Below are positions 1-64,000 of a stretch of 64,000 bases of DNA, one piece after another. This DNA is from Defluviitaleaceae bacterium. GTDB lineage: Bacteria; Bacillota; Clostridia; Lachnospirales; UBA5962. The stretch is from positions 1 through 64,000 of the forward strand of contig WRBA01000004.1 of the NCBI GenBank assembly GCA_009779915.1. Reading direction: 5' to 3'. Both the position numbers and the translations under genes were made by a program. The first letter of the stretch is position 1. Every line of letters begins with the position of its first letter. A model generated the notes under the pieces. That model saw nothing but the letters and a program-made list of their open reading frames with translations. It searched no databases and had not been told where the DNA came from.

Positions 1-14
1 CGCTTGGGCGAGCA

Positions 15-166
15 GTCCGCGTAGCGGACGACCAGCCGCAGGGGGTTGCGAAGCAAAACCTTGCAGGCGGATTCATACCTTAAGTACCTCGTTAAAATGG
101 CTTTGCCATTTTAACGACAGGCTAAAGACTTTGTCTTCAGCCTGAGTGCGGCTTTTTATACCGCAC
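15..166. repeat. Cluster of four short palindromes
   Basis: Four hairpins follow one another: GTCCGC/GCGGAC (15-29), a perfect 12-bp stem with TTT loop (90-116), an 11-bp stem with one mismatch and TTT loop (119-143), and GTGCGG/CCGCAC (146-166). No gene is seen in bases 1-174. The last hairpin could end transcription of the phosphate symporter on the minus strand, but no T-run follows it. Confidence 0.6.
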
Positions 167-174
167 TTTGTAAT

Positions 175-1821
175 TTATAACTTACCCAAAGGCACGTGGG
201 AAATATTATTGGAATGATCCCCAATACGTTCGAAATTAATAATAATATCCAAGAAAATCACGCCTGCTGACGCTGAACATCGCCCTTCTCTAAGGCGCCT
301 GATATGAGAAGCTCGAAGTTCTTCTTCTTTGGCATCGATTTGCGCCTCAATTTCCGCAACTTTAGCCGCTAATACAGCATCATTATTCTTAACTGATTGT
401 ATTGCTGTGTCATAAACTTCTACAACCAGCTTATACATATCTTTTATTTCTTCAATGGCTTCCTCAGAAAAGCTTACATCATCCTCAATAGCTATTTGGA
501 CTAAATCCACAATATTATCGGCATGATCGCTTACCCTCTCAATATCATTAGCTGCGTGTAAAAGTCCGCTGTGGCGCACAGACAGCTCATCACTCATAGG
601 ATATTGAGCAACTAAGGCAAGATAGTGCATAAGCTCTTTCTCCAAGCCGTCCACTATATCTTCCTGCGTTTTTACTTGTGCAAGCTTTTTCTCATCACGC
701 TCTAAAAAGCCTTCCACTGCGAGCCTTGCGTTTTGCCCTGCTAGGTCTGCCATGCGAAGCAGTTCTTTTTGTGCCAGATTTATAGCTACATTAGGTGTGC
801 TAATCATACGCGCCTCTAAATAAACAGCACCTTGTAATGCCGGCGCATCCTCCCCCGGAATTATACGCATCAATAGTTTTGCAAACTGATTGACAAATGG
901 CAGGAAAATTATTGCATTGATTATACTAAACAATGTATGGGCGTTTGCCACCTGGCGCGGAACATCGTTATAAGGGGAAATTGCCAATATAAGGCTTTTA
1001 TATTGAGTTAAAAATATTAAAAACAGCACGACCCCAAAGGCGTTAAAAAGCACATGAGCCATTGCAGCCCGTTTCGAAGATAAAGTGCCGCCGATTGAGG
1101 CAAAAACAGCCGTAACCGTAGTGCCGATATTAGTACCCAAAACCAACGGTAATGCCGCTTGGAAAGGTATCAAATCCTGCATAGTCATAGCTACTATAAC
1201 CCCTGTTGCCGCTGTAGAGCTTTGAATTAAGGCTGTAAACACAGCCCCTGCAAGGACTGCTAAAACCCGGTTATCACTTAAAGTAAGCATTAATCGCGCA
1301 AATACAGGGTCATGTCGAAGAGGCACCATGGCATTACTCATAAGCATCATCCCTAAAAGAAGCATACCTAAAGCAAAGGTGACATAACCTGAGTTTTTTA
1401 TCATTTTGCCTTTTGCGAAAAAATAAGCACTAAAACCAACTGCCGCAAGGAAGGGCCATGCGTCAGTAATTCTAAATGCAACAAGCTGGGCGGTAAGAGT
1501 TGTACCTATATTCGCGCCCATAATAACAGATATCGCCTGTTTTAAATTTAGTAAAGAGGTATTCACAAAGCTTACTACCATAACCGTAACCAATGTTGAG
1601 CTTTGGGTAACAATTGTAATAAGCGCGCCAACCAAAACCCCAATAACAGGTACGGAGGTTAGCGCACTCATAACTGCATGAGTTTTTTTGCCTGCCATAT
1701 TTTGCAAACCTTCACTCATGGCTTTTAATCCAAAAACAAATACTGCAAGCCCGCCTAATAAACCAAAAACAATTCCAAACACAGCTGTACCTGCCTTATA
1801 ATTAATAATATAGTGAATCAA
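175..1821 (-). CDS. Na+/phosphate symporter with C-terminal PhoU-like domain
   Basis: A 548-aa membrane protein of the NptA/YjbB (PF02690) family that takes up inorganic phosphate with sodium. The N-terminal ~330 residues hold two inverted repeats of the family's signature, seen as QSSTLVTVMVV and QSSTAATGVIVAM, each with a GANIGTT or GTNIGTT motif. The last ~200 residues are charged and helical, typical of the PhoU-like regulatory domain (ERVSDHADNI, FERIGDHSNNI). The TTG start at 1821 has no clear ribosome binding site. A GTG at 1782 preceded by GGCAGGT would give a 535-aa protein and may be the real start. It stands alone; its upstream region carries two hairpins. Confidence 0.93.
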   Translation of the reverse strand: MIHYIINYKAGTAVFGIVFGLLGGLAVFVFGLKAMSEGLQNMAGKKTHAVMSALTSVPVIGVLVGALITIVTQSSTLVTVMVVSFVNTSLLNLKQAISVIMGANIGTTLTAQLVAFRITDAWPFLAAVGFSAYFFAKGKMIKNSGYVTFALGMLLLGMMLMSNAMVPLRHDPVFARLMLTLSDNRVLAVLAGAVFTALIQSSTAATGVIVAMTMQDLIPFQAALPLVLGTNIGTTVTAVFASIGGTLSSKRAAMAHVLFNAFGVVLFLIFLTQYKSLILAISPYNDVPRQVANAHTLFSIINAIIFLPFVNQFAKLLMRIIPGEDAPALQGAVYLEARMISTPNVAINLAQKELLRMADLAGQNARLAVEGFLERDEKKLAQVKTQEDIVDGLEKELMHYLALVAQYPMSDELSVRHSGLLHAANDIERVSDHADNIVDLVQIAIEDDVSFSEEAIEEIKDMYKLVVEVYDTAIQSVKNNDAVLAAKVAEIEAQIDAKEEELRASHIRRLREGRCSASAGVIFLDIIINFERIGDHSNNISHVPLGKL

Positions 1822-1830
1822 CTTCTAAAT

Positions 1831-1910
1831 ATCTCAAATAAATAAATTCATTTGAGATAGAGTGAAACGATGTGGCTTGGTTCAACTTAAGAGCTTTTAT
1901 TAAGTTGAAC
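1831..1910. repeat. Two hairpins upstream of the phosphate symporter
   Basis: ATCTCAAAT (1831-1839) pairs with ATTTGAGAT (1850-1858). GTTCAACTTAA (1880-1890) pairs perfectly with 1900-1910 across a 9-nt loop. They lie in the leader of the minus-strand symporter gene. The rest of 1822-2050 shows no coding signal. Confidence 0.6.
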
Positions 1911-2050
1911 GACTATATTTCTCGAACTAGGTGATTGTAACATAGCTGTCCAAATTTAGCAATATCCGAATTTCGTATAGCCCCACTTTGTCAAAATTGT
2001 AAATGAGGCTTTAATGCTCCAGCCTGACATGATATAATATGAACATAAAA

Positions 2051-2176
2051 AGAAACGTTGAGCCTTGGCGCAACGTTTCTACATACAGGTTCAACGAGAC
2101 TTTGCTTGCAAAATCGAGTCAAAGCAAGTTTCAACATACAGGTGCAACGAGACTTTTCAAAATGAAAAGTCGAGTC
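2051..2176. repeat. Hairpin plus two imperfect direct repeats in the leader of the ornithine aminomutase operon
   Basis: AGAAACGTTG (2051-2060) pairs perfectly with CAACGTTTCT (2071-2080). Two units starting ACATACAGGT follow (2081-2120 and 2134-2176), sharing the CAACGAGACTTT core and the ending CGAGTC. Each contains its own hairpin: CTTTGCTT/AAAGCAAG in the first, GACTTTTCA/TGAAAAGTC in the second. This is 50 bases before the start codon and could be a structured leader or a repeat insertion. It does not resemble the cobalamin riboswitch core. Confidence 0.6.
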
Positions 2177-2225
2177 AGCTTAGGCTATAATATAATTATA
2201 TTATTAAGAAAGAAGTGTATTAACT

Positions 2226-4841
2226 ATGGAACGTATAGACGATTTTACAAATCGCAGAAAACATTTGGAAAATTTAACTGATGAAGAACTTAAAAGTCTT
2301 TTTTGGCAGCTCTCAAAAGACATAACCGCCCCTCTTTTGGAGATTGGGTATAATAATACAACACCGTCTGTGGAGCGGTCTGTCCTTTTGCGTATGGGTT
2401 TTTCCTCCTTGGAAGCCAAAAATATTGCAGATAAATGTATGGACAAAGGTCTTCTTCCAAAAGGTGCCGGGCATATGGTTTATCGCCTTGCCCTTATTAA
2501 AGGCTTAAGTATCCGTGAAGCCGGATTAATGCTTATGGAAGGGTGCGGCTGGGAGGATTTGGACGAAATGCCTAAGGCTTTGACTTTAAAGCCGGAAAAA
2601 GAAAGGATGTCCGGAGAAGAATACTCTCCAAAGCCTGAAAAAGCCTTATCTATCGACCAAAAAATCGACATAGAGGGAATTTTGCAGGATTTAGACAAAT
2701 ACAGACCAAGGCGCAAAGGATGGGTTTGGCGCAAGCCTTTTGACGGCGGGAAAATCGGCGATTTCCGGTATAAAGATGCCTCTATAAATCTTAATAACTC
2801 CGCCCCCCTGCCTGCCGCAAAATATTTTGGTGATATTGACCCTCAGCCTATGCCTGTTATAACCACGGAGATTGCCTCCGGGCGTTTTGAAGACGATATA
2901 CGCCGTATGCGTATGGCTGCACTCCACGGCGCAGATCATATGATGGTTATAAGAACTGCCGGACAGTCTCATTTTGACGGGCTTATAGAAGGTACCCCAC
3001 AAGGGGTAGGTGGTGTACCTATTACAAGAAAGCAAGTCAGGGCACAGCGTAAAGCTCTTGATATGATTGAAGATGAGGTTGGGCGAGCTATTAATTATCA
3101 TTCCTATATTTCCGGCGTTGCGGGACCTGAGATTGCAGTTATGTTTGCAGAGGAGGGGGTAAACGGTGCCCACCAAGACCCGCAGTACAATATACTTTAC
3201 CGCGGGATTAATATGACCCGCTCTTTTGTGGATGCTTGCGAGTCCAAGAAAATCATTGCATACAGCAATATGGCACAAATTGACGGGGCTCATAACGCCA
3301 ATGCAACTGCCTCAAAGGCCTGGAAAGTTATGCCGGAGCTTATGGCACAGCATGCTATAAACTGCATGTTTTCCCGGGGAATAGGGATTAATCCGGAAAA
3401 TATATGTCTCTCAACCGTACCTACTACAAGCCCTCCTGCGCCGGCACTGACACTTGATTTGCCTTATGCCGTGGCACTTAGAGAGTTGTTCTGCGATTAT
3501 CGTATGCGGGCACAGATGAATACTAAGTACATCGAAAGCTCCGCAAGGGAAGCCACAGTAACCCACGTGCTTAACTTGCTTATATCCAAGCTTACAGGTG
3601 CGGATATTCAGTCAACCATTACACCGGATGAAGGGCGCAATGTCCCTTGGCATATATATAATATCGAAGCGGTGGACACGGCAAAGCAAGTATATGCAGG
3701 GCTTGACGGGTTTATGGAGCTTGTCGGGCTTAAAGATACAGGATTTTTGAGGGATAAAGCAAGAGAGCTTAAAGAGCGTGCTGTCCTCTTTTTAGAAGAA
3801 ATTGCGGAAGTTGGGTATTTTAATGCCGTACAAAATGGCTTTTTCGTGGATTCCGGTATGTATCCTGAGCGAAATGGAGATGGTATCCGCCGTGAGATAG
3901 AGGGGGGTGTAGGCGCAGGCTCCGTTGTGCCTCGTCATGAGAGCTATTTTGCCCCTGTTAGTGCTCATTACGGCTATAATAATGTGGCACAGTATGACCC
4001 AAATGCCGCAAATGACCCTGCAAGCCTTATTGGGGGCTGTACTTTTGAGCAGCCGGATAAAATTATATATATTGACGAGCTGGATGATACAGATAATGTT
4101 AATATGCGTATGAGCAGCAATTCCAACTATAGAAATAATAACCTCATAAAACCGGAAATGGAATGGCTTGCAGACGGCACCGTAATGGTTACATTGTTTT
4201 TACCCACAGACAAGCGTACCGCTGAATATGCGGCAATTGAAATTGGCAAGGGTATGAACTTGGCAGATGTGGAAGTTATCAGCCGTGAGATTATGCACCC
4301 CTCCGAAGGCATGCGGATTGAGCTAAAGGGTAAAGTGGCTTTTGATATAAATTTGGACAATTTAGTCATACCCCAAGTGGAGGAACCCTTAGCCGAAGAG
4401 GAAATCACTGCATTTGTAAAAAATAGACCTATTAAAGTCGTAGCAGCCACCGTTGGCAATGATGAACATTCCGTAGGGCTTAGGGAGATTATCGATATAA
4501 AACACGGCGGTATCGAAAAGTACGGCATACAAGCTACCGTCCTTGGCACAAGTGTTTCTGTGGAAAAGCTTGTTGATGCGGCTATAGAGATTGACGCGGA
4601 TGTAATCCTTGCCTCCACCATCATAAGCCACGATGACATCCATTATAAAAACATGAAAAAAATCCATGAAACCGCTATTGAAAAAGGAGTGCGGGATAAA
4701 ATTTTAATTATTTGCGGCGGTACTCAAGTTGTTCATGAACTGGCTGTTGCCGCAGGAGTTGACGCAGGCTTCGGGCGGGGTACAAAAGGTGTTCATGTGG
4801 CTGACTTTGTAATTAAACGACTGAAAGGGTGCTGTGATTGA
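2226..4841 (+). CDS. oraE: D-ornithine 4,5-aminomutase, S and E subunits fused
   Basis: This enzyme moves the terminal amino group of D-ornithine to C4, giving 2,4-diaminopentanoate for ornithine fermentation, and uses adenosylcobalamin and PLP. Residues 1 to about 120 match the small S subunit (TPSVERSVLLRMGF, KGAGHMVYRLA), and the rest match the large E subunit, starting near DLDKYRPRRKGWVWRK. The C-terminal Rossmann domain has the B12 motif DEHSVG; His748 corresponds to the axial cobalamin ligand, and Lys759, eleven residues on, fits the PLP lysine (His618 and Lys629 in Clostridium sticklandii OraE). In characterised species S and E are separate genes, so the 871-aa single chain is notable. 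The downstream ATPase fits a reactivase. The ribosome binding site is weak (GAAAGAAG). Confidence 0.93.
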   Translation: MERIDDFTNRRKHLENLTDEELKSLFWQLSKDITAPLLEIGYNNTTPSVERSVLLRMGFSSLEAKNIADKCMDKGLLPKGAGHMVYRLALIKGLSIREAGLMLMEGCGWEDLDEMPKALTLKPEKERMSGEEYSPKPEKALSIDQKIDIEGILQDLDKYRPRRKGWVWRKPFDGGKIGDFRYKDASINLNNSAPLPAAKYFGDIDPQPMPVITTEIASGRFEDDIRRMRMAALHGADHMMVIRTAGQSHFDGLIEGTPQGVGGVPITRKQVRAQRKALDMIEDEVGRAINYHSYISGVAGPEIAVMFAEEGVNGAHQDPQYNILYRGINMTRSFVDACESKKIIAYSNMAQIDGAHNANATASKAWKVMPELMAQHAINCMFSRGIGINPENICLSTVPTTSPPAPALTLDLPYAVALRELFCDYRMRAQMNTKYIESSAREATVTHVLNLLISKLTGADIQSTITPDEGRNVPWHIYNIEAVDTAKQVYAGLDGFMELVGLKDTGFLRDKARELKERAVLFLEEIAEVGYFNAVQNGFFVDSGMYPERNGDGIRREIEGGVGAGSVVPRHESYFAPVSAHYGYNNVAQYDPNAANDPASLIGGCTFEQPDKIIYIDELDDTDNVNMRMSSNSNYRNNNLIKPEMEWLADGTVMVTLFLPTDKRTAEYAAIEIGKGMNLADVEVISREIMHPSEGMRIELKGKVAFDINLDNLVIPQVEEPLAEEEITAFVKNRPIKVVAATVGNDEHSVGLREIIDIKHGGIEKYGIQATVLGTSVSVEKLVDAAIEIDADVILASTIISHDDIHYKNMKKIHETAIEKGVRDKILIICGGTQVVHELAVAAGVDAGFGRGTKGVHVADFVIKRLKGCCD

Positions 4842-5659
4842 TGCATAAAATGACTCCAAAACCAATAAAGCGAGGTTTACTTAGATTGAAATTGGGGCAG
4901 ATATATTTTTCCTCCAAAAGGTGGCTTTATTGGGTATTTGGCGACATAAAATTTGCTCACAGGAGAGCGGAAGATTTGCTTTACGAGCATTTCACCCACG
5001 CTACCCCTCTGCTTAGGAATTTAAAAGATGTTGATATGGAGCTTCAGTATAATAAAATAACGAATTTAAAAATTGCTGTGCCAAAAGTTCATATGGTAAC
5101 TATATACCCCGGAGAGGTATTTTCTTATTGGCGTCTTATCGGAGTGCCAACAATAAGAAAGGGCTATCTTAAAGGGATGGTTCTTAAAAACGGCACATTT
5201 AGCCCAGGTGTAGGGGGTGGGCTGTGTCAGCTGTCCAATTTAATATATTGGTTGAGCTTGCACACGCCCTTGACTGTGATAGAGCGGCACCGCCACGGCT
5301 ATGATGTTTTCCCTGACTCTGATAGGACTCAGCCTTTCGGCAGCGGTGCTACTTGTTTTTATAATTATGGGGATCTAATGATAAGAAATAATACAAACCA
5401 AGGGTTTCAGCTTGTTTTGGAAATTACGGATACTCATTTAAAGGGAGCATGGATGTCGGATGTACCTCCCTCACGTATCTATGATGTATATGAAAAAGAG
5501 CATATTATTAAGCCTGAATTTTGGGGTGGTTATACAAGGCATAATACTATTTTCAGGAAAGTTTTTGATTTGGATAATATTTTGCTTGACGATGAGTTTG
5601 TCGTCGAAAATCATGCAATTATGATGTACGAACCTCTTTTAAGTGATGGAAAAATATAG
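4841..5659 (+). CDS. VanW family protein
   Basis: A 272-aa protein of the VanW family, first named from the vanB glycopeptide-resistance cluster; its biochemical role is unknown. The diagnostic stretch is GVGGGLCQLSNLIYWL, around residues 124-140, followed by HRHGYDVFPDSDRTQPFGSG. No signal peptide is evident. ATG at 4841 overlaps the last base of the aminomutase stop codon, so the two are probably translationally coupled; TTG 4838 is less likely. Its place between a catabolic mutase and that enzyme's ATPase is odd, because VanW proteins are usually linked to the cell envelope. No vanHAX genes are present, so resistance is not implied. Confidence 0.88.
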   Translation: MHKMTPKPIKRGLLRLKLGQIYFSSKRWLYWVFGDIKFAHRRAEDLLYEHFTHATPLLRNLKDVDMELQYNKITNLKIAVPKVHMVTIYPGEVFSYWRLIGVPTIRKGYLKGMVLKNGTFSPGVGGGLCQLSNLIYWLSLHTPLTVIERHRHGYDVFPDSDRTQPFGSGATCFYNYGDLMIRNNTNQGFQLVLEITDTHLKGAWMSDVPPSRIYDVYEKEHIIKPEFWGGYTRHNTIFRKVFDLDNILLDDEFVVENHAIMMYEPLLSDGKI

Positions 5660-5673
5660 GTATAGGAGATTAT

Positions 5674-7077
5674 ATGCCAAGTAGTATTACAGTTGATGTA
5701 TTAATAGCCGAAATAGGAAGCACTACAACCACAGTAAACGCTTTTAGCGGGCTTAACAGTGATAAGCCAAGGCTTGTTGGGCAAGGATATGCCCTTACCA
5801 CAGCTTTTAAAGGTGATGTTTTGCCTGGTCTAAAAGATGCTATAAAGGATTTAGAGGAGAGCTTAGACGCCAAGCTTACATACGGGCAAATACTGGCTGC
5901 ATCCAGCGCGGCCGGCGGGCTTCGGATGACGGTACATGGGCTTGTGCCTGATATGACAGCAAAAGCTGCAAAAGAAGCAGCTTTGGGTGCAGGTGCGGTT
6001 ATACGACAAATTACCTGTGGCGCGATGAACCAATCAGACCTTGCGGAGCTTAAGGGGATAAACCCTAACATCATTTTAATCGCCGGAGGAGTGGATTATG
6101 GCGAGCGCACCACAGCAGTTAAAAATGCCCTGCTTATTAGAGAGCTTGGGCTTATTGCGCCTGTAATTTACGCAGGTAATATTACTTGTAGGGATGAAAT
6201 AAGAGATATATTCGAAGGCAGCCCTAACAAATTATATATTGTAGACAATGTATATCCCCGTATCGACGAGCTTTGCATCGAATCGGCACGACAGGTTATT
6301 CAAGATGTGTTTGAGGAGCATATTGTATCCGCGCCAGGTATGAGTAAAGTGCGTGAGATGGTTAAAGGCTCTGTTATGCCTACTCCCGGGGCTGTTATGG
6401 AAGCAGCTTTGCTTTTACATGAGGAAATCGGTGATCTTTTAGTGCTGGATATTGGCGGGGCAACTACGGATGTTCACGCTGTGACCGCCGGTTCGCCGGA
6501 AATCGCTCGAATAAGCATAACACCGGAACCTTTTGCAAAACGCACCGTAGAGGGAGATTTAGGGGTTTTTCTTAATGCGGAAAACTTGGCTGAAATAGCG
6601 GTTTGGGATGTACTTAATAAGGAACTTGGCTTTGACAGCCGCTTGATTTTAAAAAAATACAGCGGCGTTCCCAGCAATGATAATGAAATCGCACTTATAA
6701 CCCGCCTCGCTGAAATTGCGGGAATAACTTCAATAAAACGTCATGCAGGCAAAACCAAGCACCTCTATGGTCCTGCCGGGCGTATAAGTATTGCAGAAGG
6801 CAAGGATTTGTCCTGTGTGCGTCATATTATCGGCACCGGCGGTGTTTTAACCCGCCTTAAGCATGGCTGGAAAATATTGGAAAAATCTATGGGGATAAAT
6901 AATATTACAGGAGAGTTTTTGCTTCCTAAAGCCACAGATTTAAGTTATCATATTGATAAAAACTATATTATGGCAGCGTTAGGGGTTTTATCCAAGGTTG
7001 ATAGAGAAGCGGCTGTTTTGCTTTTACGGCAAATGGTTAGGTCAGGAGAGTCGAACCTTGAGTGCCCCAAGCCCTAG
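5674..7077 (+). CDS. MutL/GlmL-type ATPase, probable aminomutase reactivase
   Basis: A 467-aa member of the GlmL/MutL family (ASKHA fold). It is encoded next to B12-dependent carbon-skeleton mutases and aminomutases and is thought to exchange damaged cobalamin. The N-terminal phosphate-1 loop is seen as LIAEIGSTTTTVNAF, and the second phosphate loop as LLVLDIGGATTDVHAV near residue 260. AGGAG sits six bases before the ATG. It lies 14 bp after vanW, in the same operon as the oraS-oraE fusion. Family membership is clear; the mutase partner is inferred from location, as in known ornithine clusters. Confidence 0.88.
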   Translation: MPSSITVDVLIAEIGSTTTTVNAFSGLNSDKPRLVGQGYALTTAFKGDVLPGLKDAIKDLEESLDAKLTYGQILAASSAAGGLRMTVHGLVPDMTAKAAKEAALGAGAVIRQITCGAMNQSDLAELKGINPNIILIAGGVDYGERTTAVKNALLIRELGLIAPVIYAGNITCRDEIRDIFEGSPNKLYIVDNVYPRIDELCIESARQVIQDVFEEHIVSAPGMSKVREMVKGSVMPTPGAVMEAALLLHEEIGDLLVLDIGGATTDVHAVTAGSPEIARISITPEPFAKRTVEGDLGVFLNAENLAEIAVWDVLNKELGFDSRLILKKYSGVPSNDNEIALITRLAEIAGITSIKRHAGKTKHLYGPAGRISIAEGKDLSCVRHIIGTGGVLTRLKHGWKILEKSMGINNITGEFLLPKATDLSYHIDKNYIMAALGVLSKVDREAAVLLLRQMVRSGESNLECPKP

Positions 7078-7095
7078 TAAGGAGGAAGATTTATT

Positions 7096-8133
7096 ATGTT
7101 AAAACCGGCAAAATTAATGAAAAATGATACGGTTGCAATTGTTTCTCTTTCCTCAGGGCTTGGAGGAGAAGCGGCGTTTTTATACCGCTACAAAATAGGC
7201 AAAAAGCGGTTGGAAGAGGAATTTAGCTTAAATGTGATTACAATGCCAAACGCCCTTAAGGGAATTGAATATTTAGACAACAACCCAAAAGCCCGTGCTG
7301 ATGATTTAATGGACGCGTTTAAGGATAAAAGTATAAAAGGGATTTTTTGTATGATTGGCGGTGATGATACAATACGGCTTTTGGACTATATTGATTTTGA
7401 TGTGATTAAAAATAACCCTAAGATATTTATGGGCTACTCGGACACTACGCTTAACCACTTTATGATGTATAAGGCGGGGCTTACCTCATTTCATGGTCCT
7501 TCTATTCTTGGGGAGTTTGCGGAAAATGTTAAAATGCATGAGTATACAAAAAATTATGTGCAAAAGGTGCTTTTTGAGCCAACAGCTGAGCTTGATATAA
7601 AACCAAGCCCTGTATGGACTTGTGAGTATTTGGAATGGACAAATCCAGAAAACATCAAAATAGAGAGAAAAGTGATAAAAGATGACAGAGGTTATGAGCT
7701 TTTGCAAGGGTCAGGGATTGCGAAAGGAAGGCTTTTAGGTGGCTGCATTGATGTATTTCCTATGATAATAGGCACAAAAATATGGCCTGTTATGGAAGAG
7801 TGGGATGATATTATACTTTTTCTTGAAACTTCGGAAGAAGAGCCGCAGCCTAATTATATAAAATATATTTTAAGGGGCATGGCCGCACAGGGTATAATTA
7901 AACGTATCAGCGGCATTATATTTGGAAAGCCCTATAATGAAAAATATTACAAGGAATATAAACAAGTGCTTTTACAGGTAGTCGGAAAAGAATGCAACCG
8001 CCCTGATTTGCCTATATTTTATAATTTAAACTTTGGGCATACGGCACCTATGTGTATTTTTCCTTATGGTATTATGGCTGAAATTGATTGCGATTTAAAG
8101 ACTTTTAGGCTGTTGGAATCAGGAGTTATATAA
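7096..8133 (+). CDS. S66 family LD-carboxypeptidase (MccF/LdcA-like)
   Basis: A 345-aa peptidase family S66 protein. LdcA members cut the terminal D-Ala from muropeptide tetrapeptides in the cytoplasm; MccF members cleave microcin C. The nucleophile elbow is GYSDTT (Ser about residue 117), and the C-terminal catalytic His lies in FGHTAP. The MIGGDDTIRLL motif matches the GG-D loop of the family. A strong AAGGAGGAAG ribosome binding site precedes the ATG, 19 bp after the MutL-like gene, so it is probably in the same transcript. The substrate cannot be told from sequence. Confidence 0.87.
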   Translation: MLKPAKLMKNDTVAIVSLSSGLGGEAAFLYRYKIGKKRLEEEFSLNVITMPNALKGIEYLDNNPKARADDLMDAFKDKSIKGIFCMIGGDDTIRLLDYIDFDVIKNNPKIFMGYSDTTLNHFMMYKAGLTSFHGPSILGEFAENVKMHEYTKNYVQKVLFEPTAELDIKPSPVWTCEYLEWTNPENIKIERKVIKDDRGYELLQGSGIAKGRLLGGCIDVFPMIIGTKIWPVMEEWDDIILFLETSEEEPQPNYIKYILRGMAAQGIIKRISGIIFGKPYNEKYYKEYKQVLLQVVGKECNRPDLPIFYNLNFGHTAPMCIFPYGIMAEIDCDLKTFRLLESGVI

Positions 8134-8165
8134 ATATAAAAAATCCCCTTACGTAACCTATTGCT

Positions 8166-8182
8166 CATTACGCTGCGTAATG
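8166..8182. promoter_or_regulatory. Palindrome upstream of the MerR gene, possible operator
   Basis: CATTACG-CTG-CGTAATG lies 30 bp before the MerR-type start codon. MerR proteins bind dyads in their own promoters, so autoregulation is plausible. No clear -35/-10 pair was found around it. Confidence 0.4.
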
Positions 8183-8212
8183 ATGTAGTGTAGCGTACAG
8201 GAGGTGATATCT

Positions 8213-8929
8213 ATGTCAAAATACACAACCGGAGAAATGGCAAAACTATGTAATGTTTCGGTTAGGACCATTCAGTTTTACGATACTAAGGGGCTGCTGC
8301 ATCCAAGCGATTTGACGGAGGGAGGCAGACGATTATACACTGATGATGATTTAAGTAAGCTCCGGCTTATCTGCACGCTAAAAGTTATTGGGCTTTCTCT
8401 TGACTTAATTAAGGGTATTTTAGAAAGCGAATCCCCAGGCAAAGTTTTATCAATACTCCTTGAGGAGCAGGTAAAGCAGATAGGTGATGAAATAATTGAG
8501 CGGCAAAAACAGCTTGAAGCCATTGAGGCTATTAAGGAAAGTATCCGCGATAAAACCGCTATTCCGGTAAATTCAATCATTGACATAGAGCATATGATGG
8601 AAAAAAACAAGAAAGTGCGTAAAAAGTTCAGGAAGTTGGTAATTCAGGCATGTATATTCTCTATACCTCAATATTCCTTGTTGGCTTGGTGGATATTTGG
8701 AGGTCCTTGGCTTCCTTTTGTACTGTGTTTTATTATTGCAATCCCATTTTGGGTGTTATTGGCAAAAAATCATTTCAAAGATGCGGCATTTATTTGCGCC
8801 GAGTGCAATTCGGTGTTTAAGCCAGCTTTTATAAAGATTTTATTTACCAGCGGCACCCCTAAAGCAAGATGGCTGACTTGTACCAGCTGCGGTCATGCCG
8901 GTTATTGTGTTGAGACTATTGCGGATTGA
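8213..8929 (+). CDS. MerR family regulator with membrane segment and zinc-ribbon tail
   Basis: A 238-aa protein. Residues 1-70 are a MerR winged-helix domain (YTTGEMAKLCNVSVRTIQFYDTKG, then GGRRLYTDDDLSKL). A dimerisation coiled coil follows to about 120. Residues ~140-190 hold two hydrophobic segments (SLLAWWIFGGPWLPFVLCF, IIAIPFWVLLA). The C-terminus has two CxxC pairs (CAEC and CTSC), suggesting a small metal-binding ribbon. Start ATG 8213 is set by the CAGGAGGTGAT ribosome binding site; a GTG at 8204 lies inside that site. A membrane-tethered MerR with a zinc ribbon is less usual; effector and targets are unknown. Confidence 0.85.
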   Translation: MSKYTTGEMAKLCNVSVRTIQFYDTKGLLHPSDLTEGGRRLYTDDDLSKLRLICTLKVIGLSLDLIKGILESESPGKVLSILLEEQVKQIGDEIIERQKQLEAIEAIKESIRDKTAIPVNSIIDIEHMMEKNKKVRKKFRKLVIQACIFSIPQYSLLAWWIFGGPWLPFVLCFIIAIPFWVLLAKNHFKDAAFICAECNSVFKPAFIKILFTSGTPKARWLTCTSCGHAGYCVETIAD

Positions 8930-9009
8930 TACAATGGCAAAAGGCTTTGATAAAAGGGTTTTGATGTAGTATACTTACTATAATATTAGGAGTATGTGGA
9001 GGGGTTTTA

Positions 9010-9231
9010 ATGTCTAAAACATATAAAGTAAACTTCATGTGGGACAGTGAAGCTTATGTTTGGGTTGCATCCAGTAAAGATGTTCCGGGATTTTATTTAG
9101 AGCATGGGTCATTTGACGCTTTATGTGAAAAGGTTCGTATTGCATTGCCTGATTTTTTAGATGAAAAAGACAATGATATTTCTTTAGAGTATAGTGTTAC
9201 CAGAGTTGATAGGCTGGTCGCAAATGGCTGA
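9010..9231 (+). CDS. HicB-like antitoxin (DUF1902 type)
   Basis: A 73-aa protein with the partial RNase H-like fold typical of HicB/DUF1902 antitoxins (YKVNFMWDSEAYVWVASSKDVPG, then LEHGSFDALCEKVR). It would neutralise a HicA mRNA interferase. GGAGG lies nine bases before the ATG. The stop overlaps the hicA start by 8 bp, the usual coupling of such pairs. A TAGTA-TACT-TACTA dyad with TATAAT sits just upstream (about 8967-8984) and may be its promoter and autoregulatory site. Its toxin partner is broken. Confidence 0.8.
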   Translation: MSKTYKVNFMWDSEAYVWVASSKDVPGFYLEHGSFDALCEKVRIALPDFLDEKDNDISLEYSVTRVDRLVANG

Positions 9232-9418
9232 GTATGAAAAGAAAGTTCGTAAAGCTCTAAAATAAAATGGATTTCATTTTCATAGGCACGGCAAAGGTGA
9301 CCACGATATATGGTATAACCCTGACTCAAAAACAAAAGTTACGGTAGATGGTAAAATTAAATCGCGCCACATGGCAAATTCGATTTTGAAAGATGCCGGT
9401 ATTAATTACAAACTTTAA
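9224..9418 (+). pseudogene. hicA toxin gene interrupted by a TAA stop
   Basis: Read from ATG 9224, the frame gives 13 residues (MAEYEKKVRKALK), a TAA at 9263-9265, then continues without shift to 9418 with the rest of a HicA protein: NGFHFHRHGKGDHDIWY and SRHMANSILKDAG, including the conserved GKGDH histidine region. HicA relatives often have Glu at the stop position (LKENGF), so a single GAA to TAA change would explain it. No in-frame start after the stop would restore the catalytic region. Either a recent loss of the toxin or a sequencing error. Confidence 0.82.
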
Positions 9419-9426
9419 TTTTAATC

Positions 9427-9470
9427 AAAACAGCAGATAAGCATAAAGACATAAGCTTATCTGCTGTTTT
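9427..9470. terminator. Bidirectional terminator
   Basis: AAAACAGCAGATAAGC pairs with GCTTATCTGCTGTTTT around a short A-rich loop, with T-rich ends on both strands. It separates the convergent hicBA and BCCT transcripts. Confidence 0.85.
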
Positions 9471-9501
9471 TGATTGCAGTATAATAGTATCTCTACCCTG
9501 C

Positions 9502-11031
9502 CTACTCTCCTTTGCCACTTCCCTGCTTCTCCTTAAGATACAAACTGGCATCTTTAAAGAAGCTAAATACAATCATTAGGATAATAATCCCTATCGGGAA
9601 AGCCGCAATGATAGCAACAGATTGAAGATTATACAAAGTCCCTTCAGAGAAAATAAGGGCAATTGGAAACAGTATAAACAACAACGCCCAATAAGTGCGT
9701 ACTTTTTTACTTGGCATATCATCCGTAGTAAGCTCTTTGTAAGAATAGCGGGAAACAACCATGGTAAGAGCGTCAAAGGTTGAAGAGTAAAATATAATCA
9801 TATTTATAACCAGGAGTATAAGAGCCAGTGCCGGAAGCGGCAAGGTCTCAAATATCCCAATTATTACAACAGCACTGTCAACCCCTGCGTAAATTGCGCC
9901 AATAGAGTCAACTCCATGTATCATTTGCTGAGCAAGACCGTAGTTGCCGAGGATTATAAAGGAAGTAAATGTACCTGCAAGCCCCCAGAAGTATGCGCCT
10001 AAGATGGTATTTTTAAGGGTTCTCCCTTTACTTATCATACCTATAAAAAATGGCGTTGCAACACACCAAGCCATCCAGTATGCCCAGTAGAAAATCGTCC
10101 AATGCTGTGGAAAAGAGTCTACGCGCAGCGGGTCAGTCCAAGTAGTAAGCCCGATGAAGTTTTGAGCTAAATTACCTATTGCCGATACGCCTGTTTCAAG
10201 GATATACATAGTTTCGCCCCCTAAAAACAGGAAGTAAAACAGCATGGCGAAGAATATATAAACAGAAATTTTAGCAAGTTTGGAAATACCTACCATACCA
10301 CCTAAAACAGCAATTGTATATACTATAGCTATTACTATTAGTATGCCTATGGTGAGAACATTTGTAACATTTATCCCTGTAACATGGGCAAGGGCTGCAC
10401 TTAGGAGAGGCGTTGCCAAGGAAAAAGTAGTTGCAGTACCTGCAATAAGTGCAAAAATTGCAACTATGTCAATAATTTTACCAAGTGGTCCGTCAACTTT
10501 TTTACCAAGTAAAGGGCGGCAAGCTTCCGAAAATTTTTGTTTTTTACGATGCCTTACATGGAGCATAAAAGCAAAGGATGCCGCAAGAACGATATAAAAG
10601 CTCCAAGCAATAGGACCCCAGTGGAACAGCGGAAATGTAGATGCCCAAACCTGTACATCCCCAAGGGCTGCTATACGTGGTTCAGCCGCATATAATGCCC
10701 ATTCATGAAGGGAGAAAAAAAGAATATCCGCTGCCATTGTTGCCGTAAAAACCATAGAGCCCCATGTAAAAGGACCATACTCCGGCTTTTCGTCTTTCCC
10801 CCCAAGCTTAATTTGCCCAAATCTTGAAAAGGCTATATACATAGTAGCACCAAAGGCAAACAAACCCATTAAAATATAATATATACCAAAATCGTCTCCT
10901 AAAAATCCTCTGATAGAACTAAGTACATAAAGAGATTGCTCCGGCATTATAAGAAATAAAGCACCTAAGCATATTACCCCTAAAAGAGGTACAATCATTG
11001 CAAGCCAGTCTAGCTGAAATTTTGTATTCAT
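9502..11031 (-). CDS. BCCT family transporter, probably choline
   Basis: A 509-aa, about 12-TM transporter of the betaine/carnitine/choline family (PF02028). Recognisable parts are the tryptophan-rich segment in TM8 (WTIFYWAYWMAWCVATPFF), the following GMISKGRTLKN, and the glycine-rich TM3 region. The start overlaps the stop of the upstream choline kinase fusion by 4 bp, so the two are coupled. This context makes choline the likeliest substrate, supplying phosphocholine synthesis instead of osmoprotection. The substrate assignment is inference; family membership is clear. Confidence 0.88.
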   Translation of the reverse strand: MNTKFQLDWLAMIVPLLGVICLGALFLIMPEQSLYVLSSIRGFLGDDFGIYYILMGLFAFGATMYIAFSRFGQIKLGGKDEKPEYGPFTWGSMVFTATMAADILFFSLHEWALYAAEPRIAALGDVQVWASTFPLFHWGPIAWSFYIVLAASFAFMLHVRHRKKQKFSEACRPLLGKKVDGPLGKIIDIVAIFALIAGTATTFSLATPLLSAALAHVTGINVTNVLTIGILIVIAIVYTIAVLGGMVGISKLAKISVYIFFAMLFYFLFLGGETMYILETGVSAIGNLAQNFIGLTTWTDPLRVDSFPQHWTIFYWAYWMAWCVATPFFIGMISKGRTLKNTILGAYFWGLAGTFTSFIILGNYGLAQQMIHGVDSIGAIYAGVDSAVVIIGIFETLPLPALALILLVINMIIFYSSTFDALTMVVSRYSYKELTTDDMPSKKVRTYWALLFILFPIALIFSEGTLYNLQSVAIIAAFPIGIIILMIVFSFFKDASLYLKEKQGSGKGE

Positions 11032-12821
11032 TTCACATCACCCTTTATCTTTTCGTATTCAGCATTGAAAATTTTATAAAAATCACGGGCGTAGCGGTAT
11101 TGACGCAATGTATATTCACCAAATTCCACACCCATCCGGCGCTTATATTCACACCAATTACTCCATAAAAGCCCGCATACGGCAACATAGGCATACATTT
11201 TAACTCTTATTGCAGCCGGGCACCCCTCCACAAAATAGGAGTCAATGAGCTTATCAATTTGCTTTCTGTTATACCCTGAATATATGGCAAACATAGCTAT
11301 ATCAATATGCCCATCCTGCATACCTGCATATTCCCAGTCGATTAAGCGGATTTCTCTTTTACCTTCATTTCTTATAAACAAAAAGTTATCAGGAACAGAG
11401 TCAATATGACACAAAGTCCAAACCTTGGGTACAGAGTCGATATACCCTTTCATCCCCATAATATTGGCTTTTGTTTCTTTATAATTATAGTAATAAGAAT
11501 CTGCTCCGCCCCACAAGCTCTCATAAAACTCAAGCCGCTCAAATATATCAAAGGTATGTGCAGCTTCTACATTCGCCTCATGAAATTCCCTAAGCTTTTT
11601 CATACACAAAGCCACACCGGAAAAATTTGAAGGATTACAGTTTCTAGCGTTATCAAAATATTTAGTAATTTTTATCCCTGTTTCAGGATCAATATATACT
11701 ATATCATCGCTTATTATAAGCGGGTTTATGGCTTGATAGACATCATATTCTTTTTTCCTGTCAATAAGCATATCCGTGCCCTCACCCGGAGTGCGAACAA
11801 TATACTTTCTGCCTTCATAGGAGAATATAAAGGAGTTATTAGTCATACCCTCTTTTATTGGGGTAATATCCTCAACTTTATCCCTTGGCACATTGCAAGC
11901 CACAGATACAATATCTTTAATTTTATCATCTAATTTGCCGCTAAGCTCAAACAGGCTAAGTTCCTTCAAACTTTCAAAACCATAAACATTACCTGATTGC
12001 TTATTCATATATATAGGCAGCGTGTCCAAATTCTCCTTTAACACATGCTCCCAATAATAAGTTTCCGTCCCGGACCGGTAATAGTAATCCACCACAAGCC
12101 TTTTAAACTTAGCTGAAAACGCCGGCGAAAAATACGCTGGTCCCATCATTACCCTTGTGTCACGCCCACCGGTTTCAATAGACTTAATCCTATCATCTTT
12201 CGAAGCACTAACACACCAATCATCGGTAGATCCGTCAAAATACAAGCAGGAGTGCCAACTGCGGGCTTCATGAGTATTAAAAATATTTTCCTCAATCCAT
12301 GTATCCGGCAACAGAACATATGTACTGTTTAAATACGGCATAACACGGTACAGGCTTGCAAGGCTGTTTTTAACGGCATAAGCAGGGTTATATACAAGCC
12401 GCACTCCATATCTTGCTTTTAAATATTCAAACTTTTCCTTTTTATAGCCTGTTACGATTACAATATCCGTAATACCTTTCTCAATAAGCTGCTCAATATG
12501 CCGCTCAATTATAGGCTTGCCGTACATTTCCAATAAACCCTTAGGGGTTTCAACTGCCATTTGGATGTAGCGTGAACCAACCTCAGCGGCTAAAATCACA
12601 GCATTTTTAACCTTAAATTTATCGAGATAAGCTTGCCCTTTCTCACTTAGCACAAGCTCCCCCGAAATTTCCTCTTCCAACAAACCTGTAGCTAAACATT
12701 CATTTAATGCGTCCAATGCCGGAGTTTTTTGGTCTTTCATCTCCTCTATTAAGTCATTTTTTTTCACTCCGGGTTTGTCCGCCAAAGTCCTGGCAATTTC
12801 CACAAAATATTCAGGCTTCAT
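11028..12821 (-). CDS. Fusion of wHTH, LicC-like cytidylyltransferase and LicA-like choline kinase
   Basis: A 597-aa three-part protein. Residues 1-70 look like a winged-helix domain. Residues ~73-300 are a nucleotidyltransferase of the LicC type, with VILAAEVGSRYIQ (a variant of LAAGxGxR), ETPKGLLEMYGKPII and LPDTWIEE. Residues ~310-590 are a choline/ethanolamine kinase with NNSFIF, CHIDSVPDNFLF (Brenner motif, catalytic Asp) and LIDWEYAG (metal Asp). Together they would convert choline to phosphocholine and then CDP-choline for surface decoration. In Haemophilus and pneumococcus LicA and LicC are separate. GGGAGGT precedes the ATG, and the BCCT transporter follows directly. No phosphocholine transferase (LicD) is visible nearby. 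Confidence 0.87.
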   Translation of the reverse strand: MKPEYFVEIARTLADKPGVKKNDLIEEMKDQKTPALDALNECLATGLLEEEISGELVLSEKGQAYLDKFKVKNAVILAAEVGSRYIQMAVETPKGLLEMYGKPIIERHIEQLIEKGITDIVIVTGYKKEKFEYLKARYGVRLVYNPAYAVKNSLASLYRVMPYLNSTYVLLPDTWIEENIFNTHEARSWHSCLYFDGSTDDWCVSASKDDRIKSIETGGRDTRVMMGPAYFSPAFSAKFKRLVVDYYYRSGTETYYWEHVLKENLDTLPIYMNKQSGNVYGFESLKELSLFELSGKLDDKIKDIVSVACNVPRDKVEDITPIKEGMTNNSFIFSYEGRKYIVRTPGEGTDMLIDRKKEYDVYQAINPLIISDDIVYIDPETGIKITKYFDNARNCNPSNFSGVALCMKKLREFHEANVEAAHTFDIFERLEFYESLWGGADSYYYNYKETKANIMGMKGYIDSVPKVWTLCHIDSVPDNFLFIRNEGKREIRLIDWEYAGMQDGHIDIAMFAIYSGYNRKQIDKLIDSYFVEGCPAAIRVKMYAYVAVCGLLWSNWCEYKRRMGVEFGEYTLRQYRYARDFYKIFNAEYEKIKGDVK

Positions 12822-13029
12822 GGCTAGACCTCCCTTATAGTTTAGTTTTTATCTTCACTTTCAGAAAAGTATACCTGTTTTTTGGATACATTTCAAATAA
12901 TTTTTAATTTTTTTCAAAATTTAGGTCAATTTGCCAGTATGCTATCTTGTCAAGTTTGGATATTTATGTTAATATGTCTTAAATATTTAAGTTTTTTTGG
13001 CATAATTGTATGAGAAAATGGAGGATGCT

Positions 13030-13842
13030 ATGCAAATTATTGATGCCCACATTCATTACTTTACCGGAGAACGCGCGGAAATCATGGCAAATAGAGCCGG
13101 TCATGAGAACTCTGTTCCCCATTTGCGTAAGGAATACGAGCGTTTAGGGCTTAAAGGTGCCGTTGTAATGGGCAACCGCTCACTTGAGGTTGCCGCCCAT
13201 GGCGTTTACCCTGAATTTATGCGATACTGTGTTGGGCTTGATACCTCCACCGAGTGGGAGAAAGATATTAAGGCAACTTATGATTTAGTTGAACAAAATT
13301 TAAAATGCAAAACCTGTGTAGGCGTTAAGCTTTACGCAGGCTATGTCCACCGCTATGTTTCCGATGAAATATATCATCCTGTTTATGAACTTTGCGAACA
13401 TTATAATAAGCCGGTGGCGATCCACACAGGGGAAACTGCCTCAAATATGGGAAAGCTTAAATATGCCCATCCTTTAACTCTAGACGATGTTGCATCGTCT
13501 TTTCCCAGGATTCATTTTGTTATGTGCCATTTTGGAAACCCTTGGTTTGCGGATGCGGCAGCGGTTATGGATAAAAACCCTAATATTTCAGCGGATTTAT
13601 CCGGTTTTCTTGTGGGGAAATTAGATATGGACGCTTTTTTCAAGGAAAAAGAAGGCTATGTTGAGCAGCTTCGCACATGGCTTGATTATTTGAGAGATTA
13701 TGAGCGGTTAATGTTTGGTACGGACTGGCCTCTTGCTAATTTAGAGGATTATATTGAGTTTGTATCAAAAGTTATACCAAAAGAGCATCATGAAAAGGTT
13801 TTTGCGGATAACGCAAGGCGTATTTATGGGCTGGATTTTTAA
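13030..13842 (+). CDS. Amidohydrolase family protein (TIM-barrel, amidohydrolase-2 type)
   Basis: A 270-aa metal-dependent hydrolase of the amidohydrolase-2/COG2159 group. Visible metal ligands are IDAHIHYF at the N-terminus, VAIHTGE at mid-protein, VMCHFG and the C-terminal MFGTDWPL aspartate. The GGAGG ribosome binding site at 13020-13024 selects ATG 13030 over the TTG at 13006. Substrate unknown; relatives include decarboxylases and lactonases. A small membrane protein and a DUF488 protein follow closely and may share its transcript. Confidence 0.85.
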   Translation: MQIIDAHIHYFTGERAEIMANRAGHENSVPHLRKEYERLGLKGAVVMGNRSLEVAAHGVYPEFMRYCVGLDTSTEWEKDIKATYDLVEQNLKCKTCVGVKLYAGYVHRYVSDEIYHPVYELCEHYNKPVAIHTGETASNMGKLKYAHPLTLDDVASSFPRIHFVMCHFGNPWFADAAAVMDKNPNISADLSGFLVGKLDMDAFFKEKEGYVEQLRTWLDYLRDYERLMFGTDWPLANLEDYIEFVSKVIPKEHHEKVFADNARRIYGLDF

Positions 13843-13869
13843 AGCACCAATGTCTAAAGGAGGTTGTAC

Positions 13870-14064
13870 ATGCGACTTTTTGCCTTAATACTTGCTATCA
13901 TGGGTGTTTTGATGCTCATCTTTAATCGCCAACTCATGCAATTAAAATATAAATGGTCATTTAAAAATAATGTTGAGCCAACCGAACTTGCACTGTTTAG
14001 CCGAGGACTTTTCGCTGTAGTCCTAATTATTATTGCCATGTTTATGTTCTTCGCAGATATATAA
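13870..14064 (+). CDS. Small two-TM membrane protein
   Basis: A 64-aa protein with hydrophobic segments at residues ~2-18 and ~45-62, and a basic loop with NNVEPTELALFSRG between. The layout resembles short DUF6199-type proteins, though that is only a resemblance. AAAGGAGG precedes ATG 13870; a TTG six bases upstream is less well placed. It lies 27 bp after the amidohydrolase. Function unknown. Confidence 0.65.
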   Translation: MRLFALILAIMGVLMLIFNRQLMQLKYKWSFKNNVEPTELALFSRGLFAVVLIIIAMFMFFADI

Positions 14065-14101
14065 TCATTTTTCATAAAAATTATTTAAGGAGGTATTTTA
14101 A

Positions 14102-14482
14102 ATGAAAGTTTTTTCAAGTTATTATGATAATGTGCCTAAACTGGACAAGAATGGGTATACCTTTGTGCGGGTTTCCCGCAAAGAGCCGCCGGAATGGTTT
14201 GTGAGTGATTATAGCCCTGTGGATATGTCTGACACTTACGGACCCACCGCTGCAATGCTTAAGGAATGTCATCCTTTAGAGGATTGGGCTGCCTTTGAGC
14301 CGCGGTATAAGAGTGAGATATTGGAGGTATTGGATAAAGGGAAAGCCCTTGCTGAGTTGGAAAAAGTTTATGTGGATAACGGCAGCAAGCCTTTACTTTT
14401 GCTGTGCTATGAGACTGCCGAGGAGAACTGCCACAGACGTTTGATAGGTGAGTATTTAGGAATAGAGATAGAGGAGTTGTAA
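14102..14482 (+). CDS. DUF488 family protein
   Basis: A 126-aa protein with the DUF488 C-terminal signature LLLLCYETAEENCHRRLIGEYL, including the conserved C-x-x-x-x-x-x-C-H-R pattern. Function of the family is unknown. AAGGAGG lies eight bases before the ATG. It is followed by 69 bp and another good ribosome binding site, so a common transcript with the next gene is possible. Confidence 0.85.
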   Translation: MKVFSSYYDNVPKLDKNGYTFVRVSRKEPPEWFVSDYSPVDMSDTYGPTAAMLKECHPLEDWAAFEPRYKSEILEVLDKGKALAELEKVYVDNGSKPLLLLCYETAEENCHRRLIGEYLGIEIEEL

Positions 14483-14551
14483 TTGAAATATTTGTAATAT
14501 ATGAATGATATTTCGGTTATATGGTTGTGCCCTTAAAAAGGAGGTAAGGAT

Positions 14552-15556
14552 ATGTCAAAACATCTTAATTTGATAAAGTACATTTTTGTAAAGCTTTTGA
14601 CATTGATTTTTTTTGTTTTTGGTACAATTTTTATAGTTTTTGCGGTGTATTTCTATTTAGTGGGCGACTCTAAACCGCATCACCTAACACTAGGACAAAC
14701 TGTAGTATGGCAAGATTTCTCGATACACGGCAATAGCTGCTATACTTGTTTTCGTTTTGATGAACTCGGTTATTTTGACTCCTTTCTTATTCAGTATGGT
14801 AGATTTCTTAGGCATTTTTTCATTGAAGGAGCTATTTACTTTCCATTTCAATGGGGGGCTCTTGAATTTGAAACTTTTACACCGCAAATACTCAACACTC
14901 TCCTGCTTTTTACTATAACCGTACTTATTTCACTAACAGCAGCATTTCCTTTAGGCATTTTAGCCGCAATTAAGAAAAATACTTGGATTGACCAATTTAT
15001 CAAATTTATTATCTACATAGGCAAATCTACACCTGTTTTCTTACTGGCTTTGCTTGTGATTATGCTTTTTTCCTCAAATCTTATTCCGGGTTTTAATATT
15101 TATTTCGTAAATCCTTCTGTTTGGCTGCCTGCCATGGTTTTAAGCTTCGGTATCGGTACAGCAATAGCTCAGGAAGTCCGCCATTTAATGCTTGAAATCA
15201 TTAAGCAAGGTTATATGCAAGGGGCTCGTGCTAGGGGTATTACTTACGGCAAAGTTATATGCCGCCATATTATTCATAATATATTTATACTAATAATCCC
15301 TGCATTTAAAGCACAGCTTGGCAATTTTATTACAGGTATTATTTTAGTTGAAGTCATTTTTAGATGGAATGGTTTGGGACTGCTTCTGCTTCAGTCTATA
15401 CTTGGCGGTCATCTCTCACATACAATATCTATGATATTTGGCAGTATAATTATTTTAATCCTGCTCTCCGCCGTATTTAACTTTATCATTGACGTTACAA
15501 ACGCCTTTATAGACCCACAGATAAGATTTGAAGCAAAAAGCGAATTGCCAGCGTAA
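14552..15556 (+). CDS. Orphan DppB-like ABC transporter permease
   Basis: A 334-aa membrane protein with the peptide-type binding-protein-dependent permease domain in its C-terminal half: FPLGILAAIKKNTWID, then the coupling-helix motif QEVRHLMLEIIKQGYMQGARARGIT and FRWNGLGLLLLQSI. The external loop after TM1 (residues ~35-100) is longer and diverged from the two DppB copies at 29 and 53.8 kb, and has a Cys pair (CYTC). No partner permease, ATPase or binding protein is adjacent. It may work with remote subunits or be a relic. AAAGGAGGTAAGG precedes the ATG. Confidence 0.85.
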   Translation: MSKHLNLIKYIFVKLLTLIFFVFGTIFIVFAVYFYLVGDSKPHHLTLGQTVVWQDFSIHGNSCYTCFRFDELGYFDSFLIQYGRFLRHFFIEGAIYFPFQWGALEFETFTPQILNTLLLFTITVLISLTAAFPLGILAAIKKNTWIDQFIKFIIYIGKSTPVFLLALLVIMLFSSNLIPGFNIYFVNPSVWLPAMVLSFGIGTAIAQEVRHLMLEIIKQGYMQGARARGITYGKVICRHIIHNIFILIIPAFKAQLGNFITGIILVEVIFRWNGLGLLLLQSILGGHLSHTISMIFGSIIILILLSAVFNFIIDVTNAFIDPQIRFEAKSELPA

Positions 15557-15645
15557 AACTTTATCAGGAGCATTTATGTATGTTAGGGCTTCAAAAAATC
15601 ACTAAAGCCGCTGTGATTAAATAATGAAAAGATTTCCACAAAAAC

Positions 15646-15669
15646 ACACCTTGCATTTGTGCAAGGTGT
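15646..15669. repeat. Hairpin just before the ribosome binding site of the next gene
   Basis: ACACCTTGCA pairs perfectly with TGCAAGGTGT across a four-base loop, directly before the GGGGG that serves the 15683 start. No T-run follows, so it may affect translation or protect the transcript instead of ending it. Confidence 0.5.
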
Positions 15670-15682
15670 ATAGGGGGTTGCG

Positions 15683-16102
15683 TTGTTGGTAGAACTGATA
15701 ACATCAGATGGATTTATTCAAACATTCTTTGGCGGATTAGCCGTTTTCATAGTTGCTAACGGCTTTAGGATTCTTGCTAAAGCTGCCAGAACAGGTCTTA
15801 GCACAATGAAAAGGTTGAGCATTTTAAAACGCTGGATGTACTTCCTCTTTATTGCAGCCTCTATTTCGGCTTTTAACGTTGGATGGTATTCTTACGCTCT
15901 TGTTGTTTTTGAGGAAGCGCAAAATAATGTCAATCTTAGGCTAATTTTCAGTTCGATAAATTTTATCCTTGCTACATATTGCCTCATCTCATTTATCAAG
16001 GCTATTGATTCTGTTTTCTCTAACATTGGCAATATGATTTCCGATGAGCTTGACAGTGTATATGATAAAATGACCGACAATAAAACTGGACGCAATTCCT
16101 AA
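15683..16102 (+). CDS. Hypothetical membrane protein
   Basis: A 139-aa protein not recognised. Three hydrophobic segments are seen (residues ~12-30, ~48-72, ~85-105) and a charged C-terminal tail (SDELDSVYDKMTDNKTG). The start is TTG 15683, or the adjacent TTG 15686, after a GGGGG ribosome binding site and a hairpin. It is followed by a truncated phage-type regulator, so the pair may be remains of a mobile element. Confidence 0.55.
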   Translation: MLVELITSDGFIQTFFGGLAVFIVANGFRILAKAARTGLSTMKRLSILKRWMYFLFIAASISAFNVGWYSYALVVFEEAQNNVNLRLIFSSINFILATYCLISFIKAIDSVFSNIGNMISDELDSVYDKMTDNKTGRNS

Positions 16103-16208
16103 AACAATCGAAAAGCTAGGTATCATAGATGTATAATCCATTAATTGCATTAGACTACAGGGTCATTGTAGTTCACAAGTTGCGAATTGCAAGGGAGGCA
16201 AATTAATT

Positions 16209-16361
16209 TTGTATGAGAGAGTTTTTAAAATCGCAAAAGAAAATGGAGTGCAGCAAAAAGAATTAGCAGAGTACTTAGGAGCAACAAAAAGCGTTTTATT
16301 TGATTGGAAAAGTGGACGCCATATATGGCGTCCCTACAAAATCAATTATCACTTTACATAG
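16209..16361 (+). pseudogene. Truncated XRE-type helix-turn-helix regulator
   Basis: From TTG 16209 (GGGAGG at 16193-16198) the frame encodes 50 residues beginning MYERVFKIAKENGVQQKELA and containing LGATKSVLFDWKSGR, a clear phage-type HTH. Homology stops at residue 37, exactly where the palindrome that ends murA begins; the last 13 codons are read from that palindrome and the murA 3' end. It therefore looks like a gene fragment joined to the murA terminator. Function is probably lost. Confidence 0.65.
16314..16333 (-). terminator. Perfect 20-bp palindrome after murA
   Basis: GGACGCCATA/TATGGCGTCC forms a perfect dyad 15 bp after the murA stop; on the minus strand it is followed by ACTTTT. 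It probably ends murA transcription, although the T-run is short. Confidence 0.55.
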
Positions 16362-17608
16362 CAAATATCCGCCCCGATTATCCTTAAATCTTCCTCTATA
16401 TCCACATAACCTCGTTCAACAAACACCGAATTGGTAACCACCGTCTTTCCTTCTGCCGCAAGCCCTGCAAGTATAAGGGCTGCCCCTCCTCTTAAATCCC
16501 TGCATATAACATTTGCCCCTTGGAGTTTTTTTACACCTGTTACCACCGATGTCATACCGTCCTGTAGGAGTACTATATTTGCCCCCATACGTATAAGCTC
16601 CGATATATGTTTGTTGCGTGACTCGAATACTGTCTCCTCCACTATACTCATGCCCTTTGCGGTAGATAAAAGAGCCATGAGCTGGGGCTGCATATCTGTG
16701 GGAAAACCCGGATGAGGGTGTGTACGAAGCCGCTCAATTGGCTTAAGCTCTTTCGGTGCCTTTAGATATACCCTTGTCTTTTCTGTTTTTATCTCACAGC
16801 CTGTTTCTGCGAGCTTTGAAGTTATAGGATGGAGATGACTCGGACTAACATTTGTAAGAAGTAATTCTCCTCCAGTTATTGCCGCGGCAGTAAGGTAAGT
16901 CCCTGCTACTATACGATCCGGCATAACTGTATATTCCACGTCGTGAAGGTTTTTAACACCATCAATTACTATAGTATCCTTCCCGGCACCTGAAACTTTT
17001 GCCCCCATTGCACATAAAAAGTTTTGCATATCAACTATTTCAGGCTCTTTTGCGGCATTTGAAATTATTGTCCGCCCTTCGGCTAAAACGGCTGCAAGCA
17101 TAATATTTTCGGTGGCGCCTACACTTGGGAAATCTAAGTCAATCCGCGCCCCTTTAAGTTTTGCGGCTTCGGCGACTATAAAGCCCCCCTCCTCCACTAT
17201 ATTAGCACCAAGCTGCCGTATGCCTTTAAGGTGCAAATCAATTGGTCTAGCCCCTAACTCGCAGCCTCCGGGATAAGAAATCTTTACCTGCCCAAACCTT
17301 CCAAGGACACTGCCTAAAAATATTATAGATGAGCGCATTTCTCTCACATATTTTTCCGGAACCTCGTAATTATCCGCCCCTGTTGAGTCGATTGTTATTG
17401 TCGTACCTTCCATTTTAACATCTGCACCGATAGCCTTTAGTATTTTGATAACCATAAATGTATCTGAAATCCTGGGGCAATTATGAATTACACTTATTCC
17501 TTTGTTAAGTACAACCGCTGCAAGCATAGGCAAGACAGCATTTTTAGCTCCATATATACTAAGCTGTCCACTTAGGCGTTGTCCGCCTTTAATATGATAT
17601 TCGCCCAA
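16349..17608 (-). CDS. murA: UDP-N-acetylglucosamine 1-carboxyvinyltransferase
   Basis: A 419-aa cytoplasmic enzyme that transfers enolpyruvate from PEP to UDP-GlcNAc, the first committed step of peptidoglycan synthesis and the fosfomycin target. The active-site loop SYPGGCELGARPIDLHL carries the catalytic cysteine near residue 115. GAKNAVLPMLAA at the N-terminus and HPGFPTDMQPQ in the second half are typical. Length matches the family. A GGAGGT ribosome binding site precedes the ATG. Gram-positives often carry two copies; which one this is cannot be told here. Confidence 0.96.
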   Translation of the reverse strand: MGEYHIKGGQRLSGQLSIYGAKNAVLPMLAAVVLNKGISVIHNCPRISDTFMVIKILKAIGADVKMEGTTITIDSTGADNYEVPEKYVREMRSSIIFLGSVLGRFGQVKISYPGGCELGARPIDLHLKGIRQLGANIVEEGGFIVAEAAKLKGARIDLDFPSVGATENIMLAAVLAEGRTIISNAAKEPEIVDMQNFLCAMGAKVSGAGKDTIVIDGVKNLHDVEYTVMPDRIVAGTYLTAAAITGGELLLTNVSPSHLHPITSKLAETGCEIKTEKTRVYLKAPKELKPIERLRTHPHPGFPTDMQPQLMALLSTAKGMSIVEETVFESRNKHISELIRMGANIVLLQDGMTSVVTGVKKLQGANVICRDLRGGAALILAGLAAEGKTVVTNSVFVERGYVDIEEDLRIIGADICYVK

Positions 17609-17621
17609 TTAATCCACCTCC

Positions 17622-18013
17622 GAGTAAGCAAGCCATACAAGCCTTTAGCCAACCCCTCTCGCTGACTAAAAGCCTTATTTACATATATTCATTGTATGAA
17701 TGTCTTGATTATTCTGTTACAGGTTGGCAATTATAGACATGCTACATGAAAAGACTAACAGATAAAGCGAAGAATTTTTTCGCAAATCAAGGAGCTAGAA
17801 ATCGCGCGTACCCAAAGGTACGCAAGACTTTTTAGCGACGCCCAAGTTGCGGAATAAGGCAAGCTTTAGCTTTAGTGTTTTCATGTAGAATGTCTATAGC
17901 ATAGTTCCGGTTATTTGCACATATAATATAGTGCGTATACCACGTTTTGACCGACCCTTGGCGAGTAAGCAAAGCCGATATACATAAAAGCATAGCTTTC
18001 TTGACCCCTCTCG
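17622..18013. repeat. Region with direct repeats flanking an inverted-repeat element
   Basis: The 524-base gap between murA and the serine hydrolase has no gene. GAGTAAGCAA occurs at 17622 and again at 17963, and ACCCCTCTCG at 17652 and 18004. These imperfect direct copies flank the inverted-repeat element at 17732-17898. Confidence 0.45.
17732..17898. mobile_element. MITE-like inverted-repeat element
   Basis: A 21-bp arm at 17732-17752 (TATAGACATGCTACATGAAA plus A) is matched in reverse complement at 17878-17898 with one mismatch. The 125-bp interior contains GCGTACC/GGTACGC. The interior begins AAAGCG..TTTTTTCGCAAATCAAGG, like the element at 46419-46581. No transposase. Non-autonomous mobility is inferred. 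Confidence 0.5.
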
Positions 18014-18074
18014 TCGAAAAAGCTCTTGAAATGCTTTTATAACCAGCCTTTTAATTAAATGTGGGAAACGCATT

Positions 18075-18099
18075 AGCCGCCTGTACAGGGCGGCTTTTA
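18075..18099 (+). terminator. Hairpin with T-run before the serine hydrolase
   Basis: AGCCGCC pairs with GGCGGCT across seven bases and is followed by TTTAT. It lies 34 bp before the next start codon, so it is either the end of an upstream transcript or an attenuator. Confidence 0.55.
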
Positions 18100-18132
18100 T
18101 ATGGTAGTATTGGTGTAAAAAGGGGGTCTGTT

Positions 18133-19530
18133 ATGATAAATTTAGATAAAAGCTACGTTAAAGAGTTTGAAAAGCTTATAGAAAGCGCAATGAACGCTTA
18201 CGGTGCCCAAGGCATCGCCGTATCAATATTCGGTAAAGACGATACATATTATGAAAATTTTTTTGGTTACAGAGATACTGATAACAAATTAGAAATTAAC
18301 GAGGATACTATATTCGGTATGGCGTCTATATCCAAATCCTTTACCTGCCTTGCTTTATTGCAGCTTGTCGAAAAGGGTGTTGTGAATTTAGATGGACTCG
18401 TTTCCGACTACATACCTGAGTTTAGAGGCAAAAACCAAAAAGGGCTTAAGCTTAAACATTTAATGAGCCATTCCGGAGGATTTTTTCCGGAGAAAAGGGT
18501 ACTGGCAAGGGATGTGGCAAAGGAGATTGGTATTTGGGATAAATTTGACAATGATATTGCCTATAACGAAGCCCTTGCAGAGGAAGGTATTAAAATAATC
18601 GCAAGCCGCCTTGATAATAGAGCGAAACTTATCGGCCGCCCGGGAGAGCTTATGAGCTACTCTAACGACAGTTACGGGCTTATTTCTGATATAGTCCGCA
18701 GGTTTGGAGGATGCAAAACTTTCTCTGAGTATATAAACGAAAATATTTTAAAACCTCTTGACATGACCCGTTCAAGTCTTGAATTTGAAAATCCTGCAAA
18801 AGATGAAAACTCCACACAGCTATATATTAATCGTGATGGAAAGCTTGAATGGAGCAAAGATTTCTATGATAATGCTTTTGTCCTTATGGGAGGCGGTGCC
18901 ATAAAATCAACCATAAATGATTTAAAAAAATACACTCGTATATATTTTAATGAAGGAAGAGAGAAAAATGGCAAAGAGATATTGGGAAGCTACTATATCA
19001 AAGAGATGCAAAAACCACGGCAGCTTTATAGATTTCAGCAATACTACGGCTATGGCTTATCCACAAAATTTATGGATGATATTACAGTTATAGGTCATGG
19101 TGGCAGCCTTACCGGAGTTGCTAATATGTTCCAGTGGTCGCCGGAGCTTGAATGCGGCGTGATTGTATTTTGCAATACTTCCGAGTTTCCTGCTGCTTCT
19201 ATGGCTGATGCGGCTATGAAGCTTGCAATGGGTAAAGACCCTGGAGTGTATGAAAGCCCGTTTGTGGATATGACTTTGGATGATACGGCAATAAAATCCG
19301 CAACAGGTAAATATATTTCCGGCGAAGGGCAAACTTATGAAATTTTATATGAAAATGATAAGCTAACCCTTAAATTCAGCGGCGCGGAACTTAATTTGCG
19401 CCCTGTAAGAAAAGATATATTTATTGTACAGAAACCTTATGCCACTATGGATTTGATTTTATTAAAAGATAAAGACGGAAAGGTTTGGGGCATACGAGCC
19501 GGCGGGCGAATTATACCTAAGGAGGTGTAA
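18133..19530 (+). CDS. Serine hydrolase of the beta-lactamase class C/DD-peptidase superfamily
   Basis: A 465-aa protein with the penicillin-recognising fold: SISKSFT (SxxK nucleophile, about residue 73), YSNDSYG (YxN motif) and GHGGSLTG (the KTG-equivalent HxG). A C-terminal extension of ~100 residues resembles the lipocalin-like domain of such esterases. No signal peptide is seen, which points to a cytoplasmic esterase or D-aminopeptidase more than a true beta-lactamase. AGGGGGT selects ATG 18133; the frame is open further upstream (GTG 18061) but that start lacks support. It sits one base from the following flavoprotein gene. Confidence 0.85.
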   Translation: MINLDKSYVKEFEKLIESAMNAYGAQGIAVSIFGKDDTYYENFFGYRDTDNKLEINEDTIFGMASISKSFTCLALLQLVEKGVVNLDGLVSDYIPEFRGKNQKGLKLKHLMSHSGGFFPEKRVLARDVAKEIGIWDKFDNDIAYNEALAEEGIKIIASRLDNRAKLIGRPGELMSYSNDSYGLISDIVRRFGGCKTFSEYINENILKPLDMTRSSLEFENPAKDENSTQLYINRDGKLEWSKDFYDNAFVLMGGGAIKSTINDLKKYTRIYFNEGREKNGKEILGSYYIKEMQKPRQLYRFQQYYGYGLSTKFMDDITVIGHGGSLTGVANMFQWSPELECGVIVFCNTSEFPAASMADAAMKLAMGKDPGVYESPFVDMTLDDTAIKSATGKYISGEGQTYEILYENDKLTLKFSGAELNLRPVRKDIFIVQKPYATMDLILLKDKDGKVWGIRAGGRIIPKEV

Positions 19531-19531
19531 A

Positions 19532-20974
19532 ATGGATGCAGATATAGTTATTTTAGGAGGCGGTGCTTCAGGCTTGTCAGCGGCAGTCGCAGCGGCGGAA
19601 AGAGGCGGTAAAGTTATACTCATTGAAAAAAGCGCGGCAGCCGGAGGGGCAGCAAAAATGGGCATGGGCTTTTTCGCCGTGGAGTCTAAGTACCAAAAAA
19701 AACAATTGGTAGATCTTAGTGCTGAGGATGCCTTTAATTTTCTTATGGAATACACTCATTGGCAAGTTGACGCAAGGCTTGTCAGCCGCTATATTAATAT
19801 GTCTGCTAATACGGTGGATTGGGTGGAGAGCATGGGTGTGAGCTTTTTAGGCGCGTTCAAAATCTTCCCAAGTTCCAAACAAACTTGGCATATTCCGAAG
19901 GTCGAAGGCAGCGATTCGCCTGTGGGCGGGGCTGGGAAACATATATTTACGGCAATGACTAAGCGCGCAGAGGAACTGGGAGTGCAAATCCGCTACAATA
20001 CTGTTGGAAGTCAAATACTCATAGAAAACGACCATGTAACAGGGGTTGAAATAACCAATGAAACCGGCAAAAATGAACAGTTGAAATGCCGCTCTGTAAT
20101 AGTCGCAACCGGCGGTTTTGGAGATAACCCGCAAATGATAAAAGAACGCACAGGCTACGAATGGGGCAAGGATTTGCATTCAATAAGAGTGCCCGGCACC
20201 AGTGGAGATGGGCTTTCTATGATGTGGGGTATTGGAGCTGTTAAGACCGGCACTGTACTTGAGCTTATTTATTCCGCTCCCGGATTTGGAGCTAACCATA
20301 AGACATTAAGCGAAATCATGCGCCAGCCAGGGCTTATGGTTAATATTGACGGACAGAGGTTTATTAATGAGGAAGTAATGATTAACCCTGTTTTTACAGG
20401 GAACGCCATTTCACGGCAAAAAGAACGTGTTGCCTTTACTATTGCAGATGATAGTATACTTGAGTTATATTTCGCCCATGGGCTTGATTATGCCGGAAAA
20501 TATGACGATGATAATCTTTATGAAAAATGGAAAAGTGAGTTTGAAAGTTACCTTGACCTTGGTGATAATCTTTTTGCAGCAGATACCTTAGAGGAACTGT
20601 GCGAAATGACAGGAATAAACCTTTGCAATATGAAAAAGACCATTGATGAGTATAACAAGTTTTCTACCATTGGAGACTTACAGTTTTTCAAAAAGCATAA
20701 ATATATCAAGCCATTTAAAGGCGGCAAGCTATATGCATCAAAGCATTATCCGTCAGCACTTGGGACTTTGGGCGGTGTACAAGTTAACGATAAAATGGAA
20801 GTACTGAGAGACTGCGGCAGTAAAATCCCCGGTCTATACTCCTGCGGGACGGATGCTTGCAATATATTTGGTGACAGTTATTGCTTCCATCTGCCCGGAA
20901 ATACTATGGGCTTTGCCATAAATAGCGGCAGGATTGCAGGGTATGAGGCGGTCCACATCTCAAAAAATACATAA
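19532..20974 (+). CDS. FAD-dependent oxidoreductase of the fumarate reductase flavoprotein family
   Basis: A 480-aa flavoprotein (FAD_binding_2). The N-terminal dinucleotide-binding motif is VILGGGASGLSAAVAAAERG followed by EKSAAAGGAAKMG; SVIVATGGFGDNP and the C-terminal LPGNTMGFAINSGRIAGYEA are typical. Family members reduce fumarate, urocanate or other enoates, or dehydrogenate ketosteroids. It has no cytochrome or FMN domain. AAGGAGGTG overlaps the end of the serine hydrolase gene, so the two are co-translated. Substrate unknown. Confidence 0.87.
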   Translation: MDADIVILGGGASGLSAAVAAAERGGKVILIEKSAAAGGAAKMGMGFFAVESKYQKKQLVDLSAEDAFNFLMEYTHWQVDARLVSRYINMSANTVDWVESMGVSFLGAFKIFPSSKQTWHIPKVEGSDSPVGGAGKHIFTAMTKRAEELGVQIRYNTVGSQILIENDHVTGVEITNETGKNEQLKCRSVIVATGGFGDNPQMIKERTGYEWGKDLHSIRVPGTSGDGLSMMWGIGAVKTGTVLELIYSAPGFGANHKTLSEIMRQPGLMVNIDGQRFINEEVMINPVFTGNAISRQKERVAFTIADDSILELYFAHGLDYAGKYDDDNLYEKWKSEFESYLDLGDNLFAADTLEELCEMTGINLCNMKKTIDEYNKFSTIGDLQFFKKHKYIKPFKGGKLYASKHYPSALGTLGGVQVNDKMEVLRDCGSKIPGLYSCGTDACNIFGDSYCFHLPGNTMGFAINSGRIAGYEAVHISKNT

Positions 20975-20977
20975 AAA

Positions 20978-21018
20978 GAGAACCGGATACCAGTTAAATG
21001 GTATCCGGCTCGTTTTTT
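20978..21018 (+). terminator. Strong rho-independent terminator
   Basis: CCGGATACCA pairs perfectly with TGGTATCCGG across GTTAAA, extended by GAG/CTC, followed by a T7 run. It lies between convergent genes and probably serves the flavoprotein gene. Confidence 0.88.
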
Positions 21019-21020
21019 TA

Positions 21021-21944
21021 CTATAATAACAGCAATCTGTCCAAGCCAATTCCACTAATCAGGCAACGCTCCTTTTTCCTATTAGTCATTTTGCTGATCC
21101 AATCAACAAACCCGCCGTCACCTATTTCGATTTTTTCATTTTCTTTCTCCATATAAAGCTTGAAATTGATGCCCTTATAATAATTATTATCCTCATGCTC
21201 CAAGTCAAATGAAATTGGAACATCAGGAAGTTCAATCTTTACTAACTCCGTCATTTTATTAAAAAAGCCGTCACTGTCAATATAACCACTTCTTTTTCTT
21301 AAAACAACCGAAAGCCTTGCGTTATATCTTTCTATAAGGAGTTTTCTATAGTAATGTAATTGCTTTACAAACAAAGCATTTTCACATATGTATGAGCCTC
21401 TGTCTTTGCCTGTTGAAACAATACAAAATATACCAAAGTGAGAATAAAACCCTTTCGCCTTTGGAATCGGATTAGCCCTTTGCACTCTTGCAGTTGTACA
21501 AAAATGCAGTTGATTATGATTATCGGCTTCTTCATTTTTTAGCTTTTGTGCAATTATGATAGCTAACATATTTGTAGGATCCGGAAGGATTTCAACTCCT
21601 CTTGATGCAGATATAATATTGTTTTGATTAACACATCCAAAGGCTGAACAGCTTCCCAAAGGTGCTGATGGTGACAATAAAACTGCTTCGATTTCTAATT
21701 TTCGTGCTAAGGACAATAATTCCGCCTCACAGATATGATAGTCTATGGGGTCTATTTCACTGGGAAGCGAAAATCTATTTGTTTGAAATGCCTTCAAAAC
21801 ATCAGCAGGGTTAATATCCTTTGCTTGTTCCTTAAAAACTTCTAACATCAAAGAATTTAGGTCAGATTTCGGCAAGGCTAATAGTTTCTCTATCAGCTCT
21901 TTATCGCCTAATTCAGTTAAAATTCTATCTGTTATTTTGCTCAT
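21021..21944 (-). CDS. Class II aminoacyl-tRNA synthetase-like protein
   Basis: A 307-aa protein not assigned to a named enzyme. The middle has TTARVQRANPIPKAKGFYSHFGIF, like class II motif 2 (R with a following aromatic strand), and the last residues GIGLDRLLLL resemble motif 3 (GxGxxR). No anticodon-binding domain is seen. It could be a synthetase paralog acting on a small molecule or another carrier. It overlaps the upstream GNAT gene by 20 bp, so both are on one transcript. The general fold call is moderate; function is open. Confidence 0.5.
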   Translation of the reverse strand: MSKITDRILTELGDKELIEKLLALPKSDLNSLMLEVFKEQAKDINPADVLKAFQTNRFSLPSEIDPIDYHICEAELLSLARKLEIEAVLLSPSAPLGSCSAFGCVNQNNIISASRGVEILPDPTNMLAIIIAQKLKNEEADNHNQLHFCTTARVQRANPIPKAKGFYSHFGIFCIVSTGKDRGSYICENALFVKQLHYYRKLLIERYNARLSVVLRKRSGYIDSDGFFNKMTELVKIELPDVPISFDLEHEDNNYYKGINFKLYMEKENEKIEIGDGGFVDWISKMTNRKKERCLISGIGLDRLLLL

Positions 21945-22512
21945 ACAAGCTCCTTTTAGAGTGCCAATGTTCTTTAATTATGCCGTAATGAACAATATCG
22001 CGGAAAATACCTTTAACTTTTTTTCCTTGTTTGCTAATCCCCTCAAATTTCATCCCGCATTTTTCCATAACTTTTCCTGAACCTTCGTTTCCAACGTAAT
22101 GAATTGCTTCGACCCGGTTTAGCTCAAGCTTTTCAAAGCATAGTTTCAATACAGCACTTAATGCTTCACTTGCATAACCTTTGTTCCAATAACTACGATT
22201 CAAGACATATCCAAATTCAGTTTTTTCATTTTCGGAATCTACCACAGTAATACCAATGCTGCCGATACATTTTTGATTCTCTTTTAGCTCTATCGCCCAA
22301 TTACCCGGATTTGCCCAATGATAGTTTATTATTCCGTTCAAAGCCTCGTCTTCTGTTTTAGCACCTTCCCAAGCCAGATATTTAACTGTTTCCTCATCGC
22401 TGGCATATTCAAATATGTCCGATGCGTCACTTTTTTTAGATTTTCTTAAAATAAGCCTCTCCGTTTCCAGCCATTCGTTATCATAAAGAATTTCTTTGTA
22501 GTTTGCAACCAT
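21925..22512 (-). CDS. GNAT acetyltransferase (RimJ/RimL type)
   Basis: A 195-aa N-acetyltransferase. ETERLILRKSKKSD is the usual RimJ/RimL opening, NRSYWNKGYASEAL the acetyl-CoA loop, and NRVEAIHYVGNEGSGKVMEKCGM the following helix with the N-x-x-S motif. ATG 22512 has GGAGG eight bases upstream; a TTG at 22518 is too close to that site. It overlaps the aaRS-like gene, which suggests coupled expression. Substrate unknown. Confidence 0.85.
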   Translation of the reverse strand: MVANYKEILYDNEWLETERLILRKSKKSDASDIFEYASDEETVKYLAWEGAKTEDEALNGIINYHWANPGNWAIELKENQKCIGSIGITVVDSENEKTEFGYVLNRSYWNKGYASEALSAVLKLCFEKLELNRVEAIHYVGNEGSGKVMEKCGMKFEGISKQGKKVKGIFRDIVHYGIIKEHWHSKRSLYEQNNR

Positions 22513-22533
22513 TAACAATTCCTCCTATGTTTA

Positions 22534-23337
22534 CTAAAACACTACCCCAAGCACAAAATGGTCAATCACAAGGAAAATAGCCAGTGCAAATACATAATAA
22601 GAAAACACTTTAAGATTTCGCTGCCTAATAAGCTTAAGCATGAACCTTATTGCTATATAGCCGCTTATCATCGCGGCTAAAAACCCTGCAAAACCTGCGG
22701 CAAGCCCTATTGAGTGTGCCGATTCCGTACCGCTTAAAATATATACAATATCGTTATAATGGAGTACAAAAGCACCTAATATTGCAGGTATTGACAGCAA
22801 AAACGAGAAGGATGCCGCTGTCTTTTTGTCAAGCCCTCGGAAAAGGGAGGCTGTTATTGTACTTCCTGAGCGGGATATTCCCGGAATTATTGCAACCATT
22901 TGTACAATACCAACGAACAATGCGTCGAAAGGAGTTATTTTCTTTTCGGTTTTGCGTCCTTCCGGGAATTTATCGGAAGCCCACAGCAATATTCCTGTCA
23001 CCACATAAGCCCCTGCTAAAATCAGCCCGCCGCTAAACAGCATATCTATGGAATCACCTAAAATAAGTACCCACACAACTGCAGGAAGAGTTCCGATAAT
23101 CAAAAGCACAGTCATTTTCTGAAAAGGATTTTTGACGAGCTTAAATATCTCCTCCCAAAATACTATTACAACAGGGATTAAAGTGCCCAAATGTACAAGT
23201 ACATCAAAGGATATAAGGCTGTATTTATCAAGCCCGAACAACCCTTGTACAATAGCTAAATGACCTGAGCTTGAAACGGGTAAAAACTCCGTCATCCCTT
23301 GAATTATGCCTAATATAATTGCTTGAAAAACTGTCAT
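22534..23337 (-). CDS. uppP: Undecaprenyl-diphosphate phosphatase
   Basis: A 267-aa, eight-TM protein of the BacA/UppP family that dephosphorylates undecaprenyl pyrophosphate at the membrane to recycle the lipid carrier for cell-wall synthesis, and gives bacitracin tolerance. The two family motifs are QGMTEFLPVSSSGH near residue 14 and PGISRSGSTI near residue 154. Length is normal. AAGGAG lies before the ATG. Confidence 0.95.
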   Translation of the reverse strand: MTVFQAIILGIIQGMTEFLPVSSSGHLAIVQGLFGLDKYSLISFDVLVHLGTLIPVVIVFWEEIFKLVKNPFQKMTVLLIIGTLPAVVWVLILGDSIDMLFSGGLILAGAYVVTGILLWASDKFPEGRKTEKKITPFDALFVGIVQMVAIIPGISRSGSTITASLFRGLDKKTAASFSFLLSIPAILGAFVLHYNDIVYILSGTESAHSIGLAAGFAGFLAAMISGYIAIRFMLKLIRQRNLKVFSYYVFALAIFLVIDHFVLGVVF

Positions 23338-23493
23338 AAAATAATTCTCCTTGCCTATGGCATTAAAATTTGATATAATATAAAGTTGAGTGCTTTAACA
23401 TAAAAATTATGCCTGTGTTTTTATCATGTAAAGTATATTACAGAAAACATTAGATTTATGCAATGCTTATTTGCATTACGAAAGGAATTATTA

Positions 23494-25131
23494 ATGATTA
23501 ATTTGAAATTTGAAGAAATGAATCTAACCGCTCCTACTCTTAAAGCCATAAAAGACCTTGGTTACAAAGAGGCAACCCCTATACAGTCCCGCTCTATAGA
23601 ACTGATTTTAAGCGGAAGAGACCTTTTAGGCCAGTCCCAAACGGGTACGGGAAAAACTGCCGCTTTCGGCATCCCTTGTATAGAACTCCTTGACCCGTCT
23701 GACAGGCGGCTGCAAAGTATCATACTCTGCCCTACGAGAGAACTTGCAATGCAAGTAAGTGAGGAGCTTAGAAAACTACTTAAATACCGTGATGACTTGA
23801 AAGTGCTGCCCATATACGGCGGGCAGTCAATTGAGAGGCAAATATTGGCTCTAAAAAAAGGTGTGCAAATTGTTGTAGGCACTCCAGGCAGAGTTATGGA
23901 TCATATGCGCAGAAACACTTTGAAGTTGGATGCCATGAAAATGGTTATACTTGATGAGGCGGACGAAATGCTTGATATGGGCTTTCGTGAGGATATTGAA
24001 ACCATACTTAAAAAAACTCCTGACAATCGTCAAACCGTTATGTTTTCCGCCACAATGCCAAAGGCTATATTGGAGCTTACTAAAACATATCAAAAAAACG
24101 CGGCACATATAAGGGTTACACCGAAGGAATTGGTTACGGTTCCAAGTATTTATCAGGCGTATTATGAGGTGCGTGAAAAGGATAAGCTTGAAGCCCTTTG
24201 CCGTATAATAGATATATCCGGTTCTGAGCTTTCGTTGGTGTTTTGCAATACTAAAAGAAGAGTGGATCAAGTTGTTGAAGCCTTGCAGGAACGGGGTTAT
24301 TTCGCCGAAAGCCTCCATGGGGACCTTAAACAGGCACAGCGTGATATGGTTATGAAAAAATTCCGCAACCGCACCTTGGAAATACTTGTTGCAACTGATG
24401 TTGCGGCAAGGGGGATTGATGTTAATGATATCGGCATAGTTTTTAACTTCGATTTACCTCTTGACGAGGAGTACTATGTTCATAGAATAGGGAGAACCGG
24501 ACGCGCCGGTAAAACCGGAAGGGCTTTTACCTTTATAGCAGGGAGAGAAATTTACAAACTTAGGGATATAATGCGCCATACAGGGGCAAAAATAATACGC
24601 AAGTCTTTGCCGACGCTGGATGATATTAGAGAAATTAAGCGCAAGCAGTTTACGGTTGAAATCATAAAAACCGTAAGGGATGCGGGACTTGATAAATATA
24701 TAGACCTTGTAGAAGGTATTGTAGCAGAGCATGATTTAACTTCTATGGATGTAGCGGCAGCTTTGATAAAAATCAACCTCGCAGATAGTATGAAAGAGAC
24801 TGCCGGAGATTTTGACGAAAGCTACTCCTTTGAAAAAGAAACCAAGTCTCATGGCAAAGGCAATAAAACCAAGGGTTCTAAAATAGTCCGCTTGTTCATA
24901 AATGTAGGGAAAAAGCACAAGGTTCGCTCTAAGGATATTTTAGGAGCTATCGCAAATGAATCAGGTACTCCGGGCAGAGATATAGGTAATATTGATATAT
25001 ATGATGATTTTACATTTGTAGATGTTCCGGAAGCTTACGCAAAAAGCATCATCAAAAAAATGAAAAACAGTAAAATCAAAGGCACAAAAATTAATATTGA
25101 AGTCGCAAAGAAAAATATTAAGAAATCTTAA
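23494..25131 (+). CDS. DEAD-box RNA helicase with DbpA-type RNA-binding domain
   Basis: A 545-aa ATP-dependent RNA helicase. All motifs are present: Q motif (ATPIQSRSIEL), SQTGTGKT, PTRELA, VLDEADEML, FSATMP, ARGIDV and HRIGRTGRAG. The last ~75 residues (VRLFINVGKKHKVRSKDILG to the end) match the DbpA RNA-binding domain that recognises 23S rRNA in DbpA/YxiN, so a ribosome assembly role is likely. ATG 23494 follows AAAGGAATTATT; a frame-open upstream ATG at 23458 lacks a binding site. Confidence 0.92.
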   Translation: MINLKFEEMNLTAPTLKAIKDLGYKEATPIQSRSIELILSGRDLLGQSQTGTGKTAAFGIPCIELLDPSDRRLQSIILCPTRELAMQVSEELRKLLKYRDDLKVLPIYGGQSIERQILALKKGVQIVVGTPGRVMDHMRRNTLKLDAMKMVILDEADEMLDMGFREDIETILKKTPDNRQTVMFSATMPKAILELTKTYQKNAAHIRVTPKELVTVPSIYQAYYEVREKDKLEALCRIIDISGSELSLVFCNTKRRVDQVVEALQERGYFAESLHGDLKQAQRDMVMKKFRNRTLEILVATDVAARGIDVNDIGIVFNFDLPLDEEYYVHRIGRTGRAGKTGRAFTFIAGREIYKLRDIMRHTGAKIIRKSLPTLDDIREIKRKQFTVEIIKTVRDAGLDKYIDLVEGIVAEHDLTSMDVAAALIKINLADSMKETAGDFDESYSFEKETKSHGKGNKTKGSKIVRLFINVGKKHKVRSKDILGAIANESGTPGRDIGNIDIYDDFTFVDVPEAYAKSIIKKMKNSKIKGTKINIEVAKKNIKKS

Positions 25132-25326
25132 TTGTTTTGAATTTGACCTGATTAAATATATTACTTGATTTGAAATATATTTTTACACAAAAATATTTGC
25201 GATGATTGTATGATTTTTAGAGATTATCTTGCCGTCAGCTTTCACCATTGTGCAATATGTACTGTTTTGTTGTGACAAGTTGCTTTTTATTAATTATTTT
25301 TACCAATATACTCCAAAAACCCTCAT

Positions 25327-25395
25327 CGTAATTGTTTTGTAACATTTCAGTAAAACACCTAATTTAACGGTTTTGTAATAAGTATCCGTTATACT
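25327..25395 (+). promoter_or_regulatory. SBP1 promoter with two WalR-like boxes
   Basis: An upstream box CGTAAT-N5-TGTAAC lies at 25327-25343. A second, weaker box TTTAAC-N5-TGTAAT ends at 25379, followed 10 nt later by TATACT (25390-25395). No TTGACA-like -35 is present, as expected for an activator-dependent promoter. The rest of 25132-25448 shows no gene. Confidence 0.6.
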
Positions 25396-25448
25396 TGTAT
25401 AAGCAATACCTAAGATAGATTATATAAAAATTTTCTAAGAGGTGATTT

Positions 25449-27059
25449 ATGAAAAAGAATAGGATTTTAAGCTTGATATTGGCAAGTGCTTTTGTAATAG
25501 GCACTCTCGGGGCTTGCACCCCAGCTCAGCAACAAGCAACGGCTCCAGCTGAAGGTACACAGGCAGCTACTCCAGCAGTGCCGACACCGGGCGATACAAC
25601 CCCTGCCGCACCTCCGGCCACAGAGGGCGGCGCAAGAGATTACATCATTATCGCAACTGAAAATGAAGCCGGCACAATCTCCCCCGGAAGGCATGGCACC
25701 CTTGCAGGAAGTTTTATGAATGCTATGACCCATAATGGTCTTTTCAGACAGCATTATGAGAGCTTGGACATTATCCCCGATTTGGTAGAAAGCTACAGGT
25801 CTATCACCGACTCCGTGTGGGAGTTTACTTTGCACCAAGGCGTACTTTTTCACAACGGCGATGAAATGACTGCTTATGACGTTGCCGCTTCTTTCGAGTA
25901 TCTTAGGACTTACCCTTATGCAATGGCTTTTCAAGGTAGTGTTGCTGGCTGGGAAGTAGTTGATACTCACACGATCAGATTGGATACAGGAGAGCCAAAC
26001 GCCCTGCTTTTTGTGGATTTAACTAATCACGGCAATTTTGTTCTTCCTAGGTCTTTGATAGAGGCAGGTCATGATTTTACAGCACTTCCAATCGGCACCG
26101 GTCCTTATGTTTTTGAAGAGTGGAGAACAGGTGATTTCTTACAATTCACAGCTTTTGACGGATATTTCGATACCGAACGTGCACCACTAATCAGAGATGT
26201 AACTTGGAGAATTATTCCTGAAGGCACTTCCAGAACTATCGCGCTGGAAATGGGCGAAATTCACTATATTGTTGAAGTTGCCGCGCCAGATGTGCCAAGA
26301 ATGCAGGAGCATCCTGATATTCACGTTCATTTGGGAATGAGTACCCAGCACAACCATCTGCTTCTTAATAACGAGCTTCCAATGTTTGCTGACATTAACA
26401 TAAGAAGAGCCCTTGATATGGCTATCGATAAAGAATCGGTTGTTATAGTAGGTATGGACGGGCTTGCCACTCCTATTTGGAATCAGGTGCCTATAAACTT
26501 TGCAGGTGTATCCTTCGCAAACGAAAATACATTTGACCCTGATGGTGCAAGAGCTTTACTGGCCGAAGCCGGGGTAGAACCGGGTACTATGGCTTTTGAT
26601 ATTATAGTTTCTAATGATGCAAGAAGGCGTATGGCTGAGGTTATACAAGCAAATCTTGCTGATGTAGGCATTGAGGTTACTATAACTCAAACTGACTTTG
26701 CAACTTTCTTCCAATTGACTACTGAGGGTGATTATGAAACGTCTATCGCAAACTTTACCTCTGCAAGTCTATTAACTTATATGTTTGCGATGCTGCATAG
26801 AGATAATATCGGCGGACTTAATAGAAACCGTATAGACAATCAAGAACTTAGTGATTTAGTAGACCGTGCCATCACTACAGTTGATGAATCCGCAAGACTT
26901 GCTGTTATTGGGGAAGCTACCAGCCTCGCTAATTCATATACCGGTATGGTTCCGCTTTTCCAGGCTTTGATTGCAAGGGCATTTAGCGCAAACCTTGGAG
27001 TTCCTGAAACCGGTGGTGCCGGTGAACTTCATGTAAATATGATGTATTGGCGTGATTAG
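25449..27059 (+). CDS. SBP1: peptide-type ABC substrate-binding lipoprotein
   Basis: A 536-aa extracytoplasmic binding protein (SBP_bac_5). The signal peptide ends in GTLGAC (Cys23 lipidated), then an Ala/Thr/Pro linker runs to about residue 62. The mature domain has SPGRHGTLAGSFMN, MTHNGLFR, LFHNGDEMTAYDVAAS and IIPEGTSRTIALEMGE, hallmarks of all thirteen paralogs, and ends in the shared MMYWRD type terminus. It is one of the more divergent copies (SPGRHG instead of APARHT). It has its own promoter and terminator, so it is a single-gene unit. The nearest complete transporter is dppBCDF at 54-58 kb. Ligand unknown. Confidence 0.92.
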   Translation: MKKNRILSLILASAFVIGTLGACTPAQQQATAPAEGTQAATPAVPTPGDTTPAAPPATEGGARDYIIIATENEAGTISPGRHGTLAGSFMNAMTHNGLFRQHYESLDIIPDLVESYRSITDSVWEFTLHQGVLFHNGDEMTAYDVAASFEYLRTYPYAMAFQGSVAGWEVVDTHTIRLDTGEPNALLFVDLTNHGNFVLPRSLIEAGHDFTALPIGTGPYVFEEWRTGDFLQFTAFDGYFDTERAPLIRDVTWRIIPEGTSRTIALEMGEIHYIVEVAAPDVPRMQEHPDIHVHLGMSTQHNHLLLNNELPMFADINIRRALDMAIDKESVVIVGMDGLATPIWNQVPINFAGVSFANENTFDPDGARALLAEAGVEPGTMAFDIIVSNDARRRMAEVIQANLADVGIEVTITQTDFATFFQLTTEGDYETSIANFTSASLLTYMFAMLHRDNIGGLNRNRIDNQELSDLVDRAITTVDESARLAVIGEATSLANSYTGMVPLFQALIARAFSANLGVPETGGAGELHVNMMYWRD

Positions 27060-27066
27060 TATTATT

Positions 27067-27103
27067 AAAACACTTGGGGCTTTCAAAAAGCTTCAAGTGT
27101 TTT
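27067..27103 (+). terminator. Terminator after SBP1
   Basis: AAAACACTTG pairs with CAAGTGTTTT eight bases after the SBP1 stop, followed by ATTG; the stem itself supplies the T-run. Confidence 0.8.
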
Positions 27104-27151
27104 ATTGATTTTGTGCGTTTTGCGATTAATAATCGCTCCAATTTAAGTTTT

Positions 27152-27223
27152 TTAAGGCGATTTGCACAAAAAGTGACCGCTTTATTGTTTTGTAATTGTT
27201 TTGTAATAAATGTCAGTTATACT
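27152..27223 (+). promoter_or_regulatory. SBP2 promoter with perfect WalR-like box
   Basis: TGTAAT-TGTTT-TGTAAT at 27191-27207, then TATACT at 27218-27223, 10 nt downstream. A copy of the conserved upstream element (GGCGATTTGCACAAA) starts near 27155, about 40 nt before the box as in SBP13 and 11 bp farther than in the other copies. The remainder to 27389 is leader without a gene. Confidence 0.65.
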
Positions 27224-27389
27224 GTTGCTGTAATCTTTTTTACTCCCCTTTACATATGATAGAAACGTGAATGTTAATTAATGTTAATCTTCATCTTCTT
27301 GCAAAGCAAGTTTTTGGAAGTATATTGCCCGCTTAATTTACTGCAGCGGCTAATATAAATAAAAATAACATCTTAAGAGGTGATTTTAA

Positions 27390-28982
27390 ATGAAAAGAAA
27401 AGGATTATTAGCTTTAGCGTTAGCAAGTATTATGATTCTTGCGGCTTGTACACAACCACCAACGCAACCACCGGCTCAACCACCAGAGCAGCCACAACAG
27501 CAAATCGTTCAACCACCAGCAGATGCTACACCGCCTACCGTTGAAGAAACAGGTCTTCAACCAGGTATTATAGTTGTCACTCGTGACGAGCCTCCCGTAG
27601 TTGCACCAGGCAGACATAATGCTGTTGCCGGCGGCTATATGAATTCAATGACTCATAACGCCCTTTTCAGAATCCATTCTGAAACTCTTCAACCTGTTGA
27701 AGACTTGGTAGCAAGCTGGGTAGCTATTTCTGACACTGTATTTGAATTTACCCTTCATGAAGGTGTAGAATTCCACAACGGCGAAATACTTACAGCACAT
27801 GATGTAATAGCTTCTTTTGAATATGTTAGAAATTATCCTGATGCGAGAGCTTCTCGTGAATCTATCGTATACTTTGAAGCCATTGATGATCTTACTGTAA
27901 GAATTGACACAGTTGAACCAAATGCATTATTCTTCCTTGACTTAACTCACTCAAGCAATCATATTATGCCTGCTTCTTTGATAGCTCAAGGACATGATTT
28001 CAATGATCTTCCAGTTGGTACCGGTCCATTCGTGTTTGAAGAGTGGAGAACCGGCGACTCGCTTCACTTTACAAATTTTGAAAACCATTTTAACCGTGAC
28101 AGAGCTGCAAGAGTTGAGTATGCAACTTGGAGAATTATACCTGAAGGTTCTTCAAGAACTATAGCTCTTGAAACAGGTGAAGGTCACTTTAGTATCTATG
28201 TTGCTCTTCCTGACGTTGCAAGGCTTGAGGCGCATCCTGATATTACAGTTGCAACTTTCCCAGGAGTAGGTCACAACAAGCTTTTGATGAACAACGACCT
28301 TCCTCAATTCTCTGACCCGCAAGTAAGGAGAGCTATGGGTATGGCTATTGATAAAGAAGCAGTGGCTATCGTTGGTTTTGAAGGTTTTGCATTCCCGGTT
28401 TGGGCACAAGTACCTATGGTATTCCCAGGTGCGACTGATGAAGGCACTTACAGCTTTGATCCAGAAGGCGCAGCCGCTTTACTTGCGGAATTAGGCGTAG
28501 ACCCTGGAACTTTAGGCTTTAGCATCATTGCTTCTAACGAAGAGAGAAGACGTGCAGGTGAAGTATTCCAAGCTAACCTTGCTGAAATCGGCATCCCTGT
28601 AACAATCGAAATGAACGACCTTGCTACTACTTTATCAAGGACAACTGACGGCGACTATGAAACCGGCTTCGGTGGTTTCAACTCTGCTTCTTTCCTTGGA
28701 TATGCAAGAGGTGTTCTTCATATCAACAATATTGACGGATCTAACAGAAGCCGTATCCGTAACCAAGAACTTTCTGATTTGATTGATCAAGCTCTTGCTA
28801 CAATTGACTCACAAGCAAGGCTTCCGATTTACGAGCAAATCTCAAGAGTTGCTAATGAGCATACCGGACACATTCCTACTCATATGACTATGAATGTTAG
28901 AGCTTTTAACGCGAACCTTAATGTTCCTGAGCTCTCTTCTGCCGGTGGTCTCAATATCAACATGATGAGCTGGAATAATTAA
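27390..28982 (+). CDS. SBP2: peptide-type ABC substrate-binding lipoprotein
   Basis: A 530-aa SBP_bac_5 protein. The lipobox ILAAC gives Cys20, with a Pro/Gln-rich linker. It differs from most copies by GRHNAVAGGYMNSMTHNALFR, SRESIVYFEA and GGFNSASFLGYARG, all shared with SBP13, its closest relative in the window. It is followed by a GCCCGG..CGGGC hairpin and a dppB gene, the same order as SBP13-dppB at 52-54 kb. This makes the pair a duplicated transporter end. AAGAGGTGATTTTAA precedes the ATG. Confidence 0.92.
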   Translation: MKRKGLLALALASIMILAACTQPPTQPPAQPPEQPQQQIVQPPADATPPTVEETGLQPGIIVVTRDEPPVVAPGRHNAVAGGYMNSMTHNALFRIHSETLQPVEDLVASWVAISDTVFEFTLHEGVEFHNGEILTAHDVIASFEYVRNYPDARASRESIVYFEAIDDLTVRIDTVEPNALFFLDLTHSSNHIMPASLIAQGHDFNDLPVGTGPFVFEEWRTGDSLHFTNFENHFNRDRAARVEYATWRIIPEGSSRTIALETGEGHFSIYVALPDVARLEAHPDITVATFPGVGHNKLLMNNDLPQFSDPQVRRAMGMAIDKEAVAIVGFEGFAFPVWAQVPMVFPGATDEGTYSFDPEGAAALLAELGVDPGTLGFSIIASNEERRRAGEVFQANLAEIGIPVTIEMNDLATTLSRTTDGDYETGFGGFNSASFLGYARGVLHINNIDGSNRSRIRNQELSDLIDQALATIDSQARLPIYEQISRVANEHTGHIPTHMTMNVRAFNANLNVPELSSAGGLNINMMSWNN

Positions 28983-29006
28983 TTTAAGTGCAATTTTATA
29001 ATATCT

Positions 29007-29034
29007 GCCCGGTCTTCTTATTTGAGGATCGGGC
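29007..29034 (+). terminator. Hairpin between SBP2 and dppB copy 1
   Basis: GCCCGGTC pairs imperfectly with GATCGGGC. There is no strong T-run, so it is likely to be a partial terminator that reduces downstream dppB expression or protects the SBP2 mRNA. The same structure stands at 53575-53604. Confidence 0.6.
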
Positions 29035-29074
29035 AATATTTAGTTTTTGAATATTAGAAAAGGGATGAAACCCT

Positions 29075-30013
29075 ATGTGGAAATATGTTGTCAGAAGGTT
29101 TATCGGTCTGATTCCTATTTTGCTTGGAACTATGTTTATAGTTTTTATGGTTTTGCATTTATCTCCAAGTGACCCTGCAGCTTTTGCCTTAGGGGAAGAT
29201 GCAAGCCCTGAGGCTATTTGGGAATGGAACGAAAGCCGCGGACTTAATGACCCTGTGCTAATCCAGTATGCAAGATATGTTGCAATGGTTTTTTGGTGGG
29301 GAGATTTTGGTACTTCATTTAGAAATAATGTGGATGTTTCGGGGGAGATTATGGCGCGTTTTCCACATACTATACGGTTAGGCTTGGTGGCGTTATCGGC
29401 TGCTTTGATTTTGGCTTTACCTATAGGCATTTTAGCTGCTGTTAAGAAAAACACTTGGATTGACAATGCAAGTATGTTTGTTGCTTTGATTGGGATTTCT
29501 ATACCTGTGTTTTGGTTGGGTTTGATTTTGGTGCTTTATTTATTTTGGCTTGGTAGATGGCACCCTTGGTCGCCGGGAAGAGACTGGCCCTCATTCATAC
29601 TACCCGGTATCACACTAGGTGCAGGTATGCTCGGAGCAATGATACGCACTACCCGCTCCTCCATACTTGAGGTTATGAAGCAAGACTATATTAAAATGGC
29701 ACAAGCCAAAGGTTTGACTAAGAGTAATGTTATGCGTAAATATGCTATCCACAACGCTTTTCTCCCTATTTTGACAGGGTTTAGTACACATCTGGGTGCC
29801 TTTATTACAAGCATTATTTTAGCCGAAAATATATTCGCATGGCCTGGCATTGGCCGTCTTATGACTCAAGGCATCGCCGCCCGCGATTACCCTATGGTTT
29901 TAGGCTGCTTGTTTATGTTTATCTTTTTCTATGCTATAATAAATATAGTTGTAGACATTGCCCGGACTTATCTTGACCCCCAGGTCAGGACGTATTATAA
30001 ACTAGGTAATTAA
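29075..30013 (+). CDS. dppB: Peptide ABC transporter permease, DppB copy 1
   Basis: A 312-aa inner permease of the DppB type. MWKYVVRRFIGLIPILLG opens the protein, HLSPSDPAAFALGEDASPEAI is the family motif after TM1, and RTTRSSILEVMKQDYIKMAQAKG is the EAA-type coupling helix that contacts the ATPase. It is close to the copy at 53845 but lacks its own DppC partner; the next gene is SBP3. It may replace the other DppB in the dppC/D/F complex, making two alternative transporters, or form homodimers. Confidence 0.9.
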   Translation: MWKYVVRRFIGLIPILLGTMFIVFMVLHLSPSDPAAFALGEDASPEAIWEWNESRGLNDPVLIQYARYVAMVFWWGDFGTSFRNNVDVSGEIMARFPHTIRLGLVALSAALILALPIGILAAVKKNTWIDNASMFVALIGISIPVFWLGLILVLYLFWLGRWHPWSPGRDWPSFILPGITLGAGMLGAMIRTTRSSILEVMKQDYIKMAQAKGLTKSNVMRKYAIHNAFLPILTGFSTHLGAFITSIILAENIFAWPGIGRLMTQGIAARDYPMVLGCLFMFIFFYAIINIVVDIARTYLDPQVRTYYKLGN

Positions 30014-30041
30014 AATATTTTATATATGAGAGGTAACTGTT

Positions 30042-31643
30042 ATGAAAAAAAGTAGAATTATCAGTTTAGTATTAGCAAGTGCTTTATTGGCAGGGGTTTT
30101 AGCTGCTTGTACTCCTACGCCGCCGCCTGCACAGCCAGCACAGCCTGCACCAGCTGCAACGGGACAAGCCGCTCCCACGGAGCAGGTGCCAGCAGCTCAA
30201 GCGACATCAGAGGCTCCCCTTAGAGGTCTCCGTTTAGCCACGGGAACCGAGCCGGGTGCTATCGCCCCAGCGAGACACGGTGCCTTAATCCCAGCTTTTA
30301 TGAATGAGTTGACCCACAGCTACCTCTTCAGAGTCGATACTGAGACTTTAGAGCCTGTTCCCGATATGGTGGAGAGTTGGACGGCAATAAGCGACACATT
30401 GTTTGAATTTACGATTCTCCCGGGCATTATGTTCCATAATGGTGAAGAAGTGACTGCTTATGATGTTGTGGCTTCCCTGTTTTATGTCCAGAATTACCCT
30501 TACTCCAGGGCTCAGCATGCCAGTATTTACAACGCTGAAGTAGTTGACAGGTACACCTTAAGGATAGATACGGGCACTCCAAACGCTATGCTCCTTAACG
30601 ATTTAGCTCATCAAGCAAACGCCACAATGCCCAGGTCATTAATAGATGCAGGTCATGATTTTACTGCCGACCCTGTAGGCAATGGTCCCTTCATTTTTGA
30701 TGAATGGAGCTCCGGCGATTTCCTGAATTTTGTACGCTTTGATAATTACTTTAATCAGGAACGTATGCCCCAGCTGGCATACACTCATTGGAGAATTATA
30801 CCGGAAGGTGCTTCGAGAACAATAGCCCTTGAAGCAGGCGAGATTGACTTCATAATTGATGTTCCTTTCCCTGATATTGCAAGGCTGGAAGCAAATCCTG
30901 ATATTGAGGTTCACATGATTACCGGCACCGCGTTTAACTTCTTGATAGTTAATAACGATCTTCCTTACTTTGACAACCGCTATGTAAGAATGGCTATTGA
31001 CATGGCTATCGATAAAGAAGCGGCAGTACTTGCAAGTGTGGACGGATTTGGCATTCCTCTTTGGCAAAATACCCCGCCGGTATTTTTAGGTTCATCAGCT
31101 GTAGGCGCAAGGCATTTTGACCCGGACTACGCACGGGAGCTGTTGGCACGGGAAGGTGTTGACCCTGCAAACATAAACATGGAAATACTTGCCTCAAGTG
31201 AAGAAGCAAGGCGCAGGGGCGAAGTTATTCAAGCTAACCTTGCAGACATTGGCATTACCGTTACTATCGCTATGGTAGATCATGCAACTTATTTGAATTT
31301 AACACAGTTTGGCAATTATGAAGCAGGTTTGGGCAATTTTATAGCATTCAACCTAATTCAATTTTTAAGAGCCACAAGCCATATAGACTTTATAGATGCA
31401 CAAAATAGAGGTCGTATATATAATCAGGAGCTTAGTGATTTAATAGACTTGGCTATCGCTACAATTGATACGGACGCAAGGACTGCCGTACTTGAAGAAG
31501 CCTCAAGAGTCGCTAATGAGCATGTAGGCAAAATTCCTATGCACCAGGCGATACTTGCCAGAGCTTTCAATTCAGATTTTGTACTTCCTGAGCTCTCTGC
31601 CGCCGGCTTTATGAGTTTAAACGTAGCTTATTGGGCTGAGTAA
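30042..31643 (+). CDS. SBP3: peptide-type ABC substrate-binding lipoprotein
   Basis: A 533-aa SBP_bac_5 protein. Lipobox GVLAAC (Cys23) and a Pro/Ala-rich linker. It departs from the consensus at APARHGALIPAFMNELTHSYLFR, where HNGLFR becomes HSYLFR, so its ligand pocket probably differs. It ends in LNVAYWAE. It begins 28 bp after dppB copy 1 with a GAGAGGTAACTG ribosome binding site and has no promoter box of its own, so it probably relies on read-through from SBP2-dppB. Confidence 0.9.
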   Translation: MKKSRIISLVLASALLAGVLAACTPTPPPAQPAQPAPAATGQAAPTEQVPAAQATSEAPLRGLRLATGTEPGAIAPARHGALIPAFMNELTHSYLFRVDTETLEPVPDMVESWTAISDTLFEFTILPGIMFHNGEEVTAYDVVASLFYVQNYPYSRAQHASIYNAEVVDRYTLRIDTGTPNAMLLNDLAHQANATMPRSLIDAGHDFTADPVGNGPFIFDEWSSGDFLNFVRFDNYFNQERMPQLAYTHWRIIPEGASRTIALEAGEIDFIIDVPFPDIARLEANPDIEVHMITGTAFNFLIVNNDLPYFDNRYVRMAIDMAIDKEAAVLASVDGFGIPLWQNTPPVFLGSSAVGARHFDPDYARELLAREGVDPANINMEILASSEEARRRGEVIQANLADIGITVTIAMVDHATYLNLTQFGNYEAGLGNFIAFNLIQFLRATSHIDFIDAQNRGRIYNQELSDLIDLAIATIDTDARTAVLEEASRVANEHVGKIPMHQAILARAFNSDFVLPELSAAGFMSLNVAYWAE

Positions 31644-31654
31644 TGCTTTAATTA

Positions 31655-31779
31655 AGAACCTGTATTCAATAACGGGTTGCATGAGTTTCCGAGCCTGACT
31701 TTATACCGGTTAAAGCACTGATGTAAAGTGGCTTAAAATCAGCCGGAAAGACTTGTGAGAGCTATTGAATACAGGCTCT
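31655..31779. repeat. 125-bp inverted-repeat element between SBP3 and SBP4
   Basis: AGAACCTGTATTCAATA (31655-31671) pairs with TATTGAATACAGGCTCT (31763-31779) with one mismatch. The 91-base interior contains weaker dyads. No T-run. It replaces the promoter module found before other SBP genes and ends 22 bp before the SBP4 start codon. Confidence 0.6.
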
Positions 31780-31800
31780 AATATAAGAGGTGATCTATTT

Positions 31801-33411
31801 ATGAAAAAAAATAATTTTTTAAGTTTGATTTTAGCAGGAGCTCTGTTAATTGGCGTCCTTGCTGCTTGTACTCCGGCGCCGCCGCCTCAAGGGGCAAGTG
31901 ACACTACCGCAACAGGTACCACCGCTACCACACCTCCACCACAGCCCGGTGACGCGCCTGCACCACCGCCTACAGGGGAAGTAGGTCGCGGTCTCACAAT
32001 TGCTATCCAGTCTGAAACGCCTTCGGTTGCACCTGCAAGGCATACTGCAACAACAGGTCATTTTAAAAATTGCTTAACCCACAATGGGCTTTTCAGACTG
32101 ACTCATGATACACTTGAGCCTATTCCTGATTTGGTGGAAAGTTGGACGGCACTTTCTGACACTTTGTTTGAGTTTAGGCTTAGAGAAGGTATGTTTTTCC
32201 ATAACGGAGATGAAATTACCGCTTATGATGTAGTTGCTTCTGTTTACTATGTGCGTACATACCCTATAGCTGCGCCCTTCCATGGCTCTGTTGTAAGTGC
32301 GGAAGTTATTGACAGATACACTGTTTTAATTGACACAGGGGAGCCTAACGCAATGCTTTTTTATGAGCTTGCTCATCAAACTAATTTTATAATGCCACGG
32401 TCTTTGATAGATGCAGGTCATGATTTCCAAGAAGACCCTGTAGGATCCGGTCCTTTTGTGTTTGAAGAGTGGAGATTCGGCGATTCCATGACATTTACCC
32501 TCTTTGATAACTATTTCGACCCTGAAAGGTCAGGCAATTTTGAATATATCCATTGGCGTTTTATACCTGAAGGCACTTCAAGGACTTTAGCTCTTGAAAA
32601 TCAGGAAGTTGATTTTTTAGTTGATGTGGCACTCCCTGACCTTGGGCGTATGCAGGCAAACCCTGCAATCACCGTTGTTGAACATCCAAGTACAATGTTT
32701 AGCTACCTGCTTCTTCAAAACGACTTGCCGCAATTTAACAATATACACGCAAGAAGGGCGATTGATATGGCATTAGACAAGGAAGCGATGCTTATTGCCA
32801 GCTTAGAAGGCATGGGAACTGCTACTTGGCAAGCAATTCCTCCTGTATTTGCAGGGGCTATTGACGATGGTGCCGGTCATTTTGACCCCGAAGGCGCAAG
32901 AGCTTTACTTGCCGAACACGGCATCGACCCTGCATCTTTAGCTTTTGAAATGACTACCACTACAGAAGAGCAGCGCCGCAGAGCCGAGGTTGCCCAGGCT
33001 AACCTTGCTGATATTGGTATTCCTACCACTATTTCTATGACGGATTCCGCTACTTGGCTTGATATCACCCGTGATGGAAACTTTGAAGCCGCATACGGTA
33101 CTTTCACCGCAAGTAATGTGCTGATGTTTATACGAAGCACTATGCATATAGATTCCATCCCGGCTCCAAACAGAAGCCGTATTAGAAATGATGAGCTTTC
33201 TGATTTGATTTTCCAAGCTGTCGCTACTATTAATGCCGCCGAGAGAGTAGCTATTATTGAGGATGTTTCAAGAGTGGCAAATCAGCATGTGGGATTTATC
33301 CCTACTAACACAAATGTCCTTGTAAGGGCTTTCAATTCTAATCTTGTCGTTCCTGAGGTTTCCGCAGTTGCGTTTATGCTTCATATAAACATGGCTTATT
33401 GGGCTGAGTAA
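31801..33411 (+). CDS. SBP4: peptide-type ABC substrate-binding lipoprotein
   Basis: A 536-aa SBP_bac_5 protein with lipobox GVLAAC (Cys23) and a Thr/Pro-rich linker. It carries APARHTATTGHFKNCLTHNGLFR, with a cysteine not found in the other copies at this place, and RFIPEGTSRTLALENQE instead of the usual IALETGE. AGAGGTGATCTATTT selects ATG 31801; the frame is open to a TTG at 31765 inside the inverted repeat. No promoter box is visible, so it may be read from upstream. Confidence 0.9.
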   Translation: MKKNNFLSLILAGALLIGVLAACTPAPPPQGASDTTATGTTATTPPPQPGDAPAPPPTGEVGRGLTIAIQSETPSVAPARHTATTGHFKNCLTHNGLFRLTHDTLEPIPDLVESWTALSDTLFEFRLREGMFFHNGDEITAYDVVASVYYVRTYPIAAPFHGSVVSAEVIDRYTVLIDTGEPNAMLFYELAHQTNFIMPRSLIDAGHDFQEDPVGSGPFVFEEWRFGDSMTFTLFDNYFDPERSGNFEYIHWRFIPEGTSRTLALENQEVDFLVDVALPDLGRMQANPAITVVEHPSTMFSYLLLQNDLPQFNNIHARRAIDMALDKEAMLIASLEGMGTATWQAIPPVFAGAIDDGAGHFDPEGARALLAEHGIDPASLAFEMTTTTEEQRRRAEVAQANLADIGIPTTISMTDSATWLDITRDGNFEAAYGTFTASNVLMFIRSTMHIDSIPAPNRSRIRNDELSDLIFQAVATINAAERVAIIEDVSRVANQHVGFIPTNTNVLVRAFNSNLVVPEVSAVAFMLHINMAYWAE

Positions 33412-33478
33412 TTTATGAGTTTTATAGTGAGTAAAGTCGGGGAATTTTGTATGGATTTACAATTAATCCACTTGAATT

Positions 33479-33540
33479 TTTAGGCAATTCGCACAAATAA
33501 TATATCGCGTAATAGTTTTGTAATAAATATCCATTATAAT
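33479..33540 (+). promoter_or_regulatory. SBP5 promoter with WalR-like box
   Basis: Upstream element TTTAGGCAATTCGCACAAAT (33479-33498), then CGTAAT-AGTTT-TGTAAT (33508-33524) and TATAAT (33535-33540). The spacing is identical to SBP6, SBP11 and SBP12. Confidence 0.68.
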
Positions 33541-33611
33541 AACTAAGAGATATTGCTATAAGCTTTATCTTTTTACAAAACAATACTTACTTTAAATTAG
33601 AGGTGATTTTA

Positions 33612-35219
33612 ATGAAAAAGAATAGGATTTTAGGTCTTATACTTGCTGGCGTTATGTTAATGGGCGTTCTTGCGGCTTGTACTCCCGCACAACAAGGACC
33701 GCCAACCGCAGGTACCGGTGAAACCGCTACACCTGCAACTCCTGATACACCCGCAACTCCTGATGCACCTGCTGCTCAAGCAACGCCTGATGTAGAGCAG
33801 CGTGGTCTAATCATGGCAGGTCAACAGGAGACACCTTCAATTGCGCCTGCGAGACATACCTCGTTAGTCGGGCATTTTAAGCACACTTTAACCCACAATG
33901 GTCTGTTCAGACTTGATTACAATGTTAATCCAACTCCTGATGTAATTTCAGATTGGAGAGCCATTAGTGACACGCAATTTGAGTTTGATATTATTCCGGG
34001 CATCATGTTCCATAACGGCGATGAGCTTACTGCTCATGACTTTGTTGAGTCTTTTGCCTTTGCAAGAAGCTTCCCATATGCAATTACAGTACACGGCAGT
34101 ATTTATCACGCCGAAGCTATCGATGATCACACCCTTTTAATCGACACAGGTGAACCTAACGCTTTGTTAATCTTCGACTTAGCCCACCATGGAAATTGGG
34201 CTCAGCCAAGGTCGTTGATTGAATCAGGTCATGACTTTACAGCCAACCCTGTAGGAACAGGTCCCTTTGTTTTTGATCATTGGGAGCATGGTAATCAACT
34301 TCACTTTGTGCGTAATGATAATTACTTTGACACTGAGCGCAGTGCCCATATTCCTTATATAACTTGGAGAATTATACCTGAAGGTGCTTCGAGAACAATC
34401 GCTTTGGAAACAGGCGAAATTGACTATATAGTTGATGTTCCAGGTCCTGATATCCCAAGGCTTATGGCAGATCCTAACGTTACTGTCTTCCAACGCCCGG
34501 GACTCACCCTCCATTCCATAGGTCTTAATAACGAAATAGAACCTTTTAACAATATCCATGTAAGACATGCTCTTAATATGGCTATTGATAAAGAAGCTCT
34601 TGTAATTGCCGGTTTCGATGGATTTGGAGAAGCTATTTGGAGAACTACTCCTCCTCTGTTCCCCGGCTCGTCTGGGGCGAATGAAGTTAGCTTCGACCCT
34701 GAGGGCGCAAGTGCACTCTTAGCAGAGCATGGTATTGACCCTGCAACTATCGGCTTTGAAATGACTGTTACTTCAGAAGAAGCAAGGCGCAGAGCTGAGG
34801 TTGCCCAAGCTAATTTTGCCGATATCGGTATCCCAACCACAATTACTCAAGTTGACACAGCAACATCTTTGAGCTTATCTCAGCAAGGTCTTCTTGAAGC
34901 ATCTTTTGGCTCGTTTACTCCAGGGAACATTATGGCGCATATGAGAGGCACAATGCACACATCTTCGATAGGCGCGCAAAACGGCAGCCGTATAAGCAAC
35001 CCTGAGCTTGATGCATTGATTGACAGAGCTATCGCTACAATCGACGAAGCGGAAAGAATTGCCATAATCTATGAAGCATCATCTTTAGCCAACGCTCATT
35101 TAGGGAATATTCCTCTAAATATGAATGTCCTCATAAGAGCTTTTAACTCAGACCTTGTTGCTCCTGAAATAGGTCCTAATGGATTTATGTTCTTAAACAG
35201 AGTTTACTGGACTAATTAA
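33612..35219 (+). CDS. SBP5: peptide-type ABC substrate-binding lipoprotein
   Basis: A 535-aa SBP_bac_5 protein with lipobox GVLAAC (Cys23) and a linker containing repeated ATPDTPATPDAPA. Notable differences are HFKHTLTHNGLFR, HDFVESFAFARSFP in the early lobe and VDVPGPDIPRLM in place of VDVAFPDIPRLE. It ends in LNRVYWTN. ATG 33612 follows AGAGGTGATTTTA; the GTG at 33603 is inside that site. It has its own promoter and a strong terminator, so it is monocistronic. Confidence 0.91.
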   Translation: MKKNRILGLILAGVMLMGVLAACTPAQQGPPTAGTGETATPATPDTPATPDAPAAQATPDVEQRGLIMAGQQETPSIAPARHTSLVGHFKHTLTHNGLFRLDYNVNPTPDVISDWRAISDTQFEFDIIPGIMFHNGDELTAHDFVESFAFARSFPYAITVHGSIYHAEAIDDHTLLIDTGEPNALLIFDLAHHGNWAQPRSLIESGHDFTANPVGTGPFVFDHWEHGNQLHFVRNDNYFDTERSAHIPYITWRIIPEGASRTIALETGEIDYIVDVPGPDIPRLMADPNVTVFQRPGLTLHSIGLNNEIEPFNNIHVRHALNMAIDKEALVIAGFDGFGEAIWRTTPPLFPGSSGANEVSFDPEGASALLAEHGIDPATIGFEMTVTSEEARRRAEVAQANFADIGIPTTITQVDTATSLSLSQQGLLEASFGSFTPGNIMAHMRGTMHTSSIGAQNGSRISNPELDALIDRAIATIDEAERIAIIYEASSLANAHLGNIPLNMNVLIRAFNSDLVAPEIGPNGFMFLNRVYWTN

Positions 35220-35254
35220 TTATACTTAAATTCTTCTAAAACAGTAAATGACGT

Positions 35255-35292
35255 AAAAAAGCCCTGCCCGTTGCTTGGACAGGGCTTTTTTT
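35255..35292 (+). terminator. Terminator after SBP5
   Basis: AAAAAAGCCCTG pairs with CAGGGCTTTTTT and is followed by T residues, 36 bases after the SBP5 stop. Confidence 0.9.
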
Positions 35293-35330
35293 ATGCAATT
35301 CGCTTGAGATGTTTATTAATATTTATCTTT

Positions 35331-35392
35331 TTTAGTCAATTCATACAAATGATAGTTGGTGTAATAGTTTTGTAATAAGTATTCGTTATAAT
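35331..35392 (+). promoter_or_regulatory. SBP6 promoter with perfect WalR-like box
   Basis: TTTAGTCAATTCATACAAAT (35331-35350), TGTAAT-AGTTT-TGTAAT (35360-35376), TATAAT (35387-35392). The clearest example of the shared module. It probably also serves SBP7. Confidence 0.7.
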
Positions 35393-35456
35393 ATTAATTG
35401 TTGTTAAGTACGGATATGAAAAATACTTCCTTGTAAACAAAAGGGGGGATTTAACT

Positions 35457-37070
35457 ATGAAAACAAATAAAATTATAGCTATTATTCTGGTATGCACTTT
35501 ATTGGCATGTAGTCTTGTAGTTGCTGCTCTTGTTTATCAACCGCCTCCGCAAACTCAGGCAGATATTGCTGCCCCGCCTCCTCCGCCTATGCCACAAGCT
35601 CCCGAGCCGGAAGATGAACCTGAGGAGGAAGCAGTACAAGAACCCAGAACCGGCGTTATAATTGCAAGTATGACCGAAACGCCTTCTGTTGCACCGGCAA
35701 GGCATACGGCATTGGTTGGGCATTTTAAAAATATTATGACCCATAACGGTCTTTTTAGAGTGCATGATAATGATCTTACCCCTGTTCCTGATTTGGTAAG
35801 AGACTGGGCTGCTTTAAGTGACACTGAATTTGAGTTTGTACTCCACGAAGGCATACGTTTCCACAATGGGCAAGAGTTGACCGCATATGACGTAGCCGCG
35901 TCTCTTGAGTATGTAAGGACTTTCCCTTATCAAACAGCGGTACATTTAAGTATTGACAGCTGGGAAGTAATCGACAGGCATACTATTTTAATTGATACCG
36001 GGACGCCTACCGCAATGCTCTTTAATGATTTAGCTCATCATGGTAATTTTATAATGCCCAGATCTTTGATAGAGTCAGGGCATAATTTTGCACTTGCACC
36101 AATCGGCTCAGGTCCGTTTGTTTTTGAAAACTGGACGAGAGGCGATTCATTGGATTTTTCAGCTTTTGCTCATTATTTTGACAGAAGCCGCGCACCCATG
36201 ATTGAATATGTCCATTGGAGAATTATGCCTGAAGGGGCTTCGAGAACTATAGCTTTAGAAACCGGCGAAGTTGATTATATAGTTGATGTTGCTTTTCCTG
36301 ATATTCCACGGCTTCAATCAAATCCTAATATTACCGTTATGGAACGCCCCGGGGCAACCTTTAGTTATTTTATAATGAACAATGACCGCCCGCAGTTTGA
36401 AAATATTTATGTAAGGCGCGCCATTGATATGGCTCTTAATAGAGATGCAATGCTTAGTGCCAGTTTAAATGACTTTGGTGTTTCTGTCTGGTCAACTATG
36501 CCGCCTATGTTTGAGGGTTCGTCACAAGAAGGCACAAGGCAGTTTGACCCTGCCGGAGCTCGTGCTTTATTAGCCGAGAATAATATAGACCCAAGGACCC
36601 TTGCCTTTGATATGCTCGCCTTTGATGAAGCACAAAGACGCAGGGCTGAAGTTGCCCAAGCAAACCTTGCAGATATTGGCATTCCTACCACAATTACTAT
36701 GATTGATTTTTCTGCTTGGCTAACATTAACTTTAGGCGATAACTTCGAAGCATCTTTCGCTAATTTTACAGCAAATAATTTAGTCGGTTTTATGAGAAAT
36801 TTAATGACTATAGATTTTATTGATACACAAAACAGGAGCCGTATGCGTAATGAAGAACTTTCCGGCTTAATTGAGGAAGCTTTCTCCACTGTTGATGAAG
36901 GGGCAAGAAATGCAATACTTCACGAAGCCTCAAGAATGGCTAATGAGCATATAGGGTTTATAGGCACTAATATGAATACGGTTATCAGGGCTTTTAACTC
37001 AACCCTCACAGTTCCTGAGCTTGCAGCAAATGGTTTTATGTTTATGAATATGATGCATTGGGCAGAGTAG
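35457..37070 (+). CDS. SBP6: peptide-type ABC substrate-binding protein with unusual N-terminus
   Basis: A 537-aa SBP_bac_5 protein. Unlike the other twelve, its hydrophobic N-terminus runs past the possible lipobox (TLLAC, Cys18) into SLVVAALVY, followed by a Pro-rich and then acidic linker (PEPEDEPEEEAVQEP). It may therefore stay as an uncleaved membrane anchor or use a different lipidation site. The mature domain is normal: APARHTALVGHFKNIMTHNGLFR, NNDRPQFENIYVRRAIDMAL, LNDFGVSVW. It groups with SBP7, 9 and 10 by the NDRP motif. SBP7 follows after 41 bp. Confidence 0.9.
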   Translation: MKTNKIIAIILVCTLLACSLVVAALVYQPPPQTQADIAAPPPPPMPQAPEPEDEPEEEAVQEPRTGVIIASMTETPSVAPARHTALVGHFKNIMTHNGLFRVHDNDLTPVPDLVRDWAALSDTEFEFVLHEGIRFHNGQELTAYDVAASLEYVRTFPYQTAVHLSIDSWEVIDRHTILIDTGTPTAMLFNDLAHHGNFIMPRSLIESGHNFALAPIGSGPFVFENWTRGDSLDFSAFAHYFDRSRAPMIEYVHWRIMPEGASRTIALETGEVDYIVDVAFPDIPRLQSNPNITVMERPGATFSYFIMNNDRPQFENIYVRRAIDMALNRDAMLSASLNDFGVSVWSTMPPMFEGSSQEGTRQFDPAGARALLAENNIDPRTLAFDMLAFDEAQRRRAEVAQANLADIGIPTTITMIDFSAWLTLTLGDNFEASFANFTANNLVGFMRNLMTIDFIDTQNRSRMRNEELSGLIEEAFSTVDEGARNAILHEASRMANEHIGFIGTNMNTVIRAFNSTLTVPELAANGFMFMNMMHWAE

Positions 37071-37111
37071 ATTTTAATCTTGCCTTAGCTTAAGAAAGTG
37101 AGATACTTTAT

Positions 37112-38713
37112 ATGAAAAAGAAAAAGGCTTTAAGTTTAGTATTAGCAGGTATTTTATTAATAGCCGCTTTGGGAGCTTGCGGGGCTGCCCCTAACAATCC
37201 AAACGTCACACAAACAACTACTTCACAAGATACACAGCCTGCGCCTGCTGCAGACACTTCTGAAGCAACTCAGCAAGAAACCGGACTTGGCAGAGGTATT
37301 ATACTTGCCCTTAACGCCGAGACCCCTTCGGTTGCGCCTGCTCGCCATACGGCACTTATCGGTTCTTATAAAAATGATATGACCCATAACGGGCTTTTCC
37401 GCTTCCATTATAATACTATGGAGCCGGTTCCCGACCTTGTTACAGGCTGGACTGCTTTAAGCGATACTTTGTTTGAATTTACCCTGCGTGAAGATGTGTT
37501 TTTTCACAACGGTGATAAATTGACCGCCCATGATGTTGCGGCATCTCTTGCATACGTTAGGACCCACCCTGAAGCCCGCACTTTTCACGTCAGTATTGCA
37601 GACTGGGAAGTAATTGATGAATATACTGTCAGGATTGACACGGGAGTACCTGATGCACGGCTGTTTTTCGACTTATGTTCTCATGCGAATTTTATAATGC
37701 CTATAAGCTTGATCGAAGCGGGACATGACTTTACAGTGGAACCCATAGGCTCAGGTTCATTTGTATTTGATGAATGGATACATGGGGATTCCTTGACTTT
37801 CAGGGCTTTTGATAATTATTTTGATACTGAACGAAGGGCTAAGATTGAATATGTAACCTGGAGGGTCATCCCTGAAGGGGCTTCCAGAACTATAGCTTTA
37901 GAAGCGGGAGAAGTTGATTATATAATGGATGTATCCTTCCCTGACATACCAAGGCTGGAGGCAAATCCGGATATTACTGTTTTTATGCGCCCCGGCAACA
38001 CATTTCAGTACTTTATATTTAATAACGATCGTCCTATATTCCAAAATATCCATGTAAGGCACGCCATTGATATGGCACTTGATCGGGAGGCTATGCTTAC
38101 AGCCAGTTTAGACGGGTATGGGATACCTATTTGGCATGCTATGCCGCCGATGTTTGCAGGCGCGTCAGACGAGGGTATAAGAAGTTTTGACCCGGAAGGG
38201 GCAAGGGCTTTGCTTGCAAGCGAAGGGATTGACCCTGAGAGCCTTGCTTTTGATATGCTTGCTTTTAACGAGGAACAGCGCCGCCGCGCTGAGGTTGTAC
38301 AGTCTAACCTTTTGGATATTGGGATTCCTACTACTATTACTATGATAGATTTTGCTGCTTGGCTAACTTTTACTTTAGGCGATACTTTTGATACATCTTT
38401 CGCTAATTTTACGGTAAGCAATTTGCAAACTCTTATGAGAACTATAATGCATAGGGATAATATTAACGCTCAAAACCGAGCGCGTAAAGACCACCAAGAA
38501 CTGTCTGATTTAATTGACCGTGCCCTTGCTACAATTGATACAGGGGAGCGTATTGCTATTTTAGAAGAAGCTTCCAAAATAGCTAATGAATACGCCGGAT
38601 TTTTAGGCACTAATATGACTATGATGGTCAGGGCATTTAATGCGAATCTTGTTGCGCCTGAAATAGCTGCAAACGGCTCTATGTTTTTAAATATGGTTTA
38701 TTGGGCTAATTAA
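37112..38713 (+). CDS. SBP7: peptide-type ABC substrate-binding lipoprotein
   Basis: A 533-aa SBP_bac_5 protein with lipobox AALGAC (Cys23) and a Thr/Gln/Asn-rich linker. It has APARHTALIGSYKNDMTHNGLFR, NNDRPIFQNIHVRHAIDMAL and ANFTVSNLQTLMRTIMHRDNI. It lies 41 bp after SBP6 with only a weak ribosome binding site (GAAAGTGAG) and no promoter box, so it is probably co-transcribed with SBP6 and translated less efficiently. A terminator follows. Confidence 0.9.
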   Translation: MKKKKALSLVLAGILLIAALGACGAAPNNPNVTQTTTSQDTQPAPAADTSEATQQETGLGRGIILALNAETPSVAPARHTALIGSYKNDMTHNGLFRFHYNTMEPVPDLVTGWTALSDTLFEFTLREDVFFHNGDKLTAHDVAASLAYVRTHPEARTFHVSIADWEVIDEYTVRIDTGVPDARLFFDLCSHANFIMPISLIEAGHDFTVEPIGSGSFVFDEWIHGDSLTFRAFDNYFDTERRAKIEYVTWRVIPEGASRTIALEAGEVDYIMDVSFPDIPRLEANPDITVFMRPGNTFQYFIFNNDRPIFQNIHVRHAIDMALDREAMLTASLDGYGIPIWHAMPPMFAGASDEGIRSFDPEGARALLASEGIDPESLAFDMLAFNEEQRRRAEVVQSNLLDIGIPTTITMIDFAAWLTFTLGDTFDTSFANFTVSNLQTLMRTIMHRDNINAQNRARKDHQELSDLIDRALATIDTGERIAILEEASKIANEYAGFLGTNMTMMVRAFNANLVAPEIAANGSMFLNMVYWAN

Positions 38714-38718
38714 TTTTC

Positions 38719-38758
38719 ACACTCCTCCTATTCTCTTTTGAATAGAGGGGAGTGTTTT
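38719..38758 (+). terminator. Terminator after SBP7
   Basis: ACACTCC pairs with GGAGTGT; inner bases CTATTC/GAATAG extend the stem. Followed by TTTTAT. Confidence 0.8.
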
Positions 38759-38884
38759 ATATATAGTGGATTTACTTCAAGGCTGTATCAAAACTGGTTG
38801 GAGAAACGCTGCATTCATGCCGTATTGCTTGAAAAACCTGACAAATCAACAAACTTATAAATAAAAAGGGAGGTTGATTCATTT

Positions 38885-40489
38885 ATGGTCATGAAAAAGA
38901 AGAGGATTTTAGGTGTAGTGCTTGCAAGTGCTTTGCTTATCGGCACTTTTGCCGCTTGTACCCCCACACAGCAACCTGCTGCTGCACCGGATACCGGTGG
39001 CATTGCCGTTACCCCTCCGCCAACAGGCGGTACTGTGCCGCCGCCCCTACCGCCTCCTGAACAAGCTATAGAGCGCGGGCTCAACATAGCTATTCAGGCG
39101 GAAACCCCTACCCTTGCCCCTGCAAGGCATACGGCTCTTATTGGCGGCTTTAAAAACAATCTGACCCACAACGGTCTTTTTAGGGTTAATTATGAAGACC
39201 TTGAACCGGTTCCTGATCTTGTGGCAAGCTGGCGGTCTTTAAGTGACACATTGTTTGAGTTTACTCTCCATGAAGGCGTTATGTTCCATAACGGTGAAGA
39301 GTTGACGGCGGAGGATGTTGTTGCATCCATGCACTATGTAAGGACTTATCCTGAGGCCAGGGTATTCCATGGCTCTGTTGTTGACGCTGAGGTAGTTGAC
39401 CGCTACACCTTTATATTAGACACAGGAGAGCCTAATGCCCTGCTGTTTTTTGAGCTTTCTCATCAGGCTAACCTTATCATGCCAAAATCCTTAATAGATG
39501 GGGGCAACGATTTTAATGTAAACCCTGTAGGATCCGGTTCTTTTGAGTTTTATGACTGGAGTTTAGGCGATTCTCTGACTTTTACCCGATTTGATGATTA
39601 TTTTGACGCTGATAGATTCCCTCAAGTTGACTATATTCATTGGAGGATTATACCCGAAGGTGCTTCAAGGACTATAGCTTTGGAAACAGGGGAAGTTGAT
39701 TTTATAGTGGAAGTTGCATTCCCTGATATTCCAAGAATGCGCGAAAACCCTGAAATCACTGTTTTTGAGCGTCCGGGGCTGACTTTTATCTATTTACTTC
39801 TTAATAATTCCACTCCTATGTTTGAAAATATCCATGTAAGGCATGCAATTGATATGGCTATCGACAAGGAAGCTATTGTACTGGCTGCTGTTGATGGTTT
39901 TGGCGTTCCAGTTTCTGTAAGTGTGCCGCCTGTGTTTCCCGGCGTCTCTCATGATGGTACAAGGAGCTTCGACCCTGACGCTGCAAGAGCTTTACTTGCG
40001 GAACATAATATAGACCCTTCGACTCTTGATTTTGATATGCTGGTATATTCTGAGGAACATAGGCGCAGGGCTGAGGTCGTTCAGGCTAACCTTGCGGATC
40101 TTGGTATAAACACCACCATCACTATGATAGACTTCGCTACTTGGCTGACTGCGGCAGGTACTACTGACGCGGCTTTCGGTGCTTTTACTTCTGCCAACCT
40201 GCTTTCGTTTATGAGAAGTACAATGCATGTAGAGTCTATTCCGGCTCCAAACAGAAGCCGTATAACCAATCAGGTGCTTTCCGATTTAATAACCGAAGCA
40301 ATACAGACAGTTGACCCGGCTGCAAGGCTTGCCGTTACTCAGGAAGCTACAAGAGTTGCCAACGAACATTCAGGTTTTATACCGCTACATATGAATGTCC
40401 TTGTAAGGGCGTTTAATTCAAACCTTGTTGTTCCTGAAATTGCCGCAAGCGGTGCTATGAACTTAAATATGGCTTATTGGGTTGAATAA
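38885..40489 (+). CDS. SBP8: peptide-type ABC substrate-binding lipoprotein
   Basis: A 534-aa SBP_bac_5 protein with lipobox GTFAAC (Cys25 from this start). The linker is Pro/Gly-rich. It carries TLAPARHTALIGGFKNNLTHNGLFR, LLNNSTPMFENIHVRHAIDMAI (NNSTP replaces NNDRP) and AGTTDAAFGAFTSANLLSFMR, a short loop compared with other copies. GGGAGG lies 11 bases before ATG 38885; ATG 38891 is an alternative. The preceding 126 bp after the SBP7 terminator show no WalR-like box, so its promoter is unclear. SBP9 follows after 27 bp. Confidence 0.9.
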   Translation: MVMKKKRILGVVLASALLIGTFAACTPTQQPAAAPDTGGIAVTPPPTGGTVPPPLPPPEQAIERGLNIAIQAETPTLAPARHTALIGGFKNNLTHNGLFRVNYEDLEPVPDLVASWRSLSDTLFEFTLHEGVMFHNGEELTAEDVVASMHYVRTYPEARVFHGSVVDAEVVDRYTFILDTGEPNALLFFELSHQANLIMPKSLIDGGNDFNVNPVGSGSFEFYDWSLGDSLTFTRFDDYFDADRFPQVDYIHWRIIPEGASRTIALETGEVDFIVEVAFPDIPRMRENPEITVFERPGLTFIYLLLNNSTPMFENIHVRHAIDMAIDKEAIVLAAVDGFGVPVSVSVPPVFPGVSHDGTRSFDPDAARALLAEHNIDPSTLDFDMLVYSEEHRRRAEVVQANLADLGINTTITMIDFATWLTAAGTTDAAFGAFTSANLLSFMRSTMHVESIPAPNRSRITNQVLSDLITEAIQTVDPAARLAVTQEATRVANEHSGFIPLHMNVLVRAFNSNLVVPEIAASGAMNLNMAYWVE

Positions 40490-40516
40490 AAACAATTTTA
40501 GAGAGGTGATTTCTTT

Positions 40517-42115
40517 ATGAAGAAAAAAACTTTAGCTTTAATCCTGGCAAGTGCTTTTATAATCGGTGCTTGTACACCTACCGCTGCGCCACCGGCAACT
40601 CCTGCGCCTGACACTGGAACAGCGGCACCTGCAGCACCTGCACAGCCGGCAGAGATGCCCCCTGAACCGCCGCCGCAAGATGCGCCACTTGGAAGAGGCA
40701 TAACAGTAGCAATAGCTATTGAAACACCTTCCGTTGTACCGGCAAGGCATACGTCTTTGGTAGCCGGATTTAAAAATGCCCTGACCCATAACGGACTTTT
40801 TAGGGCGCATTATACGGATCTTTCACCTGTGCCTGAACTCATATCCGGCTGGAGGGCTATCAGCGACTCAGTGTTTGAGTTTGATCTTATTCAAGGTGTC
40901 CTTTTTCACAATGGAGAAGAATTGACAGCTTATGATGTGGTTGCATCAATGGAATATGTACGCAATTACCCTTATGCAAGGGCAAATCATTTAAGTATTG
41001 TAGGCTGGGAAGTAGTTGACCGCCACACTTTTAGACTTGACACAGGTGAGCCAAATGCCATGATGTTTTTCGACCTGACAAGCCACGCAAACAACATATT
41101 GCCTGCATCCTTAATAGCATCAGGTCATGATTTTACAGTTGACCCTGTTGGCACAGGCCCCTTTGTTTTTGAAGAGTGGCGTTCCGGCGATTCACTTAGA
41201 TTTACTGCATTTGAAGACTATTTTGATGAGAACCGTGCCGCAAGAGTCGAGTATGTGGAATGGCGTATAATTCCTGAAGGCTCTTCGAGAACCATATCAC
41301 TTGAAACCGGTGAAGTTGACTATATAGTTGATGTTGCCTTGCCGGATGTGCCTCGCTTAGAAGCCGATCCAAACATCACTGTTTTTCAGCGTCCCGGCAA
41401 TATGATGCAATTTTTCTCATTTAATAACGACCGCCCTCAGTTCCAGAATGTTTATGTGAGACGTGCTATTGATATGGCATTCGATCGAGAAGCAATGGTA
41501 ATAGCCAGCTTAGATGGGTTTGGTGAGCCGGTTTACTCAACTATGCCGCCAATGTTTGCAGGCTCTTCTCAAGAAGGAACAAGAAGTTTTGATCCTGAAG
41601 GCGCAAGAGCATTGCTTGCGGAACAGGGCATAGCCCCGGGGGATCTTTCCTTTGATATGCTTGTCTTTGCCGAAGACCAAAGACGCAGAGCTGAAGTTGC
41701 TCAGGCTAATCTTGCCGATATTGGAATTGAAGCAACAATTACCATGATGGATCAAGCAACTTGGCTTACCCTTACAACCGGCGATAATTTTGAAACCACT
41801 TTCGCTAACCAAACTCAGCCTAATTTGCTTGCACTTATGAGAGCGATTATGCACAGGGATAGTATCAACGGTCCAAATAGGGCTCGCTGGAATAACGATG
41901 AGCTTTCAGATTTAATCGACCAAGCACTTGCTACAATTGATGAAAGCGCAAGAAATGCCATACTCCAAGAAGCTTCAAGAGTAGCAAATGAAGATGTTGG
42001 CTTCATAGGCACCAATACAAATGTTGTAGTACGTGCCTTTAACGCAAACCTTATTTCTCCTGAAATAGCCCCAAGCGGTGCTATGTTCTTGAATTTGGTT
42101 TATTGGGTTGATTAA
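40517..42115 (+). CDS. SBP9: peptide-type ABC substrate-binding lipoprotein
   Basis: A 532-aa SBP_bac_5 protein with the shortest signal peptide of the array (lipobox IIGAC, Cys19). The mature part has PSVVPARHTSLVAGFKNALTHNGLFR, FFSFNNDRPQFQNVYVRRAIDMAF and TTGDNFETTFANQTQPNLLALMR. It groups with SBP6, 7 and 10. It is 27 bp from SBP8 with a GAGAGGTGATTTC ribosome binding site and no promoter of its own, so SBP8-9-10 probably form one transcript. Confidence 0.91.
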   Translation: MKKKTLALILASAFIIGACTPTAAPPATPAPDTGTAAPAAPAQPAEMPPEPPPQDAPLGRGITVAIAIETPSVVPARHTSLVAGFKNALTHNGLFRAHYTDLSPVPELISGWRAISDSVFEFDLIQGVLFHNGEELTAYDVVASMEYVRNYPYARANHLSIVGWEVVDRHTFRLDTGEPNAMMFFDLTSHANNILPASLIASGHDFTVDPVGTGPFVFEEWRSGDSLRFTAFEDYFDENRAARVEYVEWRIIPEGSSRTISLETGEVDYIVDVALPDVPRLEADPNITVFQRPGNMMQFFSFNNDRPQFQNVYVRRAIDMAFDREAMVIASLDGFGEPVYSTMPPMFAGSSQEGTRSFDPEGARALLAEQGIAPGDLSFDMLVFAEDQRRRAEVAQANLADIGIEATITMMDQATWLTLTTGDNFETTFANQTQPNLLALMRAIMHRDSINGPNRARWNNDELSDLIDQALATIDESARNAILQEASRVANEDVGFIGTNTNVVVRAFNANLISPEIAPSGAMFLNLVYWVD

Positions 42116-42187
42116 CTTACTTTAGTCGTTTCAGTCCATTTTGAATTCAATTCACTATATATGTTCATTTGAGAGGTGACTTCAAGA

Positions 42188-43801
42188 ATGAAAAAGAAAA
42201 GAATTTTAGGCTTAATTTTAACAGGGACATTGCTAATTGGTATTCTTGGTGCTTGTACCACTGCCCAGCCGCCTGCTGCGGCTACTGATGGCAGTGCCGC
42301 AACTACTCCTGCTGCGCCAACACCAACTCACGGTACTACTGAGTCTACTCCTATACCTCCACCGGGGCAAGCTATAGGCAGAGGGGTTACAATGGCACTT
42401 GCATCTGAAACACCTTCAGTTGCACCTACAAGGCATACCACTCTTATCGGTCAGTTTAAGAATATGCTTACACATAACGGCATTATCAGGCTTTGCTATG
42501 ACACTCATGTACCTTTGCCTGATTTAGTTACCGGATGGAGAGCTATTACTGATACGGAATGGGAATTTACTCTACATGAGGGGATTTTATTCCATAATGG
42601 CGAGGAAATGACCGCTGACGATATTGTTGCTTCCATACACTATGTTAGAACTCATCCTGAAAACAGAGCGATACATAGAAGTGTTGTAGGAGCTCGCGCT
42701 GTTGACAGGTATACTTTTATATTGGACACAGGTGAGCCTAATGCTCAAGTCCTTTTTGATTTAACTCATCATTCAAATTTTATAATGCCAAAATCTTTGA
42801 TAGATGCAGGTCATGATTTTACGGTGGATCCAATCGGTTCAGGCCCATTTGTCTTTGATGAGTGGAGGCTTGGGGACTCTTTAACTTTCAAAATTTTTGA
42901 GGATTATTTTGATACTGAAAGATTTCCAAGAATCGAATATGTAACTTGGAGAATCATACCGGAAGGTGCTTCAAGAACGATAGCCCTTGAAACCGGAGAG
43001 GTTGATTTTGTTGTAGATGTTGCTTTCCCTGACATCCCGCGTATGGAGGCAAACCCTGAAATTACTGTTGTTCAGCGTCCCGGTTTAATGTATAGCTATC
43101 TTATACTTAATAATGACCGACCTCAATTTGAAAATATTCATGTGAGGCACGCTATTGATATGGCTCTCGATAGAGATGCAATGCTTATGGCCAGCTTAGA
43201 TGGGTTTGGCGTTCCTACAAGGGCGACTATGCCTATGATGCTTCCCGGCGCAACAATGGAAAACACAAGAGAGTTTGACCCGGAAGGTGCAAGAGCGTTA
43301 CTTGCTGAACATAATATAGACCCTGCCACTCTTGGCTTTGAAATACTTACTTTTAATGAAGAGCAGCGGCGCAGAGGTGAAGTTGTTCAATCTAACCTTG
43401 CCGATATTGGGATTGCAACCACTATATCCATGATAGATTTTGCGGCTTGGCTGCCTTTAACAATGGGTGACAACTTTGAAGCTTCTTTTGCTAACTTAAC
43501 TCCAAGCAGTATGCTTTCATTTATGAGGGATATGATGCATATAGATTTTATCGATTCACAAAACAGAAGCCGTATGCGCCATCAAGAGCTCTCCGATTTA
43601 ATTACCGAAGCTTTTGCCACTATTGATGAGGACGCAAGAGTTGCAATTTTAGAAGAAGCCGCAAAACTTTCTAATGAGCATGCCGGGTATATTGGTACCA
43701 ATACTAATATAATAGTTAGAGCTTTCAATTCAAACCTTGTAGTTCCTGAAATCGGGCTAAATGCTTACAACAACATAAATATGTTCTATTGGCTTGATTA
43801 G
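42188..43801 (+). CDS. SBP10: peptide-type ABC substrate-binding lipoprotein
   Basis: A 537-aa SBP_bac_5 protein with lipobox GILGAC (Cys23). It has PSVAPTRHTTLIGQFKNMLTHNGIIR (IIR instead of LFR), ILNNDRPQFENIHVRHAIDMAL and FANLTPSSMLSFMR, and an atypical end, YNNINMFYWLD. ATG 42188 follows GAGAGGTGACTTCAAGA; GTG 42176 lies inside that site. It is 72 bp after SBP9 without a visible promoter box or terminator between. Confidence 0.91.
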   Translation: MKKKRILGLILTGTLLIGILGACTTAQPPAAATDGSAATTPAAPTPTHGTTESTPIPPPGQAIGRGVTMALASETPSVAPTRHTTLIGQFKNMLTHNGIIRLCYDTHVPLPDLVTGWRAITDTEWEFTLHEGILFHNGEEMTADDIVASIHYVRTHPENRAIHRSVVGARAVDRYTFILDTGEPNAQVLFDLTHHSNFIMPKSLIDAGHDFTVDPIGSGPFVFDEWRLGDSLTFKIFEDYFDTERFPRIEYVTWRIIPEGASRTIALETGEVDFVVDVAFPDIPRMEANPEITVVQRPGLMYSYLILNNDRPQFENIHVRHAIDMALDRDAMLMASLDGFGVPTRATMPMMLPGATMENTREFDPEGARALLAEHNIDPATLGFEILTFNEEQRRRGEVVQSNLADIGIATTISMIDFAAWLPLTMGDNFEASFANLTPSSMLSFMRDMMHIDFIDSQNRSRMRHQELSDLITEAFATIDEDARVAILEEAAKLSNEHAGYIGTNTNIIVRAFNSNLVVPEIGLNAYNNINMFYWLD

Positions 43802-43843
43802 ATTTATGCGTTTTGTATATTTTCATTAATGAAGCGGTGAGTT

Positions 43844-43905
43844 TTTAGTCGATTTTTACAAACAATGTTTTATGTAAAGATTTTGTAACAAGTATTCATT
43901 ATAAT
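43844..43905 (+). promoter_or_regulatory. SBP11 promoter with WalR-like box
   Basis: TTTAGTCGATTTTTACAAAC (43844-43863), TGTAAA-GATTT-TGTAAC (43873-43889), TATAAT (43900-43905). Same spacing as SBP5, SBP6 and SBP12. Confidence 0.68.
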
Positions 43906-43965
43906 TACAATTGAGTAAACACATTAATTTCAAGAAGTGATCCACTATTAAGGAGTGATTATTAA

Positions 43966-45576
43966 ATGAGAAAGAAAAGAATTTTAGGTTTGGTATTGGC
44001 AAGCACTTTCTTATTTGGCGTTCTTGCCGCTTGTACACCTGCTGCCCCTACAGGGCAACAACAGCCTGAAACACCACCTGCAGGTCAGCAAACAGTACCT
44101 CCCCCTGGTACGGATACTACCTCACAACCATCTTTAGAAGCAGGTTTCCAAAGAGGTATCGTAGTTCTCGGTGCAACAGAGACCCATTCTGTAACCCCTG
44201 CACACCACGGTCAATTAGTCGGTCACTGGGTGAATGTTATGACTCATAACGGTCTCTTTAGGGTAGCTGAATATGCTCTTGAGCCTGTTCCTGATTTAGT
44301 TGAAAGCTGGACGGCTATTACAGACTCATTGTTTGAAATGAGACTTCATGAAGGGGTTATGTTCCACAACGGGGATATATTAACCGCTCATGACGTTGCA
44401 CTTTCTTTAGAGTATGTAAGAAGATACCCTTATCAAAGAGGTAATCAATCAGCTGTTGAAAGTTGGGAAGTTGTTGACGATCTTACTATTTTGATTGACA
44501 CGGGCGTTGCCAATGTTACATTCTTTAACCAACTGGCACACCAAGGCAACTTTATATTCCCAGGTGCTTTGATTGAATCCGGGCACGATTTCTCTATTGA
44601 CCCTGTAGGTACAGGTCCTTTTATGTTCAGCGAGTGGAGAGCCGGTGATTTTGTACATTTTGAGGCTTTTGAAAATTATTTTGACCAAGACCGTTTCCCA
44701 AGAGTTGGATATGTAACTTGGAGATTTGTCCCTGAAGGCTCTTCAAGAACAATCGCATTAGAAGCCGGCGAAGCTGACTATGTAATAGACGTAGCTCTTC
44801 CTGATGTTGAAAGGCTTAGGAGTAATCCTGGAATAACCGTTATGGAACGTCCCGGTGCTACCTATTCCTACCTTGTACTTAACCCAACCCGCGCCCCATT
44901 TGATAATATTCATGTGAGGCATGCAGTTGATATGGCTATGGACAGAGATGCAATGTTAATCGTAAGTTTAGACGGATTTGGTGTTCCTCTTTCCGCCGCT
45001 GTGCCTACATTTTTCCCAGGCGCGTCAACTGAAGGCACAAGAGCTCACGATCCTGAAGGCGCGATAGCATTACTTGCCGAGCATGGTCTTGACCCTGCAA
45101 CACTTGGCTTTGAAATGATAGCCACTGATGAAGTAACAAGACGCAGGGCTGAAGTTGTGCAAGCTAATGTTGCTGAAATCGGTATTCCTGCTACTATCAC
45201 AATGATGGATGCTGCCGCTATGGGCAGTCAAACATTGGATGAGTCGGCTTGGCAGTCTGCATTTAGAGGTCAAACTGCAACTAACTTACCAATTTTTACA
45301 CGCTCTATGTTCCACTCTGCAAGCCTTGAAACAGGAAACCGCGGTCGTCATAATATGCAAGAGCTTGATGATTTAATCGACCAAGCTTTCGTAACATTTG
45401 ATGAAGCGGCGAGAATGGCTATACTCAATGAAATTTCAAGAATTGCTAATGAACACGCAACCCAATTAGGTACTAATATGAATATAGCTATGAGAGCTTT
45501 CAACGCAGACCTTAGAGTTCCTGAACTTGCTGCAAATGGCTTTATGTATAAGAATATGATTTATTGGGCTGAATAA
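43966..45576 (+). CDS. SBP11: peptide-type ABC substrate-binding lipoprotein, divergent
   Basis: A 536-aa SBP_bac_5 protein with lipobox GVLAAC (Cys23) and a Gln/Pro-rich linker. It is one of the most divergent copies: ETHSVTPAHHGQLVGHWVNVMTHNGLFR instead of PSVAPARHT, LNPTRAPFDNIHVRHAVDMAM instead of NNDRPQF, and MMDAAAMGSQTLDESAWQ in the C-terminal lobe. The ligand-facing segments differ most, which suggests a different ligand. It has its own promoter and terminator and is the last SBP before the inserted NAD-salvage block. Confidence 0.91.
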   Translation: MRKKRILGLVLASTFLFGVLAACTPAAPTGQQQPETPPAGQQTVPPPGTDTTSQPSLEAGFQRGIVVLGATETHSVTPAHHGQLVGHWVNVMTHNGLFRVAEYALEPVPDLVESWTAITDSLFEMRLHEGVMFHNGDILTAHDVALSLEYVRRYPYQRGNQSAVESWEVVDDLTILIDTGVANVTFFNQLAHQGNFIFPGALIESGHDFSIDPVGTGPFMFSEWRAGDFVHFEAFENYFDQDRFPRVGYVTWRFVPEGSSRTIALEAGEADYVIDVALPDVERLRSNPGITVMERPGATYSYLVLNPTRAPFDNIHVRHAVDMAMDRDAMLIVSLDGFGVPLSAAVPTFFPGASTEGTRAHDPEGAIALLAEHGLDPATLGFEMIATDEVTRRRAEVVQANVAEIGIPATITMMDAAAMGSQTLDESAWQSAFRGQTATNLPIFTRSMFHSASLETGNRGRHNMQELDDLIDQAFVTFDEAARMAILNEISRIANEHATQLGTNMNIAMRAFNADLRVPELAANGFMYKNMIYWAE

Positions 45577-45585
45577 TATTTTCGT

Positions 45586-45625
45586 AAAAATACTCCTCTC
45601 GCAAAACAGCGAGAGGAGTATTTTT
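45586..45625 (+). terminator. Strong terminator after SBP11
   Basis: A perfect 17-bp stem (AAAAATACTCCTCTCGC with its complement) around AAAACA. T-runs on both strands make it usable from either direction; the nicotinamidase gene ends nearby on the minus strand. Confidence 0.92.
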
Positions 45626-45688
45626 ATAGTATAATCAATGTACATAAGAAAACCCAGGCAGTTTTTCGACAGATGAGGAGAAACTTTG

Positions 45689-46237
45689 CTAGATTTCATC
45701 AATATGGCACATTTTCATTATGTTAAGAGCCTCTTTATGGCTTTGTGGAGTAACACCTGCACAGCATTCAGCATTTACGCTGATTTTAATATCAGGTATT
45801 GTATTTTTTATCATAATGGCATTGGAAATTACACATATATCAGTGCAAAGTCCCAAAATCTCAATTTCTGATATTTTACAAACACGAGACTTTAGAAAGT
45901 CCACCAAATCTACACTGCCAAAGATCGGTTTTATAAAAGTGTTTTGAGGCAGTTCGGACATTCTGATTGTGTCATTGTTCTTTTGCCAAGCATTTTCTAT
46001 ACTTGCATTAATTTGCCAACCTTCTGTGTTTTCAATACAATGAACAACCGGCAGTTTTTTACCCTCAAGAGTGTCGAGATAATCGGTTTGATGAGTATCT
46101 TTTGTAAAGAGTATTAGCTCCCCCCGGGAGCTTTCAATACGCCTAACCACTGTATCAACAATGCTGAGTGCTTCCGCTGTACCCAAGGAGCCGTCAATAA
46201 AATCATTTTGCATATCTACAACAATAAGTACTTTCAT
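45689..46237 (-). CDS. Nicotinamidase-like cysteine hydrolase
   Basis: A 182-aa isochorismatase-fold hydrolase. The catalytic Asp is in LIVVDMQNDFIDGSLG, metal-binding D-x-H in FTKDTHQTD, and the nucleophile in GLCTDICVISNAI. VVHCIENTEGWQI matches the nicotinamidase HCxxxTxG segment. It would turn nicotinamide into nicotinate for NAD salvage. The nearby NiaR-type repressor and AmiS/UreI-type channel support this over an isochorismatase role. GGAGGTGTAGT precedes the ATG. About 400 bp of repeat-rich DNA separates it from the channel gene, so it is not clearly in the same transcript. Confidence 0.82.
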   Translation of the reverse strand: MKVLIVVDMQNDFIDGSLGTAEALSIVDTVVRRIESSRGELILFTKDTHQTDYLDTLEGKKLPVVHCIENTEGWQINASIENAWQKNNDTIRMSELPQNTFIKPIFGSVDLVDFLKSRVCKISEIEILGLCTDICVISNAIMIKNTIPDIKISVNAECCAGVTPQSHKEALNIMKMCHIDEI

Positions 46238-46330
46238 ACTACACCTCCAAATCTAAAGTCAATGGTGCATAACCTGTTTCAGTTAATTTTTCTATCGCTT
46301 TTTGCTTCAACTATGACCCGCAATAGCGGA

Positions 46331-46365
46331 CGAGCCGCAAGGCTCGGTTCCGGCTTTAGCCGGAA
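46331..46365. repeat. Two adjacent short palindromes
   Basis: CGAGCC-GCAA-GGCTCG (46331-46346) and TTCCGGC-TTTA-GCCGGAA (46348-46365). The second has the same CTTTA-type loop as palindromes elsewhere in the window. The open frame running through 46208-46600 is an accident of this repeat region. Confidence 0.6.
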
Positions 46366-46418
46366 GTCTTCCTTTTGCGAAACCCACACAAAAATCATTA
46401 CCGCAAAACACTCGCTTG

Positions 46419-46581
46419 TAGTCAACGCAGATGAAAATCATCAAAATAAAGTGCCGTATTTTTCCCTCAAGGCAAGGAAGCGGCGACGACGCATATGCAA
46501 AGCTTATCTGCTAGGAGCCGCTGACGATGCATTGTGGGTAAAAGACAAACTTTATTTGATTATTTTCATCTGTGTTGACTA
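46419..46581. mobile_element. MITE-like inverted-repeat element
   Basis: Arms at 46419-46450 (starts TAGTCAACGCAGATGAAAAT) and 46551-46581 are reverse complements with a few mismatches. Outer bases TATAG-CA and ATGAAAA match the 17732-17898 element, and both interiors start AAAG[CT]G..TTTTTC.C.CAA..CAAGGA. No transposase is present. It fills most of the gap 46238-46634, which has no gene. Confidence 0.55.
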
Positions 46582-46634
46582 TAGGCTCGTACCACTCTGA
46601 AAAATTACTTCAACACATGCTTATGCACTGTTGC

Positions 46635-47141
46635 TTAAAGAATAATACCGAGAAGAATAAGTAAACCGGGTATAAACGTGCTTGCAATGCCGTTAATTAT
46701 TAAGATATGCGGGGTAAACTTATCTACCGCTTTTATGTCCGGCATTATGGCAAAAAAGCTTTGTGCCCACAATACTGCCCACATAAGCCACATATAAACC
46801 ATTTCCCATGGACCATTGTTGATAAAAGTATCCCCTGCAAAAACCAATGATACTACCGAAGCAAAAAAACCATACAAACCAAAAACTTTCCAGCTATCAG
46901 CTTTAATTATAATATGCGTTGCAATAATAAAATAATTTAGCGCAAAAAGCCACATAGCCGCTGAAAAACCAAAAGTTACATGGTCAGTAGCCATTGCCGT
47001 TTGAAAAACAGCATTGACGGCTATAATCACCCCAACCAAAATGTTTGCCGCAGCCTTAGCTTTGTCATCTACTTTCGTTAAATAGCTGACACCGTTTAAG
47101 GTTAAAGCAAAGCCGGCGAATAATAAATTGATACCAAGCAA
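46635..47141 (-). CDS. AmiS/UreI-type membrane channel, candidate nicotinamide or nicotinate transporter
   Basis: A 168-aa protein with six hydrophobic segments, matching the AmiS/UreI family, which passes urea or short amides. The family N-terminus (LLGINLLFAGFAL) starts at a TTG at 47141 preceded by GGGAGGG at the right spacing; an in-frame ATG at 47156 has no ribosome binding site. A perfect palindrome covers the promoter, and the upstream gene encodes a NiaR-type repressor. Nicotinamide is an amide, so a vitamin channel is plausible, but urea or another amide is not excluded. No urease or amidase gene is visible nearby. Confidence 0.78.
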   Translation of the reverse strand: MLGINLLFAGFALTLNGVSYLTKVDDKAKAAANILVGVIIAVNAVFQTAMATDHVTFGFSAAMWLFALNYFIIATHIIIKADSWKVFGLYGFFASVVSLVFAGDTFINNGPWEMVYMWLMWAVLWAQSFFAIMPDIKAVDKFTPHILIINGIASTFIPGLLILLGIIL

Positions 47142-47152
47142 AAAAATCCCTC

Positions 47153-47194
47153 CCATATAATTTACATATGTCTTGACATATGTAAATTATATGG
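47153..47194 (-). promoter_or_regulatory. 42-bp perfect palindrome, candidate NiaR operator
   Basis: Twenty-base arms, with the core ACATATGTC-TT-GACATATGT, around a TT centre. The left arm read on the minus strand includes TATAAT of the channel promoter, so binding would block RNA polymerase. It lies 25 bp after the stop codon of the NiaR-type gene. The central TGTCTTGACA fits what is recalled of NiaR sites, but this was not checked against a matrix. Confidence 0.75.
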
Positions 47195-47215
47195 AAAAAG
47201 TCCTATTTATGTCAA
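47186..47215 (-). promoter_or_regulatory. Sigma-A promoter of the channel gene
   Basis: On the minus strand TTGACA (47215-47210), an 18-bp spacer, then TATAAT (47191-47186). The -10 lies within the palindrome. Confidence 0.7.
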
Positions 47216-47218
47216 TAC

Positions 47219-47737
47219 CTAATTTTGAATCAAAAATCCAGCTGCACTCAAGGCATGGCTGATTTGCTCAAAATGCCCTTTATCCCGGCAAGCAATTGTG
47301 TGTAAATGCACTCCCGATTTCAGTTCTGATAACAACTTAATTTCTGATGATTTTATCCTGTCAATAAAAATATCTACATCATCATAGGTTTTAATGTTAA
47401 GCTGACCTGTAATTTCTCCGTATAAATCATGCTCAATAATTACATCCATAACGATTGCCCCTAAATCAACCATTGTATACAGCTCTTCTTTGGTATTTTC
47501 GGCACTATGGCAGCAAGCAATTTTACCAATATACTGATTTGGCTCCCTAAATTCCGGCATCATATAACCTCTTGCCGTTGCAACGATTTCATGCCCTTGT
47601 GCGCGTAAAAGCGCAATGTCCCCAACTATAACTTGACGGCTTACATTCAATTTTTTAGCCAATGTGGAAGCACTTATGGGTACATTGCTTTGTGTAATTA
47701 CTTCAAGTATTGTGCCTCTTCGCAGAGTTGCGTCCAT
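47219..47737 (-). CDS. niaR: NiaR-type transcriptional repressor (HTH plus 3H domain)
   Basis: A 172-aa regulator. Residues 1-60 are a DeoR/HTH_11-like winged helix (ISASTLAKKLNVSRQVIVGDIALLRAQGHEI). Residues ~75-170 form the 3H domain, with its conserved histidines in ACCHSAENT, IIEHDLYGEI and SGVHLHTIACRD, which bind nickel and nicotinate in Thermotoga NiaR. It senses niacin and represses NAD synthesis and salvage genes. A palindrome lies right after its gene, before the channel gene. GGAGGAG precedes the ATG. Confidence 0.9.
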   Translation of the reverse strand: MDATLRRGTILEVITQSNVPISASTLAKKLNVSRQVIVGDIALLRAQGHEIVATARGYMMPEFREPNQYIGKIACCHSAENTKEELYTMVDLGAIVMDVIIEHDLYGEITGQLNIKTYDDVDIFIDRIKSSEIKLLSELKSGVHLHTIACRDKGHFEQISHALSAAGFLIQN

Positions 47738-47845
47738 GACAAGTCTCCTCCAAAAAATAATGCCGTAAATCTATCTGGTCTTATTATGCTTTGATTTTCA
47801 TATGATTTCAACTCTAAAAGAATTGACACGATGTTTAAAAAACCT

Positions 47846-49408
47846 CTATCTCCCCCATATAAAATCCAGCACCGGGTCGCGGTTGTTAATAACATCATCA
47901 ATAGTGAGTGGAATAAACACATCCGGTCTTATTGCAGCATCAGTGCTGTTTGAGTGCACATTCATCCCCCTTGAAACCATAAATGTCAGCCCACTGTTAG
48001 GCAGGTGACCGGGATTACCGCCGAAAAAAAAGTTTTCAGCTTGTCCTGAAGGCTCACCTGCTATGGTCAAATTTTCCATACGATTCATTAGATGTGAGGT
48101 AACAATAACACTTTGGGAAAGGGAGCCCCCGTCAATTATCACATATAAAGATTCTGCTGCTTCTGCCAAAACAGGAAAATCAGCATCAGAAGGCCAAGTA
48201 GTATGCCCTCCCGGATTTCCTCTTAAATCAATGATAAGTTTATCTATTTTTTCATCAGGCGGTCTATTCCGTAGTTCTTCCCTTAATTTATTCATTACGG
48301 TAATTACCTCTTCGCTTCTGACAAACCTGTGGATACGAACATACATAATACTATCTTCCGGAAAATACTCATATGAAAAAATTTCTCCCCCATGCCTTAA
48401 TGTGCTAAATTCATGGCGTATAAATTGAGTGTCGCGCATGTTAATAGCAGCATCTATAGGTATAGCCTCAATTTGCACATCAACTATCTCACCGTTTTTA
48501 TTCCTAATTGTAAATATTGCTGCACCGGAATCATCTACTGCATTTATATAGCTAAGCAATTGCCGTATTATCAAAAACGACTGCAATCCCAGACCTGATT
48601 GCCTTAATTTATACTCGTTCTCATGAGGCAATACTCTTGCAAGCCTTCTTATAACCTCATCGGTGGGCATACCATCTATAGCTAAAAGCTCACCATACAA
48701 AATGTACTTTATTTCATTAGGTGCGACTTTAAACTCTATTTTAGCATTAATATTGAAGTTTAAACTCGCACTCGGTACACCAATGAAATAGATACCGTCA
48801 TAAAGGAAGAGCAGTTCAACAGGGAAAAAATCTCCTGCCATTGCCAGACCCGGCGAAATATTAGTATGTAAATCATCCAAAACTGCCGCAATTTCAGATA
48901 AACTGTATTTAATTTCAAAGTCATTAAGGTGTGGGATGTTTAAAATCAGCGCATTTACTCTATCAAGAAAAATTTTACGTAAGGCTTCGTTTATTTCCAG
49001 TTCATTATCTGATAAAATCCCATTTTTTGCGGCAGCTCTTTTTAAAAGCACAGAGTAAGCAAAATGTGAATAATCCCTGCTTGCAATACCTTCAATATGA
49101 GAAATATTATCGTAGCCGACTAACAATGGATGGTGCCTAAACGCCATTGTGGCAAAATGTCTAATATCTTCTTCCCATTCCCTGTCACGCCCTTGCGGAA
49201 AATGCAGATTATCTCTGTGTATTGGTTCCCCTGTAAATACTCTTTGGGGAATCGTGGCATAATACTGCTCTTCTTTCACTTCATCTTCTTCATATATATA
49301 AGCATAATCAGCTGCATAATTCTCTGTCTCTGCCGTACATGATATGAGCAAAACTGCAGATATTAAAGCAGCAAAAATCAAAATAGTGATTTTTTTGTAA
49401 ATAGCCAT
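47846..49408 (-). CDS. S41-family peptidase-like lipoprotein
   Basis: A 520-aa secreted protein. The signal peptide ends in VLLISC (lipobox, Cys about 24). The C-terminal half has the tail-specific protease fold: KLIIDLRGNPGGHTTW and DGGSLSQSVIVTSHL, where the Ser after GGSL fits the nucleophile; TIAGEPSGQAENFFFG follows. A PDZ domain is not evident. ATG 49408 is preceded by AAGGGGTGATG; upstream in-frame codons overlap that site. Its substrate is unknown. It lies 108 bp upstream of niaR on the same strand, without shared function evident. Confidence 0.8.
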   Translation of the reverse strand: MAIYKKITILIFAALISAVLLISCTAETENYAADYAYIYEEDEVKEEQYYATIPQRVFTGEPIHRDNLHFPQGRDREWEEDIRHFATMAFRHHPLLVGYDNISHIEGIASRDYSHFAYSVLLKRAAAKNGILSDNELEINEALRKIFLDRVNALILNIPHLNDFEIKYSLSEIAAVLDDLHTNISPGLAMAGDFFPVELLFLYDGIYFIGVPSASLNFNINAKIEFKVAPNEIKYILYGELLAIDGMPTDEVIRRLARVLPHENEYKLRQSGLGLQSFLIIRQLLSYINAVDDSGAAIFTIRNKNGEIVDVQIEAIPIDAAINMRDTQFIRHEFSTLRHGGEIFSYEYFPEDSIMYVRIHRFVRSEEVITVMNKLREELRNRPPDEKIDKLIIDLRGNPGGHTTWPSDADFPVLAEAAESLYVIIDGGSLSQSVIVTSHLMNRMENLTIAGEPSGQAENFFFGGNPGHLPNSGLTFMVSRGMNVHSNSTDAAIRPDVFIPLTIDDVINNRDPVLDFIWGR

Positions 49409-49612
49409 GAACATCACCCCTTAATATTTCCATTAGACCCATACACCTTACACAGAATATCTGCCGGGAAGCCTTAGCACAGCAGAATAGAAAATATGCC
49501 GAAAAGATAGCGTAATAAGGTTGGTGAACAGATCTATTATATAACGAGGCTTTCTTAATTACAAGTACTCCATTGTGCGTTATGTATGTTTTTAATTGTA
49601 AAATATGATTTT

Positions 49613-49674
49613 TTTAGTTGATTCATACAAATGATTATTGGTGTAATAATTTTGTAACAAATATCCATTATAAT
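49613..49674 (+). promoter_or_regulatory. SBP12 promoter with WalR-like box
   Basis: TTTAGTTGATTCATACAAAT (49613-49632), TGTAAT-AATTT-TGTAAC (49642-49658), TATAAT (49669-49674). Same spacing as SBP5, SBP6 and SBP11. The rest of 49409-49762 has no gene. Confidence 0.7.
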
Positions 49675-49762
49675 AAAAATGATGTGTTTCTAGCATCGCA
49701 CTTCCTTGGTACTAATCCTATTAGTACTCCATCAGGGATAGTTTATTCAAGAGGTGATTATA

Positions 49763-51373
49763 GTGAAAATGAAAAGAATTGTAGGTATGGTAATAGCAGG
49801 CACTTTTTTATTCGGCGTTCTCGCCGCTTGTACACCCCAGGCTCAGCCGACTGCTCCTGATCCTGCCGTACCGGCTCAGCCCGCACAGCAAGAGCCTGTA
49901 GCCACTCCCGGTACTGCCGAACCGGAACAGCCCCCCGTACAAGGGTTAGGCAGAGGTGTAATTGTAGCTACTCAAAATGAAACCCCTGCAGTTGCCCCTG
50001 CAAGGCATACTGCTGTAGCCGGCAGCTTTAAAAACATGTTAACCCACAATGGTCTTTTTAGAGTTGACCACGCAACTTTGGAACCTGTTCCCGATTTGGT
50101 GGAAAGCTGGAGACCCCTTAGTGATACTGTGTTTGAATTCACTCTTCGTGAAGGCATAATGTTCCACAACGGCGAAGAAATGACGGCTGAAGATGTTGTT
50201 GCTTCCATTTATTATGTTAGGACTTTCCCTTACGCAGCTGCGTCACACGGCTCTGTTGTAGGTGCTGATGTAGTTGATAGGTATACTTTTACCTTAGATA
50301 CAGGTTCGCCTAACGCAATGCTCTTTTTTGACCTTACTCTTCAAGGCAACTTTATAATGCCTGCAGCTTTAATAAATTCAGGTCATGACTTTACAGTTGA
50401 GCCAGTTGGATCCGGTCCCTTTGTATTTGATGAATGGAGACACGGTGACTTTTTGAACTTCGTAGCTTTTGACAATTATTTTGATACTGAGAGAGCTGCA
50501 AGAGTTGAAAGTATACATTGGAGAATTATACCTGAAGGCTCTTCAAGAACAATTGCTCTTGAAGCCGGGGAAGTTGACTTTATTGTAGAGGTTCCTTTCC
50601 CTGATATTCCCAGGATGGAAGCCAATCCCGATATTAGTGTTGTTATGATTCCAGGTACAGCTCATAATTTCTTGCTTTTGAATAATGACTTGGAAATGTT
50701 TAGCAATGTGTATGTAAGACGTGCTATCCATATGGCACTTGATAAAGAGGCCATGGCACTTGCCGGCTCTGACGGGTTCGCTATCCCTACCTGGGCTAAT
50801 ATGCCGACTGTATTTGCCGGATCGACCCTTGAAGGTACAAGGGACTTTGATCCTGACGGCGCAAGAGCACTCCTTGCCGAGCATAATATCGATCCATCGA
50901 CAATTAGATTTGAAATCTTAGCCAGCAACGAAGAAGGAAGACGCAGAGGCGAAGTTGTTCAGTCTAACCTTGCTGATATCGGCATCGAAGTTACTATCGC
51001 TATGATAGACTTAGCCGGGTGGCTTACAGTAACAGCTTCTGAGAATTATGAGGCAGCTTTTGGCAGCTTTACAGCAAGTAATATACTAACTTTCTTTAGA
51101 AGCACATCTCATATAGCTTCTATTGATGGTCCTAATAGAAGTCGTATGCGAAACGAAGAGCTTACCGCTTTAATCGACCAAGCTATCGCTACAATTGATG
51201 CAAATGAAAGAATTGCCATCCTTGAAGAAGCCTCCAGAATGGCTAATGAACATGTTGGTTTTATTCCTAACCATTTGAGCATGGTTATAAGAGCCTTCAA
51301 TTCCGGTCTTCATGTTCCTGAGACTCATGCAACTGGTGCTCTTAATTTGAATATGGTTTACTGGGTTGAGTAG
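49763..51373 (+). CDS. SBP12: peptide-type ABC substrate-binding lipoprotein
   Basis: A 536-aa SBP_bac_5 protein with lipobox GVLAAC (Cys23). It carries PAVAPARHTAVAGSFKNMLTHNGLFR, LLNNDLEMFSNVYVRRAIHMAL and FGSFTASNILTFFRSTSHI, and ends LNMVYWVE. The start is GTG 49763 or ATG 49769 after AAGAGGTGATTATA; the GTG at 49754 is inside the ribosome binding site. It has its own promoter and terminator. It is separated from SBP11 by the 4-kb NAD-salvage/S41 block on the other strand. Confidence 0.91.
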   Translation: MKMKRIVGMVIAGTFLFGVLAACTPQAQPTAPDPAVPAQPAQQEPVATPGTAEPEQPPVQGLGRGVIVATQNETPAVAPARHTAVAGSFKNMLTHNGLFRVDHATLEPVPDLVESWRPLSDTVFEFTLREGIMFHNGEEMTAEDVVASIYYVRTFPYAAASHGSVVGADVVDRYTFTLDTGSPNAMLFFDLTLQGNFIMPAALINSGHDFTVEPVGSGPFVFDEWRHGDFLNFVAFDNYFDTERAARVESIHWRIIPEGSSRTIALEAGEVDFIVEVPFPDIPRMEANPDISVVMIPGTAHNFLLLNNDLEMFSNVYVRRAIHMALDKEAMALAGSDGFAIPTWANMPTVFAGSTLEGTRDFDPDGARALLAEHNIDPSTIRFEILASNEEGRRRGEVVQSNLADIGIEVTIAMIDLAGWLTVTASENYEAAFGSFTASNILTFFRSTSHIASIDGPNRSRMRNEELTALIDQAIATIDANERIAILEEASRMANEHVGFIPNHLSMVIRAFNSGLHVPETHATGALNLNMVYWVE

Positions 51374-51387
51374 TATTTAACTTTAAC

Positions 51388-51424
51388 AAACAGTCTCCTG
51401 TTTTCAAATGGGGGACTGTTTTTT
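51388..51424 (+). terminator. Terminator after SBP12
   Basis: AAACAGTC-CC pairs with GG-GACTGTTT, ending in a T6 run 15 bases after the stop. Confidence 0.88.
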
Positions 51425-51474
51425 GTAGTTTCCCACTTTATCGATTATGAACAAATTGTAACCTTGGAGGTGAT

Positions 51475-51552
51475 ATGTATACAAAAGACAATCTATTAAT
51501 ATTTACCTTGATACTTAGGATTAGAAGGCTTGGTTTTGTGCTATTTGTATAG
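51475..51552 (+). CDS. Possible 25-residue hydrophobic peptide
   Basis: GGAGGTGAT stands four bases before ATG 51475, which opens a 25-codon frame with LLIFTLILRIRRLGFVLFV. The binding site equals that of the SBP genes, but its close spacing and the short length make the call weak. It could be a small membrane peptide or the remnant of a lost SBP gene start; similar flanking sequence recurs at 51672-51705. Confidence 0.25.
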   Translation: MYTKDNLLIFTLILRIRRLGFVLFV

Positions 51553-51575
51553 TTTTTTTAGTTTACTTCCCACAT

Positions 51576-51648
51576 TTTAGTTGATTCATACGGATAATAA
51601 TTTATTTAATTATTTTGTAATGATTTTGTAATAATTATCCATTATAAT
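51576..51648 (+). promoter_or_regulatory. SBP13 promoter with perfect WalR-like box
   Basis: TTTAGTTGATTCATACGGAT (51576-51595), then TGTAAT-GATTT-TGTAAT (51616-51632) and TATAAT (51643-51648). The upstream element is 11 bp farther than in SBP5, 6, 11 and 12, one helical turn. It drives SBP13 and perhaps dppBCDF. Confidence 0.7.
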
Positions 51649-51790
51649 AATAGTCATTTAAAGCTATAGTGTTCCACTTTACTTATAATGAATAAATTGT
51701 GAATATTTTTTGTACATATTGTGGAGGCTAAACTAGACTGCTTTAACTTATGAAAACCACGTAAGCTAAATAAGCTGTAGGGGCGTTTAT

Positions 51791-51839
51791 TTAACTTCTA
51801 AATGTCTGCACACTGCGTATCGGCACATTTGGAGGTTAA
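51791..51839. repeat. Hairpin in the long SBP13 leader
   Basis: TTAACTTCTAAATGT (51791-51805) pairs with ACATTTGGAGGTTAA (51825-51839) with two G-T pairs. The leader from the predicted start to the ATG is about 285 nt, longer than for other SBPs. The palindrome resembles the one at 61493-61538 before metK. Confidence 0.5.
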
Positions 51840-51939
51840 CTCGTTGTAAAATATATTGTCTACTTAATGTAAAGTAGATCATATAGATTAAGAAAAGGAT
51901 TTCCCTAAAGGGTTTCCTTAAAAAAATAAGAGGTGAATT

Positions 51940-53541
51940 ATGAAGAGGAATAGGATTTTAGGAATGGTTTTAGCAAGCGTTATGCTATTTGGCGTTCTTG
52001 CTGCCTGTACTCCAGCGCAGCCAACACAACCAGCACAGCCTGCGCAAACTGCACCACCAACAGCTCCAACTGAACCAACAACTCCTCCACCTCCCCCGGT
52101 GGACGAAATTGAGCTTGGCAGAGTTATCACGGTTGCTACTCAAAACGAACCTCCTTCAATCGCACCAGCAAGACATAATGCAGTGGCAGGAACGTACATG
52201 AATGTAATGCATTTTAACGGTCTTTTCAGAACTGATTCTTTCACGCTCCTTCCGGTGCCTGATTTGGTAGCAAGCTGGGAAGCTATCAGTGACACCGTGT
52301 TTGAATTTACTATTCACGAAGGTATCTTATTCCACAATGGTGAAATAATGACTGCCGAAGATATTGTTGCATCTTTTGACTATGTTCGTAACTATCCTGA
52401 TGCAAGGGTATCACGTGAGAGTATCGTAGAGTATGAAGCAGTCGGTCCTCTTACTGTAAGAATTAATACTGAAACTCCTAACGCAATGCTTTTTGCAGAC
52501 CTTACACATCAAGGAAATATGATTATGCCTGCTTCTTTGATAGCACAAGGTCATGATTTCAATGTACAGCCAATAGGCTCCGGTCCTTTCGTGTTCGAAG
52601 AGTGGAGAATGGGTGATTCTATCACAAGCTCCGCCCACTTAGAATATTTCGACCGCGACAGAGCGGCAAGAGTTGAAGGCGTTATTTGGAGAACGATTCC
52701 TGAAGCAGCTTCAAGAACAATTGCTCTTGAAACCGGCGAAGTTGACTACAATCAATATGTTGGTTTTGAAGACATTGCAAGACTTCAAGGTACTGACGGC
52801 ATAGAGGTATCTATGGTTACAGGTACATCTCATAATGTTATGTATATTAACCATGAGCTTCCGCAATTTTCTAATATCTATGCAAGACGTGCCATTGACA
52901 TGGCTATAGACAAAGAGGCATTGTCACTTGCAGGCTTTAACGGCTTCTCTATACCTGTTTGGTCTCAAGCTCCGGTAATCTTCGAAGGTTCCACAGATGA
53001 AGGTGCTAACAGATTTGATCCTGAAGGTGCTAGAGCACTCCTTGCTGAGCACGGTATCGACCCTGCTACTCTTGAGTTTACCAACATAGCCAGCAACGAA
53101 GAGAGAAGACGTATGAGTGAAGTTATGCAAGCAAACCTTGCAGATATCGGAATAACTATGCACATCGAAATGAACGACCTTGCAACTACTTTGGATAGAA
53201 CAATCGGCGGCGATTACGAAGCCGGTATGGGTGGCTTTAACTCTGCTACTTTCTTAGGCTACGTAAGGGGTACATTCCATATTAACGGTATCGATGCTTC
53301 TAACAGAAGCCGTGGTGTTCACCAAGAAATGTCTGACCTTATTGACCTTGCACTCGCTACACCTGATCAAGCTCTCAGGATTCCTATGTACACTGAGATT
53401 AACAGAATGGCCAATGAGTTTACTCTCTCTATTCCTACTCATCAAGCTATGGTTGTAAAAGCTTTCAATGCGAACCTTATAGTTCCTGAAACTCCTGCAA
53501 CCGGTGCTCTTGGTCTTAACATGATGTTCTGGAATGACTAA
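51940..53541 (+). CDS. dppA: SBP13: peptide-type ABC substrate-binding lipoprotein of the complete transporter
   Basis: A 533-aa SBP_bac_5 protein with lipobox GVLAAC (Cys23) and a Gln/Pro/Thr-rich linker. It has PSIAPARHNAVAGTYMNVMHFNGLFR and GGFNSATFLGYVRGTFHINGIDASNRSR, shared with SBP2. It directly precedes dppBCDF and is therefore the likely founding receptor of the importer. AAGAGGTGAATT precedes the ATG. A hairpin and an inverted-repeat element lie between it and dppB. Confidence 0.92.
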   Translation: MKRNRILGMVLASVMLFGVLAACTPAQPTQPAQPAQTAPPTAPTEPTTPPPPPVDEIELGRVITVATQNEPPSIAPARHNAVAGTYMNVMHFNGLFRTDSFTLLPVPDLVASWEAISDTVFEFTIHEGILFHNGEIMTAEDIVASFDYVRNYPDARVSRESIVEYEAVGPLTVRINTETPNAMLFADLTHQGNMIMPASLIAQGHDFNVQPIGSGPFVFEEWRMGDSITSSAHLEYFDRDRAARVEGVIWRTIPEAASRTIALETGEVDYNQYVGFEDIARLQGTDGIEVSMVTGTSHNVMYINHELPQFSNIYARRAIDMAIDKEALSLAGFNGFSIPVWSQAPVIFEGSTDEGANRFDPEGARALLAEHGIDPATLEFTNIASNEERRRMSEVMQANLADIGITMHIEMNDLATTLDRTIGGDYEAGMGGFNSATFLGYVRGTFHINGIDASNRSRGVHQEMSDLIDLALATPDQALRIPMYTEINRMANEFTLSIPTHQAMVVKAFNANLIVPETPATGALGLNMMFWND

Positions 53542-53574
53542 TTTAAAGTTATAATTATTGGTTTTTAAGCTTAT

Positions 53575-53604
53575 GCCCGGCTTCTCAGGTATGGGAGGTC
53601 GGGC
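53575..53604 (+). terminator. Hairpin between SBP13 and dppB copy 2
   Basis: GCCCGGCTTC pairs imperfectly with GGGAGGTCGGGC; followed by AATTTA, not a T-run. It mirrors the hairpin after SBP2 and would let only part of transcription pass to dppBCDF. Confidence 0.6.
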
Positions 53605-53642
53605 AATTTAAGAAGATTTAGGAGATTAAAACATCTTTATTT

Positions 53643-53782
53643 CTTTATTAACGGCTGTACAAGCGTTCCGAGAGCTTTTCGAAAAGGATTTATATGTTTG
53701 ATTCTTAATTTTGACATTGAAATTGGTGGTATCTTTTTCGAAAAGCTCGGATTAATAATACGCCGTGCGTAAGTTAATAAAG
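53643..53782. mobile_element. 140-bp nested inverted-repeat element
   Basis: Outer arms CTTTATTAAC (53643-53652) and GTTAATAAAG (53773-53782). Inner arms CCGAG..CTTTTCGAAAAG at 53668-53690 and its near-complement at 53731-53750. No coding content. It may be a small non-autonomous insertion between the hairpin and dppB. Confidence 0.5.
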
Positions 53783-53844
53783 TGCAGCAAATTGGCATTA
53801 CATAATTGCCCTTTAAATGGGCTGTTAGAAAAGGAGGAGGAAAT

Positions 53845-54771
53845 ATGTGGAAATATGTTATTAAAAGGCTAATCGCCCTAATTCCCGTTGTTGCCGGCTG
53901 TACATTCATAGTTTTTATGATTATGCACTTGTCACCGGGTGACCCAGCTACCTTTGCTTTGGGTCAGGATGCAACACCTGAGGCTATTTACGAATGGCGT
54001 GAGATGCACGGTCTTAATGACCCTATACTCATTCAGTATGCTAATTATATTGTAGGCGTTTTTATGGGTGATTTTGGTACTTCTTTCAGAAATAATGTAT
54101 CCATTACTCAGGAGGTTATGCAGCGTTTCCCACACACGTTACAGCTAAGTATGGCTGCTCTGTCGGTTTCTTTGCTTTTAGCCTTCCCTATAGGTATTAT
54201 ATCAGCAGTTAAGCAAAATACTTGGATTGACGGATTATCTATGTTTATTGCACTTATTGGTATTTCTATGCCTGTATTCTGGCTGGGTTTACTTTTGGTT
54301 CTTTTCTTTTCGTTACAATTAGGATGGTTCCCATCCTCTGGGGCAAATCAATGGAATTCCGTTGTACTGCCCGGTATAACTCTTGGTACCGGTATGATGG
54401 CAGCAATGGCTCGTACTACCCGTTCTTCTATGCTTGAGGTTATCAGGCAGGATTATATTAGAACAGCACGCTCAAAAGGGCTCTCCAACGGCAAAGTTAT
54501 CCGCAAGCATGCCATACGTAATGCTCTTATCCCTGTTTTGACAATATTCGGTATTCAGCTTGGTAATCTTCTTACAGGTTCCGTTATAACTGAAACTGTT
54601 TTTGCCTGGCCGGGTATTGGTCGCCTTATGATTCAGGGTATAGCCGCCCGCGACTATCCGATGGTTTTAGGTTGCATGGTTATGTTTGTTCTGTGTTTTG
54701 CTGTTATTAATCTTCTTGTAGACCTTGCATACGCTTTTGTTGATCCGCGTATCAGGGCGCAATACAGATAG
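53845..54771 (+). CDS. dppB: Peptide ABC transporter permease, DppB copy 2
   Basis: A 308-aa permease. It opens with MWKYVIKRLIALIPVVAG, then HLSPGDPATFALGQDATPEAI, and has the coupling motif RTTRSSMLEVIRQDYIRTARSKG. It is very similar to the copy at 29 kb. AAGGAGGAGG selects ATG 53845; earlier in-frame starts lie inside the inverted-repeat flank. It is 11 bp from dppC, in the dppBCDF operon that forms the only complete importer in the window. Confidence 0.94.
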   Translation: MWKYVIKRLIALIPVVAGCTFIVFMIMHLSPGDPATFALGQDATPEAIYEWREMHGLNDPILIQYANYIVGVFMGDFGTSFRNNVSITQEVMQRFPHTLQLSMAALSVSLLLAFPIGIISAVKQNTWIDGLSMFIALIGISMPVFWLGLLLVLFFSLQLGWFPSSGANQWNSVVLPGITLGTGMMAAMARTTRSSMLEVIRQDYIRTARSKGLSNGKVIRKHAIRNALIPVLTIFGIQLGNLLTGSVITETVFAWPGIGRLMIQGIAARDYPMVLGCMVMFVLCFAVINLLVDLAYAFVDPRIRAQYR

Positions 54772-54782
54772 GAGGAACTTTT

Positions 54783-55679
54783 ATGAGTGAAAAAACTGCT
54801 GCAGCACCGGCTGCACCAAGTCAATTCAAAAAAACCAATCAATGGTTTGATGTTTGGCGCAGACTTAAGCAAAGTAAAACTGCTGTTATAGGTCTTGTAA
54901 TATTTGTACTGCTTTGTTTAATGGCCTTAACCGCACCTATATTTTTTAACTATGAACAAGATGTTATCAGAATTAATGTTCAAAACAGACTTCAGCCGCC
55001 TTCGGCTGAGCATTGGATGGGTACTGATGATGTTGGTCGTGATGTGCTTGCAAGAGTAGTTTGGGGCTCTCGTGCCTCTCTCTCTATTGCTTTCTCAATT
55101 GTGGCATTCTCCCTTTTCGTTGGCGGTACTATTGGATCAACGGCTGGATATTTCGGAGGTGTCTACGATAATGTAGTAATGCGTATAATGGACATTTTCC
55201 AAGCCATACCCGGTATACTTCTTGCTATTACTATAGTTGCTGCATTAGGACCTAATACGGTCAATCTGGTTATCGCGCTGGTTGTATCCAGCTGTCCTGT
55301 TTTTGCAAGGGTTGTTCGCGGTCCTGTACTCACTATAAGAGAAGTTGAGTATGTTGAGGCTGCAAAAGCTATCGGCGCAAAATCAGGCACAATTATAACC
55401 AGCCACGTACTTCCTAACTGTTTAGCACCTATTATAGTTCAAGCTACTCTCTCTGTAGCAGGTATGATACTTTCTGTTGCGGCGTTGAGTTTCCTTGGTC
55501 TTGGTATTCAGCCGCCGGCACCTGAGTGGGGTGCTATGCTCTCAGGAGCTAGAACCTTTATTCGTGACCACAGTTATCTTGCCTTCTTCCCGGGGCTTGC
55601 TATAATGATAACAATACTGTCTCTAAACCTTCTTGGGGACGGGCTTAGAGATGCATTGGATCCAAGACTTAAGACTTGA
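54783..55679 (+). CDS. dppC: Peptide ABC transporter permease DppC
   Basis: A 298-aa second permease subunit. It has the N-terminal cytoplasmic segment with VWRRLKQSKTAVIGL, then HWMGTDDVGRDVLARVVWGSR, the DppC/OppC signature, and VEYVEAAKAIGAKSGTII as coupling helix. AGGAGGAAC precedes the ATG. It pairs with DppB copy 2, and possibly also with copy 1. Confidence 0.95.
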   Translation: MSEKTAAAPAAPSQFKKTNQWFDVWRRLKQSKTAVIGLVIFVLLCLMALTAPIFFNYEQDVIRINVQNRLQPPSAEHWMGTDDVGRDVLARVVWGSRASLSIAFSIVAFSLFVGGTIGSTAGYFGGVYDNVVMRIMDIFQAIPGILLAITIVAALGPNTVNLVIALVVSSCPVFARVVRGPVLTIREVEYVEAAKAIGAKSGTIITSHVLPNCLAPIIVQATLSVAGMILSVAALSFLGLGIQPPAPEWGAMLSGARTFIRDHSYLAFFPGLAIMITILSLNLLGDGLRDALDPRLKT

Positions 55680-55753
55680 TGCTTTATTTGCAAATATGTA
55701 TCGAACTATAAACCGACTATTTTATGTCGGGTAAGACAAGGAGTATGTTGTTA

Positions 55754-56770
55754 ATGAGCAATGTTTCTGATAATAGGAGGATGGCTTTAGAAATAGAGAA
55801 CCTCGTTGTTGAATATCGTACCCATGAAGGTACTGTTCATGCACTTAATGGCTTAGATTTATATATAGAAAAGGGTAAAACCCTTGGCTTAGTTGGAGAA
55901 ACTGGGGCCGGTAAAACCACCGCCGGCTTATCCGTACTCAGACTTGTGCCTGACCCTCCCGGAGTTATTGTAGATGGTGCAATTAAGCTTAACGGCGAAA
56001 CTATCTTCGATAAAACCGATAAAGAAATGGAAAGTATTCGCGGTAAAGCTGTTTCCATGATTTTCCAAGATCCTATGACAAGCTTAAACCCTGTTTTTAC
56101 AGTGGAAGACCAGATAGCGGAAGTTATTGAGCGCCACGAGCAGCTCACTAAGGAAGAATCTTATGTAAAAGCTCGTGAAATGCTTGAACTTGTTGGTATC
56201 CCCGGTACTCGCGGCGGTGAATATCCTCACCAATTCTCTGGCGGTATGAAACAGCGTGTTGTTATCGCTATAGCTCTTGCCTGTAGTCCAAGCGTTCTTA
56301 TAGCTGATGAGCCAACTACCGCTCTTGATGTTACAATCCAAGCGCAGGTTCTTGAGATGATGAAAGGACTTCGCGAAAAATATGATACTTCCATGCTTAT
56401 GATTACTCACGACCTTGGTATTGTGGCTGAAATTTGTGATTCTGTTTCAGTTATATATGCCGGCAGAGTTATTGAGCACGGAGATTTGGAAGATGTTTTC
56501 GACAATACAAGACATCCTTATACTGAGGGTTTGTTCAATTCGCTTCCTAACCTTCAAGACAGGCAATCCAGACTTAAGCCTATTCAAGGGCTTATGCCTG
56601 ACCCAAGAGATCTTCCTACAGGATGTCCATTCCATCCACGATGTGATTATGCGAAAGATATCTGTTCGAAAGAAAGACCTCCAAAAACATATAGAAACGA
56701 AAGACATTATGTTGAATGTCATCTTTATAACAGTGAAAACATAGTCGAAGGGAAGGTGATCAACCGATGA
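55754..56770 (+). CDS. dppD: Peptide ABC transporter ATPase DppD
   Basis: A 338-aa ATP-binding subunit. Walker A is GETGAGKTT, signature SGGMKQR, Walker [13 protein letters not shown], and the C-terminal cysteine-bearing oligopeptide-type extension has [18 protein letters not shown] 55754 has AAGGAG ten bases upstream; ATG 55724 and 55745 are upstream alternatives without good binding sites. It overlaps dppF by 4 bp. Confidence 0.94.
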
Positions 56771-57750
56771 GCGAAACTAATACTAATGCCCCGTTATTAG
56801 AGGTAAAAGGTTTAAAGAAATATTTCAAAACAAGGCGTGGTATGCTTCATGCTGTTGATGATGTTTCCTTCAAAATTGAACGTGGTAAAACATTGGGTAT
56901 AGTTGGTGAATCCGGTTGTGGCAAATCAACCTTAGGTCGTGCTATACTTAGGCTTTTAGAGCCAAATGGCGGTCAAGTACTTTTCGAGGGGCAAGATGTT
57001 GCTAATCTCAATGCCGAGCAAATGCGCCTTAAACGCAGAGATATGCAAATAATCTTCCAAGATCCATTTTCGTCCCTTAACCCTCGTAAAACCATTGCCC
57101 AAACTATTGGCGAGCCTTTAAAACTTAACAAAATCATCACAGATAAAAACAAGCGTATGGAGAGAGTGCTTGAGCTTATGAGCATCGTTGGTCTTGCTGA
57201 GCGTCTTGTTAACACTTATCCTCATGAACTTGATGGTGGAAGGCGTCAGCGTATAGGTGTTGCACGCGCTCTTGCCCTTAATCCAAAGTTTATCGTTTGC
57301 GATGAGCCTGTTTCAGCACTTGACGTTTCTATTCAGGCACAGGTGCTTAACCTTATGAAAGAGCTTCAGTCATCTTTAGGTCTTACTTATATGTTCATAA
57401 CTCACGACTTGTCTGTTGTTAATCACTTTTCGGACGATATCGGCGTTATGTACCTTGGTAGAATGATAGAAAAAGCACCTGCGGAAGAGTTGTTTGCAAA
57501 TCCAATTCATCCATATACTAAAGCTCTTCTGTCAGCTATTCCGATTCCTGATATTCATTATAAAATGGAACGTATACTTCTTAGGGGTGAGGTTTCTTCT
57601 CCAATCGAGCCGCCTAATATGTGCCGTTTTGCGCCTCGTTGCAACGATTGTATGGAAAAATGCAGAACTTCTGAGCCAGCATTGGTTGAAGTATCTCCCG
57701 GTCATTTTGTTTCTTGCTTCTTGGCAAGTGATGAGGTTATGCCTGTATAG
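56767..57750 (+). CDS. dppF: Peptide ABC transporter ATPase DppF
   Basis: A 327-aa ATP-binding subunit. Walker A is GESGCGKST and Walker [13 protein letters not shown]. The signature reads LDGGRRQR instead of LSGGQRQR, a variant recalled from other clostridial DppF proteins. The C-terminal oligopeptide extension has [15 protein letters not shown]. It is coupled to dppD through ATGA and ends the operon at a strong terminator. Confidence 0.94.
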
Positions 57751-57766
57751 TTTTGTAAGTTTTTAC

Positions 57767-57807
57767 AAATCCCTTGGTAGCTTTCTAGCTATCAAGGGAT
57801 TTTTTTA
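57767..57807 (+). terminator. Terminator of the dpp operon
   Basis: AAATCCCTTGGTAGC pairs with GCTA-TCAAGGGATTT around TTTCTA, followed by a T7 run. Confidence 0.92.
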
Positions 57808-58033
57808 TATTATTCACTTGAAACTTTCGAAAAAATTCGATAAAATCCAACAATATCCTTTTACAAATAGTTTTTTTTATGTATAATATATATTAGGACT
57901 GTGAATATGACTGCAAATTAGTAGCCTAGTCCCCTATGAATAGAACTAATTTTCTCGACAATTACAGCTTTTATTCATTAATAAAATTTTCTCAATATTC
58001 TTGATATATTTGACGATATATAAAGGAGACAAG

Positions 58034-59095
58034 ATGCGGGATATATTTGGTCTTGGCAAGTTTAAAATGATGGGTTCCGATATGGGTATTGACCTTGGCA
58101 CCGCTTCTATACTCGTTTACATAAAAGGTCAGGGAATTGTACTCCAGGAGCCTTCTGTAGTGGCTATTGAAAAAAGCTCTCATACTATAGTAGCCGTCGG
58201 AGAGGACGCACGCCGTATGCTCGGGCGTACCCCTGGAAATATTGTTGCTGTGCGCCCTTTGAGGGAAGGTGTAATATCCGATTATGATATTACCGAGAAA
58301 ATGCTTAGAGCTTTTATAGAAAAATCTATCGGTAAACCTCTTTTCATAAAGCCACGTATTGCAGTTTGTGTACCTTCTGCCGTTACAGAGGTTGAACGCA
58401 GGGCAGTTGAAGATGCAACCATGCAGGCGGGGGCAAGGCAAGTATTTATTATTGAGGAACCTATATCAGCGGCAATTGGTGCCGGTATAGACATATCTCG
58501 TGCAAAAGGCTCTATGTTAGTGGATATCGGCGGCGGTACTACTGATGTTGCGGTTATCTCATTAGGGGGTGCTGTTATAAGCTCTTCCATAAAAGTTGCC
58601 GGCGATAATTTTGACGAAGCTATAATACGCTATATGAGGCGAAAGCATAATACCCTCATAGGCGAGAGATCCGCTGAAGATTTGAAGATTAACATAGGCA
58701 CAGTTTATGATCGTACTATCAAGGTAGCCATGGAAATAAGAGGCAGGAATTTAATTACAGGTCTCCCTAAAAATATTACGGTAACAAGTGACGAAATGCA
58801 GGAGGCACTTCACGAACCTGTTGAAACTATTATAAATGTTATCCATAACGTTCTTGAAAAAACACCACCGGAACTTGCTGCTGATATATCTGATAGAGGT
58901 ATTGTGCTAACAGGCGGCGGCAGTTTAATATATGGTCTTGATAAACTTTTAAAATCTCGTACAGGCATAAACGCAATTGTAGCTGATAATGCTATATCTT
59001 GTGTGGCAATAGGAACAGGTAAATATGTTGATTACATAACAAGTGACAAAGCTATGGAAAGTAAAAAAATGCGAAGGCAAATCATAAGGAGGTAG
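58034..59095 (+). CDS. mbl: MreB-like actin homolog Mbl
   Basis: A 353-aa actin-fold protein of the MreB family that guides cell-wall synthesis along the rod. Phosphate loops are MGIDLGTASILVYI and LVDIGGGTTDVAVISLGG; VPSAVTEVERRAV, EEPISAAIGAGI and LTGGGSLIYGLDKLL are typical. AAAGGAGAC selects ATG 58034. The order mbl, flhO, flhP matches Bacillus subtilis, which favours Mbl over MreB or MreBH. It stops three bases before flhO. Confidence 0.93.
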   Translation: MRDIFGLGKFKMMGSDMGIDLGTASILVYIKGQGIVLQEPSVVAIEKSSHTIVAVGEDARRMLGRTPGNIVAVRPLREGVISDYDITEKMLRAFIEKSIGKPLFIKPRIAVCVPSAVTEVERRAVEDATMQAGARQVFIIEEPISAAIGAGIDISRAKGSMLVDIGGGTTDVAVISLGGAVISSSIKVAGDNFDEAIIRYMRRKHNTLIGERSAEDLKINIGTVYDRTIKVAMEIRGRNLITGLPKNITVTSDEMQEALHEPVETIINVIHNVLEKTPPELAADISDRGIVLTGGGSLIYGLDKLLKSRTGINAIVADNAISCVAIGTGKYVDYITSDKAMESKKMRRQIIRR

Positions 59096-59098
59096 TCT

Positions 59099-59875
59099 AT
59101 GTTACGAGGTCTCTACACTTCCGCTACGGGAATGACCACTCAAATGAACCGCATGGACGTAATATCCAATAATATAGCTAATGTAAACACCACTGGCTTT
59201 AAAAGGGATCGTGTTATAACCCAGTCTTTTACCGATGAATTTATAAGGCGTGTAAACGACCCATCAATAAACGATCCTGTAAGGCTTCCTTTTAGAAACT
59301 CTGTACCTGTAGGCAGATATTCCCTTGGTACTTTTGTAGATGATTTGTCTACTGATTTTACTACAGGCTCTTTTAACACTACCGGAGGTACATTTGACCT
59401 TGCTATAAACGGTTCCGGATTTTTTGCCGTAAATTCCGGCGGGCAGGAACGCTATACAAGAGACGGTGCTTTTACCTTAAATCAAGACCGTATGCTGGTT
59501 ACTAAGGACGGTTTTTCTGTAACCGGAGCTGATGGAAATCCTATAATTATACCTGACGGTATGGTAAGTATTACCCCAGCCGGCGAAATTTTTGTAGATG
59601 GTGAACTTATAAATACAATAAGATTAATGGATTTTGAAAATCCAGCGATGCTTAGGAATCAAGGCGCAAATCTTTGGAATGCTCTGCCCGGTGCAAACCC
59701 TGTACCTTTTACCGGCAGTGTTGAGCAGGGTGTACTTGAGTTATCCAATGTAAATATAGTAAGAGAAATGGTTGAAATGATTGAAATATCCAGAGCTTAT
59801 GAGGCCAACCAGCGCATGATTACCGTTATTGATACTACAATGCAGCTTGCGGCTAACGATATAGGTAGAAAATAG
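59099..59875 (+). CDS. flhO: Flagellar hook-basal body protein FlhO (FlgF/FlgG family)
   Basis: A 258-aa rod-type protein. The N-terminal flagellar rod motif is LYTSATGMTTQMNRMDVISNNIANVNTTGFK; the C-terminus has LELSNVNIVREMVEMIEISRAYEANQRMI, the FlgBCFG-type D0 helix. AAGGAGGTAG lies in the end of mbl, so expression is coupled. It is exported by the flagellar type III system. Numbering as FlhO instead of FlgF rests on synteny. Confidence 0.9.
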   Translation: MLRGLYTSATGMTTQMNRMDVISNNIANVNTTGFKRDRVITQSFTDEFIRRVNDPSINDPVRLPFRNSVPVGRYSLGTFVDDLSTDFTTGSFNTTGGTFDLAINGSGFFAVNSGGQERYTRDGAFTLNQDRMLVTKDGFSVTGADGNPIIIPDGMVSITPAGEIFVDGELINTIRLMDFENPAMLRNQGANLWNALPGANPVPFTGSVEQGVLELSNVNIVREMVEMIEISRAYEANQRMITVIDTTMQLAANDIGRK

Positions 59876-59897
59876 ATAAACTAGGGGGAAAACCATT

Positions 59898-60725
59898 ATG
59901 ATGCGTTCTTTATGGACAGCTGCTTCAGGCATGAATAGTATGCAAATGAATATAGACACTATTGCTAATAATATTTCCAATGTAAATACTACCGCCTTTA
60001 AAAGAGAAAGATTGGAGTTTAAAAGTCTTCTCTACCAAACATTACAAAGGGCTGATTTAGACCCGGCTAACTTAGGTGGTCGCCCTGTTAATTTACAGGT
60101 TGGCTTGGGTGTTCGTCCGGCTGCTACTTCCAGACTTTTCACTCAAGGTAATTTGCTTCAAACTCAAAATAATTTGGATTTCGCTATTGAGGGACCCGGC
60201 TTATTTGCTGTTAGGATTTCTGAGGATGAAATACGCTACACCCGTGACGGGTCTTTCAAAATAAGTGTCGCCGAAGATGGTGAGCTTATGCTTGTTACAA
60301 GCCAAGGTTTCCCTGTTTTAAGTACAGAGGAAGAACCTATTATTTTCCCTGAGGCTGATGATTTTAGGTTAAACACTTTATCTGTTGACAGAGACGGTAA
60401 TTTTACATATATAGACTCTGAAGGGGAACTTCAAGAGCTGGATTTTCAGATTGCTATTGTACAATTTTCTAATGTGCAAGGTTTGGAAGCTGTAGGCGGC
60501 AATTTCTTTGCCGCAACCCCTGCCTCTGGTGAAGCTATTATGGAAGCCGACGGCGATACAGCCCAAAGAAGTAATTTGGTTCAAGGTTATCTTGAAGGCT
60601 CTAATGTTTCAGTAGCCGAGGAAATGATTAATATGATAACAACCCAAAGGGCTTTTGACTTAAATTCGAGAGTTATTCATGCCTCTGATGAAATGCTTCA
60701 AGGTGCTGCTAATCTTAGGAGATAG
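59898..60725 (+). CDS. flhP: Flagellar hook-basal body protein FlhP (FlgG-like)
   Basis: A 275-aa rod protein. The N-terminus MMRSLWTAASGMNSMQMNIDTIANNISNVNTTAFKRER and the C-terminus LEGSNVSVAEEMINMITTQRAFDLNSRVI are FlgG hallmarks. It is 22 bp after flhO with a TAGGGGGAAA ribosome binding site. It would make the distal rod with FlhO. Confidence 0.91.
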   Translation: MMRSLWTAASGMNSMQMNIDTIANNISNVNTTAFKRERLEFKSLLYQTLQRADLDPANLGGRPVNLQVGLGVRPAATSRLFTQGNLLQTQNNLDFAIEGPGLFAVRISEDEIRYTRDGSFKISVAEDGELMLVTSQGFPVLSTEEEPIIFPEADDFRLNTLSVDRDGNFTYIDSEGELQELDFQIAIVQFSNVQGLEAVGGNFFAATPASGEAIMEADGDTAQRSNLVQGYLEGSNVSVAEEMINMITTQRAFDLNSRVIHASDEMLQGAANLRR

Positions 60726-60762
60726 AGTTTTTTCACTTAATTATAATTAGGGGGAAACTATT

Positions 60763-61125
60763 ATGGATATTAATTTAGGCTCTATAGCAGGTTTAGGTAA
60801 TGCATCACTTTCCAGGCAGGCTGCTGAAATAGGCAGAGAAGATGCCCGTGCCAGCTCTTTCCAAGATGAACTTGAAAATGCTTTAGCTTCCGGCGAAAGC
60901 GCAAAGATGAAAGAAGCCGCAAGAGCATTCGAAGCCCATTTTATAAATATGATGTTTAAACAAATGCGCGCAACCATCCATCATTCAGGTGGTATATTTG
61001 AAAGAAGCCAAACGGAAAAACTGTTCCAGGAAATGTTAGACGAACAATTTGCCGAAATAGCAGCTAAGAACGACGGCTTTGGTCTTGCAAGAGAAATTTA
61101 TGAGCAATTGAGACGGAATGTTTAA
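60763..61125 (+). CDS. FlgJ-type rod-binding protein
   Basis: A 120-aa protein equal to the N-terminal rod-binding domain of FlgJ, without the muramidase domain. The motif AARAFEAHFINMMFKQMRATI and FQEMLDEQFAEIAAKNDGFGLAREIYEQL are characteristic. TAGGGGGAAA precedes the ATG, as for flhP, and the genes are 37 bp apart. It probably caps or chaperones the rod during assembly. Confidence 0.88.
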   Translation: MDINLGSIAGLGNASLSRQAAEIGREDARASSFQDELENALASGESAKMKEAARAFEAHFINMMFKQMRATIHHSGGIFERSQTEKLFQEMLDEQFAEIAAKNDGFGLAREIYEQLRRNV

Positions 61126-61316
61126 TGTTGAATGATAAAGCTTTATACAAAATAAAATTACATATATCTCTGATAAGAAGAGTTTTATCTACTGATTCAA
61201 TGCTTTTAAGGCATAAACTTGAGATAGTTCGCTATATTTTCTTTTCGCCCCACTTTAATTAGTATTAGTGGTTGACATTTATGTATCTGCTGTGATAGTG
61301 TTACTAAAACAATATA

Positions 61317-61434
61317 AATCTTCATCAAGAGTTGGCTGAGGGATTTGGTCCTATGACGCCACGGCAACCATCGCCTTTATTTAATGTGAAACGGTGCCAC
61401 TTCCAACAGGTATATACCTGATAGATGAATGAGA
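61317..61434 (+). ncRNA. S-box (SAM-I) riboswitch
   Basis: The S-box core is clear: TCATCAAGAG, GGCTGAGGGATTTGGTCCTATGA, CACGGCAACC, then ACGGTGCCACTTCCAACAG and the closing GATGAATGAGAT. TTCATC (61321-61326) pairs with GATGAA (61424-61429) as P1. It senses S-adenosylmethionine and turns off the downstream gene through the terminator at 61447-61478. The controlled gene is metK. Confidence 0.95.
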
Positions 61435-61446
61435 TAAAGTTTTCAA

Positions 61447-61478
61447 AAATCTCTTCGTCTGTGCGAAGAGATTTTTTT
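61447..61478 (+). terminator. Riboswitch terminator
   Basis: AAATCTCTTCG pairs with CGAAGAGATTT across TCTGTG, then T-run. GAGAT upstream (about 61431-61435) could pair with ATCTC as antiterminator. Confidence 0.9.
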
Positions 61479-61492
61479 GTGTTTATAGTGAG

Positions 61493-61618
61493 TTAACTTC
61501 AAAATGCTCACACGAAGCGTGAAGCATTTTGAAGTTAAGCGAACGGCTCGTTGAGCTGGGAAGGGATTGCAGAGCAATCCCCCTGCTTTAACTTGTAAAG
61601 TACTACAAGTTAAAGCAG
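61493..61618. repeat. Block of three palindromes between riboswitch and metK
   Basis: A 46-nt hairpin with a perfect 16-bp outer stem (61493-61508 with 61523-61538), then GGGATTGC/GCAATCCC (61563-61581), then a perfect 15-bp stem (61583-61597 with 61604-61618). It ends 24 bases before the metK ribosome binding site. The long hairpin is similar to the one in the SBP13 leader. Confidence 0.75.
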
Positions 61619-61656
61619 TATACATTGAAGATAACAAGAAAAAGGAGGGCTATAAA

Positions 61657-62832
61657 TTGAATAGAAAAATATTTACATCTGAGTCAGTAACAGAGGGGCA
61701 TCCCGATAAGATATGTGACCAAATATCCGACGCGGTACTCGACACTATACTTGCAAATGACTCTGAAGGGCGTGTAGCCTGTGAAGTTTTAGCTACTACG
61801 GGTCTTGTAATCGTTGCCGGTGAAATAACTACCGACTGTTATGCCGATATCGAATCCATTGCACGTAATACTATTAAGGAAATTGGTTATAACAAGGCAG
61901 AATATGGCTTTGACGGCAATTCCTGTGGTGTTATTGTTACACTGGATTCCCAAAGCCCTGATATTGCAATGGGTGTAAATCAGGCTCTTGAATCCAGAGG
62001 GCAAGTTGATGTTGATGATAAAGGCGCAGGGGATCAAGGGATAATTTTTGGCTATGCTATAAACGAAACCCCTGAATATATGCCTATGCCTATAGTTTTA
62101 AGTCACCAGATTACTAAAAAATTGTCAGAAGTGAGAAAAAACGGCACCCTCCCCTACCTGCGCCCTGACGGTAAATCTCAGGTTAGTGTTGAGTATATTG
62201 ATGATGTTCCGCATAGAGTGACTGCGGTTGTAGTAAGCAGCCAGCATTGTGAGGAAATTTCTCACGAACAAATTGAAAAAGATATAATCGAGAAAGTAAT
62301 TAAAACAGCAATACCCGCAAATCTTTTGGATAACGAAACAAAGTTTCTCATAAACCCAACCGGTCGCTTTGTTATAGGTGGTCCGAAAGGGGATTGCGGG
62401 CTTACGGGGCGTAAAATTATCGTAGATTCCTATGGTGGCTTTGGGCGCCATGGCGGCGGTGCTTTCTCCGGCAAAGATCCAACTAAAGTTGACCGCTCTG
62501 GTGCTTATATGGCGCGCTATGTAGCTAAAAATATAGTTGCCGCAGGACTTGCACATGAGTGTGAGATTGAAATAGCCTATGCTATAGGCGTTGCAAAACC
62601 TGTTTCCGTTTATGTCACTACAAGAGGCAGCGGCAAAATATCCGATTCGGAAATAGAGAAGCTTATATTAAAGCATTTTGACTTGCGTCCTTCGGCGATT
62701 ATAAGAAAATTAGGGCTTAGAAAACCAATTTATAAACAAACTGCCGCCTACGGGCATTTTGGCCGCAATGATTTAGACCTGCCTTGGGAGAAATTGGATA
62801 TGATGGATATACTTAAGGCTGAAATTTCGTAA
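61657..62832 (+). CDS. metK: S-adenosylmethionine synthetase
   Basis: A 391-aa enzyme that makes SAM from methionine and [26 protein letters not shown] is the N-terminal signature, [12 protein letters not shown] the central loop, and [26 protein letters not shown] the C-terminal motif. The start is TTG 61657 after AAAGGAGGG; the frame stays open through the palindromic block to 61567, but those 30 codons do not belong to the family. It is under the S-box riboswitch. Confidence 0.96.
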
Positions 62833-62842
62833 TAGTATTTAT

Positions 62843-62875
62843 AAATACCCTGAGGGTCACCTTGGGGTATTTTTA
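62843..62875 (+). terminator. Terminator after metK
   Basis: AAATACCC pairs with GGGTATTT, followed by TTATTG. Confidence 0.75.
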
Positions 62876-62890
62876 TTGTATGCCTCTCTG

Positions 62891-62980
62891 TGCCTCGTAA
62901 TGAGGAGGCATGAGCCGCCATTAGGCGGGCGGCACTTTAGTGCCGATTCCAGCCTAATACCCTTTAGCATGTTAGCTGGA
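62891..62980. repeat. Palindrome cluster after metK
   Basis: Three or four short dyads follow in series: GCCTC/GAGGAGGC, GCCGCC/GGCGGGC, GGCAC-TTTA-GTGCC and TCCAGC/GCTGGA. The CTTTA loop recurs here. No gene between 62833 and 63066. Confidence 0.5.
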
Positions 62981-63066
62981 ACTCTCCCTTAGCGTCGACA
63001 CGCAATCTATACATATACTCTGATGTATGCTATACTTATATTCAAAAATATAAAGGTGTTAAACAT

Positions 63067-63555
63067 ATGTTTAGAAAAGCATTGGAATCAGATTTACCAA
63101 AAATAGTTGACATCTACAACCAAGCAATAATTGCACGCCATTGCACAGCAGATACTGTATTAGTTGATTTTGACAATAGACTTAATTGGTTTAACCAGCA
63201 TAACAATATAAAAACCCCTATTTTCGTATATGAAATAAGGGGAGAAGTTGTTGCGTATGGCTATATTTCACTCTACCGCTTTGGTCGAGCCGCTTTTGAA
63301 AAAGTAGGCGAGATAAGTTATTACATTGATTTCGTCCATCACAAACAAGGGATTGGCAATATGATGATGGAATATCTTATAAGCGAAGCACGGAAAATAG
63401 ACTATGCTCATTTAGTCGCAATTTTACTTGCCTGTAATGTTAAAAGCGTTGCATTGCTTGAAAAATATGGCTTTGCCTGCTGGGGCGTAATGCCTGATAT
63501 CGCTGATATAGATGGTGAGCATTTTTCCCATTTATACTATGGGCTAAAACTTTAG
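63067..63555 (+). CDS. GNAT acetyltransferase (phosphinothricin acetyltransferase-like)
   Basis: A 162-aa N-acetyltransferase of the PAT subgroup: FRKALESDLPKIVDIYNQAI at the start, ISYYIDFVHHKQGIGNMMMEYLISEA as acetyl-CoA loop and NVKSVALLEKYGF near the C-terminus. AAAGGTGTTAAAC precedes the ATG. The acceptor is unknown; relatives act on phosphinothricin or methionine derivatives. Confidence 0.85.
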   Translation: MFRKALESDLPKIVDIYNQAIIARHCTADTVLVDFDNRLNWFNQHNNIKTPIFVYEIRGEVVAYGYISLYRFGRAAFEKVGEISYYIDFVHHKQGIGNMMMEYLISEARKIDYAHLVAILLACNVKSVALLEKYGFACWGVMPDIADIDGEHFSHLYYGLKL

Positions 63556-63654
63556 CTTTTTTATCATGCAGCGCAAATAATCTTTTGGCGAGACTATCTC
63601 TGCAAACTCTGAATGTATCAATTTTGTATAGAAGCCACTATATTTATTTTGTTA

Positions 63655-64000
63655 TTATCTGCTGCCCCTTATCATATCAAAGACCCTAAGTCCATCTATA
63701 TCGGCAAAATCCGGTACAATACCCAATCTCCACAAAGATATATTTTGCACATTAAATAGTCCTGCAAGCCTGATTTTTTCTTCCACACTTCTTTTATTTT
63801 CAAACCAAACTATATTGTTTGTATTATCACTTACGTCATAAAAAGTGATAAATGGGCTGTATAAATTCTCGTCAAATCTAATTTCAGCCCCTTCCCTTAT
63901 CCTTGCTGCAATTGCCTCATAACTTGGGGTAAATGGTCGTGGGTTTATTACAGTGCCATCTACCATTTTCCATTGAGCAGAGGCAAAATTTATTTGCAGC
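63655..64000 (-). CDS. C-terminal end of a possible GH18-type protein (partial)
   Basis: The frame runs from the window edge to the stop at 63655; its 5' end is outside. The visible 114 residues include NNIVWFENKRSVEEKIRLAGLFNVQNISLWRLG, which resembles the last strands of GH18 spore-germination/chitinase-like barrels (VWFEdexSixxKlxLaxxxgLxGvsxWxLG). An internal ATG at 63966 is probably not the start. Without the upstream part neither a catalytic DxxDxE motif nor LysM domains can be checked. Confidence 0.6.
   Translation of the reverse strand, partial: LQINFASAQWKMVDGTVINPRPFTPSYEAIAARIREGAEIRFDENLYSPFITFYDVSDNTNNIVWFENKRSVEEKIRLAGLFNVQNISLWRLGIVPDFADIDGLRVFDMIRGSR

Follow-up and report, generated by a model that had tools for sequence, protein, structure and literature searches.

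The AmiS/UreI-family channel encoded between niaR and pncA in a Defluviitaleaceae bacterium probably conducts a niacin vitamer and is repressed by NiaR; the likeliest substrate is nicotinamide, which PncA would trap, and the AmiS/UreI fold would here take the place of a NiaX importer. The window—the whole stretch of 64,000 nucleotides that was analysed—comes from a 2.45-Mb draft genome (G000; 63 contigs, 93.6% complete), and niaR, the channel gene and the pncA-type gene are consecutive in it, all on the minus strand (contig 4). The preliminary description of this DNA had named a NiaR-type repressor, a channel and a nicotinamidase as neighbours, all of which are present according to both Pfam and the sequence, and had taken them for a candidate niacin-salvage cassette with its channel under NiaR control, a reading that now gains support from the predicted operator, from the recurrence of the arrangement and from a syntenic exchange with a NiaX-like gene. 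The transported substrate, its direction, the trapping step and the binding of NiaR at this site are what we infer from the comparison of sequences.

The gene niaR (47219..47737, minus strand) encodes a protein of 172 residues with the Pfam domains HTH_11 and 3H, whose closest relatives in the PDB are the solved NiaR proteins 7cv0, 9ebr and 1j5y; phmmer matched it to BhNiaR (7cv0) with an E-value of 9e-36, and TmNiaR (1j5y) was matched as well. The metal/effector residues of the 3H domain—H77, E85, H103, H144 and H146—are identical in all eight locus homologues and align with those of BhNiaR. At the other end of the locus, pncA (45689..46237, minus strand) encodes a nicotinamidase-type cysteine hydrolase of 182 residues with the Isochorismatase domain of Pfam, the nicotinamidases 3o90, 1ilw and 3pl1 being its solved relatives. 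Both its triad (D8/K103/C135) and its metal site (D47/H49/E58/H66) are conserved in nine of nine homologues, and it is the D/H/E/H metal site that separates nicotinamidases from isochorismatases. The curated PncA equivalog PRK11609 scored 33.9 bits against it, below the cut-off of 174, this model of 213 positions having been built for another, longer PncA type; the name PncA therefore rests on the residues and on the context.

Between the channel gene and pncA there is a gap of 397 bp, which is much shorter in the relatives and which holds a MITE-like palindromic element (46259..46636, unstranded) with imperfect terminal inverted repeats, a long inverted repeat in its interior (74% over 170 nt) and an RNA-fold z of -5.4. 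Because of this gap and insertion, transcription from the channel promoter may not reach pncA in the window. The element had no match among phage records; a 55-nt match of 82% was found at positions 8710-8764 of the locus L052, so that related copies may occur in other genomes.

Concerning the control region, the preliminary description had placed a promoter and a palindrome in front of the channel gene, and both are there. The sigma-70 promoter of the channel gene (47186..47215, minus strand), with the -35 element TTGACA (47215-47210) and the -10 element TATAAT (47191-47186) separated by a spacer of 18, agrees with the consensus at 12 of 12 positions, and its -10 element sits inside the palindrome; equivalent channel promoters were found in L003, L031 and L067. 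The palindrome, a predicted NiaR operator at 47153..47194 (unstranded), reads CCATATAATTTACATATGTC TT GACATATGTAAATTATATGG and consists of two arms of 20 nt each (47153-47172 and 47175-47194) that are 100% complementary across a 2-nt spacer, whereas the longest arm in each of 60 Markov-random sequences of 64 kb measured 8-15 nt. It is of type I (TGT-N4-ACA) and lies over the promoter. Its core, ACATATGTCTTGACATATGT (47164-47183), has its sole exact match in the 2.4-Mb genome at the window copy, and 20 consecutive operator bases, ATTTACATATGTCTTGACAT, are identical at 20 of 20 positions to the B. halodurans site, at which the binding of NiaR has been demonstrated by EMSA (PMC7713382). Further TGTCNTGACA sites in the genome were not counted as NiaR boxes, those inspected being devoid of the extended palindrome.

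Judged by its sequence, the palindrome is a NiaR box, because it is identical to a demonstrated site, recurs before channel and NiaX-like genes and is placed in trans in G005, where the box and niaR lie on different contigs. That NiaR might not bind the palindrome, which the preliminary description had held to be damaging to its proposal, is disfavoured by this identity and recurrence, and by comparison the regulation of the channel gene by NiaR appears nearly certain. A reading of the palindrome as a terminator was rejected, since RNA begun from the -10 element would start inside the palindrome and so would carry only half of the hairpin. At positions 1420-1470 of L003, a T run follows an extended version of the NiaR-box palindrome, and this palindrome may there double as the operator of the channel gene and the terminator of niaR.

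The channel gene itself (46635..47141, minus strand; 168 residues) is taken to start at TTG 47141, six bases downstream of a GGAGGG that is part of the ribosome-binding site GGGAGGG (47148..47154, minus strand); the ATG at 47156, given by the mechanical open reading frame, lies inside the palindrome and is the less likely start. The protein matches the Pfam family AmiS_UreI (PF02293) over its full length with 106 bits, and its AlphaFold model (pLDDT 94.5, pTM 0.85) has the acid-gated urea channel HpUreI as its top match in the PDB (TM 0.84), followed by the acetate channel SatP. The full-length profile together with the six-helix HpUreI fold place it in the AmiS/UreI family, and the modelled fold is that of UreI, not that of an ECF S-component.

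Six pore residues of HpUreI—F84, Y88, W146, W149, L152 and W153—are unchanged in the window channel. Two of them, Tyr88 and Trp153, are the named constriction residues of HpUreI, a channel selective for the small urea, and with this constriction retained the sequence does not make it obvious that a pyridine ring could pass. In all nine channels of the window's clade (clade A), V9 of HpUreI is replaced by A and E177 by N, the latter position being occupied by I in L003 and by V in L067; the glutamate is kept in seven of the seven urease-linked UreI proteins compared. In HpUreI, E177 lines the pore as part of the constriction zone, and the mutation E177Q abolished the pH gating of the ammonia flux (PMC12087780, PMC12965118). 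All NiaR-linked channels are without the pore glutamate, but its loss alone is not diagnostic, because it is also absent from the amidase-linked L071 and from L061.

The preliminary description had suggested looking for the same trio in other genomes, and with the window channel protein as the query the trio was found in L003/L056, L031/L051 and L065. The combination of niaR, box and channel occurs in four other genomes, including members of Actinomycetota and Erysipelotrichales: the order niaR-box-channel-pncA is seen in L003/L056 and L031/L051, both named Defluviitaleaceae, the order box-channel-pncA-niaR in L065 (Coriobacteriia, Actinomycetota), and niaR-box-channel, with no pncA nearby, in L067 (Erysipelotrichales). 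That the same genes are combined in different orders in two phyla points to function, not to a single inherited piece of chromosome. Pairs of the channel gene and pncA, in either order, that have no niaR neighbour are present in L030/L052, L032, L033 and L035, the last three being pncA-channel operons of the genus g304, in whose genomes no NiaR was found among the matches listed; in L053 and L054 the channel gene stands alone. Altogether, pncA is found no more than about 1.5 kb from the channel gene in 8 of the 11 loci, the exceptions being L053, L054 and L067, compared with 1 of the 30 NiaX-like loci (Fisher p 1e-5, kinship uncorrected). The relevant relatives of the channel come mainly from termite-gut MAGs (termite samples Lab288, Emb289, Nt197, Th196 and Cu122; PMC7024585).

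The exact core box was found in 7 of the 392 genomes of the order, the reversed-pattern control being found in one genome, and its targets in those seven genomes are all membrane transporter genes: three channel genes, three genes of ECF S-components and one PTS_EIIC_2 gene. The S-component protein, a membrane protein of 182-201 residues usually encoded beside niaR in boxed loci, matches nothing in Pfam or NCBIfam; its model has the fold of the ECF vitamin S-components BioY, PanT, ThiT and RibU (all with probability 1.00), and it is on account of this predicted fold that it is called NiaX-like here. In the genus g331, the order MBL / niaR / box / NiaX-like / pncA / msrA of G479 corresponds to MBL / niaR / box / channel / pncA / msrA in G529, the genes common to both being 56-81% identical, and G513 carries MBL / channel / pncA / msrA. 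No NiaX-like gene was found in G000, G024, G513 or G529; G583, where the channel coexists with a NiaX-like gene, counts against a reading as replacement. The exchange at one address in g331 is the strongest argument for the role of the channel as an importer. Concerning the PTS_EIIC_2 target (PF13303), the membrane protein encoded at 349-1545 of L099 (genome G636), immediately downstream of niaR and of an exact copy of the box, is a further candidate niacin transporter, perhaps of the NiaY family.

As regards the AmiS/UreI family elsewhere, genes from other families of the same order lie beside ureC, ureE or ureF (L037-L043, L046, L048), and more distant ones beside acetamidase/formamidase genes (L060, L068, L071, L076); no urease genes were seen near the clade-A loci. 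In the tree of 49 rows, a single branch (99/97) sets the urease-linked channels apart among the labelled rows. Distinct from this urease clade, the window's clade forms a group of nine rows with 100/100 support and a stem of 1.75 changes per column; a group of 18 rows (99/97) encloses this clade together with L003 and L067. The link of the channel to urea or amides elsewhere, which the preliminary description had named as evidence against its proposal, thus holds for the family at large but not for the window's clade, the recurrent neighbours of which are pncA and niaR. T. maritima was set aside as a precedent, its PF02293 match being under the cut-off. There are also two further contexts in the family: a solo AmiS/UreI gene at about 5000-5500 in two Campylobacteraceae genomes (L055, L057), located within a ribosomal-protein operon between rplA-like and rplJ-like genes, and an AmiS/UreI gene that follows a gene for a concentrative nucleoside transporter at a distance of about 100 bp in Bacillaceae (L079, L096), where the context is neither urease nor amidase.

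With respect to the metabolic background, PncB was detected in G000, and NadA, matched in 12 of the 14 control genomes searched alike, gave no match there; a NiaX-like gene, NiaX being the one known type of niacin importer that the search covered, was not detected either in this 93.6% complete draft. The organism therefore probably depends on niacin salvage, and with PncA and PncB present and a NiaX-like gene undetected, some route of niacin entry is needed. No urease was found in the genome, its lone urease-alpha match being an amidohydrolase (Amidohydro_3 protein) and rejected as urease. Paralogous extracellular solute-binding lipoproteins, five or more in number, are encoded on the plus strand on both sides of the niacin locus (40517-45576 and 49754-53541 of the window); they are about 532-541 residues long and oligopeptide/SBP5-like by eye.

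Under plentiful niacin, NiaR bound at the palindrome would cover the -10/start region and stop the transcription of the channel gene, a repressor logic taken from the studied NiaR proteins, with the identity of the site coming from the sequence here; under scarcity, the channel would be produced. An uncharged niacin vitamer, nicotinamide being the likeliest candidate, would then diffuse inward through it, PncA would convert nicotinamide to the charged nicotinate, PncB would commit the nicotinate to NAD, and the hydrolysis by PncA would draw the flux inward. This pairing of a channel with an amide hydrolase would be analogous to that of UreI with urease and of AmiS-type channels with amidases. 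We infer nicotinamide rather than nicotinate as the substrate, because pncA accompanies the channel so much more frequently than the NiaX-like gene (8/11 versus 1/30 loci), and because the channels of the family pair with the hydrolase of their own amide and a passive channel needs a trap.

It is, on the other hand, conceivable but unlikely that the channel imports mainly nicotinate, or both vitamers, and that pncA adjoins it merely via the shared NAD salvage. NiaX-like genes do occupy the same slot, once with pncA next to them, the fold of the model is related to that of the acetate/succinate channel SatP, and three loci (L053, L054 and L067) lack pncA nearby; the channel gene, however, has pncA beside it far more often than the NiaX-like genes do, the pncA-channel pairs persist without niaR, and the partners of AmiS/UreI proteins elsewhere are hydrolases of neutral amides. 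The five loci with a NiaR box before the channel gene and the syntenic exchange with the NiaX-like importer make it very improbable that an ordinary urea or short-amide channel serving nitrogen is at hand, the neighbourhood of niaR and pncA being incidental. Such a role would suit a Pfam family that is mostly urease- or amidase-linked, as well as the HpUreI fold and the conserved Y88, W146, W149, L152 and W153, but not the undetected urease in G000, nor a clade that stands apart from the urease clade and has lost E177.

Since HpUreI conducts ammonia (PMC12965118) and the known reaction of PncA releases it, the channel could also be imagined to vent the ammonia set free by PncA instead of importing a vitamin, an explanation that deserves hardly any credence: the ammonia from a vitamin-level flux would be trivial, the channel gene occupies the slot of an importer, the niaR-box-channel arrangement exists without pncA (L067), and control by NiaR, on at low niacin, fits import and not venting. 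Import of nicotinamide with PncA as the metabolic trap is the reading preferred for the window, and beyond it the evidence leans towards a UreI-fold clade, spread across gut bacteria of several phyla, of NiaR-controlled channel-type nicotinamide importers that would have displaced NiaX at the same locus, with E177 replaced by N, I or V depending on the lineage.

The known B3 transporters NiaP, NiaX and NiaY have been found confidently in just 25% of the B3-auxotrophic gut genomes (PMC6593275), so many B3 importers are missing, and the window channel offers a concrete and testable candidate family for the entry of this vitamin. The replacement event inside one genus (g331) represents a natural control, and the named changes of pore residues may have shifted a urea channel to a vitamin. 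A dedicated bacterial nicotinamide channel is not named in the literature searched.

Compared with the known NiaR (YrxA) regulon, the locus shares the 3H-domain repressor, the TGT-N4-ACA operator and the control of niacin uptake and pncA, but its transporter is of the AmiS/UreI family. According to Rodionov (2008), as relayed in part by PMC5343564, the transporters of that regulon are niaX, niaP, niaY or pnuC, and NiaY is ascribed there to five genomes of Bacilli and Clostridia. The AmiS/UreI family is not named as a NiaR target in the literature found, which relays Rodionov (2008) by citation. If NiaY were an AmiS/UreI protein, the novelty would shrink to a confirmation, the syntenic and pore evidence still being new. 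The NiaY of that work reportedly corresponds to the 'BH3254' family and not to AmiS/UreI, and it is possibly of the PTS_EIIC_2 type present at L099.

With HpUreI from Helicobacter pylori (3ux4, 6nsj), the window channel has in common the fold, at TM 0.84 and 28% identity, and the constriction residues F84, Y88, W146, W149, L152 and W153; it differs in E177->N, V9->A and T87->N, in being without the long periplasmic loop, in the lack of a urease in its genome and in its predicted control by NiaR. The AmiS-type channels encoded next to FmdA/AmdA or aryl acylamidase genes likewise stand beside the enzyme that hydrolyses their presumed amide, and for one of them paracetamol, an aromatic amide, has already been proposed as the substrate (PMC9420511). 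The hydrolase partner in the window, by contrast, is a nicotinamidase, with NiaR as the regulator, and in the family tree the FmdA-linked sequences are located on the opposite side from the window's clade. Finally, the niacin ECF S-component NiaX shares the genomic slot, the operator and presumably the role of the window channel, but it has an unrelated fold and needs the ECF ATPase module, whereas the window channel would be passive.
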